Source of the DNA: a virus
Direction: 5' to 3' (one strand)
IMG/VR virus record: IMGVR_UViG_3300025872_000165
Span: 1 to 34,297 of that record
Length of the DNA: 34,297 nt
The position numbers and the translations under genes were made by a program. Below the pieces are notes generated by a model. The model saw only the letters and a program-made list of their open reading frames with translations. It was not told the DNA's origin and ran no database searches. Numbering within the stretch: position 1 is the stretch's first letter; every line of letters starts with the position of its first letter. Below, piece by piece: positions 1 through 34,297 of this stretch.

Positions 1-772
1 GTTACGCAGCGGCCTATCCTTAATGAGCTGCATTGCTTGCGGGATAAGCTGCTGATCGGCAGGCGACATTTGAGACGCTGCGGCATATTCCAGAATAGTC
101 TGCGGCTGGAACTTGCTGCAGATAATCTGCGCCTTAAGGCGGATTAGCTCAGACGCAAAAAGCGCAACATCCTCTTGCATTGAGCGAAGACGAAGGCCCG
201 CATACTGGCCCTTGATCTGTTGCGCCGTCGCAGTTTCGCTTGCGTAACTCGCACCGCGAATAATGTCCGAGATGCCGGTAATTTCATAAATCTGCGCCTT
301 AATGTCGGCACGCGCCTGATAGCACTGAGCAAGAGCAGCCGCCAGCGTATCCAGCGGCAACAGGTCAATCGACCCCTTCAAACCGCCCTTCTCGCCAAAC
401 GCCAGCCACTTGTCAACCGGAATCAGGCTGTTGTTATCGCCTTCCGTCAGAAGCCTCTGCAAGGCAGGCTGACTGGCATCGTAAACGCCGCGCACCCGCA
501 ACGCCTTAACAAGGCCGTCAATGCGGTCAGACAGAATATCAAGCTCCATAGCCTGATCCTGATACAGCACGAAGTCCGGCACCGGGACAAGGCTATCGCT
601 TGTCGTGGTGGCGTATAGGGGCTTTGGGCAAGGGAAAAAGCCCTCAAGACCCAACGGATCATCCCGAACGTCGATAAACTCAGGCAGGCCCTTGGACAGC
701 CAGTAAACCTTGAGCGTTTCCTTGTCCCACAGCTCGCAAATCTTTGCCCGGTTGTAGGTTTTCTTTGACTCG
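1..772. repeat. Variant terminal direct repeat, left copy
   Basis: Bases 1-772 align to 33526-34297 with no gap and 34 mismatches (about 95.6% identity). Both copies lie within the portal reading frame. Of the mismatches, 31 fall at the third codon position and 3 at the first; only one changes an amino acid (Leu to Met at 403-405). The repeat reaches both window ends, which is what a circular or permuted genome looks like when the contig ends come from two closely related strains. Confidence 0.95.
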
Positions 773-1458
773 TTGTAAGCGTTCAGCGGTTCCGGCCCCT
801 GATCCATTGGGATTTGATTAGCTTTTTCTTCGCCGAACCGCTCGATGAGTGCTTCCTTGGTCATGTAGACCCAGCGCCACACACAGGTCACTTCTTCCCA
901 TGTACGAGCCGTTGCGTGCCCAAAGTCGCGCCAGTGAACGTAGTCAACCGGGGCGCATTCGTAATCAATTTCTTCAGGAACGTCGCCAAGCTGGTTAGCA
1001 ATCTCGCCCGCTTCAACGTCCTCGGTCACTTGCAAGCCATCGTCAGGGATGTCCTGCGCCTTTACGTGAGGCTCGTAACGTGCCCATGCCACGCCACGGC
1101 CACCAAGGAACCGATCCTCGACGCAATAACGCATCGTGTTCCTGAAATCAGGGTAATGCTCGATTTCATAGTCGATGGCGCGTTCAATCAGCAACGAACC
1201 AACCCGGCTGACAGGATCGTTGTCGCCAAACCTGCGAGACACATCCGCCTTGGGCAGCTTTGCGTAAACGGCAGGGATCAACGTCTGTACGTTTGACCAC
1301 AGAATATTGAACTTTGCCGTTTCATTGCCCGTCTGCCCGCGAGTGTCGTCGCGGTAACGCTTCAAAATCTTTTTAACGCGAGCATTCCATTTAGAAAACT
1401 CGTTGTCATAGCTGCCGATGGTCGACAGGTACTTTTGAAGCTCGGTTGCAGGTTCCAT
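1..1458 (-). CDS. Portal protein, N-terminal part (runs off the window start)
   Basis: This is the dodecameric portal vertex through which DNA is packaged and ejected. The frame opens with ATG at 1458 and stays open for 486 codons to base 1. It continues in exact frame at 33525 when the window is circularised, giving about 763 residues with a stop at 32692. The size and the long C-terminal coiled coil fit the large P22-type portal class. Visible stretches include WSNVQTLIPAVYAKLPKADV near the N-terminus and RFGEEKANQIPMDQGPEP farther in. It starts 3 bp after the DUF6321-like gene stops and belongs to the leftward structural operon. Residue 352 is Leu here (bases 403-405) and Met in the copy at the other end. 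The portal call is strong; that it is one gene across the junction is inferred. Confidence 0.9.
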   Translation of the reverse strand, partial: MEPATELQKYLSTIGSYDNEFSKWNARVKKILKRYRDDTRGQTGNETAKFNILWSNVQTLIPAVYAKLPKADVSRRFGDNDPVSRVGSLLIERAIDYEIEHYPDFRNTMRYCVEDRFLGGRGVAWARYEPHVKAQDIPDDGLQVTEDVEAGEIANQLGDVPEEIDYECAPVDYVHWRDFGHATARTWEEVTCVWRWVYMTKEALIERFGEEKANQIPMDQGPEPLNAYNESKKTYNRAKICELWDKETLKVYWLSKGLPEFIDVRDDPLGLEGFFPCPKPLYATTTSDSLVPVPDFVLYQDQAMELDILSDRIDGLVKALRVRGVYDASQPALQRLLTEGDNNSLIPVDKWLAFGEKGGLKGSIDLLPLDTLAAALAQCYQARADIKAQIYEITGISDIIRGASYASETATAQQIKGQYAGLRLRSMQEDVALFASELIRLKAQIICSKFQPQTILEYAAASQMSPADQQLIPQAMQLIKDRPLRN

Positions 1459-1461
1459 TTT

Positions 1462-1752
1462 TTAATCCTTATTTCGTGCGCTGATTGCCTTGGCTTTTGA
1501 CTTGGCATCAGCCTTGCTAGACGCTCCCCATGCCCTAAGCGCAAGGGCTAGTCGCGTAGGCTTTCCGTCTTTTTCCATAGGCCCCGGCATATTGCCCATG
1601 CGAGCAAGGAAAGACGCCCGTCGCGGGTTATCGCCAGACTTCACGGGAGGCTTCAGCGTGCCACCCGTCTCGGCCTTGTAACTGGCACGGCCCTTAGCGT
1701 TCAAACCGCCTTTGGGATTCTTGCCCTCTTTACGAGTCCATGCAGCAGTCAT
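1462..1752 (-). CDS. Small basic protein, DUF6321-like
   Basis: This is a 96-residue, Lys/Arg-rich protein starting MTAAWTRKEGKNPKGG. It carries the pattern KEGKNPxGGLNxKGRASY, then LKPPVKSGDNPRRxSFLARM and GNMPGPMEK. As far as I recall this is the phage family DUF6321, often found near packaging and portal genes; no biochemical role is known to me. The ATG at 1752 overlaps the stop of the upstream ART-like gene by one base (TAATG), so translation is probably coupled. The portal begins 3 bp after its stop. High charge and position suggest a DNA-contacting or head-assembly role, but this is inference. Confidence 0.75.
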   Translation of the reverse strand: MTAAWTRKEGKNPKGGLNAKGRASYKAETGGTLKPPVKSGDNPRRASFLARMGNMPGPMEKDGKPTRLALALRAWGASSKADAKSKAKAISARNKD

Positions 1753-3098
1753 TATTTACGCTCCAAAATCCTAGCTTTCTTTTCCTCGCCGGGAAACACG
1801 ACAAAGTTGCGAGTGCCGCTACCGCCATCTCGACTACCAGCATCTAGGTACTTGATGCCGGGGGAGCCATAAGACCGCAGCAGTTCTGATGCCGCTTTAT
1901 CCCCGCCTTTCAAGGCCGATAGCAAAGCGTATGCGCCGCCGCCCGTGTCCATATTTGGAACGTACTGAGTCGCCTTGACTAACGCGAGGAAATCATCAGC
2001 GTCATTTTTAAACGCTCCGCTATCGCGGCTGATCCCATATTCAAGTGGCATTCGCTTTAGCGTGCCGCTTATTTGCTGAATCGACTTTGCAGACTCAAGC
2101 CTAACTGCTTCCTGAAGCAAATCACGTTTAGCCCAATCTGCAACACCGGCCCCCGCCGCCATCTTCCTAACTTTTTCCGCTGCGGCCCTGCCTAAAGACT
2201 CAGGAGTAACCCCAAGATCAGAAATCGCCTTCCTCACGCTCTCCGGCTGCTCACTCAACGGCTTATCCCAATCAAGCATACGGTCAATCATCTCGTCGGG
2301 GAGGTCTACGTGGTAGAATCTGCCTTTGCCTTTGTCGTTATATGCGGCAAATAGCTCTGCCAGCTTCTCCTGCGGAATGTCTCGCGTCGATGCGTTGGCG
2401 TTTTGAAGCCTGCGAGCGGCCTGCATTGGGTCAGTGCTGGCGCTTGCTTGTCTATGGAATTCGCCCCGCGCCCCTGCGGTTAGCTTGATTCCCCTTGCCT
2501 CTGCCTCTGGCCCTAGATCGAACGCCTTATAAGCATTCTGTACCTGATACCCCTTTGCAACGTCAGGATTCTCCGCAAAATACAGCCCGTGCCCGTAAGC
2601 CTGCGCCCCCTCACCCGTGCCTATCTTGGATGCGTCAAACTCGCCGAGCGGATTGGCCTCTGTAGCGGGGAAGCGGTGCGGGGTGCCGTGGTAGACGTCT
2701 AGCTCCTTCATCATGGGCCTTTGCATCAGCGAGCGCGGATTTAGGTACTCGCCAGCCACCTGACCAAGCCCGATCGGGCCTGACGTCGCTTGCTGTCCAA
2801 CAGACTTCAGCGCTTCTGCAAGCATCGCAGGATTCTGAACGACTTGTTTCCCGGCCTGATACATGGCTTTGCCGGATTCAATCGGATGCCGCGCAAGCTG
2901 GTATGCGCCCTCAAGCTGGCTTTCAAATCCACGGCCAAGGCCAATGCTAAGGTTTTCTAGATAGTCGCCAGCAGATAGCGGCTGTTCAGGCTGCGACGCA
3001 CGGTTGCCAAACAAATCAGCAAGCGCAGCGTCAGCCGTCGTCAACGCTTGACGACGCTGTTGCTGAAATGCCAAAGCGTCTGCCAGCTTGTTGGCCAT
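1752..3098 (-). CDS. PARP-like ADP-ribosyltransferase-fold protein in the head module
   Basis: The chosen ATG at 3098 gives 448 residues; a longer in-frame form to 3161 uses a non-ATG start and overlaps the upstream gene. Residues 1-130 are Ala/Gln-rich and helical, like internal virion proteins. An ART-like domain follows: YHGTP at 136-140 (His137), then YGHGLYFAENPDVAKGY at 168-184 (Tyr173). After a 230-residue helical insert comes GIKYLDAGSR (414-423) and GTRNFVVFP (428-436). This order resembles the H-Y-E arrangement of PARP-type enzymes, which move ADP-ribose from NAD+ to a target. By my alignment the last catalytic Glu position holds Asn431, so activity is uncertain. Similar domains occur in phage polyvalent and MuF-type proteins. 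Position between a head protein and the portal suggests it is packaged or ejected with DNA. Confidence 0.7.
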   Translation of the reverse strand: MANKLADALAFQQQRRQALTTADAALADLFGNRASQPEQPLSAGDYLENLSIGLGRGFESQLEGAYQLARHPIESGKAMYQAGKQVVQNPAMLAEALKSVGQQATSGPIGLGQVAGEYLNPRSLMQRPMMKELDVYHGTPHRFPATEANPLGEFDASKIGTGEGAQAYGHGLYFAENPDVAKGYQVQNAYKAFDLGPEAEARGIKLTAGARGEFHRQASASTDPMQAARRLQNANASTRDIPQEKLAELFAAYNDKGKGRFYHVDLPDEMIDRMLDWDKPLSEQPESVRKAISDLGVTPESLGRAAAEKVRKMAAGAGVADWAKRDLLQEAVRLESAKSIQQISGTLKRMPLEYGISRDSGAFKNDADDFLALVKATQYVPNMDTGGGAYALLSALKGGDKAASELLRSYGSPGIKYLDAGSRDGGSGTRNFVVFPGEEKKARILERK

Positions 3099-3100
3099 GA

Positions 3101-3406
3101 TTAGGCAGAGAAGATGCCGACAGCCACAACGCTTGCGCCTGCGCCCGTGGTCACCTTCCACGCTCCGCTGCTCGAGCGCATATTCATCTCGATGCTGTAC
3201 ACGCCGACCGGAGTGTTAGCAGGAACAATCGCAATCGACGTTGCATTGTCCAGAATGGTCACCGTGCCCGTAAGCGACGTACTAACGGTGACAATCAATC
3301 GATGCAGGTAATCGCCCGTCGCGCCCGTCCCGCCAAGCACCTGTGCAGTCTGCGACGCTGCAACTGTTTCATACGGATACGCATAAGGATAGCTAACGCC
3401 GCTCAT
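3101..3406 (-). CDS. Small head-associated protein (unknown)
   Basis: This 101-residue protein begins MSGVSYPYAYPYETVAASQT and is then rich in Thr, Val, Ser and Gly, with alternating hydrophobic residues that suggest beta strands. It has no Cys and no membrane segment. It starts inside the TerL stop (ATGA overlap, 4 bases) and ends 2 bp before the ART-like gene. Such small beta proteins between terminase and portal genes are often head decoration or head-tail completion proteins. I do not recognise a named family, so the role is inferred from position only. Confidence 0.6.
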   Translation of the reverse strand: MSGVSYPYAYPYETVAASQTAQVLGGTGATGDYLHRLIVTVSTSLTGTVTILDNATSIAIVPANTPVGVYSIEMNMRSSSGAWKVTTGAGASVVAVGIFSA

Positions 3407-4737
3407 ATTCTTGCCCTCTTAGGTTGTGCGCTCTCATGGACGCGCCACATATCATTCAAAGTTACTTCGTTTTGATCGCCAACAATCAAAACTTTGGCCT
3501 CAACAGGCTTAACTGGCTTTGGCTCGGCCTGCCACGCAACGGCCAGCATTCTAAACGCATCTGCCGGATGTGAGCACCAGTCATGGCGAGGCGTCTGCCT
3601 GAAAGCCCTCTTATCCTCGTCATACTCGCGTTGATACTGACGCAACGCCTCGAGGCCATCGGCGCACCGTTCCACGTGAAACCAGCACCTCGGCAGCATA
3701 CGCCTGACAGCCTGAATGCCGTCCTGAACGCCAAGGTCAGGAACGATAGTTAAGTTGGCAAGGCCAAGGAACTCGGCCATCTGCTCGATGATGGATTTAC
3801 CACCAGAAGCAAGCGTCTTTGCCCTCGCATCGTGGGGCAGATGGTGTTTGCCATAGCGGTATGGCTTGGTTAACACCGTCTCTGCCAGCTCTCGCACCGT
3901 AGCGCCAGACACGGCATGGAAGTCCAGAATATGAATTTCGCCACGCACGACTTGGTACCACCAGATAGCGGTGTCGTCGCGGTAACCTAAGTCCCACGCA
4001 GTATGGACGGGCACGCTGGGATCGTAAGGAACGTCACAGATCCGACCTTGATCCCCGGCTTGGCGCATCTCTGTGCCGTAGATTGCACCGACGATAGCCG
4101 CCTCGAAACTGCATTCGTATTCTTGAAGGAACTGGTCTTCAGATACCTGCGCCCTTGCCGCTTCTAGCTCTGTCTCAGGCAGCAACCCGGACTTGCTGGC
4201 AGGCAAGGACATGAAAAACCAATCGGGGCTTTCTTTGGCTGTTTTGACGATCTCCCAAAACTGATTCTTGCCCTTTGGCGTGCCCATCATCACAGCCCAC
4301 CCCTGCTTATCTGACAGGGCAGGCCGAATAACCAGCGGAAACACGCTAGGCTTCCAGTCGCCAAACTCGTCGCAGATGATGCCGCAAAAGCCAAGGCCGC
4401 GCATCGCGTCAGCATTGTCGGCACCGAACAATCGGATCACGGCCCCATTGACCAAGGTAATCTGAAGTTCAGCTTCGTTGGTTGACTTGGTTATAGGGGC
4501 CGCGAATTCTTTGAGATACGCCCACGCCACGGATTTTGCTTGACTGCGGTAAGGCGCAACGTACCCGAACAATGGGTACGGCCCCTTATACGTCACGGCA
4601 GCGCGGATAATGTCATTGATGGCTGCGACGGTCTTACCGCCTCGACGATGCACGACAAGCGCGGCCCACCTCTGCGTCCTGTTATGGAACGGCAGAAAGG
4701 CTTTGCGCGGCCTGTACGGTATCGTGAAGTCAGCCAT
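3403..4737 (-). CDS. terL: Terminase large subunit
   Basis: TerL is the ATP-driven motor that pumps DNA through the portal and cuts concatemers. With the ATG at 4737 it has 444 residues, a normal size. The ATPase domain shows Walker A VVHRRGGKT (28-36), Walker B GIICDE (119-124) and the coupling motif MGTPKG (151-156). The C-terminal RNase H-like nuclease shows DLGYRDD (Asp249), HDARAKT (Asp303) and HPADAF (Asp393). The ATG overlaps the TerS stop by 8 bases; an upstream start at 4758 would add 7 residues and is less likely. The gene order TerS, TerL, then portal a few genes later is classical. Confidence 0.95.
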   Translation of the reverse strand: MADFTIPYRPRKAFLPFHNRTQRWAALVVHRRGGKTVAAINDIIRAAVTYKGPYPLFGYVAPYRSQAKSVAWAYLKEFAAPITKSTNEAELQITLVNGAVIRLFGADNADAMRGLGFCGIICDEFGDWKPSVFPLVIRPALSDKQGWAVMMGTPKGKNQFWEIVKTAKESPDWFFMSLPASKSGLLPETELEAARAQVSEDQFLQEYECSFEAAIVGAIYGTEMRQAGDQGRICDVPYDPSVPVHTAWDLGYRDDTAIWWYQVVRGEIHILDFHAVSGATVRELAETVLTKPYRYGKHHLPHDARAKTLASGGKSIIEQMAEFLGLANLTIVPDLGVQDGIQAVRRMLPRCWFHVERCADGLEALRQYQREYDEDKRAFRQTPRHDWCSHPADAFRMLAVAWQAEPKPVKPVEAKVLIVGDQNEVTLNDMWRVHESAQPKRARI

Positions 4738-5047
4738 CAGACTCAAGCCAGCGGACAACGATCTCTTGAGGCTTACCGTCCTGTCCAGTGACCTCAGTGC
4801 GAGCCAGCTTCGGAACGTGGTACTCGATCACAGTCTGGAACAGGGTAAACGCCTTCTCAGGGTTAGGCGGCACGAGCCACTTTCCAGACTCGCCTTGTAC
4901 GCCATTAGCGACCTGATCCAGCCACTCTTGCAGCCTTGAGGCATTACCATCAACAAACTTGCCAATCGCTTCTCGGGCTTCCTGAGTCGCCTTATTGGGC
5001 ATTCCCTTTGGCCTGCCGGGGCCAGCTTTCAAGTTAGGGTTAGGCAT
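4730..5047 (-). CDS. terS: Terminase small subunit
   Basis: This 105-residue protein precedes TerL and overlaps it, as small subunits do. The N-terminus MPNPNLKAGPGRPKGMPNK is basic, with a GRPKG turn typical of DNA-contacting small terminase proteins. It is followed by helices around residues 20-50 and a C-terminal part ending EIVVRWLESDG. It should recognise phage DNA and regulate the TerL ATPase. The leader contains TCCCCACAGGA at 5070-5080, an element also seen before two other structural genes. The family is inferred from position and the GRPKG motif, since small subunits diverge strongly. Confidence 0.8.
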   Translation of the reverse strand: MPNPNLKAGPGRPKGMPNKATQEAREAIGKFVDGNASRLQEWLDQVANGVQGESGKWLVPPNPEKAFTLFQTVIEYHVPKLARTEVTGQDGKPQEIVVRWLESDG

Positions 5048-5092
5048 GATTTGTTAAGTTTCAAAAAGTTCCTGTGGGGAAATTTTTAAATT

Positions 5093-5266
5093 TTACGTGT
5101 CGTCGCGTCGAGGCATTCGCTTCATAGCTTCTGCCAGCTTCTTGCCCTTATCGGCTTGGTTGTACTCACGAGCTACGGATTGAGGAATGCCTGCCCGTTT
5201 AGCAAACTGGGGATCATGAGCAGCAGCGGCCATGAAACGGCGCTGTTTGTCGCTGTGGCTAGGCAT
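5093..5266 (-). CDS. 57-residue basic phage protein (unknown)
   Basis: This short gene reads MPSHSDKQRRFMAAAAHDPQ, then FAKRAGIPQSVAREYNQADK and an Arg-rich end, stopping with TAA at 5093. The pattern (Q)RRFMAAAAHDPxFAKxxGIPQSVAxEYNxADKG is one I recognise from small proteins next to phage terminase genes; its function is not known to me. The ATG at 5266 overlaps the stop of the upstream gene by one base (TAATG), which supports it as real. It is helical and positively charged. A 45-bp gap with a purine-rich leader separates it from TerS. Confidence 0.75.
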   Translation of the reverse strand: MPSHSDKQRRFMAAAAHDPQFAKRAGIPQSVAREYNQADKGKKLAEAMKRMPRRDDT

Positions 5267-5604
5267 TACTTAATCCTTTTTGCTTCTTCGTTATGCAGCT
5301 TGATTGCGTAATCCGTAGAGGCTTTTGGATTTTTGAAAATCCCAAGATGTTCGCCAGTCTTTTTGTAATGGGCAATAGCTTCATCGTTTGAAACAACTTT
5401 CCCATTTACAACGGTGGGAATCAGAATTTCTCGCCCATCAATGTTTACGCCCATGCTGCGAACAGTGCTGATTGAACCGTCAGGATTCTTTACCTGCGGA
5501 CGGCCTTCTAACTGGATATTTCCCGGCTCAAGCATTCCAGCGGTTACATCAGAAACCTTCTGTTGCCGCCTCAGCAAGTTTGCCAAGTCTTGAGCGTAAG
5601 GCAT
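5266..5604 (-). CDS. Conserved small phage protein with an RSMxxNIDGREILIPT motif
   Basis: This 112-residue protein starts MPYAQDLANLLRRQQ, a short helix, followed by GNIQLEGRPQVKNPDGSIST, RSMGVNIDGREILIPTVV and AIAHYKKTGEHLGIF. The second half resembles a domain often fused into phage tail lysozymes and polyvalent proteins, where a beta segment with VRSMxxNIDGREVLIPTV is followed by a helix with HLGxF. Its biochemical role is unknown. It overlaps both neighbours by one base (TAATG), so it sits in a tightly coupled cluster before the terminase genes. A structural or DNA-processing accessory role is possible. Confidence 0.7.
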   Translation of the reverse strand: MPYAQDLANLLRRQQKVSDVTAGMLEPGNIQLEGRPQVKNPDGSISTVRSMGVNIDGREILIPTVVNGKVVSNDEAIAHYKKTGEHLGIFKNPKASTDYAIKLHNEEAKRIK

Positions 5605-5987
5605 TATTTGAGATTCCTAAGCTTGTACAGCGTGGAATCAATCAGCTCGCTGATCTCGTCGATGATGTTTTGCAGCTGGCTTTCGTCAGGCAGCGTTTTG
5701 CGAGCGGCATCAACAAAATCTTTTATTTTCTCAAGATATTGCACCGGGTCTTTTGCCGGGGCATGAAAATCATTCGGGTATTTTTCGATGACGCTGTAGC
5801 AGCCTTGATAGGCTTCAGCCCACTTATCGGTCAGGTCTACGATGCCATCGTAGTAAGCACCCAGCGCAACGTGCTGCGCGTAAGACTTGGTTTGCAGGTG
5901 CTGGAAGTGCGTAATGGTCGCACTATGGAGCAAAACGCCAACGAATGTGGCTGCGTTTTTTTCGTACTTTGCGCTCGATTCGGCCAT
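5604..5987 (-). CDS. Four-helix protein, DUF5856-like, possibly ferritin/Dps-like
   Basis: This 127-residue protein is predicted all-helical. The first helices carry many possible metal ligands: His21, His27, His30, His39, Asp47, Asp51, Asp54 and Glu58 (HSATITHFQH then YYDGIVDLTDKWAEAY). This layout recalls the Dps/ferritin arrangement and the phage family DUF5856, known from cyanophages. If active it could bind iron or protect DNA, but no activity can be shown from sequence, and the ligand spacing is only an approximate match. It lies between the resolvase and the small packaging genes and has a GGGGTAAAA leader before ATG 5987. Confidence 0.6.
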   Translation of the reverse strand: MAESSAKYEKNAATFVGVLLHSATITHFQHLQTKSYAQHVALGAYYDGIVDLTDKWAEAYQGCYSVIEKYPNDFHAPAKDPVQYLEKIKDFVDAARKTLPDESQLQNIIDEISELIDSTLYKLRNLK

Positions 5988-6037
5988 AGTTTTACCCCAT
6001 TTTGGTACTCAAACCATGAACCGAACCCGTTTTTGTG

Positions 6038-6367
6038 TCAACCCTCTTTGCCGACCAGCTCTCCCTGAATCAACGGCAACGCATCCTCGAGACGCATCAT
6101 CACGAGCCAGCCTTTGTGATCCGCACGCATGGCAACCACAGGGGTATCGTTAGGCCCGCAAGCCGCCTCGATCTGTTCCATGAATTCGTAGACAGCAATC
6201 TTTTTTCGGCGCTTAACTTCCCACTTGAACTGCCCAGTCTGGATGTCGTCGCCACCGTCACGGGCCTGCCCCAACTTGCGGTTAATCTGCCAGCCTAAAG
6301 TTGCGGTAAGAATTTCCGCCAACTCACGCTCACCGGCTGCGCCCTTTGTCCTTTGCATTTTGCTCAT
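6038..6367 (-). CDS. Holliday junction resolvase-like PDDEXK nuclease
   Basis: This 109-residue protein shows the compact Hjc-like nuclease pattern: GERELAEIL at 12-20 (Glu13/Glu15), RKLGQARDGGDDI at 30-42 (Asp40/Asp41) and WEVKRRK at 49-55 (Glu50-Val-Lys52). This Glu-Asp-ExK set binds Mg2+ and cleaves branched DNA. Phage resolvases clear four-way junctions from recombining concatemers before packaging, which suits its place between the replication gene and terminase. An AAAGGA site precedes ATG 6367; Met4 is an alternative start. The gene is in the leftward unit, not with the other recombination genes. Confidence 0.85.
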   Translation of the reverse strand: MSKMQRTKGAAGERELAEILTATLGWQINRKLGQARDGGDDIQTGQFKWEVKRRKKIAVYEFMEQIEAACGPNDTPVVAMRADHKGWLVMMRLEDALPLIQGELVGKEG

Positions 6368-6393
6368 GTTTTTCCTTTACCCATCCGAACGGA

Positions 6394-7287
6394 TCACCAC
6401 CCCTTAAGAGCGTCTGATAGTCGCGCCAAGTTCCGACGTTGATCGGTGGCGGTAACTGCAACTTCTGGCGCTTTCTGGGACTGTCCACGCTTCAATTCTG
6501 CCCATGCTTGATCTTGTGCCGCCCGGTAATCCTTGCTGGCCTCTCCGGGGTTAGGAAGCCGGAAGTCTGCAAGGCCAATCGCCGCCCTTCGATCCGTCAG
6601 CTTCCTCAGTGCCAAACTCTCCGGGTCTTGCAAAGCCACGCCTTGCGGCGCTTGAGAGGCTTTCAGGGGAAATAATCCCTGCCACCCGGCTGCAATGCTT
6701 TGCTGGACTACCGCTGCCTGCTGTGGGCCGTACTTTGCCAGCTCCTTTGCAGCCGCCTCAAGGCTGGCCGCCTTTAGCGGCTTGTTAAGCTCTTTGCGGT
6801 ATGCCACCCACTTTTCCCAAGTCTCGATGTGCAAACCCACAATTTGCTTAACATCAAAAGGGGGCGCCTTCTTCTCTTTCTTGGGTATTGGGTATTGGGT
6901 ATTGGGTATTGGGAGTTCAACCTTCGTTGAGCGTTCGTTCAACGACCGTTCAACGTCCGTTCCTTTCTTCCTCCTAGCCCTGCCTGATGCTTGACCAGAA
7001 GCCCTCGCCTTGGCGGACTTATCCGCAGTGCGGTTAATTTCTTGGTCACACCGGGCCTGACGCCAGCCGGACTGCTCGAGCGCAAAAAACTCACGAAGGA
7101 TTGCCTCGACCACCTTTTCGTGATCGCGCATCCTGATTAACCGGGCAAGCTCTGGGATGTTGTTTTCGAGAGGCCGTTCCTGCCTGTAATACAGGTCGAG
7201 CAGCCTCCGGTACGCAATATCCTCGATCAAATCGAGGTGAGACGTATGCGACAGATAGTCGCCAATGTGCCAGTAATAATAATTCAT
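6394..7287 (-). CDS. DUF1376 replication-initiator-like protein
   Basis: This 297-residue protein begins MNYYYWHIGDYLSHTSHLDL and has the DUF1376 signature over residues 1-90: a helix with EDIAYRRLLDLYY, then RLIRMRDHEKVVEAILREFF. DUF1376 is a winged-helix-like domain of phage and prophage replication proteins (YdaU type) that often pairs with helicase-loading genes. The middle (95-140) is basic and low in complexity, encoded by short tandem repeats that look like iterons. The C-terminal part is helical. It has a GGAGG site 5 bases before its ATG, which overlaps the stop of a short upstream frame (ATGA). Origin binding is inferred from family and repeats. Confidence 0.8.
   Translation of the reverse strand: MNYYYWHIGDYLSHTSHLDLIEDIAYRRLLDLYYRQERPLENNIPELARLIRMRDHEKVVEAILREFFALEQSGWRQARCDQEINRTADKSAKARASGQASGRARRKKGTDVERSLNERSTKVELPIPNTQYPIPKKEKKAPPFDVKQIVGLHIETWEKWVAYRKELNKPLKAASLEAAAKELAKYGPQQAAVVQQSIAAGWQGLFPLKASQAPQGVALQDPESLALRKLTDRRAAIGLADFRLPNPGEASKDYRAAQDQAWAELKRGQSQKAPEVAVTATDQRRNLARLSDALKGW
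6881..6913 (-). repeat. Four-copy 7-bp tandem repeat, iteron-like
   Basis: On the given strand TTGGGTA occurs four times in a row (6881-6908), followed by TTGGG. On the coding strand the unit is TACCCAA. It lies in the middle of the DUF1376 gene and encodes a PIPNTQYPIP-type linker. Tandem 7-bp units inside an initiator gene resemble the placement of the lambda origin iterons within O. Confidence 0.8.
6925..6955. repeat. CGTTCAACG direct repeats with an inverted half-copy
   Basis: CGTTCAACG occurs at 6936-6944 and 6947-6955, one DNA helical turn apart (11 bp start to start). CGTTGA at 6925-6930 is the inverted half. It sits next to the 7-bp repeats in the same gene. The spacing suits side-by-side protein binding, so this is a candidate part of a replication origin. 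Confidence 0.6.
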
Positions 7288-7406
7288 GCTGCCTCCAGCT
7301 CAGTCCGCTTGAAGATTTCGAGCCAGCGCAGGCGGAGGACTGCGTTTTCGGGGATCAGCCTAGGCTCGAATTGGGAAAGATACTGTTTTAGATGATTTCT
7401 TGTCAA
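7284..7406 (-). CDS. Possible 40-residue protein with TTG start
   Basis: A frame of 40 codons opens at TTG 7406 and ends in a TGA that overlaps the ATG of the DUF1376 gene (ATGA). The product would be basic and helical (LTRNHLKQYLSQFEPRLIPE, then NAVLRLRWLEIF). An AAGG lies only a few bases before the TTG, and the TTG itself is part of a TTGACA promoter-like box, so the gene and the promoter compete as explanations. The stop-start overlap supports translation; the poor start site argues against it. Confidence 0.35.
   Translation of the reverse strand: MTRNHLKQYLSQFEPRLIPENAVLRLRWLEIFKRTELEAA
7377..7406 (-). promoter_or_regulatory. Candidate sigma70 promoter for the leftward unit
   Basis: Leftward, TTGACA (7406-7401) is followed after 18 bp by TATCTT (7382-7377). 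The -35 box is perfect and the -10 box moderate. It lies just after the Cro-like gene and before the DUF1376 gene, where a promoter for the replication and late genes would be useful. It overlaps the possible TTG-started frame. Confidence 0.4.
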
Positions 7407-7443
7407 ACCTTATGGTGGGTATAGGGGCACCTGAGAAAACGGC

Positions 7444-7716
7444 TTATACGGCTTCCAGCGAAGCCACAAACGCATCCGAAAGCGGGGCTGGCGCTTCTGG
7501 CGCGTCAGGGGGGACAACCTGACTGGGATCAGCCCCTAACTCGTGCAGGTGCTTTAGATCAACTTCCAGCCGCCCTTCGGTGATGGCCCTGATCTGCCAC
7601 TGCCTAACCTCCGGGATCGTCTCCGACCACTGAGATACGGCAGGCCGGGAAATACCCAACGCATCTGCCAGCGCAGCCTGCGACCCAAAATGATTAATGG
7701 CGTCAGTTTTAGTCAT
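7444..7716 (-). CDS. Cro-like helix-turn-helix repressor
   Basis: This 90-residue protein starts at ATG 7716 (MTKTDAINHFGSQAALADAL). A classic helix-turn-helix follows: QAALADALGISRPAVSQW, then IPEVRQWQIRAITEGRL. This is very like P22 Cro and its relatives (DxIDHFGxQxAxAxALGIxxxAVSQWxExIPE). It should bind operators in the adjacent divergent region. The C-terminal 35 residues are Pro/Ala-rich and longer than in P22 Cro. A TTG at 7725 is an alternative start. No Shine-Dalgarno sequence lies before the ATG, and a promoter is placed so that transcription would begin at about the ATG, as in lambda cI from PRM. No partner repressor or integrase was found. Confidence 0.85.
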   Translation of the reverse strand: MTKTDAINHFGSQAALADALGISRPAVSQWSETIPEVRQWQIRAITEGRLEVDLKHLHELGADPSQVVPPDAPEAPAPLSDAFVASLEAV

Positions 7717-7723
7717 ACCGCGC

Positions 7724-7751
7724 AAAATAAGCGGGGTTTACAGAATGTCAA
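7724..7751 (-). promoter_or_regulatory. Promoter of the Cro-like gene, probably giving a leaderless transcript
   Basis: Leftward, TTGACA (7751-7746) and TATTTT (7729-7724) are separated by 16 bp. A start about seven bases past the -10 box falls at 7716-7717, the A of the regulator ATG. The -35 box overlaps a CAAGTG operator half-site, which suggests autoregulation. Confidence 0.55.
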
Positions 7752-7779
7752 GTGTTTTTTGCAAACTCAAGTGTACTTG
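7748..7779. promoter_or_regulatory. Candidate operator for the Cro-like regulator
   Basis: TCAAGTGT occurs at 7748-7755 and again at 7767-7774. The second copy is completed as CAAGT-GT-ACTTG (7768-7779), an inverted repeat with a 2-bp centre. The copies are 19 bp apart, and the first lies on the regulator promoter -35 box. Spacing and symmetry fit a dimeric helix-turn-helix protein. Confidence 0.55.
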
Positions 7780-7809
7780 GAATTATTTTTGATTTTTTGA
7801 AAAAAAGAG

Positions 7810-7840
7810 TGGACATTAGGGTAATAAGCTGGCTTAATAC
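7810..7840 (+). promoter_or_regulatory. Candidate early rightward promoter
   Basis: TGGACA (7810-7815) is followed after 18 bp by TTAATA (7834-7839), with an A/T-rich run at 7781-7808 just upstream like an UP element. Transcription from about 7846 would give a leader of about 38 bases before the first early gene. Other box choices exist nearby. The whole 7717-7883 gap holds only regulatory sequence. Confidence 0.4.
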
Positions 7841-7883
7841 CTCCACACCAGCACACCGCTGGCAGAACTGACCGGAGAACAGC

Positions 7884-8147
7884 ATGTACCGCTACGTTTG
7901 CTTTAACTGCGACCCTAACGGCCTTGTCCTGCACGACCACGAAGTCGATGTGTTACCCGGCGAACGAATAACGACCGAGTTTTGGGGTGCCGTTGGCACC
8001 ACTCAATTTGGTGGCAGCGTCATTTGCGGTGCATGCCGCTCTTTCGTGGAAAGGCACGCCATGTGCCGCACCTGCAACAACGGCACGCTGGAAACGGGGT
8101 ACGACGATTGTGCCCGTTGCCTTGAGGAGGAGCATGACCATGCTTAA
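7884..8147 (+). CDS. Early protein with four CxxC pairs
   Basis: This 87-residue protein is the first of the early unit, with GGAGA six bases before ATG. It has four CxxC pairs: Cys6/Cys9, Cys48/Cys51, Cys61/Cys64 and Cys76/Cys79, enough for two zinc sites. Possible extra ligands are HDHE at 17-20 and the EEHDHA end. The zinc-ribbon fold is inferred from spacing; no named family is recognised. As the first early gene it may bind a host protein or act on transcription. Its 3' end overlaps the next small gene by 14 bases. Confidence 0.75.
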   Translation: MYRYVCFNCDPNGLVLHDHEVDVLPGERITTEFWGAVGTTQFGGSVICGACRSFVERHAMCRTCNNGTLETGYDDCARCLEEEHDHA

Positions 8148-8238
8148 TTGGTTGGCGTCGCTCACATGGAGCGAGTCGGTGTTAATTATCGCGGCAGCAT
8201 TTGTCGCGTTGGTACTAATCAGGGAGTTATTTGAATGA
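8134..8238 (+). CDS. 34-residue single-span membrane protein
   Basis: A very strong ribosome site (GAGGAGGAG) sits just before ATG 8134. The peptide begins MTMLNWLASLTWSES and then has one hydrophobic helix, VLIIAAAFVALVLI (residues 17-30), ending RELFE. It overlaps the upstream gene by 14 bases, and its TGA overlaps the Erf ATG (ATGA). An N-out or N-in orientation cannot be decided. Small membrane peptides of this kind in early phage operons may act in superinfection exclusion or host membrane changes, but nothing specific is shown here. Confidence 0.65.
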   Translation: MTMLNWLASLTWSESVLIIAAAFVALVLIRELFE

Positions 8239-8861
8239 GCGAACAGTCAGCAGAGATTGGGGAGCTGGCGGCAGCTTTGGCCGTGGCGCAGGGCGAGATT
8301 ACGGGCGCATTGAAAGACAGTGCAAACCCGTTTTTTAAGTCTAAGTACGCCGATCTTGCGTCCGTCTGGGATGCTTGCCGGACAAGCCTTTCGAAGAACG
8401 GACTGGCCGTGATTCAAGTTGCGTCAACGTCAGATACAGGCGCAGCGGTTATCACGACAACGCTGGCCCATAAGTCCGGCCAGTGGATTCGAGGCACGCT
8501 GGCAATGATGCCGGTCAAGTCCGATCCGCAGGGCATGGGATCCGCCCTCACCTACGCACGCCGCTATGCGCTCGCGGCAATGGTAGGCGTCGCGCAGGTT
8601 GACGACGATGCCAATACCGCAAGCGGCAAGGTCACGCATACCAAGGCCGATCCGCTTGGCCGCGATGAGCTAGAAATAAACGAACAGCACGTAAAGTATG
8701 CAAATGCGTTTAAGGATGCTCTGTTGCATGGCGAACCTCTGCGAATCAAAGGACTGGCTGGTGACGTTCAAGACGAAGGAGAAGAATTTTATCGGGCCGT
8801 TTGGTCACTGCTTGACAGCAAAGTACGCTCAGAAATTAAGAAAATCCTAGCAGCAAAGTGA
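8235..8861 (+). CDS. erf: Erf-family single-strand annealing recombinase
   Basis: This 208-residue protein has the Erf-type N-terminal domain (about 1-135): LAAALAVAQGEITGALKDS, NPFFKSKYADLASVWDACR, then GSALTYARRYALAAMVGV and DDDAN. Erf proteins form rings that bind single-stranded DNA and anneal complementary strands, which lets P22-like phages circularise and make concatemers. The C-terminal 65 residues are helical and diverged (LEINEQHVKYANAFKDALL), where host or SSB contacts usually lie. The gene follows a membrane peptide with an ATGA overlap and precedes an SSB-tailed protein, so it is part of a recombination set. Confidence 0.9.
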   Translation: MSEQSAEIGELAAALAVAQGEITGALKDSANPFFKSKYADLASVWDACRTSLSKNGLAVIQVASTSDTGAAVITTTLAHKSGQWIRGTLAMMPVKSDPQGMGSALTYARRYALAAMVGVAQVDDDANTASGKVTHTKADPLGRDELEINEQHVKYANAFKDALLHGEPLRIKGLAGDVQDEGEEFYRAVWSLLDSKVRSEIKKILAAK

Positions 8862-8869
8862 GAACAGAA

Positions 8870-9094
8870 ATGAAACGAGATAATAGCGGAACGATTGGGA
8901 AAAATGATCGACGCACGCAGGACAATCATCCAACACACAGTGGGTCGGCCATGATTGATGGCCGGGAATACTGGATTAACGGTTGGGTTAAAAACAGCGA
9001 TTGGGGATCGTTCCTGAGCCTGTCGTTTAGGGCAAAGGAACCGCGACAAGAGCCGGTTTCCGATACCCCTTTCAATGATGACATTCCCTTTTGA
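8870..9094 (+). CDS. Mini protein with an SSB-type acidic tip (DDIPF)
   Basis: ATG at 8870 gives 74 residues; a GTG at 8858 would add four. The core (28-57) reads MIDGREYWINGWVKN followed by GSFLSLSFRAKE, which looks like three beta strands. The C-terminus FNDDIPF matches the DDIPF tip of bacterial SSB proteins, which docks recombination and replication enzymes. The protein is too short for a full OB fold, so it may be a minimal single-strand binder or a tail mimic. It lies right after Erf. Related small phage proteins exist, but I know of no assigned function. Confidence 0.65.
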   Translation: MKRDNSGTIGKNDRRTQDNHPTHSGSAMIDGREYWINGWVKNSDWGSFLSLSFRAKEPRQEPVSDTPFNDDIPF

Positions 9095-9102
9095 GGTGAC
9101 AC

Positions 9103-9297
9103 ATGGACGCATTCCAAGCTGAGATTGGCGGATATAGCCAGCAGAAGTCGCGGCAGATCAAAGTTGTGCTGTATGCCGACGAGGTTTACGCACAGACCAT
9201 TGCGCGGCTGTTTCCTGTCGGCACGCAGGTAGCTGTGGCCGCACTGGTCGATACCACGACTGGCGAAATCAATGAATCGGCTGCGGCGCTTCGCTAA
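9103..9297 (+). CDS. Early protein of unknown function (64 residues)
   Basis: The product reads MDAFQAEIGGYSQQKSRQIK, then a hydrophobic beta segment VVLYADEVYAQTIARLF and VGTQVAVAALVDTTTGEI. It looks like a small alpha/beta domain, with no Cys and no membrane segment. A GAGGTGA site precedes ATG 9103 and includes the stop of the previous gene, so the spacing is tight. Its 3' end overlaps the Ref-like nuclease gene by 26 bases in another frame. Placement between the SSB-tailed protein and the nuclease suggests a recombination accessory, which is inference only. Confidence 0.6.
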   Translation: MDAFQAEIGGYSQQKSRQIKVVLYADEVYAQTIARLFPVGTQVAVAALVDTTTGEINESAAALR

Positions 9298-9604
9298 GTT
9301 GCAAGAAATTGGTTGCGTAGCCTGCCTCATCGAAGGGGTAGGCTACCAACCCTGCGACATCCACCACATTGTCGACAAGGGGTACAGAGAGCATTCAGGA
9401 GGCGATAACGCGACGATCGGGCTGTGCCCTTGGCATCACAGAGGACTGATCCCTGAGCAGCTCTCGCGGTTTGAGACTGAGGAAATGCTTGGCCCTTCAC
9501 TAGCCCTGCAAAAAAAAGCGTTCATTCAAAAATATGGAACAGAACGAGAATTGCTGGCAATCGTGGATGAAATCATTAACTCGGACAACTTGCTTTTACA
9601 TTGA
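9272..9604 (+). CDS. Ref-like HNH nuclease (RecA-dependent type)
   Basis: This 110-residue protein has the pattern of the Ref-like HNH family: GCVACL (Cys15, Cys18), CDIHHIV (Cys28, His31, His32), then IGLCPWHHRG (Cys52, His55, His56). P1 Ref is a RecA-dependent nuclease that cuts in D-loops. The short, core-only length matches phage versions. It should bind zinc and Mg2+ and cut DNA, and it sits in the Erf cluster, so a recombination role is likely. It starts inside the previous gene by 26 bases, with a weak ribosome site; translation is probably coupled. Confidence 0.8.
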   Translation: MNRLRRFAKLQEIGCVACLIEGVGYQPCDIHHIVDKGYREHSGGDNATIGLCPWHHRGLIPEQLSRFETEEMLGPSLALQKKAFIQKYGTERELLAIVDEIINSDNLLLH

Positions 9605-9611
9605 GAAATTT

Positions 9612-9920
9612 ATGAAATCTTATTTTAAAAAGCTTGGCGCTTTTGCGCGGAATTCCGATCCCGATACTTCAAAGAAAGCTGCGGCAAAAATCGATACTTC
9701 AACGCTCGAAATGGCCGTCTATCGAGTCATTGCGTCACATGGCAAACGCGGCTGCACCAGTGACGACATTATCAACTCGCCGGTAATGGCAAACATTTCG
9801 TATGGTGCAATCACTCCGCGTTATGCGGTATTGCTTCGCAAGCGACTGATTGAGGATACCGGCGAACGTCGCAAGGCCGCGTCTGGCCGTTACCAGCGGG
9901 TTATGAGGGTAAACAAGTGA
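9612..9920 (+). CDS. Probable winged-helix protein
   Basis: ATG 9612 gives 102 residues and comes 7 bases after the nuclease stop; longer frames upstream are shadows of that gene. The product has KKLGAFARNSDPDTSKKAAA, then a helix (LEMAVYRVIASHG), GCTSDDII, SYGAITPRYAVLLRKRLI and a basic wing with ERRKAASGRYQRV. This layout is seen in phage winged-helix proteins with the ARNSDPxTSxxAA opening. It probably binds DNA. Its target cannot be told from sequence; control of early genes or replication is possible. The TGA overlaps the GTG of the next gene. Confidence 0.65.
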   Translation: MKSYFKKLGAFARNSDPDTSKKAAAKIDTSTLEMAVYRVIASHGKRGCTSDDIINSPVMANISYGAITPRYAVLLRKRLIEDTGERRKAASGRYQRVMRVNK

Positions 9921-10108
9921 ACAGCATAATCATTATTGGCTTACTCGGGGTAGCCTTTGCCCTGTGGCTGTTGCTTGTAATTGTTGCATGGATCGACCGC
10001 CGCAGCTTTATGCGACTGAATGAAGGCCCACATAAAAGCACCATGCGACTTGCGGAACAGTTAGATATTGCATGGCGTCGCAACAGAAGGCGGGAGCGTG
10101 AGCTGTGA
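9917..10108 (+). CDS. Small membrane protein with a basic tail
   Basis: This 63-residue protein starts at GTG 9917, which overlaps the previous TGA (GTGA). Residues 3-25 (IIIIGLLGVAFALWLLLVIVAW) form one membrane helix. The rest is charged, with a basic end (RRNRRREREL), so the tail probably stays in the cytoplasm by the positive-inside rule. It is the second single-span membrane protein in the early unit. No family is recognised. The stop is shared with the GTG start of the next gene. Confidence 0.55.
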   Translation: MNSIIIIGLLGVAFALWLLLVIVAWIDRRSFMRLNEGPHKSTMRLAEQLDIAWRRNRRREREL

Positions 10109-10353
10109 TTGACACTCAAAGCGAATCAGGATCTTGGCAACGCGACTGGGATAGCCGCTATCACACCTCAACCGAGTACCAGCACCGCATCAATGAGCTA
10201 ATGACAGAAATTGCTCAGGCTTACGATCAAAGGGACAGGTACAGGATTGCCATGCTTAACGTGCTGGCACTTGTGCGCGGTAAGGTGCCAAACGAGCGTT
10301 ATATGCCTGACCAGATTTATGACATCCTTTCAGGAGCGCTGGAACGTGATTGA
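10105..10353 (+). CDS. Early helical protein of unknown function (82 residues)
   Basis: The frame opens at GTG 10105, overlapping the previous stop by four bases. The product begins MIDTQSESGSWQRDWDSRYH, then has a long helix (YQHRINELMTEIAQAYDQRD) and ends DQIYDILSGALERD. It is mostly helical and acidic at the end. It overlaps the DUF6378 gene by 8 bases. No known family is recognised. The chain of GTG starts through this stretch suggests these small genes are translated as a coupled set. Confidence 0.55.
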   Translation: MIDTQSESGSWQRDWDSRYHTSTEYQHRINELMTEIAQAYDQRDRYRIAMLNVLALVRGKVPNERYMPDQIYDILSGALERD

Positions 10354-10603
10354 GCAAACATTAAAGGATCGTGGCCGCAGATATGGCGATTACGCGGTGG
10401 TTGCAGAGCATTCGCAGATGCTTAAGCAGCTATTCCGGGCCTCAAAACAATGGGACAGGCTTGCAAACTATCAACGTGAATCGCTTGACATGATTGCAAA
10501 CAAGCTTGCCCGGATCATGAACGGCGACAGGTTTTACGCTGATAGCTGGATTGACATTGCCGGATACGCGACGTTAGTGGCGCAGGAGCTGCAACGTGAT
10601 TAG
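10346..10603 (+). CDS. DUF6378-like protein
   Basis: GTG 10346 gives 85 residues: MIEQTLKDRGRRYGDYAVVA, a helix with QWDRLANYQRESLDMIANKL, then ARIMNGDRFYADSWIDIAGY. The order TLKDRGxRYGDY, QxESLxMIxxKxARIxNGD and DSWxDIAGYAxLV is one I recognise as the phage family DUF6378. It is a small all-helical protein that resembles MazG-like folds in its ExxxK...DxxxD layout, but nucleotide hydrolysis is not shown. It overlaps the previous gene by 8 bases and the next zinc-ribbon gene by 8 bases. Confidence 0.75.
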   Translation: MIEQTLKDRGRRYGDYAVVAEHSQMLKQLFRASKQWDRLANYQRESLDMIANKLARIMNGDRFYADSWIDIAGYATLVAQELQRD

Positions 10604-10733
10604 GCGATGCTCGAAATGCCAGAAACATAAAGAAATTACTGGCGGATCGGTAACCGGGGATGGCCGTAAATTTGTATGTAAGGAATGCAATGAGAAAGCT
10701 AAAAGAGTTCCACAAAGACCTATCAAGATTTGA
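10596..10733 (+). CDS. Mini zinc-ribbon protein A (45 residues)
   Basis: GTG 10596 opens a 45-codon frame that overlaps the DUF6378 gene by 8 bases. It has Cys5-x2-Cys8 and Cys28-x2-Cys31 around a HKEITGGSVTGDGRKF core, which fits one zinc ribbon. The C-terminus is basic (KRVPQRPIKI). It is one of three related mini proteins here, sharing C-x2-C-(7-8 residues)-GG-...-(K/R)F-(V/I)-C-x-E-C. It overlaps the next member by 44 bases in another frame. Zinc binding is inferred from spacing; nucleic-acid or protein contact is possible. Confidence 0.65.
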   Translation: MIRRCSKCQKHKEITGGSVTGDGRKFVCKECNEKAKRVPQRPIKI

Positions 10734-10851
10734 TCGGATGTGCGCTCTTTGCAAAACAAGGAAACCGCTTAAAGGCGGAAAAGTTATTCGCAACAGAGTA
10801 ACGGCTGAGAAGTTTATTTGCGGGGAATGTAATGAAAGAAAAGCTGGATGA
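10690..10851 (+). CDS. Mini zinc-ribbon protein B (53 residues)
   Basis: ATG 10690 follows an AAGGAA site and gives 53 residues; longer upstream extensions lie within gene A. The basic N-terminus (MRKLKEFHKDLSRFDR) is followed by Cys18-x2-Cys21, KTRKPLKGGKVIRNR, and Cys44-x2-Cys47 within KFICGECNERKAG. It is a clear paralogue of mini proteins A and C. It begins 44 bases before gene A ends and finishes 20 bases into the next gene, so coding density is extreme. A role in binding nucleic acid or a host factor is inferred. Confidence 0.7.
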   Translation: MRKLKEFHKDLSRFDRMCALCKTRKPLKGGKVIRNRVTAEKFICGECNERKAG

Positions 10852-11197
10852 TGCAAAACATGAGCCTTTTATAGACGCTGGCTTTGCAACTCCGTGGAGA
10901 AAACGAGGAGATTACGATCCTTATGTTTCGCTTTGGATGAGCGTTTTGCAGCTTGCCATCAGCGATTCCGACAGCACATATGAATCATTGCGACGGCCTG
11001 CAAGAGAATGGATTTTTTCCGCTGATAAGACTCCCGGCTCGTTTCGATGGATTTGTGACCATGTTGGGCTTGATTGGATGATTTTACAGTCTGCTTGTAT
11101 AAGCAAAACAAAAAGACAAGCCTTGGTCAAAAGTCAAGAAAAATCTCAAAAAGATGTGCAAAGATTAAAAGCACGACAAAAAGTTAAGAAATCCTAA
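10832..11197 (+). CDS. Early protein with a RRPAREWIFS...PGSFRWICD motif
   Basis: This 121-residue protein has GGGGAATGTA before ATG 10832. The middle reads SLWMSVLQLAISDSD, RRPAREWIFSADK and PGSFRWICDHVGLDWMIL. Small phage proteins with a (R)xAxxWIFSxDxxPxSFxWICxxLGLD pattern occur widely; the second half looks like a helix-turn-helix. I cannot give a firm family name. The C-terminal 30 residues are strongly basic (Lys-rich), consistent with DNA binding. It separates mini zinc-ribbon genes B and C. A regulatory role is plausible. Confidence 0.65.
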   Translation: MKEKLDDAKHEPFIDAGFATPWRKRGDYDPYVSLWMSVLQLAISDSDSTYESLRRPAREWIFSADKTPGSFRWICDHVGLDWMILQSACISKTKRQALVKSQEKSQKDVQRLKARQKVKKS

Positions 11198-11209
11198 TTT
11201 AGACAGGTT

Positions 11210-11329
11210 ATGCTTTACACGCGCTTATGCTCTGTTTGCAAAAAACACCGGCCAATTCTTGGTGGATCAACGTCTCCAAAGAGGTTTATATGCGCGGAAT
11301 GCAAGAAACAACAAGCGAACGAACCCTGA
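11210..11329 (+). CDS. Mini zinc-ribbon protein C (39 residues)
   Basis: ATG 11210 gives a 39-residue product: MLYTRLCSVCKKHRPILGGS, then a short loop and RFICAECKKQQANEP. Cys7/Cys10 and Cys28/Cys31 make one zinc ribbon. The match to proteins A and B is clear, both in the C-x2-C-K-x-x-R/H pattern and in the GG and F-I-C-x-E-C positions. Its loop is the shortest of the three. It overlaps the next gene by 40 bases in another frame. The ribosome site is weak (AGG four bases before ATG), and the start is the only ATG before the first Cys pair. Confidence 0.65.
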   Translation: MLYTRLCSVCKKHRPILGGSTSPKRFICAECKKQQANEP

Positions 11330-11538
11330 CAAACTTTGCCTGCGTTTACTGCGGCAAGCCCGTACGGGAAGCACATAGCCCGTGCTGCGGTGAGGTCGGC
11401 CACACGCACAAGCTGGTGCAATGCAATGAGTGCCACGGCAGGGGAGAGTACGAAACACGCGGTTCTTTTAGCCGAACCATTGATTGTATGTATTGCAATG
11501 GCACTGGAATGGTGCCGGAACAGGAGGAAATGGCATGA
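11290..11538 (+). CDS. DnaJ-type zinc-finger protein
   Basis: ATG 11290 follows AGAGG and gives 82 residues. It has CVYCGKP (Cys18, Cys21), a CCGE pair (Cys32, Cys33), then CNECHGRGEY (Cys45, Cys48) and CMYCNGTGM (Cys66, Cys69). The two CxxCxGxG elements are the signature of the DnaJ central zinc-binding region. No J-domain is present, so it is not a chaperone partner of DnaK by itself; such free-standing fingers are common in phages. The TGA overlaps the next ATG (ATGA). It extends the run of zinc proteins in this unit to five. Confidence 0.75.
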   Translation: MRGMQETTSERTLTNFACVYCGKPVREAHSPCCGEVGHTHKLVQCNECHGRGEYETRGSFSRTIDCMYCNGTGMVPEQEEMA

Positions 11539-11756
11539 GCAACCTCACCACAAAGGAGCCGACCTTGGCCTGCGCCTTCAAGCGAGGCGATACCGTCCGG
11601 TGGAACGCCATCGCTCTCGACAAGCGCGATGCTTCCGGCTGGCGGGTTACCGGAGTTGCTTGCCGCACGGGACTGCTGCCCATGTACCACGTTCGCAAAG
11701 GACGTGTGACCGGTGAGGCTCCGCAGGACGAACTGGAAAGGGAGATCGCGCCATGA
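11535..11756 (+). CDS. Small beta-rich early protein (unknown)
   Basis: ATG 11535 follows CAGGAGG and overlaps the previous stop; it gives 73 residues. The middle reads FKRGDTVRWNAIALDKRDAS, then WRVTGVACRTGLLPMYHVRK and GRVTGEAPQDEL. GDxVRW followed by a WRVxGV strand suggests a small SH3-like barrel. No family is assigned. The gene overlaps the next by four bases (ATGA). Codon use from here on becomes richer in G and C than in the mini zinc-ribbon stretch. Confidence 0.6.
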   Translation: MSNLTTKEPTLACAFKRGDTVRWNAIALDKRDASGWRVTGVACRTGLLPMYHVRKGRVTGEAPQDELEREIAP

Positions 11757-12337
11757 CCAAGGTGCCAGAAACGATATGGGCTGTGATTGACCCCGACAGC
11801 GGCGGCGTTGTCATTGCCGCTGGCTGGCCTGAAGCTTGCCACGAGCATATCAACGAGGCGATCGCGGACGACATCGACGGCGCGTGCCGCTGGGTTGTGC
11901 GCCAGTACGCCAACAGCCTGAATAGAGCAGCACACGAACCGTTAACGGTGGACGTGGCAGAGAAGGTGAAGATCCTCCGCCGCCATGCCGACATTCACCG
12001 CTACGCCGTGAGGGTGGAAATTGAGCGCGAGGCCCTGAAGGAACAGGCAGACATCTTCGACGGGGCCGCAGACCTAATCGAATCTCTGGCGAGAGCCGCT
12101 CCACCGCCGAGAACCGCTCGCAGCGTCACGTTGACCGGCTACCAGTTGCAGGAGGCTCTGGACTTCATCGCGCCCGACCGCACGCCGGATGAACTGGAGA
12201 CGGAGGCGTCGATTCAATACGGACCCGGACATGCGGGCGTCGCGTACTACTGCGGCCTTGCGGAGTATCCAGAGGAAGGCTCGATAGTCCTCGACGAGCG
12301 ACCCGCTCAAGCGAAGTTAGGTGTCGAGTCCAAATGA
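11753..12337 (+). CDS. Two-part early protein of unknown function (194 residues)
   Basis: The N-terminal part (1-115) starts MTKVPETIWAVIDPDSGGVV, with CHEHINEAIADDIDGACRWV, and looks alpha/beta with a helical middle. After a Pro/Arg linker (APPPRTARS) the C-terminal part (about 122-185) reads LTGYQLQEALDFIAPDRTPD, then YYCGLAEYPEEGSIVLDE. The second part resembles a short domain I have seen at the end of other phage proteins, with ALDFxxPDRxxDxLE and EYPEEGSIxLDE. The join looks like a fusion. The gene overlaps both neighbours by four bases. Confidence 0.6.
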   Translation: MTKVPETIWAVIDPDSGGVVIAAGWPEACHEHINEAIADDIDGACRWVVRQYANSLNRAAHEPLTVDVAEKVKILRRHADIHRYAVRVEIEREALKEQADIFDGAADLIESLARAAPPPRTARSVTLTGYQLQEALDFIAPDRTPDELETEASIQYGPGHAGVAYYCGLAEYPEEGSIVLDERPAQAKLGVESK

Positions 12338-12681
12338 ACGGGCCGCCCGAAGCGTGGCACAACGATCCAAATCTCGAAATCAAAGTACTTAAATGGCCGG
12401 AGGTAACCGTGAGCTATGAAGTGTGGGGCGAACCCGAGGACCCGCCAGAGTTGCCCGATGGGTGGTGGGACGAGGATACCGTCTATCGAGTTCAGGGCGC
12501 TGTAAAGGCGCTTGCCTCTGAGTCCCTGTACGAAGGCGGGAAGATGGAGAACGGCGTGAGTGTTCGATTTCTCCAGCGCATGACCCTATTGCAGGATGAA
12601 TGCGGCCTGATGACGAAGCCGCATGAGATCGCGCTTGTCGAGGAAGCTAGAGCCGCTCTGGAAACGACAGGTAACAAATGA
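12334..12681 (+). CDS. Early protein of unknown function (115 residues)
   Basis: This acidic protein starts MNGPPEAWHNDPNLEIKVLK and has VSYEVWGEPEDPPELPDGWW, then a helical half with VSVRFLQRMTLLQDECGLM. There is no membrane segment. It overlaps the previous gene and ThyX by four bases each (ATGA). I do not recognise a family. Its place between an unknown fusion protein and ThyX says little about the role. Confidence 0.55.
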   Translation: MNGPPEAWHNDPNLEIKVLKWPEVTVSYEVWGEPEDPPELPDGWWDEDTVYRVQGAVKALASESLYEGGKMENGVSVRFLQRMTLLQDECGLMTKPHEIALVEEARAALETTGNK

Positions 12682-13304
12682 TTAAACTAATCTGGATAAC
12701 GCCCGAGGCTGAGAAGCTGATCGGGTACATGGCTAGGGTGAGTAACCCTGCAAATCAGGACAACGAAAATGTCGTTGGCCTCTTGAAGTACATGATCCGC
12801 AACGAGCATTGGTCGCCGTTCGAGATGGCGTCCGCGTGCTTCGAGGTCAACACAACGCGGGACATTGGCAGGCAGATCCTGCGGCATCGCAGCTTCTCGT
12901 TTCAGGAGTTCAGCCAGCGGTACGAGGATGTCAGCAAGTTGCCTGAACCTACCTTGCGCGAATGTCGCCTACAGGATATAGCGAACCGACAGAATAGCAC
13001 CGAGACGAGCGACGAAGCTTTACGTAAACGCTGGAGCCATATCCAGACTGAAATTTACGAAGCAGCTATGTCCTACTACCGCTCTGCGTTGCGTGCGGGT
13101 ATCGCCAAGGAGCAGGCCCGTGCCCTGCTGCCCGAGGGCCTGACGCCTAGCAGGATGTATATGAGCGGAACGCTTCGCTCATGGCTACACTACGTAAAGC
13201 TACGCTCCGACCCGGCGACACAGAAAGAGCATCGTCTAATTGCTCAAGAGATTGGCCGAGAGCTCGAGAAACAAGTGCCGACTATCTGGGCAGCTTACAG
13301 TTAA
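12678..13304 (+). CDS. thyX: FAD-dependent thymidylate synthase
   Basis: ThyX makes dTMP from dUMP with methylene-tetrahydrofolate, FAD and NADPH. The 208-residue length is normal. The signature RHR-x7-S is at 69-79 (RHRSFSFQEFS), followed by QRYE (80-83). Later come LPEGLTPSRMYMSGTLRSWL and VKLRSDPATQKEHR, which contribute the dUMP and flavin contacts. It is the last gene of the early unit and overlaps the previous gene by four bases. Its TAA shares a TTAA with the endolysin stop on the other strand. A phage thyX raises dTMP supply for rapid DNA synthesis. Confidence 0.95.
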   Translation: MIKLIWITPEAEKLIGYMARVSNPANQDNENVVGLLKYMIRNEHWSPFEMASACFEVNTTRDIGRQILRHRSFSFQEFSQRYEDVSKLPEPTLRECRLQDIANRQNSTETSDEALRKRWSHIQTEIYEAAMSYYRSALRAGIAKEQARALLPEGLTPSRMYMSGTLRSWLHYVKLRSDPATQKEHRLIAQEIGRELEKQVPTIWAAYS

Positions 13305-13804
13305 GACAAAAACAACGCCCGCTCGTCGTTCCGCCGCTTGACCAGACCGGGCAGCACCTTGCCACCGCCTTTGGTGAACTTCAGGAACTCCTCCGCCGCA
13401 CCCTCGTATTCGCCCCGGTTGTACTTCTTCCGCAGCGTAGACCGCTGCAGAGTGCCGAGTCCTAAGTTGAAAGCAAAAGAGACCAACCCGTCGAAATGCC
13501 CTTGACGATTAACAGCAGCAGGGCAATATCGAGCAACGCCCGACTCAAACCGGCCAAGGTCTTGAGCAAGTAGATCGTCAACTTCAGCGGGACTCCAGAC
13601 ACGATTGTCCTCCGGCTTGAGCGGGTATTCCTTGCGAACCGGGCCGGTGTACTCGCCGGTGCGAACCAGCGGCAGTCGTGCCTGATCCGGGTACAGCACA
13701 TGCCCGACACCAATCGTCCACAGATGGGCAGGGCAAAGGTACGGCTTCAACCGTACCCCTTCGTGGTGCTTTATCAGTTCTTTTGTCGCTTCAGATACTT
13801 TCAT
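13301..13804 (-). CDS. GH24 endolysin (T4-type lysozyme)
   Basis: ATG 13804 gives 167 residues, typical of phage lysozymes; a longer in-frame extension to 13849 is not needed. The catalytic region reads HHEGVRLKPYLCPAHLWTIG: Glu15-x8-Cys24-x5-Thr30, the GH24 triad with Cys in place of Asp as in many endolysins. GLVSFAFNLGLG and the basic C-terminal helices complete the fold. It cuts the glycan strands of peptidoglycan at the end of infection. There is no signal peptide, so it needs the holin upstream. It is the last gene of the leftward unit. Confidence 0.93.
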   Translation of the reverse strand: MKVSEATKELIKHHEGVRLKPYLCPAHLWTIGVGHVLYPDQARLPLVRTGEYTGPVRKEYPLKPEDNRVWSPAEVDDLLAQDLGRFESGVARYCPAAVNRQGHFDGLVSFAFNLGLGTLQRSTLRKKYNRGEYEGAAEEFLKFTKGGGKVLPGLVKRRNDERALFLS

Positions 13805-13930
13805 AGGTGATGTGCAGGATCGTCCTGCCGGGAGGCCACGGAAAGCCACATTAGGCCTTTTTGCACTGGTAGAGGATTGCCTTACAGTTTCAGTTTCCGA
13901 CCAGCCGTTGCGGGCGCACCCCGCCAGACA

Positions 13931-14416
13931 TCATTTCTTTGAAAACGCTTGCGTGCCAAACCAGAACGCGATGACGGTCGCCCAAATCTGCTGCGTGTCG
14001 TCGTCCCAAATGTAATCCAGCAATACGGTGAATTCTGTGCCCTTCTGCCAGCCGTACCAGAAACCCGCTATGTCCACCGCCACCAACAGAAAAAACAGCC
14101 CATAAGTGATCGTAGGCCGTACCAACGCACGTAGGTTAATTACCCACCGGCTTGCACCCTTGCCTAGCTCCGTGTCGTGCTGCAACAAAGCAGCGTGCGT
14201 CTGGGCCTGAGTCTGCATGGCGACCTGTTCCGTGCGAATCTCCTCGACCCGCTGCTGTGCAACAAATCCACGCTCGGCCATCGCCATGTCACGGTCATTC
14301 TGCAACCGGGCCAGTTCCAGCTCGTGCTTGTTGTCCTGCTTGGACTGGAAGAAGTCCAGCAGCTTAGGCAGGCCACCCGATGCAAAGCCCAGTAGGGTCG
14401 AGAATAGTGTCATCAT
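13931..14416 (-). CDS. Holin, GTA-holin 3TM type
   Basis: This 161-residue protein has a short amphipathic N-terminus (MMTLFSTLLGFASGGL), a charged coiled coil (26-88) and two clear membrane spans (about 100-121 and 143-158). LRALVRPTITYGLFFLLVAV followed by WDDDTQQIWATVIAFWFG is the pattern of the GTA_holin_3TM family, which forms membrane lesions to let the endolysin reach the wall. It lies directly before the endolysin. The 126-bp gap between them (13805-13930) stays open in the same frame after the TGA but has no good start, so I call no gene there. Confidence 0.85.
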   Translation of the reverse strand: MMTLFSTLLGFASGGLPKLLDFFQSKQDNKHELELARLQNDRDMAMAERGFVAQQRVEEIRTEQVAMQTQAQTHAALLQHDTELGKGASRWVINLRALVRPTITYGLFFLLVAVDIAGFWYGWQKGTEFTVLLDYIWDDDTQQIWATVIAFWFGTQAFSKK

Positions 14417-15000
14417 TTGAAAATACCTGCTCCGGGCAGCGCCCGCAGAATGGGATGGTTAGTCACATTGGCAAGCCAAATCACTAAACCGTAGCTCCCA
14501 GTCACAAGAATAATCGTGCCTAAAATCACGCCTAGAATCGTCTCGTTGCGCTGCTTCCGCTCGTATTCCGCCCGAGCCTGACGCAGCTTTTCCATCTTGA
14601 TCGCTTCGATCTGATCCTTCTTGGCCGCGTCATACGCCCGCTTCTGCTCAAGCGTCATAGCGTTGTACATCGCCCGTTCTTCGGCTTCCTGCTTCTCTTT
14701 AATCAAGACCTGACGCATCAGGGCTTGGTTAGAAGCGACCGCAGCGTTGTACTTGTCCGCAGCCTCGGATACGTCGCGCCGTGCGACCTTCTTGACGACC
14801 TTCTGATGTACCTTGCTAGGGGCTTTTTGTTCAGCCTTTTGCTCGCGTCGCTGTGCCTCTTTTTCGGCAATGGCGCGAACGTCCTCGACCAGACCGTACC
14901 CCTCGTTGATGACGCCGCGAGCCGCTTTGAGGCTCGACTCGGCAGCGTTTAGCGGATTGCTGGCCGCGCCTGCAATCTCCGAAAGTTTGTCGATAGACAT
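14413..15000 (-). CDS. Coiled-coil membrane protein of the lysis block
   Basis: This 195-residue protein has a helical N-terminus, a long charged region (41-152) rich in Lys, Glu and Ala with coiled-coil character, and one membrane helix at about 154-177 (ILGVILGTIILVTGSYGLVI), then a short tail. It overlaps the holin start by four bases (ATGA). Proteins of this build next to holins may act as spanin-like or anti-holin partners, or may be internal virion proteins. Neither is proven by sequence. Confidence 0.65.
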   Translation of the reverse strand: MSIDKLSEIAGAASNPLNAAESSLKAARGVINEGYGLVEDVRAIAEKEAQRREQKAEQKAPSKVHQKVVKKVARRDVSEAADKYNAAVASNQALMRQVLIKEKQEAEERAMYNAMTLEQKRAYDAAKKDQIEAIKMEKLRQARAEYERKQRNETILGVILGTIILVTGSYGLVIWLANVTNHPILRALPGAGIFK

Positions 15001-15015
15001 TTCATGGAAACCTCT

Positions 15016-15237
15016 CTATCGGTCTACCTTGGCTTCCAGCTTGTCAAAAATTTTGCCAAGCATGGCTTTGATCTCGTCGATGTCATGCCGGTAGTCGTCT
15101 TTTGAAACGTAAGTGTGAGGCAGATCGCGCACATCCTTATCTAACCGCTCGATGCTGCGGTAGATGCTATTCAGCACCCATCCACCGAAAAACGCGGCAA
15201 CGGCCACAGCAATATTAAAGAGTACTTGGTAATCCAT
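15016..15237 (-). CDS. Small membrane-anchored coiled-coil protein (holin/spanin-like)
   Basis: This 73-residue protein starts MDYQVLFNIAVAVAAFFGGW, with one membrane span at 5-25, and then a charged helix (IERLDKDVRDL, KDDYRHDIDEIKAML, IFDKLEAKVDR). The N-in or signal-anchor form with a coiled tail is typical of phage class II holins and inner-membrane spanin subunits. It overlaps the gene before it by one base (TAATG). With the next gene and the 3TM holin it forms a three-membrane-protein lysis cluster. Confidence 0.65.
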   Translation of the reverse strand: MDYQVLFNIAVAVAAFFGGWVLNSIYRSIERLDKDVRDLPHTYVSKDDYRHDIDEIKAMLGKIFDKLEAKVDR

Positions 15238-15626
15238 TATGAAATCACCACAGAGGATGTGCCGGTGCCATCAAGCCCAAAAAGACTCGCCCAACCCCAG
15301 ATTGCTGTGCCAGAACTATAGAGATAGACTGATGCGCTTGCGGATGTTTTAGAAACTCCACCAACCGTTACTGTGTTGAAAAACGATTGACCGGGATCAG
15401 AACCAAATCCCGATATGTGGCAAGTAGAAGAACCATCATAAGAATCAATTAAAATCAAAAGCGTGTAACCACCCGCCACACTTGTTGAAGACATTGATCC
15501 ATAGCCGCCATAATTGTAGCCATAGTAATAAATACTTGGATCAAACGGATCTACGTCGCTACCTTCCGTCATCGTTGCATCGAGAAGGACACTCGGCCCT
15601 GCACCCATCAACATTTGCGTCATCAT
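15237..15626 (-). CDS. Small Ser/Gly/Tyr-rich fibre-associated protein
   Basis: ATG 15626 gives 129 residues and overlaps the fibre stop by four bases; upstream extension uses a non-ATG start. The protein has MMTQMLMGAGPSVLL-like opening residues, a YYYGYNYGGYG patch, then beta-rich Ser/Thr/Gly sequence with few charges (VSKTSASASVYLYSSG, SLFGLDGTGTSSVVIS). This looks like a surface-exposed virion protein, perhaps a second receptor-binding tip or a fibre partner. No family is recognised. Confidence 0.6.
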   Translation of the reverse strand: MMTQMLMGAGPSVLLDATMTEGSDVDPFDPSIYYYGYNYGGYGSMSSTSVAGGYTLLILIDSYDGSSTCHISGFGSDPGQSFFNTVTVGGVSKTSASASVYLYSSGTAIWGWASLFGLDGTGTSSVVIS

Positions 15627-16756
15627 GACAGGCCAGCTCCGCTCACAATCGCTTCTGTTGCAGAGTTGAACCAAACAGTAACCAACCCATAAGCAGCAAG
15701 TGTCCTGCTGCCGGTATTACTTGTCCCTGCCTGACGAAGAGTTAGACCAGAGCCTTGCGAAATCGTGATCGCTGATGCCGAGTTGTTGTAAATGCTTAAC
15801 GCATCACCGGCAGCAAACGTACTGGCCGGAATAGTCATTGTTCCAGTTGCCGCGTAGCAATATCCACGCTCAGAAGTGGCAGCAGTTGTACCGCTTGTTG
15901 CGCTTCTGGGAACACTACGATAACCAACCTCAATGCCGCCCGATGTAGGCGTTCCAGTCAATGCAGGAGATGCCGACAAAACAACGCTTCCCGATCCGGT
16001 GCTTGACGTTACGCCAGTGCCACCATTAGCAACAGGAAGAGTTCCAGAAACATGAGTGGTAAGCCCAACCTTTCCGTAACTAGGTGCAACACCAACACCG
16101 CCCGAGATAAGCACGTTGCCTGTTGCTACGTCTGCCAGCTTGGAAAGAGCCGTGGTGCCTGATGCGTACAGAATGTCGCCAATGACGTAGGACGATTGAC
16201 CAGTTCCACCCTTGGCTGCCGTCAGCGGGGCGGTAAAAGCATTTTGGTTAACAACCTGAAACCTAGTGCCATCGTAAACAACGCTGACAACCTGACCGGA
16301 CAAAATATCGTTTGCAACAAGAGCTGTGGTTCCGTCTTTTGTAACAGCCTTTGCGCCAAGCCCGTCAATGTTTAGAGTCACTGCTCCGGTATTCGCGCCC
16401 GCTGCAACAAAGTTAAAAGCATTTCCGGCTGCATACGCAGTCAACGCAGGAGTTCCCGCTGCAACAATCGTGTCAGCGCCTGAAACAGTTATATAAGTTG
16501 CGCTTCCAGATTGCACCTGACTCAGCCGCGCTGAGTCCGTTCCAAGAGTACCAACCGCGAGATTAGTAATCTTGAAACCGCCAAGGCTAATGTTTGCCGT
16601 AGGCGTGCTTTGACCGTCTTTGCACAAAGCAGTGCTCAGGCCATTAGCAAGGTCTGCCGTAAGCGCATTAAAAGCAGTGCTGGTAATGGTGGAACCAGTA
16701 ACAACCGGCTGACCAGCGGTGTTAATGATAAACGTGCCTGAACCGTTGTACGACAT
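15623..16756 (-). CDS. Tail fibre protein
   Basis: This 377-residue protein starts MSYNGSGTFIINTAGQPVVT, a common opening in short-tail fibre proteins. It is rich in Gly, Ser, Thr and Ala, with GGFKITNLAVGTLGTDSARL (a neck or attachment motif seen in many fibres), and LTAAKGGTGQSSYVIGDILY and LPVANGGTGVTSS, which are beta-prism-like repeats shared with the other fibre. The end (SGTMTIPASTF-like, then TVWFNSATEAIVSGAGLS) is the receptor-facing domain. It should bind host surface sugars or proteins. It is the last large virion gene before lysis. Confidence 0.85.
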   Translation of the reverse strand: MSYNGSGTFIINTAGQPVVTGSTITSTAFNALTADLANGLSTALCKDGQSTPTANISLGGFKITNLAVGTLGTDSARLSQVQSGSATYITVSGADTIVAAGTPALTAYAAGNAFNFVAAGANTGAVTLNIDGLGAKAVTKDGTTALVANDILSGQVVSVVYDGTRFQVVNQNAFTAPLTAAKGGTGQSSYVIGDILYASGTTALSKLADVATGNVLISGGVGVAPSYGKVGLTTHVSGTLPVANGGTGVTSSTGSGSVVLSASPALTGTPTSGGIEVGYRSVPRSATSGTTAATSERGYCYAATGTMTIPASTFAAGDALSIYNNSASAITISQGSGLTLRQAGTSNTGSRTLAAYGLVTVWFNSATEAIVSGAGLS

Positions 16757-16761
16757 TTGAT

Positions 16762-18501
16762 TTATTCCTGAGTGTTTCTTCTAGACATCAAATCAGCCAT
16801 GCGCTGCGCTTTTTCCGCCTCTAGCAAGCCCTGCAAAGTTCGATCATCCAATGGCCTGCCAGCAGCGGTTTTTTGCCAACCATAGCCGCCTCTTGCCAAG
16901 GTACGCCCGGTTTTTGTTCCAACGAGACCGGCAGCAAGCAATCCAGCAGGAATCGCTTTAACCCCAGTACCTAAAACGCCAGCAGTTGCCAACAGTGGAG
17001 CCAATCTTGCGCCTGTCTGCGGCAAAGTTTGAGCAGTTACCGACTTTCCAGCTTCAACCAATGGACGCAACGGACTGCCGCCGCCTCTAGCATAAACACC
17101 TTGATCCGCTGATTGTTTGATGGATCGTTCTACCTGAGGCAACGTAAAATCTTCTCCACCTTTGAATATAGCGTTTTCTAGCGTTTTGTAATTTGCATAT
17201 TTAGCGTCAACAGCTCTTAAATTGTCCATCAAATTAGGAGGCAATTGAGAATCAAGCGTTTTTGTTACAACATCTTCAGCATTTTCTAGTAATTCACGTT
17301 TTGCAGAAGCATCGTTATCTGTGGGCTTTATTTTCCTAATTTGCAAACGTATTGCAGACCTTATATTTAATAGGTCTTCGCTATTTTTTATTGGCTTAGT
17401 AAGTTGATCTTTTAACCAGTTATTGACACTTGATCGAGTATCTGCGGTAGCCATTACAGACTTAGAGTTGACAACCGATTGAAGCTCTTTATCCATGCGA
17501 ACATTTTGACCAACATTAACTATTACAGGCTTGCCGTTTTGCAATACCAACGGAAAACCATGAACTGTTTTATATGCAGGATCAAAACTATCATATGCAG
17601 CATCAAGCATTTCAGATACTTTTGTTGATTTCGGAATTACTGCATTGGGCGCAGCAGATTCTTGAATCAATGCGTGCCTCAAGTCTTCCTCAACTTGATT
17701 TTTTGGCGCTTTAATAATTTGACCAATTACCGGCACATTTTCAAAAGCAGTTTCTAATTGGTCAAAAAACCCACCTTTTCTTATTTGGCCGGGAGTTAAA
17801 TCCATGCCTCTATTCAGCAAAAACTGAGCTTCAGGTGTCGGAGTTATTCCGCGCATTGATTTCAATACGGCAGCACCACCAGCAGGTGCAACACCACCAG
17901 CAAGGGCAGCAGCCAATTGAGCGCCACGCCCTCCACCCGACTCTCTAACAATCCCAGATGCGAGCGGAGATGCAACGGCAGGAGCAAACGCACCTTTAAC
18001 AGAGGACAGAATTTCTCCGACTCTTTGCGCGGCAGGTGCAGCAAATTTTGTCAAAGCTTGACCAGCACCCAGCCCGCCAATAGCACCGCCAATCCCTTGC
18101 TGAATGTCGCCAACAACTCTTTCAGTTGCATCTTTAGGCTGAAGCTCACGGCCGCCGAGTTGCTCCATGCCCTGAATAAAACTCTCCGCAGGCTTCATAA
18201 ACTGCGGAGAAGGCTTGCCGCCAACAAGGTAAGCGGCAGCATCATAAATTCGTGCAGGCGTGTCTGTGATTAGACCAGCAGTGCCAACAACGCCTTCTGC
18301 AAGGTTTTTTCCAAGGATTCCAACTTGGCGCATGGCTTCTCGGCCATAGCGCATAGCTTGGTTGCTAAACGTGTCTACCGCGCTTGGTGTTGCAGCAGAT
18401 TTTTGACCTGCTTGAACGCCTCCAAATTCCTTTGCAATTTCGTCGTAGTTAACGCCGCCAAATTGCTTTGCAATGGCGTCATAATCTTGTTGATTAGCCA
18501 T
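16762..18501 (-). CDS. Internal virion (ejection-type) protein, 579 residues
   Basis: This Ala/Gln/Gly-rich protein begins with two repeats, YDAIAKQFGG (7-16) and YDEIAKEFGG (19-28). A long central part has helices and many small residues (LAAALAGGVAPAGGAAVLKS), and the C-terminus reads LLEAEKAQRMADLMSRRNTQE-like. Short-tailed phages carry such large internal proteins, ejected to build a channel across the cell envelope. No enzymatic motif is seen. It overlaps the preceding 470-residue gene by one base. Role is inferred from composition and place among tail genes. Confidence 0.7.
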   Translation of the reverse strand: MANQQDYDAIAKQFGGVNYDEIAKEFGGVQAGQKSAATPSAVDTFSNQAMRYGREAMRQVGILGKNLAEGVVGTAGLITDTPARIYDAAAYLVGGKPSPQFMKPAESFIQGMEQLGGRELQPKDATERVVGDIQQGIGGAIGGLGAGQALTKFAAPAAQRVGEILSSVKGAFAPAVASPLASGIVRESGGGRGAQLAAALAGGVAPAGGAAVLKSMRGITPTPEAQFLLNRGMDLTPGQIRKGGFFDQLETAFENVPVIGQIIKAPKNQVEEDLRHALIQESAAPNAVIPKSTKVSEMLDAAYDSFDPAYKTVHGFPLVLQNGKPVIVNVGQNVRMDKELQSVVNSKSVMATADTRSSVNNWLKDQLTKPIKNSEDLLNIRSAIRLQIRKIKPTDNDASAKRELLENAEDVVTKTLDSQLPPNLMDNLRAVDAKYANYKTLENAIFKGGEDFTLPQVERSIKQSADQGVYARGGGSPLRPLVEAGKSVTAQTLPQTGARLAPLLATAGVLGTGVKAIPAGLLAAGLVGTKTGRTLARGGYGWQKTAAGRPLDDRTLQGLLEAEKAQRMADLMSRRNTQE

Positions 18502-19913
18502 TATTGCGTTCCTACTCTTTGCTTGAATGCAGCAGCTTGTTCAGGTGTTGAAAAAACATAAGTTTTACCATTAGGCGCAACCACAGTGTTTCCAGCGGAC
18601 GAAACCGGCTGATTAAAATTTGGAATTGTAGGTGGCGCAGGCGTTCCATAATATGGATTACTTCTGCTTAATTCGCCCTGCAAAAACTCAATGTTTGCTT
18701 TCTTTGTGTCATACAAATTTCGCAAAAGGGATTCTGTAACTTGTGGGTTTTGCAATTTAGAAGGGTCGCCGCCCAAAGCAGACATAATCCTTTGAGCATC
18801 TTGCTCTGTAACAACGCCCGGCCCAACAATGTCAGTCCTAAACAGACCAACTAATCCTTGCACTTGTCCTTTTGCCAACTGCGTGGCCAATTCTTCAGCT
18901 TTTAATGGATTGCCAAAAAAATTCTTGGCATTTGCAGAGATTTGGTCAGCAAGACGGGAAAATCCGACATTCATGTCTTTAACAGTTGAAAAATAATTAT
19001 TCAACTGACTCAAAGCATTTTTGTCTCTTTCAATTTCTTGTCTGTATTTAATAAATTGAGATTGCGACAGCGGAGCGGCAACGCCCGCAGTAGTTGGCCG
19101 CGCATCCGGCGGGATGGGCTTTCTTCCTGTCGGAGTATCGTAATAATACTTTCCGTTTTCAAAAACGGACGCAACAATTTGACCAGTAGGCAATGCAAAG
19201 ATTTCTCCTTTACTTGCCTTTGACCCGTCTTGTTTGTCTGCTGCCAAATCAATTTGAGCAAGCCTTCTGCGTTGATATTCAGTCATCTCTGGCTGTTCTT
19301 TCATAACCAAATATGCCGGATTTCCTGTTTCGCGGTAATTGGCAATATCAGATTGTGTAACATCAACATCTTTCATGTTGATTGGCGCAAACGATCCCTT
19401 GGGCGCTTCAGGCTTTTGCGTATAAAGCAGCTGTGCCAGCTGCTGTTGGTAAGGCCCAACGCCAGCGCCAAGTGCTTTGGGCAAAAGATATGATTTGATT
19501 TCCGATTCACTTGCAGGGCTTACAAGCTGTGTTTGATCCAACCCGCCCGGAGTGGATGAAGGAACCCGCCTTACATTTAGCTCACGAAGCGTAGTGTCAT
19601 TTTGCGCTATCGGCAATTCAACGGTTGGACGACCAAATTCCTCAGCCATCTGCCTTGCCGCAGCAATATCTTGTTGCTCGAGAGCAGCACGCTTACTGGC
19701 AACGTCAGATAGCTGCCTTGACGACATATAAGACCTAAGCAGCTTGCTCAACCCGGCAACAGGGGACACCGGCAGCACAATCCCACCAGCAGATTGCGTC
19801 TGGATAGGCTCCATTGCCTGCTGTTGCATTAGCTCTGCCATCCGTTGACGGCGATCAAGCTCCGCAGCTTGCTGGCTGTACGAGCTAGGCGTAATAAATT
19901 TGACGTTTGGCAT
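18501..19913 (-). CDS. Internal virion (ejection-type) protein, 470 residues
   Basis: ATG 19913 (MPNVKFITPSSYSQQAAELD) is chosen because the longer form overlaps the upstream gene. The N-terminal helices carry QAAELDRRQRMAELMQQQ, followed by a proline-rich middle and a long helical end (IEFLQGELSRSNPYYGTPAPP). It matches no enzyme. With its neighbours it forms a set of three large Ala/Gln-rich proteins, as in the P22 gp7/gp16/gp20 and T7 gp14/gp15/gp16 sets. The leader before the ATG is A/T-rich without a clear ribosome site, so translation may depend on the gene before it. Confidence 0.65.
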   Translation of the reverse strand: MPNVKFITPSSYSQQAAELDRRQRMAELMQQQAMEPIQTQSAGGIVLPVSPVAGLSKLLRSYMSSRQLSDVASKRAALEQQDIAAARQMAEEFGRPTVELPIAQNDTTLRELNVRRVPSSTPGGLDQTQLVSPASESEIKSYLLPKALGAGVGPYQQQLAQLLYTQKPEAPKGSFAPINMKDVDVTQSDIANYRETGNPAYLVMKEQPEMTEYQRRRLAQIDLAADKQDGSKASKGEIFALPTGQIVASVFENGKYYYDTPTGRKPIPPDARPTTAGVAAPLSQSQFIKYRQEIERDKNALSQLNNYFSTVKDMNVGFSRLADQISANAKNFFGNPLKAEELATQLAKGQVQGLVGLFRTDIVGPGVVTEQDAQRIMSALGGDPSKLQNPQVTESLLRNLYDTKKANIEFLQGELSRSNPYYGTPAPPTIPNFNQPVSSAGNTVVAPNGKTYVFSTPEQAAAFKQRVGTQ

Positions 19914-19929
19914 TTTATTAAATTTAAAG

Positions 19930-21456
19930 TTAGGAATAAGGTCTAAATCCGAGTCCGTATTCGCCAGATGTAAATACTCCACCTCCTTGATAAGTTCCGG
20001 GGAGTGGATCGCCTTCAACTAGCTCATATTGTTGAGGCGGCAAATTTCCATATGCGTCCATGTCAGCAATTGTTTGCATAATTGGTTCCCAATGATAACC
20101 GGGAGGCGGTCTATCTATGTATTGTTTTCCTCCCTCTTTGCCTAACGCATCAATTATAAAAGGGATTGATAACAAGCCCGCAGCAGTAGCAGCAGTTCCA
20201 AGCGCTCCAAGACCTCCGCCAACAGCAGTGCTACCAATGTTAGCCGCGCCACCCGTCGCTGCTGGAGAAACGCCCGTTCCAATTCCGCTCATCAACCCAG
20301 ATGTATTAAGAGCGCCGCTACTAAGCAACCCGCTAGCGTCAGACACAAGCACTTGTCCTGCAGGTGCAAGTGCAGCATTCAACCCAGCAGCAGCAGCGGG
20401 AACACCAGCAGCCATTGCTCCAAAGGAACCGCTAGAAGTCGGCGCATTTCCAGCATTAACATTTGTCGGCCCTTGCTGTGACGCAGGGAGCGACGAATTA
20501 GGGACATCCAGAGGCGCAGACTTATCAAATCCAAGCAATCCGCCAACCTTAGACCCAAGCTTGCTTACGGCTTTCTGACCAAGCTCAGACCCCAAAGCAG
20601 CGCCGCCAAGCTCATACAGCCCAGCCGTGTTTGCGTTTTGCTGCGCCATTTGAGCGTTGTACCTGTTAAGCGCATCTGCTGCTTCCTGAGCTGACGCATT
20701 AAACAAGGGCGCAGGCTGATAAGTCGTGCCTTGGAACGAAGGCAGGTTAGGCATCGTGATCGGAGCAACGTCCCTCAAGGCTGCGTACTCCCTCAGCGGC
20801 TGATTACGCAGAGCAAGCTCTCGGTTAAGCGCCTGCTCGCTGGCGGTGTTGCCAAACTGAGCATTAGCCAGCGCCTGCCTGTATTCCTGTTCCTGAGCGC
20901 CAAGATCAACATTCAAGCCCTGCAACGCTGCCTGCAGCCTTAGATCGTTTTCGTTTTGACCAAGCTCCGTCATCATGTTGCGGTAGGCTTCTGTGCCCTG
21001 AGCAACGCCCTGATTGGCAAGCTCCTGCAGTCTTGATTGACGAGCTTGCGCTAATGTTGGCTCGAGGCGCGAAAGCATGGCCTGTTGAGCAGTCATCCCA
21101 CCACCAACCGGCATCTTTGTGTAATCGCCAATTCTGGTTTGCACTCCCGGCCCAGAGTACGCAAATGGCGTTGCCATCGTCCTTGCAACATTCCCAGCGG
21201 CGGTTTCACCGGCCCCAGAGATAGACACATCCGAACGCTGCTGCGCCTCAAGCGCACGCTGAGACTCAGGCGTCAACCGCTGGGTGACGGTAGGAACGCC
21301 ATCTCTCCAAGTAACCTCTTGACCGCCTAGCGGCCCGGTTACATTGGGATTACTCATCATGGCATTCTGTATTGCCGTTGAACGGTTTTCTGCGCCCTGC
21401 GTTCGTGCTGCGCCCGTGTAGTCCGTAGCAGGAGGTGCCGCCGTGCTTTTACCCAT
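19930..21456 (-). CDS. Internal virion protein, 508 residues, Ala/Gly-rich
   Basis: This protein begins MGKSTAAPPATDYTGAARTQ and has a long helical region (roughly 70-290: QRALEAQQRSD, then LQAALQGLNVDLGAQEQEYR) with many Gln and Ala. A glycine/alanine-rich stretch with a hydrophobic segment (LGTAATAAGLLSIPFIIDAL, about 405-425) follows, and it ends in a Tyr/Pro-rich tail. Such proteins are injected with the genome and can insert in membranes. It overlaps the GNAT gene by 8 bases. Ejection role is inferred. Confidence 0.7.
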   Translation of the reverse strand: MGKSTAAPPATDYTGAARTQGAENRSTAIQNAMMSNPNVTGPLGGQEVTWRDGVPTVTQRLTPESQRALEAQQRSDVSISGAGETAAGNVARTMATPFAYSGPGVQTRIGDYTKMPVGGGMTAQQAMLSRLEPTLAQARQSRLQELANQGVAQGTEAYRNMMTELGQNENDLRLQAALQGLNVDLGAQEQEYRQALANAQFGNTASEQALNRELALRNQPLREYAALRDVAPITMPNLPSFQGTTYQPAPLFNASAQEAADALNRYNAQMAQQNANTAGLYELGGAALGSELGQKAVSKLGSKVGGLLGFDKSAPLDVPNSSLPASQQGPTNVNAGNAPTSSGSFGAMAAGVPAAAAGLNAALAPAGQVLVSDASGLLSSGALNTSGLMSGIGTGVSPAATGGAANIGSTAVGGGLGALGTAATAAGLLSIPFIIDALGKEGGKQYIDRPPPGYHWEPIMQTIADMDAYGNLPPQQYELVEGDPLPGTYQGGGVFTSGEYGLGFRPYS

Positions 21457-21856
21457 GATTTATAAACCTGCAGTCTTGTTTGGTTAATGTGTATAAAACC
21501 ATGTCGCCATCAGCAGCGGCACCTGTAATCCGCGCTTCCTCGACAAAACCCATGTTTTCCACTAATCGAGCCGCTTTCGCATTTGCACTGCTTACCGGGG
21601 CAATAATCTTATCAACCCCACAAGTCACAAATGGATAGCGGAAAACCTCTCTTAAATACGTTGGCGTTAACCTTCCAGAAAACACAATATGGCAAACAAT
21701 TGATCTGCCATTCCAGTCTTCGTAAATTACGCCAGCGATCAAATCGCCATTACGCTCAAGCCCAATTGCTTGAGAGCGTTCTTCAAAATACCCGCACTTG
21801 AGATGCGCTGCTGTCCAATGGCCCACAGTGGGGCCATCAACTAAACGCCAGCCCAT
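21449..21856 (-). CDS. GNAT-like protein in the virion gene cluster (gp13-like)
   Basis: This 135-residue protein shows a GNAT acyl-CoA-binding pattern near its end: VSSANAKAARLVENMGFVEE (88-107), preceded by strands IAGVIYEDWNG and IVCHIVFSG. T7-like phages carry a gene of this type (gp13, internal virion protein A, GNAT-related) among the tail and internal proteins, so this may be its counterpart. Acyl transfer is not shown; the Q/RxxGxG/A loop is weak. It overlaps the propeller gene by 16 bases and the next by 8. Confidence 0.75.
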   Translation of the reverse strand: MGWRLVDGPTVGHWTAAHLKCGYFEERSQAIGLERNGDLIAGVIYEDWNGRSIVCHIVFSGRLTPTYLREVFRYPFVTCGVDKIIAPVSSANAKAARLVENMGFVEEARITGAAADGDMVLYTLTKQDCRFINHG

Positions 21857-23409
21857 CCCAACTGATAAACAACATCAGTAGCCGCCCATTCAATCGGCAA
21901 GTTTCTTGAGGTCGACTTAAATCTAATTCCACCACAATAGCCAATACCAGTGATGCCTTGCCAATTGTTTGTGATTACAGCATCAGAACCCCATGTCGAC
22001 GAATCCCATGTTGCAGCATCCCAATAACTTTGAGCAGTTGATGGAGCATATGAAATCGCCGCAGAAGTGTCTGCAGTATTAAAATCAACATTCATGCCAA
22101 TAAATACAGCAGGCGACCCGGACGTAAAAATGCTTGGCCTTGCTCGGGTAAAATACTTTTTAACCGCAGGCGACCCGTAGTAATTAAACGCTTGCAGGCA
22201 ATTAGTCACAATGTTGTTTGTGTCGTCGATATATCCTGTTGCCCCAGTGCCTGTTTTCCACGCTTGAGCAACGTAACCATTGCCGCCAAAGTACGGATCG
22301 TCATTGTAAATTTCAAAGACGTTTGCAGACCATCCAGTAAACTTTGTCCAGCTCTTTGTGATGGTATTCATCACATACTGCTCTTGATTTGAGCCTGTCT
22401 GCACAGGAACATTAACCCAAATTGCATTATTTTTTGGGTTAAACAAAATATCCCAGCCAAAGTTGTCTTTATAAGACGATGTTGCAGCGGTAAACGCGCC
22501 TTGAATTTTGTCCGAAAGGTTAACCCTTGGATCTAGGCGCGAACTTTGAACCGCAGCCGCCAGAGGAACGAGTCCGTCCAGCGTAATAACAAGCAGGTCG
22601 CCGCCATACTTCAACATACAACGCTTGCTTACTGGAGAACCAATCGTAAACACGCCAACAAGCGCCCACGTTGCGGCAGACGAAGGATCAGTACCGCGAT
22701 AAACAACAACTTCGCCTTGGTTCGTAATGAAAACCAAGTTATCGTCCATTCCGTATCCGGCATCAATTGTCCATGTCGATGCGGCAACGATATAACCGCC
22801 TTTCTTAACGATGGCGTTGAGGTCAATGTACTGAGCTGCACCACCAACAGAGAGAACAGGCAAATACCACGCTTTGAGCGTGTTTTTCTCAATAAACCAC
22901 ACTCTGTTTTTGAAAAGAGTAATGTTTGTCAGGTTTGTGGTTGTGACTCCAGTAATTGCTGGTACGGATGCGCCGGTAATCGAAGTCCACGTGGCTCCGT
23001 TGTAAAGAAGCGGGGCATCAACACCGTTAACCAGATACATAAAATTGCCGCCTGCCGTGGCAACATTGATGTATTCCCATCGTGCGTTCGTAAGACCAGA
23101 AACAACCGCAGCGCCGACCGCGCCAGATGATGTAACGTCATAAATTGCAGTGCCGCTAATGGCAAAAAGCCTGCTCGTTGTTGATCCGTTGTAGTTCATC
23201 AACGTCTCAACCTGACTGGGAAGGCCCGTGGCGTGCTTTACATAGCCACCACGCAAAATGACATTGGAAACCGTTGGAAACAGGTTTTCCATCTCATAAG
23301 CGTCTGTCGGCCCCATGTTTGCAATGGAGTCACGAGCATTCCAGCCGCCAACAGGCGCAGGCAAAGATGCGACGTTTGCTCGAGCTTTCTGAACGAGCCG
23401 CCTTATCAT
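21841..23409 (-). CDS. Tail hub or nozzle protein, beta-propeller-like
   Basis: This 522-residue protein starts MIRRLVQKARANVASLPAPV and has repeated beta segments over its length, for example VETLMNYNGSTTSRLFAISG, FMYLVNGVDAPLLYNGATW and WTKFTGWSANVFEIYNDDPY. Repeats of this type fold as a propeller in P22 gp10-like and T7 gp12-like tail hub proteins. It follows the 303-residue connector in the order connector, hub, as in short-tailed phages. It overlaps its neighbours by 4 and 16 bases. The specific hub class is inferred. Confidence 0.75.
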   Translation of the reverse strand: MIRRLVQKARANVASLPAPVGGWNARDSIANMGPTDAYEMENLFPTVSNVILRGGYVKHATGLPSQVETLMNYNGSTTSRLFAISGTAIYDVTSSGAVGAAVVSGLTNARWEYINVATAGGNFMYLVNGVDAPLLYNGATWTSITGASVPAITGVTTTNLTNITLFKNRVWFIEKNTLKAWYLPVLSVGGAAQYIDLNAIVKKGGYIVAASTWTIDAGYGMDDNLVFITNQGEVVVYRGTDPSSAATWALVGVFTIGSPVSKRCMLKYGGDLLVITLDGLVPLAAAVQSSRLDPRVNLSDKIQGAFTAATSSYKDNFGWDILFNPKNNAIWVNVPVQTGSNQEQYVMNTITKSWTKFTGWSANVFEIYNDDPYFGGNGYVAQAWKTGTGATGYIDDTNNIVTNCLQAFNYYGSPAVKKYFTRARPSIFTSGSPAVFIGMNVDFNTADTSAAISYAPSTAQSYWDAATWDSSTWGSDAVITNNWQGITGIGYCGGIRFKSTSRNLPIEWAATDVVYQLGWAGV

Positions 23410-24317
23410 GGCGTTCCGTATCCGCTGTCAGGAATGTTGTCGTAACCGATCAGGACAGTGCCCGGACGCGGGGCAAACGACAGATTTGCTGCGCTGGTGT
23501 CTTGAGCAATCGAAGTCTCAAGCTCCATGAGGTAATCACGATAAATTGCGGTGGTGTCAAAGCCCTTAGCCTCAAAATATTTGAGCTTGGTACTAAGAAC
23601 CATCAACCGATCAGGATAAACACAAGTGTCATTGTCAGACGTAAAGCTGTTAATGACATTACCGCTGGAATCATAAGCCCAGCCCTGACTGCGGTACTCG
23701 TATCCAATCAGCTCTGCCGTAGAACTTCCCGGCCAGATGCAAAACTTGTTACCGATTAGACGCCAACGAATTCTTGGGCCGGTACTGATATAACCCGACA
23801 GCAACCATTCCCATTGCTGCGCGTCTTCAGGGCCAAGAAGTTCCCAACGCTTTGACTTGTCCCAGTGCGTCCTTGGGATCATTGCAAGGTAATCGTTAGG
23901 AAATGCGTACTTTACCTTTTGAAAATTAACGGTGGCATTTACACCGCCAGCCTCGTTAAAGTCTTGGTTAACCGTGACTTGAGTCGACGAATCAACGCTA
24001 ACGATGTAAGTAGCGTTTGGGATTCCATCTCCTACAACCTGATAATTAGTATCAAGCCCGGCAGTCGACGGAATGCCGGTAATCGTCCTGTTTGCAGTAG
24101 TCCAATTACCCGTAGTGGTCAGGTACTCAGTATAAAACTGATGCTGCCTGACCAGCTCACGCCAATCAGCACGACGAAGCAGCTCGTAACCACTTGCGTT
24201 CATCAACGCAAGAATCTGTATCACATCCTGATTAGGATTTCCGGCAACAGTGGCCGGTGTCGATACGCCCAGCTCGTTTGTCACTTGCTGGACAAGCTGC
24301 AACATTGTGCTGCCCAT
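23406..24317 (-). CDS. Tail adaptor or connector protein (gp4/gp11-like)
   Basis: This 303-residue protein begins MGSTMLQLVQQVTNELGVST and has RRADWRELVRQHQFYTEYLT in the first third, then beta segments (ITGIPSTAGLDTNYQVVGDG, KVKYAFPNDYLAMIPRTHWD) and a helical end (STKLKYFEAKGFDTTAIYRD). Such a fold, a helical bundle plus a beta domain, suits the ring under the portal. Order before the hub gene supports it. It overlaps the hub start by four bases. Confidence 0.75.
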   Translation of the reverse strand: MGSTMLQLVQQVTNELGVSTPATVAGNPNQDVIQILALMNASGYELLRRADWRELVRQHQFYTEYLTTTGNWTTANRTITGIPSTAGLDTNYQVVGDGIPNATYIVSVDSSTQVTVNQDFNEAGGVNATVNFQKVKYAFPNDYLAMIPRTHWDKSKRWELLGPEDAQQWEWLLSGYISTGPRIRWRLIGNKFCIWPGSSTAELIGYEYRSQGWAYDSSGNVINSFTSDNDTCVYPDRLMVLSTKLKYFEAKGFDTTAIYRDYLMELETSIAQDTSAANLSFAPRPGTVLIGYDNIPDSGYGTP

Positions 24318-24320
24318 GTT

Positions 24321-24854
24321 TTACGTCTCCACTTGCTTTGCTGGACGACCGGGGCCGCGCTTCTGCGCCATAAGCTCGGCCATCTGTGCCTTAAGCTCTT
24401 CCAGTTCCTTACGAGTCTGGTCGAGCTCGGCAGAATTTTCCTTGCGATTCATGTTGGACAAGTATGCACGAGCGCGTTCCCGCAACCCAGTGGCACCCAT
24501 ACCAACCCGCTGAAGCTGCGAATCTGAAGCCGTTGCAACCTGCTCAACAGTCTGAAACTTCAAAATTTGCAGCTCTTCAAGCTGCCCACGGTTAAACTCG
24601 TCAGGATAGTCAGAATGCCACTTTGCCAAGGGCGTTCCAATCTTAGGCGAGTCATCGTTCTTCATCTGAAAGTAAAGCCACTGGCGCGGAAACCGCTGCT
24701 TGTGGTCTTCACGAACCGGCTGCTCAATGATGTTTGTCTTGTCACCGGGAACGATGATCCGAACAAACGGCTTACCCTTCCAGTCTCCATCCTCGCAAAT
24801 GTAAAACTCAACATGCAGGTGAGAATCAGCATTCGCAATATCACTATCAAGCAT
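24321..24854 (-). CDS. Virion protein with coiled coil and basic tail, 177 residues
   Basis: The N-terminal half is beta-rich (HVEFYICEDGDWKGKPFVRI), then YPDEFNRGQLEELQILKFQT and a helical hairpin LRERARAYLSNMNR. The C-terminal part is a coiled coil (ELDQTRKELEELKAQMAELM) and ends KRGPGRPAKQVET, where RGPGRPAK looks like an AT-hook. The leader holds the 14-base element TCTCCTGTGGGGAT read on the other strand (24860-24873), that is ATCCCCACAGGAGA before ATG 24854. The AT-hook suggests DNA contact inside the head. Family unknown. Confidence 0.6.
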   Translation of the reverse strand: MLDSDIANADSHLHVEFYICEDGDWKGKPFVRIIVPGDKTNIIEQPVREDHKQRFPRQWLYFQMKNDDSPKIGTPLAKWHSDYPDEFNRGQLEELQILKFQTVEQVATASDSQLQRVGMGATGLRERARAYLSNMNRKENSAELDQTRKELEELKAQMAELMAQKRGPGRPAKQVET

Positions 24855-24859
24855 CGTAG

Positions 24860-24873
24860 TCTCCTGTGGGGAT
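24860..24873 (-). promoter_or_regulatory. Extended ribosome-binding leader, copy 1
   Basis: Read leftward this is ATCCCCACAGGAGA, ending five bases before ATG 24854. The core AGGAGA is a strong Shine-Dalgarno site. The upstream CCCCAC is also kept in the second copy at 28430-28443. Confidence 0.6.
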
Positions 24874-25700
24874 CACAAGTTGTTGACTTGTGTTACGGTT
24901 AAAATCACGGACGGAATTGCAGGAACGGGAGCAGCAGCGGACGCATGGGTTAACTGAATGCTTGTGTCATCAGTTGACCACATAAGCCTAAAATATTGCC
25001 CTGCATTTAACGAAACAACGAAATTCCATGCGGCAACGGTCTCCGCAGAAGTTCCTTGAATGGCAACAACGGTTGCGCTGTTTGCAACAGATGTGCCGTC
25101 AATATCAAGCCAAATATAAATATGGCCCGTTGCTCCAGATGCCTTATCAAGCTGTGTCGAAAATTGGATGTTGTAAACACCGTCATTTAACACATAAACC
25201 CTAGAAGTTGGGCTTCCTATATAAATGCCGTTTGATTCTGCGGTGCTGTTATAAGACATCGCATACGCTGTGTTTATCGCAGCCGCAGTTTGCGTAGTCG
25301 TGTCGTAAAACGAACCATAATGCAAAATCGGGATTGCGGAATTAAACCCTTGCAATCCTTGCCAAGCAGAATTGCTTACGGCAAAAAACAAGGCTGAACA
25401 TCCGGTGTTTATCGTTGCAGGAACGCCGCCATCAATGGTTGTGGCAGCTTCATACGGATAAACCTTTAGCGAGTTTGCTCCGCTGTTTGTAATGTAAATA
25501 ACTTCGCCTTCTTCTGTAGGCGGTAGCTTTACACCCGTACCGGATGCAACAGTGGTCAGGTTGTTGTAAACCTTAACAAGCTGAGTCGCGTCTGTAGAGG
25601 TTGTTCCGGCAGCAGATAAACCTGTTCCACCGTCACCACAAATGGCAACGGTGGACAGGCTATTAACACCGGACCCTAATACACGCGACGGGATCGTCAT
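24873..25700 (-). CDS. Surface protein with paralogous N-domain and jelly-roll-like C-domain
   Basis: ATG 25700 (MTIPSRVLGSGVNSLSTVAI) gives 275 residues. Residues 1-118 are a paralogue of the next protein upstream: both share IPSRVxGSG, AICGDxG, GTGVKLPPxExG and IDGG. The C-terminal half (about 125-275) is beta-rich (YNIQFSTQLDKASGATGHIY, AAWNFVVSLNAGQYFRLMWS) and resembles C1q or other jelly-roll adhesion domains. It likely sits on the capsid or tail surface, where it could bind host or surface sugars. It overlaps the 118-residue gene by one base (TAATG). Confidence 0.65.
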   Translation of the reverse strand: MTIPSRVLGSGVNSLSTVAICGDGGTGLSAAGTTSTDATQLVKVYNNLTTVASGTGVKLPPTEEGEVIYITNSGANSLKVYPYEAATTIDGGVPATINTGCSALFFAVSNSAWQGLQGFNSAIPILHYGSFYDTTTQTAAAINTAYAMSYNSTAESNGIYIGSPTSRVYVLNDGVYNIQFSTQLDKASGATGHIYIWLDIDGTSVANSATVVAIQGTSAETVAAWNFVVSLNAGQYFRLMWSTDDTSIQLTHASAAAPVPAIPSVILTVTQVNNL

Positions 25701-26056
25701 TACGCAGACAGAATGGAAACCCAAACCGTCGAGCTAATGCCAACGAACAGACGCCGCTTGGTCGACGCGATTGCAACGGACGCACCGCCATCAATGGTGG
25801 AGCCAGACTGCGGATAAACCGTCAGGCTGCTTGCGCCATCGTTAGCGACCGTCACGATTGCGCCCGCCTCAGCCGGAGGCAGCTTAACGCCCGTGGAGGC
25901 CGCAGTCGTGCTAACACGATTGTGAACCGCCGAGAGCGCCAAAGCATCGCCAGCAGCGGAACCCGTAGCCGTCAGCGAATTGCCAACGTCGCCGCAGATC
26001 GCAGTGGCCGAGCCGCCAGACTGTCCGGAACCCTGTACCCTAGAAGGAATTGCCAT
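25700..26056 (-). CDS. Surface protein, 118 residues, paralogue of the next gene
   Basis: This protein begins MAIPSRVQGSGQSGGSATAI and matches the first 118 residues of the neighbouring 275-residue protein, including STGVKLPPAEAGAIVTV and STIDGGASVAIASTKRRLFV. It lacks the C-terminal beta domain. A TAGGAGAAA site lies before ATG 26056. A tandem duplication followed by domain gain in one copy is the simplest reading. Location behind the capsid genes suggests capsid decoration or a head-fibre base. Confidence 0.65.
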   Translation of the reverse strand: MAIPSRVQGSGQSGGSATAICGDVGNSLTATGSAAGDALALSAVHNRVSTTAASTGVKLPPAEAGAIVTVANDGASSLTVYPQSGSTIDGGASVAIASTKRRLFVGISSTVWVSILSA

Positions 26057-26069
26057 TCATTTTCTCCTA

Positions 26070-26106
26070 TGGAGAGGGAGAGGATTGCTCCCCTCCCCCT
26101 ATGGGG
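26070..26106 (-). promoter_or_regulatory. Possible small hairpins between head gene and surface gene
   Basis: CCCC-TAT-GGGG (26096-26106) forms a 4-bp stem beside the stop of the 98-residue gene. A second G/C-rich hairpin (GGGAG-7 bases-CTCCC) lies next to it. There is no U-run, so it is not a standard terminator. It could slow readthrough or protect the capsid transcript ends. Confidence 0.3.
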
Positions 26107-26403
26107 TTAGACAGACGCCTTGCCGAACCAAGCAACGTCGCCCGACACCAGAGCCACAGCGGGGCTGGTGTAAGAGCCACCAGACGCCGCCACGAGGAAC
26201 GTGGTCGTGTTGATGTCGCAAACGCTGGTGGACGCCGAGATCGAGGCATTGGCCTGAGCAAGCACATAACGCTTGCCGTCAGAGCCAAACACCTGCGTAC
26301 CCAGAGGGCCAAACGTCGGAACGGCAGTGCCAGCCGAGTTAGTGTTAGTCGGAACGATGTTGTTAAGGTCAACACCGATCAACGGGGTTACTGAATATGC
26401 CAT
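26107..26403 (-). CDS. Small head protein behind the major capsid gene (98 residues)
   Basis: The product begins MAYSVTPLIGVDLNNIVPTN and has TFGPLGTQVFGSDGKRYVLA and VCDINTTTFLVAASGGSYTS, all beta-rich with Thr and Ser. It has an AAGGAG-type site before ATG 26403 and is 13 bp from the capsid gene. Position and size fit a head decoration or cement protein. No family is firmly recognised. Confidence 0.65.
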   Translation of the reverse strand: MAYSVTPLIGVDLNNIVPTNTNSAGTAVPTFGPLGTQVFGSDGKRYVLAQANASISASTSVCDINTTTFLVAASGGSYTSPAVALVSGDVAWFGKASV

Positions 26404-26416
26404 TTTTCCTTACTCC

Positions 26417-27436
26417 TTAAGCAATCAGGACGCCGCAGAACTGCGGGCCGCTGCTCGTGAGGTTACCAGCCCAACCAATGAGCTTAACGATGGCGTCCTG
26501 ATTGACCGCCTGACGCTCGCCGCCAATCGGCACAAAGTTACGATCCTTGTGCGGACGGAACATCAGGTACTTGGTGTTCAGGAACCACATGTGGTTCGCA
26601 TTGCCCGAGCCGCTGTTGTAGCTCGAGGAACCGATACCACCGTCCAGCACAACGTCGGACGCCATACCAGCGCCGTAGTACTTCAGCGACGCAAAGCCAG
26701 CGCCAGCCATGCCCGAACCGGAGTCCGTGATGCGCTGGATGCTCTGCAGCGACTGCAGGTACAGACGATAATAGTTGTTATCGGCAATGATCAGATCCGG
26801 CTTGTCCGTACCACGGATAAGCTGAACGGCGACCGCATCCATGTACTGCTGGATGTTAGAGGCCGACACAGCCGCACCGCCGTTCGTCACGCCCGAGTAC
26901 GACACCGACCGCCAGAACGACCACGTGGCGCGGTTAATGCCGCCGTACGTGCCCGACGAGGGCGCATCCGGCACCGCAGCAGCAAGGCCCGTCAGGTTCT
27001 TGCCCGAGTTGCCAGTGCCGTCGCCGTACAGGTCGCCGCTGATACGGTTGGCAAGCTGCGCCTCAGCAACCTGCATACGGCCATCGAGCAGGTCGATGAT
27101 CGCTTCCTTACCCGTATTCTGGATCATTTCCAGACCCGAGATGGACACCGCCGCAGCGTACTGCGTGATGCTGAACTGAGCAGCCGAGATCGGGCTGTTC
27201 TGGGACACGTTCAGCACTTCATAGCCGCTATAGCTATTGGTGTTGTTCGTGGTCGAATCGTTGTACATGATTTCCTGCAAAATCACGTTACCGCCCGAGA
27301 ACGTCTTCACGTTCCCGCGCTCCTTAAGACGACGCAGCAGGGCGTTGTTGTTCGTCACGTTGTCAGCGAGTTCACCCGACCGGCTCTGAATGTTGGTCGC
27401 AATGATGTCGCTGATTGAAGAATTGGCAAATGCCAT
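26417..27436 (-). CDS. Major capsid protein, HK97-like fold
   Basis: This 339-residue protein forms the icosahedral shell. It follows the scaffold and shows the usual build: an N-terminal arm (MAFANSSISDIIATNIQSRS), a loop with KTFSGGNVILQEIMYND, an E-loop-like region around SYSGYEVLNV, helix AAVSISGLEMIQNTGKEAI, and a C-terminal domain with KPDLIIADNNYYRLYLQSLQ, FLNTKYLMFRPH, then NFVPIGGERQAVNQDAIVKL and FCGVLIA. No protease cleavage site or protease gene is seen. The site before ATG 27436 is AGGAGATTT. Fold is inferred from gene order and pattern. Confidence 0.85.
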   Translation of the reverse strand: MAFANSSISDIIATNIQSRSGELADNVTNNNALLRRLKERGNVKTFSGGNVILQEIMYNDSTTNNTNSYSGYEVLNVSQNSPISAAQFSITQYAAAVSISGLEMIQNTGKEAIIDLLDGRMQVAEAQLANRISGDLYGDGTGNSGKNLTGLAAAVPDAPSSGTYGGINRATWSFWRSVSYSGVTNGGAAVSASNIQQYMDAVAVQLIRGTDKPDLIIADNNYYRLYLQSLQSIQRITDSGSGMAGAGFASLKYYGAGMASDVVLDGGIGSSSYNSGSGNANHMWFLNTKYLMFRPHKDRNFVPIGGERQAVNQDAIVKLIGWAGNLTSSGPQFCGVLIA

Positions 27437-27458
27437 TTGAAATCTCCTATCAGGTTAA

Positions 27459-28424
27459 TTAAAGACGCTCATCTAGGCCGTCAAATTGCTCGGCCAGCAA
27501 TGAACGTCGGTCTTGCGCCTTGGGAGCCGTGTTAGTTCCGGGTGTGGAACTTCTGACGCTTACCGCAGCAGAACGGGCAGCTTTCGCCGCCTTATTTAAT
27601 TGAGCACTACGTTTCGCCGCTTCTTCAGCTTGTCGGCTTTGAAGCATTGATTCAAACAAATCATCATCTATTCTTATAGCCTTATCATAGGCTTCCTGCA
27701 ATGTCTGCGCTACCCCGCTCTGTAGGAGCTGGATCATCGTCGGCCTTGCAGCCTCAAAATGCTCTGCCGTTTGAGCAAAGCTATCGATCTCGTTAAGCAA
27801 TACCTGATTCTGCTGCGCTTCCGTTTGCTCCTCCCAAGAGCTTAACTTGCCCTTAAGCGCCAAAAGTTCGTTTTGGAGCGCGTAGTAATCAGGGGTTGCA
27901 TGAGCGGCAAGGTTTGCATTTTCGCCAATATTAACCCCGTACTGCTGGGCAAGCTGACGGAAATAAGCCGCCCGCTGTTCAGGGTTACTGGTTCGCAAGG
28001 TGTAATCAGCCTGCATAAGCGACTGAATAGCCTGACTTGGCTGCAAGCCAAGGCCACGAATGGTCTGCTCATAAGGCGCAATGGCTTTTTGAATTTCGTC
28101 AGCAAACTGAGCCTTACTAATCAGCGGCTCAACGCCCTTCCGCATCTGTTCTTCACGCTGCCAAGCGTATTCCTGCATCCGAGGATCGGCGGTATTCCAA
28201 ACTTCGTGGTAGTCCTTCTTCCACGATGAAGGCGGACGCTTCCAGACAGGCTCCTCAGTCTGGGAAACAGGCTCTGCCTCTTGCTTAACAAACTTTCCAG
28301 ATTCGTCTCTTGCCTTAACAGTCTCAACAGGCTGTTCAGTGTTTTCAGCCTGCTCAAACTGCTGCTCAAGCAATTCGCGTCGATCTAGCTCGTCTGCCTT
28401 AACCTCTTCTGCCGGTACGCTCAT
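27459..28424 (-). CDS. Head scaffold protein
   Basis: ATG 28424 gives 321 residues; Glu, Gln and Ala dominate. The N-terminal 60 residues are acidic and disordered (QQFEQAENTEQPVETVKARD). Then come WKRPPSSWKKDYHEVWNTAD, a helical centre (EIQKAIAPYEQTIRGLGLQP, EAQQNQVLLNEIDSFAQTAE), and a basic end near RSSTPGTNTAPKAQDRRSLL. PPSSWKKD...W is common in phage scaffold proteins. It lies directly before the capsid gene. The leader shares ATCCCCACAGGAGA with the 177-residue gene (28443-28430). It should guide shell assembly and then leave. Confidence 0.85.
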   Translation of the reverse strand: MSVPAEEVKADELDRRELLEQQFEQAENTEQPVETVKARDESGKFVKQEAEPVSQTEEPVWKRPPSSWKKDYHEVWNTADPRMQEYAWQREEQMRKGVEPLISKAQFADEIQKAIAPYEQTIRGLGLQPSQAIQSLMQADYTLRTSNPEQRAAYFRQLAQQYGVNIGENANLAAHATPDYYALQNELLALKGKLSSWEEQTEAQQNQVLLNEIDSFAQTAEHFEAARPTMIQLLQSGVAQTLQEAYDKAIRIDDDLFESMLQSRQAEEAAKRSAQLNKAAKAARSAAVSVRSSTPGTNTAPKAQDRRSLLAEQFDGLDERL

Positions 28425-28765
28425 CAACCTCTCCTGTGGGGATAGTTTGTAAATCGCAAGTCATCTCGCAGTTTTTCGAGAATTCTGTTTGCATCCTTGT
28501 GCGTCATGTTTGCCAATTGATGCCGAAGCACATCCTTTCGCGTGTCTTTCTCAACACGCACCTTGGTTTCCATGCTTTCATTGCCGACCTCAATGCAATT
28601 GTTGGCTTTGAGATGCCGACGATGTTGCGAACGACTTGTAATCATTCGCCCGTCAATCATTGACTTGTAAGGCTTAATATCATCTTGAACAAAATGATGA
28701 CTCGGGCTATGGCGAGTCATTTTCTCAACCATTCGTCCGTCTTTGTAAACGTATGTGCGCTTCAT
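28424..28765 (-). CDS. Conserved small protein before the scaffold (113 residues)
   Basis: This basic protein begins MKRTYVYKDGRMVEKMTRHS and has YKSMIDGRMITSRSQHRRHL, then KANNCIEVGNESMETK and a charged helix. The MIDGRxITSRSxHRxHLKxNxCIEVGNE pattern is known to me from small proteins beside phage capsid genes, without a firm function. The start overlaps the previous gene by four bases and the TGA overlaps the scaffold ATG (TGATG), so expression is probably coupled with the scaffold. Confidence 0.7.
   Translation of the reverse strand: MKRTYVYKDGRMVEKMTRHSPSHHFVQDDIKPYKSMIDGRMITSRSQHRRHLKANNCIEVGNESMETKVRVEKDTRKDVLRHQLANMTHKDANRILEKLRDDLRFTNYPHRRG
28430..28443 (-). promoter_or_regulatory. 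Extended ribosome-binding leader, copy 2
   Basis: Read leftward this is ATCCCCACAGGAGA, ending five bases before the scaffold ATG at 28424. It is identical over 14 bases to the leader at 24860-24873. An 11-base part, TCCCCACAGGA, is also present before TerS at 5080-5070. Confidence 0.6.
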
Positions 28766-29139
28766 AAAAGTAACAACACTTCCTCATCGTCAAGTTCTTG
28801 CAAAGCTCTAAATAGCTTTTCAACCTTATCGATGTCTTGAATAAACGATTCAAAATTTATTTTTTGAATTGTTATTTGTGGTTGTGATTTAGCAAACACC
28901 TCGATGTGTTCTTCTGCTAAGTCTTCTGCTAATTCCGGTCTTCCCTCAATGATGACTTCAAACGCATCAATAATTTGTTGCTTGCGAAGTCTGTTCTTTT
29001 TAACTTCTTCATCAAATTTTTTCTTTTTGCGCTTTCCGTCGCCGTCATGCGTATCAACTACAACAATTGGCGGAGGCGGAACGTAAGCAACCGCAATCGT
29101 GCTGAACGGAAATTCAGAAAACGATGAAAAACCAAACAC
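28762..29139 (-). CDS. Small structural-module protein (125 residues, unknown)
   Basis: It begins MFGFSSFSEFPFSTIAVAYV, an opening like FGFxSFxEFPFS that I have seen in other phage head-module proteins. A Pro/Val-rich stretch and a Lys cluster (KRKKKKFDEEVKKNRLRKQQ) follow, then a helical acidic end with ELDDEEVLLLL. The strong basic patch suggests nucleic-acid or shell contact. It overlaps the next gene by four bases. Function unknown. Confidence 0.55.
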   Translation of the reverse strand: MFGFSSFSEFPFSTIAVAYVPPPPIVVVDTHDGDGKRKKKKFDEEVKKNRLRKQQIIDAFEVIIEGRPELAEDLAEEHIEVFAKSQPQITIQKINFESFIQDIDKVEKLFRALQELDDEEVLLLL

Positions 29140-29143
29140 AAAG

Positions 29144-29422
29144 TTAACCTTGCAAAATAGCTAGCAACGCTGCTTTCTGTTCTTCCGTAATGTTTAGTAT
29201 CGGGTCTGGCTTTGGCTGCTCTACCGGCGCTGGCTCAAGAACCCAAACCTGCCGCCATACTCCGTCTTCCCCAAGCTGCGGATCTTGCTCGACAGCAACC
29301 ATACCCGACTCACGCGGCATAGGAGTTGGAAGCACCAGAGGGATGCCCTCTGCTTCAAGCAAAGCCACATTTACGTTTGGCGGAATAGACCCATCTGCGT
29401 TCAAAAGAAATTGCTTAGGCAT
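29144..29422 (-). CDS. Small protein downstream of the Gly-rich adhesins (92 residues)
   Basis: The product begins MPKQFLLNADGSIPPNVNVA and has LLEAEGIPLVLPTPMPRESG, WRQVWVLEPAPVEQPKPDPI and an end LNITEEQKAALLAILQG. The N-terminal beta-rich part, the Pro-rich linker and the small helix suit a fibre assembly factor or tip partner. The gene lies 7 bp after the adhesin gene. I know of similar phage proteins placed after fibres, but no assigned family. Confidence 0.55.
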   Translation of the reverse strand: MPKQFLLNADGSIPPNVNVALLEAEGIPLVLPTPMPRESGMVAVEQDPQLGEDGVWRQVWVLEPAPVEQPKPDPILNITEEQKAALLAILQG

Positions 29423-29429
29423 AAGTGTC

Positions 29430-30281
29430 CTAAAAATACGTGATTACTACCGCAAGCCCATCCCCGCCATTTCCCCCTGCACCGGAAGAATTGCCTGTAC
29501 CATTTGTAGATGCCCCACCCCCGCCACCTCCGCCTCCCCACTTACCGCCATTTCCACCATTTCCAGCGATAGTATTAGAGGCACCCCCGCCATCACCGCT
29601 TTCGCCACCAAAAAATGATGCTGTAGTAAGGTCAGTGCCCGACGCCCCATTCCCAGCTACTGAGCTATTTGCTGGAGCATTCGTATTCCCGTTGATCCAC
29701 GAAGGTGCCGTACTATTTGTGGTATTGCACCCCTGCCCACCAGCTGTAACGACGTTAGCTGATGTAATTGGCCCTCCATTGGCCCCACCACAAGCAGCGC
29801 CACTAAAGTTAGGAAAATTGCCTGCAATACCTACGGTACTGGCTGTACTGCTTGCTCCTAATGCGCCATCCCCTCTAGTCCCCGACATAGGCGTTTGGGG
29901 GGCTGCAGGACCAGTTCCACTACCACCAAACCCTTGGTTACCTCCTACGGCATAGAGATACGCCCCAAAAGAGGATGCCCCTCCGCGAGTTCCGTCATTT
30001 CCATTTGAGGTGCCCGTAGTTTGTGCCGCCCCTCCGGTTCCTCCTGCGCCAACTGTAACGGTAACAGTAGAAGTTAAATCCGTTGCATTAAATACAGAAA
30101 CTGAAAACGCCCCGCCCCCGCCCCCATTACCCCCTCTACGGCTAGCGCCTGTCGCGCCTTTACGCCCAGAGCCCCCGCCCCCACCTCCGCCAATTAAGAT
30201 AGCTTCAACAACTTTTGCTCCAGCAGGCTTAGTCCATGTTGAGCTTCCGGGAGTCGAAAAAATTTGAACATCAGTTGACAT
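29430..30281 (-). CDS. Glycine-rich adhesin 1 (receptor-recognising)
   Basis: This 283-residue protein has SSTWTKPAGAKVVEAILIGG near the start, a long Gly-rich region with GGGGGGGSGRKG and GNGGGGGAFS, then TSTVTVTVGAGGTGG, SSFGAYLYAVGG and an end in GGDGLAVVITYF. This Gly-rich sandwich, with polyglycine helices packed between beta strands, is known from T-even gp38-like adhesins and related fibre tips. It is a paralogue of the next protein upstream. The middle (about 114-172) differs strongly from the paralogue, and the ends are conserved. It probably determines host range. Confidence 0.75.
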   Translation of the reverse strand: MSTDVQIFSTPGSSTWTKPAGAKVVEAILIGGGGGGGSGRKGATGASRRGGNGGGGGAFSVSVFNATDLTSTVTVTVGAGGTGGAAQTTGTSNGNDGTRGGASSFGAYLYAVGGNQGFGGSGTGPAAPQTPMSGTRGDGALGASSTASTVGIAGNFPNFSGAACGGANGGPITSANVVTAGGQGCNTTNSTAPSWINGNTNAPANSSVAGNGASGTDLTTASFFGGESGDGGGASNTIAGNGGNGGKWGGGGGGGGASTNGTGNSSGAGGNGGDGLAVVITYF

Positions 30282-30289
30282 TGTGGTTT

Positions 30290-31165
30290 TCAGAAAAAAG
30301 TGATTACAACGGCGAGGCCATCACCACCAGTGCCACCTGCTCCAGAGTTCCCAACAGAGTTCAGCGATGCGCCGCCTCCACCTCCGCCACCACCCCAGTT
30401 TCCACCGTCACCACCCGTACCCGCATTACCAGTACCCGAAGCACCGCCGCCATCGCCGCTCTCGCCGCCAAACCGGTATGCTGTCGTTAAGTCTGTACCT
30501 GCAGCCCCGTTTCCTGTAACAGAGCTAGCAGTAGGCGATGTCGTATTCCCGTTGATCCATGAGGGAGCAGTGCTTCTCGTAGTATTGCACCCTTGACCTC
30601 CAGCAATTACTGCGTTAGCCGAGGTTAAGCCTCCCCCTGCACCAGCTCCGGCTCCGCCCCCTGCAGACCCAGCACTTCCGGGATTTCCAGTGGCTGCTTG
30701 CCCGGCACCACCAGTACCACCTAACCCTTGTGAGCCTCTACCACCTTGCCCAGCAGTGGCTGTACCTGCAATACCTCCCGCACCACCTGTCCCACCAACT
30801 GCATACAGATAGGCTCCAAAGGTAGTATTTCCACCATTACCACCCGGATTGCCGTCTGAGGTATTCGTAGTCTGAGATGCGCCGCTTGTGCCGCCTGCAC
30901 CGACTGTAACCGTAACGGTTGAAGTCAAAGACGTCGCACTGAACTCAGCGGTGGAATATGCCCCTCCGCCTCCACCTGCACCGCCCGCTCTTGCAGTGCT
31001 TGTCGCGCCTTTGCGTCCTGAACCTCCGCCACCCCCTGCGCCAACGAGAATGACTTGAACATCTGTTGCGTACGCAGGCTTTGTCCAAGTAGAGCTGCCT
31101 GTTGCAGAAAAAACTTGAATGTCAGCGCTTGAAAGAACACCTCTGCGAGTTATGAGGGCGTCCAT
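30290..31165 (-). CDS. Glycine-rich adhesin 2 (paralogue of adhesin 1)
   Basis: This 291-residue protein begins MDALITRRGVLSSADIQVFS and then follows adhesin 1 closely: GSSTWTKPAYATDVQVILVG, GGGGGSGRKGAT, LTSTVTVTVGAGGTSGASQT, GGQGCNTTRSTAPSWINGNT and the end GDGLAVVITFF. It adds 12 residues at the N-terminus. The start overlaps the 505-residue fibre stop by one base (TAATG). A tandem pair suggests two receptor options, or a heteromeric tip. Which copy is used cannot be told from sequence. Confidence 0.75.
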   Translation of the reverse strand: MDALITRRGVLSSADIQVFSATGSSTWTKPAYATDVQVILVGAGGGGGSGRKGATSTARAGGAGGGGGAYSTAEFSATSLTSTVTVTVGAGGTSGASQTTNTSDGNPGGNGGNTTFGAYLYAVGGTGGAGGIAGTATAGQGGRGSQGLGGTGGAGQAATGNPGSAGSAGGGAGAGAGGGLTSANAVIAGGQGCNTTRSTAPSWINGNTTSPTASSVTGNGAAGTDLTTAYRFGGESGDGGGASGTGNAGTGGDGGNWGGGGGGGGASLNSVGNSGAGGTGGDGLAVVITFF

Positions 31166-32682
31166 TAAATCACCGTCACATAAATATCAAATGAATCGGC
31201 CGGAGTGCTTGTTGCATACAGCGTTATTTTGTTTGTTCCCGGAACCGCTCTGTAAACAAGAGCGTAGGCGTACTGCAGTGCTGTCACGTTTGCATAAGAG
31301 GCAGCAGATAAATTGAGATCGAGAATTACGGTATCTGTAGATGCAAGCCCCGTTAAGGTGACGTCTTGCGTGTACGGCCCTGAGCCGCTCCAAGATCCGC
31401 TAGACGCAGTGCCGGTATAAGTAGTAGCTGCAACAGCAGTGGCAGCAATCGTAATAGCGCCTGATCCATTCGTGATGCTAATACCTGATCCGGCAGTCAA
31501 AGTTGATTTTGTCAACGTGTTGCCGGTCGTGTTACCAATCAAAAGCTGACCGTCTGTGTATGTTGTTTGTCCAGTCCCTCCGTTATCAACGTCTAGCGTA
31601 CCAGCAAGCGTAATTGTGCCAGAGGTTGTAATAGGGCCGCCGGAAGTAGTCAGGCCAGTTGCTCCTCCTGAAACATCTACGCTGGTAACTGTGCCGCTAC
31701 CGCCTCCGCCCGTCGCGGCAATCGTGATTGCGCCGGAGCCATTCGTGATGCTGATGCCTGAGCCAGCAGTTAGCGTGGACTTTGTTAGCGTGTTGCCAGT
31801 GCTATTACCGATTAAAAGCTGGCCGTCAGTGTAGGTCGTTTGCCCGGTGCCGCCGTTTGCAATCGGCAACGTGCCTGTGACCTGAGTCGCAAGATCTACC
31901 CCGGACAAAGTTCCGCCGAGCGTCAAACTGCCAGAGCTTGTAACGGTGCCAGTCAGCGTAATCCCGTTGACAGTGCCAGTGCCGCCGACGCTAGTTACGG
32001 TTCCGACGTACTGATCGTTGGAAGTGACGGTGAAGTTAGGGTACGTCCCTGTGATAGACGTCGTGCCCGCCCCGGTCAGCGATACCACTTGGTCAGGCGC
32101 GGTGTTGGTGACCGTGATCGACCCAGCGCTTGTGATCGGTCCGCCGGATACAGAGATGCCCGTACCAGCAGACAGGTCAACGCTAGTTACGGTGCCCGTG
32201 TTAACCGCAGAAATTGTAACTGCGCCTGAGCCGTTACTAATGGTAATTCCAGACCCGGCAGTTAACGTCGATTTTGTTAGCGTGTTGCCAGTGCTGTTAC
32301 CAATAAGCAATTGACCGTCTGTGTAGGTCGTTTGCCCGGTGCCGCCGTTCAAAACGCCAAGCGTTTGATCTAAGCTGAACGACTTTTCTGCCGGGTAAGT
32401 AACAAACACATCTTTGCTGTTTGCTGCAAAATTTACCGCAGCGCCGCTATTGGAAGATTCAAGGATGGTATCCCTTGACAGCGTTGTGCCAGCAGAAGTG
32501 TACGTTCCAATACCAACTTCCCAATCGCCAGTGGTGTTGTCGACAATGGCGTAGTAAGTCGTATTGCCGTTGCCAATAACGCTGAACGATTGAAAACCTG
32601 ACGACGTTCCAGCAAGCGTTAAAGTACCAGTGCCAGCAGTAGAACTGGTTTCCTTAACTCGATCTTTTACAATCAAAGCCAT
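31165..32682 (-). CDS. Tail fibre with three internal repeats (505 residues)
   Basis: The N-terminus MALIVKDRVKETSSTAGTGT is common in fibre proteins of short-tailed and other phages. Residues 112-159, 276-323 and 367-414 are near-identical 48-residue repeats that begin NGGTGQTTYTDGQLLIGNST and end in NGSGAxTIxA. Linkers of different length (116 and 43 residues) separate them. The C-terminus (about 420-505) is a separate beta domain ending DSFDIYVTVI. It is next to the portal and before the two adhesins, so it may carry them. The fibre likely trimerises by beta-prism or beta-helix folding. Confidence 0.85.
   Translation of the reverse strand: MALIVKDRVKETSSTAGTGTLTLAGTSSGFQSFSVIGNGNTTYYAIVDNTTGDWEVGIGTYTSAGTTLSRDTILESSNSGAAVNFAANSKDVFVTYPAEKSFSLDQTLGVLNGGTGQTTYTDGQLLIGNSTGNTLTKSTLTAGSGITISNGSGAVTISAVNTGTVTSVDLSAGTGISVSGGPITSAGSITVTNTAPDQVVSLTGAGTTSITGTYPNFTVTSNDQYVGTVTSVGGTGTVNGITLTGTVTSSGSLTLGGTLSGVDLATQVTGTLPIANGGTGQTTYTDGQLLIGNSTGNTLTKSTLTAGSGISITNGSGAITIAATGGGGSGTVTSVDVSGGATGLTTSGGPITTSGTITLAGTLDVDNGGTGQTTYTDGQLLIGNTTGNTLTKSTLTAGSGISITNGSGAITIAATAVAATTYTGTASSGSWSGSGPYTQDVTLTGLASTDTVILDLNLSAASYANVTALQYAYALVYRAVPGTNKITLYATSTPADSFDIYVTVI
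31441..31584 (-). repeat. Fibre repeat, third copy
   Basis: This stretch encodes residues 367-414 of the 505-residue fibre. It matches the second copy at almost every residue, except NTTGNTL in place of NSTGNTL. At the DNA level the copies differ at synonymous sites, so the repetition is old or under selection. Confidence 0.8.
31714..31857 (-). repeat. Fibre repeat, second copy
   Basis: This stretch encodes residues 276-323 of the 505-residue fibre. The start of the unit, GGTGQTTYTDGQLLIGN, is the same in all three copies. The match to the other two copies is in direct orientation. Confidence 0.8.
32206..32349 (-). repeat. Fibre repeat, first copy
   Basis: This stretch encodes residues 112-159 of the 505-residue fibre. 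It differs from copies two and three at the end (ITISNGSGAVTIS rather than ISITNGSGAITIA). Similar GGTGQ units occur once in the 377-residue fibre (LTAAKGGTGQSSY), so the module is shared between fibres. Confidence 0.8.
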
Positions 32683-32691
32683 GTTTTTGCC

Positions 32692-34297
32692 TTACTGCAG
32701 CGTTGGGCCAATTACTTCTACACCGCTTGCACGACCGTCCGGCCCACGAATAATCCGCTTGGGAGCTTTTAGCGTCTCCATTACTTCGCCAATGCGAGCA
32801 AGCGTTTTGTCGTGCATATCAGCCATGTTGCCATGCAGGGCAGACATTTGATTTAACGCTTGTGCGACGTTTGCGCCCAAATCTTGAGCAATTTTTTCGC
32901 TGACTGTTGTTTGTGCTTCAAGAGTTTGAAGATCTAAACCCGGATTGGCTTTGATTCTTGCAACCATGACTTGCGTTGCAACGTCTAGCTCCGCCTTCCA
33001 TCGGTCAAACTGTTCTTTTTGATCCAACTGCTGTGCCTGCAATTGCGCCTCTGCCTGCGCTTTCATTTGCTCCATTTGCGTTTCGTGCTGCATTTTCAAT
33101 TGCTCAATCTGAGCATCGTTTTGCAGCTTTGCTTGTTCAATCTGCATCTGAGTTTGAATCTTTTCTTGCTCAAACTGCATTTTCATTTGATCGCGTTGAT
33201 ATTCCATCTGAATCTTTGCTTGTTCAGACTGCGCTTTAATCTGCGCCTTCTGCGCCTCTGGATTAACTTTTGGCTGTGCCTGCTGCGCCTTAAGTTGCTC
33301 GAGGGCTTGGTCAATGCTGCCCTCAATAGTACGAGCGCCCTTAAACGCTCCAACTCCAAACTTGACCAATTCCATCATCATTGGAATCAGCTCAGGTGCG
33401 TTTTGACCAACCGGCAATGCTTGAGTGAGGAAACCACCAAACGCTTGCAGGAACTCAAGCCTGTCTTGCTTCTGCTGCTGTTCGTCAATCTGAACAAGAC
33501 TGTCAGCCGCCACTTCAATGCGGAAGTTACGCAGCGGCCTATCCTTAATGAGCTGCATTGCTTGCGGGATAAGCTGCTGATCGGCAGGCGACATTTGAGA
33601 CGCTGCTGCATAGTCCAGAATGGTCTGCGGCTGGAACTTGCTGCAGATAATCTGCGCCTTCAGTCGGATTAGTTCAGACGCAAAAAGCGCAACATCCTCT
33701 TGCATAGAGCGAAGACGAAGGCCCGCATATTGGCCCTTGATCTGTTGCGCCGTCGCAGTCTCGCTTGCGTAACTCGCACCGCGAATAATGTCCGAGATGC
33801 CGGTAATTTCATAAATCTGCGCCTTGATGTCAGCACGCGCCTGATAGCACTGAGCAAGAGCAGCTGCCAGCGTATCCAACGGCAACAGGTCAATAGACCC
33901 TTTCAATCCGCCCTTCTCGCCAAACGCCATCCACTTGTCGACCGGAATCAGGCTGTTGTTATCGCCTTCCGTCAGCAGTCGTTGCAGTGCTGGCTGACTG
34001 GCATCGTAAACACCACGAACCCGCAAGGCCTTAACAAGGCCGTCAATGCGGTCAGACAGAATATCAAGCTCCATAGCCTGATCCTGATACAGCACGAAGT
34101 CAGGCACCGGGACAAGGCTATCGCTTGTCGTGGTGGCGTATAGGGGCTTTGGGCAGGGGAAAAAACCCTCAAGACCCAACGGATCGTCCCGAACGTCAAT
34201 AAACTCAGGCAGGCCCTTGGACAGCCAGTAAACCTTGAGCGTTTCCTTGTCCCACAGCTCGCAAATCTTTGCCCGGTTGTAGGTTTTCTTTGACTCG
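32692..34297 (-). CDS. Portal protein, C-terminal part (runs off the window end)
   Basis: The frame is open from the window edge and stops with TAA at 32692. The part between 33526 and 34297 repeats what bases 1-772 encode, with one amino-acid difference. The unique part (32692-33525) adds 277 residues. About 100 residues of this region, roughly 568-668 of the joined protein, are a Gln/Met/Glu-rich coiled coil with repeated QMEQMKAQ-like heptads. This matches the helical barrel at the C-terminus of P22-type portals, which projects into the capsid. The tail is RIIRGPDGRASGVEVIGPTLQ-like, ending in GPTLQ. The neighbour downstream is the 505-residue fibre, 9 bp away. Confidence 0.9.
   Translation of the reverse strand, partial: ESKKTYNRAKICELWDKETLKVYWLSKGLPEFIDVRDDPLGLEGFFPCPKPLYATTTSDSLVPVPDFVLYQDQAMELDILSDRIDGLVKALRVRGVYDASQPALQRLLTEGDNNSLIPVDKWMAFGEKGGLKGSIDLLPLDTLAAALAQCYQARADIKAQIYEITGISDIIRGASYASETATAQQIKGQYAGLRLRSMQEDVALFASELIRLKAQIICSKFQPQTILDYAAASQMSPADQQLIPQAMQLIKDRPLRNFRIEVAADSLVQIDEQQQKQDRLEFLQAFGGFLTQALPVGQNAPELIPMMMELVKFGVGAFKGARTIEGSIDQALEQLKAQQAQPKVNPEAQKAQIKAQSEQAKIQMEYQRDQMKMQFEQEKIQTQMQIEQAKLQNDAQIEQLKMQHETQMEQMKAQAEAQLQAQQLDQKEQFDRWKAELDVATQVMVARIKANPGLDLQTLEAQTTVSEKIAQDLGANVAQALNQMSALHGNMADMHDKTLARIGEVMETLKAPKRIIRGPDGRASGVEVIGPTLQ
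33526..34297. repeat. Variant terminal direct repeat, right copy
   Basis: This is the partner of bases 1-772, in the same orientation with a constant offset of 33,525 bases. The first 81 bases and the last 99 bases are identical between the copies, and the differences are spread between them. The offset gives the likely unit length of the genome. Confidence 0.95.

What the first reader, a model, noticed from the sequence alone, without database searches (positions are those of the whole stretch)
1752..3098. PARP-like ADP-ribosyltransferase fold inside the head module, with Asn where Glu is expected
The protein at 1752-3098 has YHGTP, then YGHGLYFAENPDVAKGY, then GTRNFVVFP. These match the three core blocks of H-Y-E type ARTs, where the last block in PARP1 has Glu before YIVYD. 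My hand alignment puts Asn431 there. A 230-residue helical insert splits the second and third block, and a 130-residue Ala/Gln-rich N-terminus may target it to the virion. T4 Alt shows that phages can eject an ART at infection, so an injected modifying enzyme is possible.
Basis: partly seen in the sequence, partly recalled or inferred. Interest (0 to 1): 0.65.

Follow-up and report, generated by a model that had tools for sequence, protein, structure and literature searches.

The report
Phage ADP-ribosyltransferase with swappable inserts
A gene in a phage's DNA-packaging block encodes an enzyme-like protein of the ADP-ribosyltransferase fold whose active-site core (with an unusual asparagine) is nearly frozen while two inserts inside it are exchanged freely between related phages, suggesting a modular weapon whose aim is retuned by recombination.

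Summary
A 448-aa protein is encoded on the minus strand at 1752-3098, between large terminase and portal, and carries three ART blocks with Asn431 where PARPs have Glu. A compact relative folds confidently (pLDDT 93) and matches phage ART-PolyVal models and, weakly, solved ARTs. The Asn is no local loss: it is invariant in 187/187 non-redundant relatives, with Tyr173 invariant and His137 in 184/187. The protein sits near ART-PolyVal (PF18760) but below that family's cut-off; its triad is H-Y-N.
The 'single helical insert' is really two, separated by a further conserved block, and they are exchanged as independent cassettes: of 62 pairs sharing insert 1 at >=90% identity, 56 have unrelated insert 2. 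Relative L003 is 92-94% identical in DNA on both sides yet has a different 564-bp segment in place of window 1864-2556. Recurrence in independent metagenomes and dN/dS of 0.06-0.10 argue against artefact.
Best reading: a probably virion-delivered ART effector with a fixed active site and two recombining specificity cassettes. Activity, target and packaging are inferred, not shown.

The parts
1752..3098 (-). ART-like gene, 448 aa
2718..3098 (-). N-terminal region, residues 1-127, helical in the low-confidence full-length model; one of about 30 N-terminal types seen in relatives
2538..2717 (-). constant block 1 (residues 128-187): YHGTP with His137 (2688-2690) and GHGLYFAE with Tyr173 (2580-2582)
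2325..2537 (-). hypervariable insert 1 (residues 188-258); the same cassette type (59-66% identity) occurs in L100, L128, L136, L138 beside unrelated insert 2
2235..2324 (-). constant block 2 (residues 259-288): YHVDLPDEMIDRMLDWDKPLSEQ, third strand of the fold
1890..2234 (-). hypervariable insert 2 (residues 289-403); about 50% identical cassettes in L087, L088, L089, L092, L095 beside unrelated insert 1
1755..1889 (-). constant block 3 (residues 404-448): SPGIKYLDAGSR..GTRNFVVFPGEEKK, with Asn431 (1806-1808) and Glu438/Glu439 (1782-1787)
1864..2556 (-). segment with no matching DNA at the same place in close relative L003 although both sides are 91.6% and 94.1% identical: the exchanged stretch
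3403..4758 (-). terminase large subunit
3101..3406 (-). 101-aa protein immediately upstream; its stop lies 2 bases before the ART start codon
1462..1752 (-). DUF6321 protein immediately downstream
32692..34296 (-). portal protein (cut by the record end; its front part is at 1-1458, with overlap)
8235..8861 (+). ERF-superfamily single-strand annealing protein, a plausible driver of cassette exchange (inference)

Best explanation
The gene encodes an ADP-ribosyltransferase-fold effector of the ART-PolyVal neighbourhood, made with the packaging/head proteins and probably carried in the virion and delivered at infection. Three constant blocks build the NAD+ pocket with an H-Y-N triad (His137, Tyr173, Asn431) plus an acid just after strand 5 (Glu438/439); Asn probably holds the nicotinamide-ribose hydroxyl as Glu does, giving mono-ADP-ribosylation or NAD+ cleavage. 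Two mainly helical inserts, one between strands 2 and 3 and one before strand 4, form the variable surface and set what the enzyme touches or which host inhibitor it escapes. Phages exchange these inserts independently, by recombination at the short constant blocks, perhaps with their own annealing recombinase. Shown: ORF, family, predicted fold of a compact relative, residue invariance, independent cassette exchange, purifying selection, genomic location. Inferred: NAD+ use, chemistry, packaging, injection, and cassettes as target or inhibitor specificity.
For: Fold: compact relative pLDDT 93.1; Foldseek top 17 PDB hits are all ARTs, best MbcT E=6e-3, prob 0.95; BFVD ART-PolyVal-like proteins E=1e-18. 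Family: 84/110 members hit PF18760; window subfamily against D-type relatives E=1e-68. Residues: Asn 187/187, Tyr 187/187, His 184/187, with AAC and AAT both used for Asn. Location: always on the same strand as terminase and portal genes where these are seen; cultured phage phiGT1 carries one between portal and scaffold. Exchange; recurrence of identical combinations in independent metagenomes; dN/dS 0.06 and 0.10 for the two cassettes.
Against: No PDB match at E<=1e-3 and no solved relative by sequence (the hits look like chance matches to helical repeats). The full-length window model is poor (pLDDT 56). Asn at the catalytic position is not among the H-Y-[EDQ] combinations in the literature (PMC7955679), so the protein could be a non-catalytic NAD+ binder. 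No virion proteomics could be read. Three relatives have Gln for His.
Confidence: 0.55

Rival explanations
1. A catalytically dead ART fold that binds NAD+ or ADP-ribose derivatives and acts as a sponge or decoy against host NAD+-based defence, or only as a structural/ejection part; the inserts are binding surfaces.
For: Glu is replaced by Asn in every relative; three relatives have Gln in place of the His.
Against: Near-complete invariance of H, Y, N and surrounding blocks under dN/dS about 0.11-0.16 is what an active site looks like. Human PARPs with Ile, Leu or Tyr at the position are listed as mono-ADP-ribosylating (PMC7955679).
Confidence: 0.25
2. A late-expressed, non-virion ART acting inside the infected cell (for example on host RNA polymerase, tRNA or competing phages), with no injection.
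For: Location among late genes does not prove packaging (one search gives only context); no export or packaging signal is demonstrated.
Against: Location close to terminase and portal genes in most relatives whose flanks could be read; head-gene proximity and polyvalent fusion are the published hallmarks of packaged ARTs (PMC5512222, PMC9503650); L020 carries the domain at the end of a 1626-aa protein.
Confidence: 0.15
3. The apparent shuffling is an artefact of metagenome assembly joining different alleles at the constant blocks.
For: Nearly all data are metagenomic contigs; constant blocks are shared between genomes.
Against: 23 ART cores recur identically in 2-4 separate metagenomes, including swapped pairs such as L037-L040 against L050-L052/L074 (100% insert 2, 17% insert 1). 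Longest exact run in block 2 of swapped pairs has median 28 nt and never reaches 55 nt.
Confidence: 0.04

Closest known systems
ART-PolyVal / Tox-ART-HYD2-like ARTs of polyvalent proteins (PF18760; prototype CBX87992.1 of Roseovarius Plymouth podovirus 1)
   Same: Strand 1 and 2 motifs, phage virion/ejection context, predicted delivered effector; first-part match to PF18760
   Different: Asn invariant where the prototype group has Glu/Asp by hand alignment; two cassette inserts; window protein below the Pfam cut-off; a smaller single-domain protein rather than a giant polyvalent one
H-Y-E ARTs with solved structures (diphtheria/ExoA-like ARTDs, PARPs) and MbcT of the RES family
   Same: Predicted fold, best structural matches; His and Tyr motifs of the H-Y clade
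   Different: Catalytic Glu absent; 11-17% identity; weak E-values
T4 Alt
   Same: Published model of a head-packaged, injected ART (PMC5512222)
   Different: Alt is of the R-S-E clade; here the triad is H-Y-N, so it is analogous in deployment, not a family member
Type I restriction specificity subunit HsdS and polymorphic toxins (cassette exchange; from general knowledge and PMC3482391 abstract)
   Same: Constant scaffold with exchangeable variable modules; in HsdS two modules recombine independently
   Different: No homology; here the modules interrupt one catalytic domain
Sulfitobacter phage phiGT1 gp5 (QLB38217.1)
   Same: Cultured homologue, H-Y-N, between portal and scaffold genes
   Different: D-type ending (NFVVFDD), unrelated inserts, no function assigned

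Membership tests
ART superfamily | Split beta-sheet ART fold | tested here: met
   Model of compact relative, pLDDT 93.1; Foldseek top PDB hits all ARTs but E>=6e-3, BFVD E=1e-18. For the window protein itself by homology only (poor)
H-Y-[EDQ] clade | His in strand 1 and Tyr in strand 2 | tested here: met
   His 184/187, Tyr 187/187, positions in strands 1 and 2
H-Y-[EDQ] clade | Glu, Asp or Gln in strand 5 | tested here: not met
   Asn 187/187 at that position; a nearby conserved acid follows the strand but its role is unknown
ART-PolyVal (PF18760) | Score above the curated Pfam cut-off (31.2 bits) | tested here: not met
   17.3 bits for the window protein; 84/110 relatives E<=0.01, best 5.6e-8; the match covers only about the first third of the profile
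ART-PolyVal (PF18760) | H-Y-D active site (PMC5512222) | tested here: inconclusive
   D-type relatives have Asp right after strand 5; the window has Pro-Gly-Glu-Glu; which residue the authors meant could not be aligned by profile (one search aligns block 1 only)
Polyvalent protein | Two or more effector domains in one polypeptide | tested here: not met
   Window protein: one recognisable domain; relative L020 is 1626 aa with the ART at its end
T4 Alt (R-S-E) | R-S-E triad | tested here: not met
   H-Y-N triad
Virion-injected effector | Present in virion and delivered | not testable with these tools
Active ADP-ribosyltransferase | NAD+-dependent transfer | not testable with these tools
   Needs biochemistry

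The most novel reading that the evidence does not exclude
A combinatorial phage effector: one conserved H-Y-N ART core carrying two independently recombining specificity cassettes (56 clusters of each in the sampled set), so that phage populations hold up to thousands of possible cassette combinations in a running contest with hosts, using an asparagine-based active site not described for ARTs in the literature searched.
Probability: 0.4. Interest if true: 0.82.

Novelty: new variant of a known kind. Interest (0 to 1): 0.68.

Why it matters
Exchange of two inner inserts inside a single catalytic domain, while the active site is frozen and the surrounding phage genome stays 92-94% identical, is a diversification mode I found no report of for ARTs in the papers searched. 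It makes a testable claim: cassettes decide target or inhibitor specificity. An invariant Asn at the position of the classic catalytic Glu would extend the known active-site range of a superfamily central to phage-host conflict. The family is common in environmental phage contigs (over 590 stretches in each of two capped scans) yet nearly missing among cultured phages (4 of 50,697 records), so it is largely unstudied.

Tried and rejected
Full-length structure prediction of the window protein failed (pLDDT 56), probably because constant blocks do not covary and inserts lack depth; a compact relative with a diverse alignment worked. Sequence search of the PDB gave only chance hits. NCBIfam and PADLOC gave nothing useful. 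An apparent Glu at the Asn position in L305 turned out to be a downstream stretch; the aligned residue is Asn. Inserts were sought outside ART genes: the six ORFs that my filter called non-ART look like ART genes or pieces of them by their sequence. A first attempt to cut D-type inserts by regular expression failed and was redone on alignment columns. Profile comparison with the RPP1 prototype aligned only block 1, so its Glu at the Asn position rests on a hand alignment. The phiGT1 virion mass-spectrometry table is in a supplement that could not be read. Literature searches for hypervariable or shuffled ARTs found nothing that describes this.

Full report
What is there. The gene runs on the minus strand, 3098 to 1752, 448 aa. 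It starts two bases after the stop of a 101-aa gene and lies between the large terminase (3403-4758) and DUF6321 plus portal. The record is a 34.3-kb virus record whose two ends repeat each other at 97%.

Is it an ART? The window protein alone hits PF18760 ART-PolyVal only at E=0.0087. A full-length prediction of the window protein was poor, but the 222-aa domain of relative L186, with 110 sequences, gave pLDDT 93.1 and pTM 0.87. In the PDB the best 17 structural matches are all ARTs (MbcT, ExoA, diphtheria-toxin relatives), though none reaches E<=1e-3. In predicted viral structures the best match is an ART-PolyVal-like protein at E=1e-18. The prototype ART-PolyVal domain of Roseovarius Plymouth podovirus 1 passes the Pfam cut-off and matches our family profile in block 1 (E=2.2e-4).

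The asparagine. To avoid bias I collected relatives with patterns from block 1 only. On the non-redundant alignment the residue aligned with Asn431 is Asn in 73/73 distant (D-type set) and 114/114 closer (P-type set) sequences; Tyr173 is 187/187 and His137 184/187, with three Gln. Part of the P-type set was found with patterns that include block 3 or block 2, so the 73/73 is the cleaner figure. L223 is truncated and lacks the block. Both Asn codons are used (101 AAC, 14 AAT), so selection acts on the protein. In the RPP1 group a Glu or Asp sits at the equivalent place by eye. The literature lists H-Y-[EDQ], R-S-E and H-H-h clades (PMC7955679), and describes polyvalent ARTs as H-Y-D (PMC5512222); no paper in the library held 'H-Y-N' together with ADP-ribosyltransferase. 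D-type relatives have Asp directly after the strand (NYVVFD). The window's P-type has an inserted Pro-Gly followed by Glu-Glu, where the acid is again conserved. So the position is not simply dead, but whether N431, E438/E439 or both act is open.

Two inserts, not one, and they are exchanged. Among 116 non-identical P-type proteins I cut out insert 1, insert 2 and the N-terminal flank. Each insert falls into 56 clusters. Of 6670 pairs, 171 share an insert 1 cluster, 145 share an insert 2 cluster and 10 share both, against 3.7 expected if independent. Of 62 pairs with insert 1 >=90% identical, 56 have insert 2 below 40% (background median 21%); of 61 pairs with insert 2 >=90% identical, 56 have insert 1 below 40%; of 161 pairs with N-terminal flank >=90% identical, 132 differ in both inserts. 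D-types show the same independence at lower identity and with few pairs. The window's insert 1 resembles those of L100, L128, L136 and L138, while its insert 2 resembles those of L087, L088, L089, L092 and L095.

Direct case in the window's own lineage. L003 aligns to window 2557-5266 at 91.6% and to 1-1863 at 94.1%, and the homology breaks inside the gene: window 1864-2556 is replaced by 564 bases in L003 that do not align to it. Forty-five pairs of loci have both flanks >=90% identical over >=500 bp with at least one unrelated insert.

Artefact check. Twenty-three ART cores recur identically in two to four separate metagenomes, including members of swapped pairs. The longest exact DNA run in block 2 of swapped pairs has median 28 nt and is below 55 nt in all 112 pairs. 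Cassette types are under purifying selection: median dN/dS 0.06 (insert 1) and 0.10 (insert 2); the constant blocks give 0.11 and 0.16 on random pairs.

Context. In 179 ART loci the terminase large subunit is seen in 128 and the portal in 72, always on the same strand; the ART lies mostly upstream of the terminase, and downstream in 19, as in the window. L003 has a second ART piece upstream of its terminase. Only 4 of 50,697 cultured phage records hold a relative, and the genome-contig scan with two of the family's patterns gave one bacterial MAG contig, so these look like phages seldom integrated in genomes (inference). The window phage encodes an ERF annealing protein, a plausible source of short-homology recombination (inference).

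Mechanism. My best account is a delivered ART effector with a fixed catalytic core and two recombining specificity modules. The steps shown are family, predicted fold of a relative, invariance, exchange, selection and location. The steps inferred are NAD+ chemistry, packaging, delivery and what the modules recognise. The closest functional analogy for the modules is the exchange of recognition domains in HsdS (from general knowledge), not a homology.

Verdict.

Noticed in passing
window 1-300 and 33526-33825: The two ends of the record repeat each other at 97%, not 100%, so the record probably closes a circle from two slightly different haplotypes, with the portal gene running across the join.
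   Followed up: partly
L003 35-535 and window 5266: L003 carries a second, cut ART copy upstream of its terminase; DNA homology to the window ends at window 5266, where the window has other small genes (5266-5604, 5604-5987) instead.
   Followed up: partly
L020 (contig 3300016472_000063): The ART domain is the C-terminal end of a 1626-aa protein, a polyvalent-type fusion.
   Followed up: no
alignment A1 members: Two relatives also match GNAT acetyltransferase families, and several others have C-terminal extensions after block 3.
   Followed up: no
window 7305-7370: Rfam match RF02996 int-alpA RNA (42.2 bits, above its gathering score) on the minus strand.
   Followed up: no
window 31441-32349: Three-copy 144-nt direct repeat (78-81%) inside a 505-aa putative fibre gene, next to two similar Gly-rich proteins at 29430-31165.
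   Followed up: no
Viral contigs and phages collections: The family is very common in environmental phage contigs and almost absent from cultured phages, so a large ART group has little experimental footing.
   Followed up: partly
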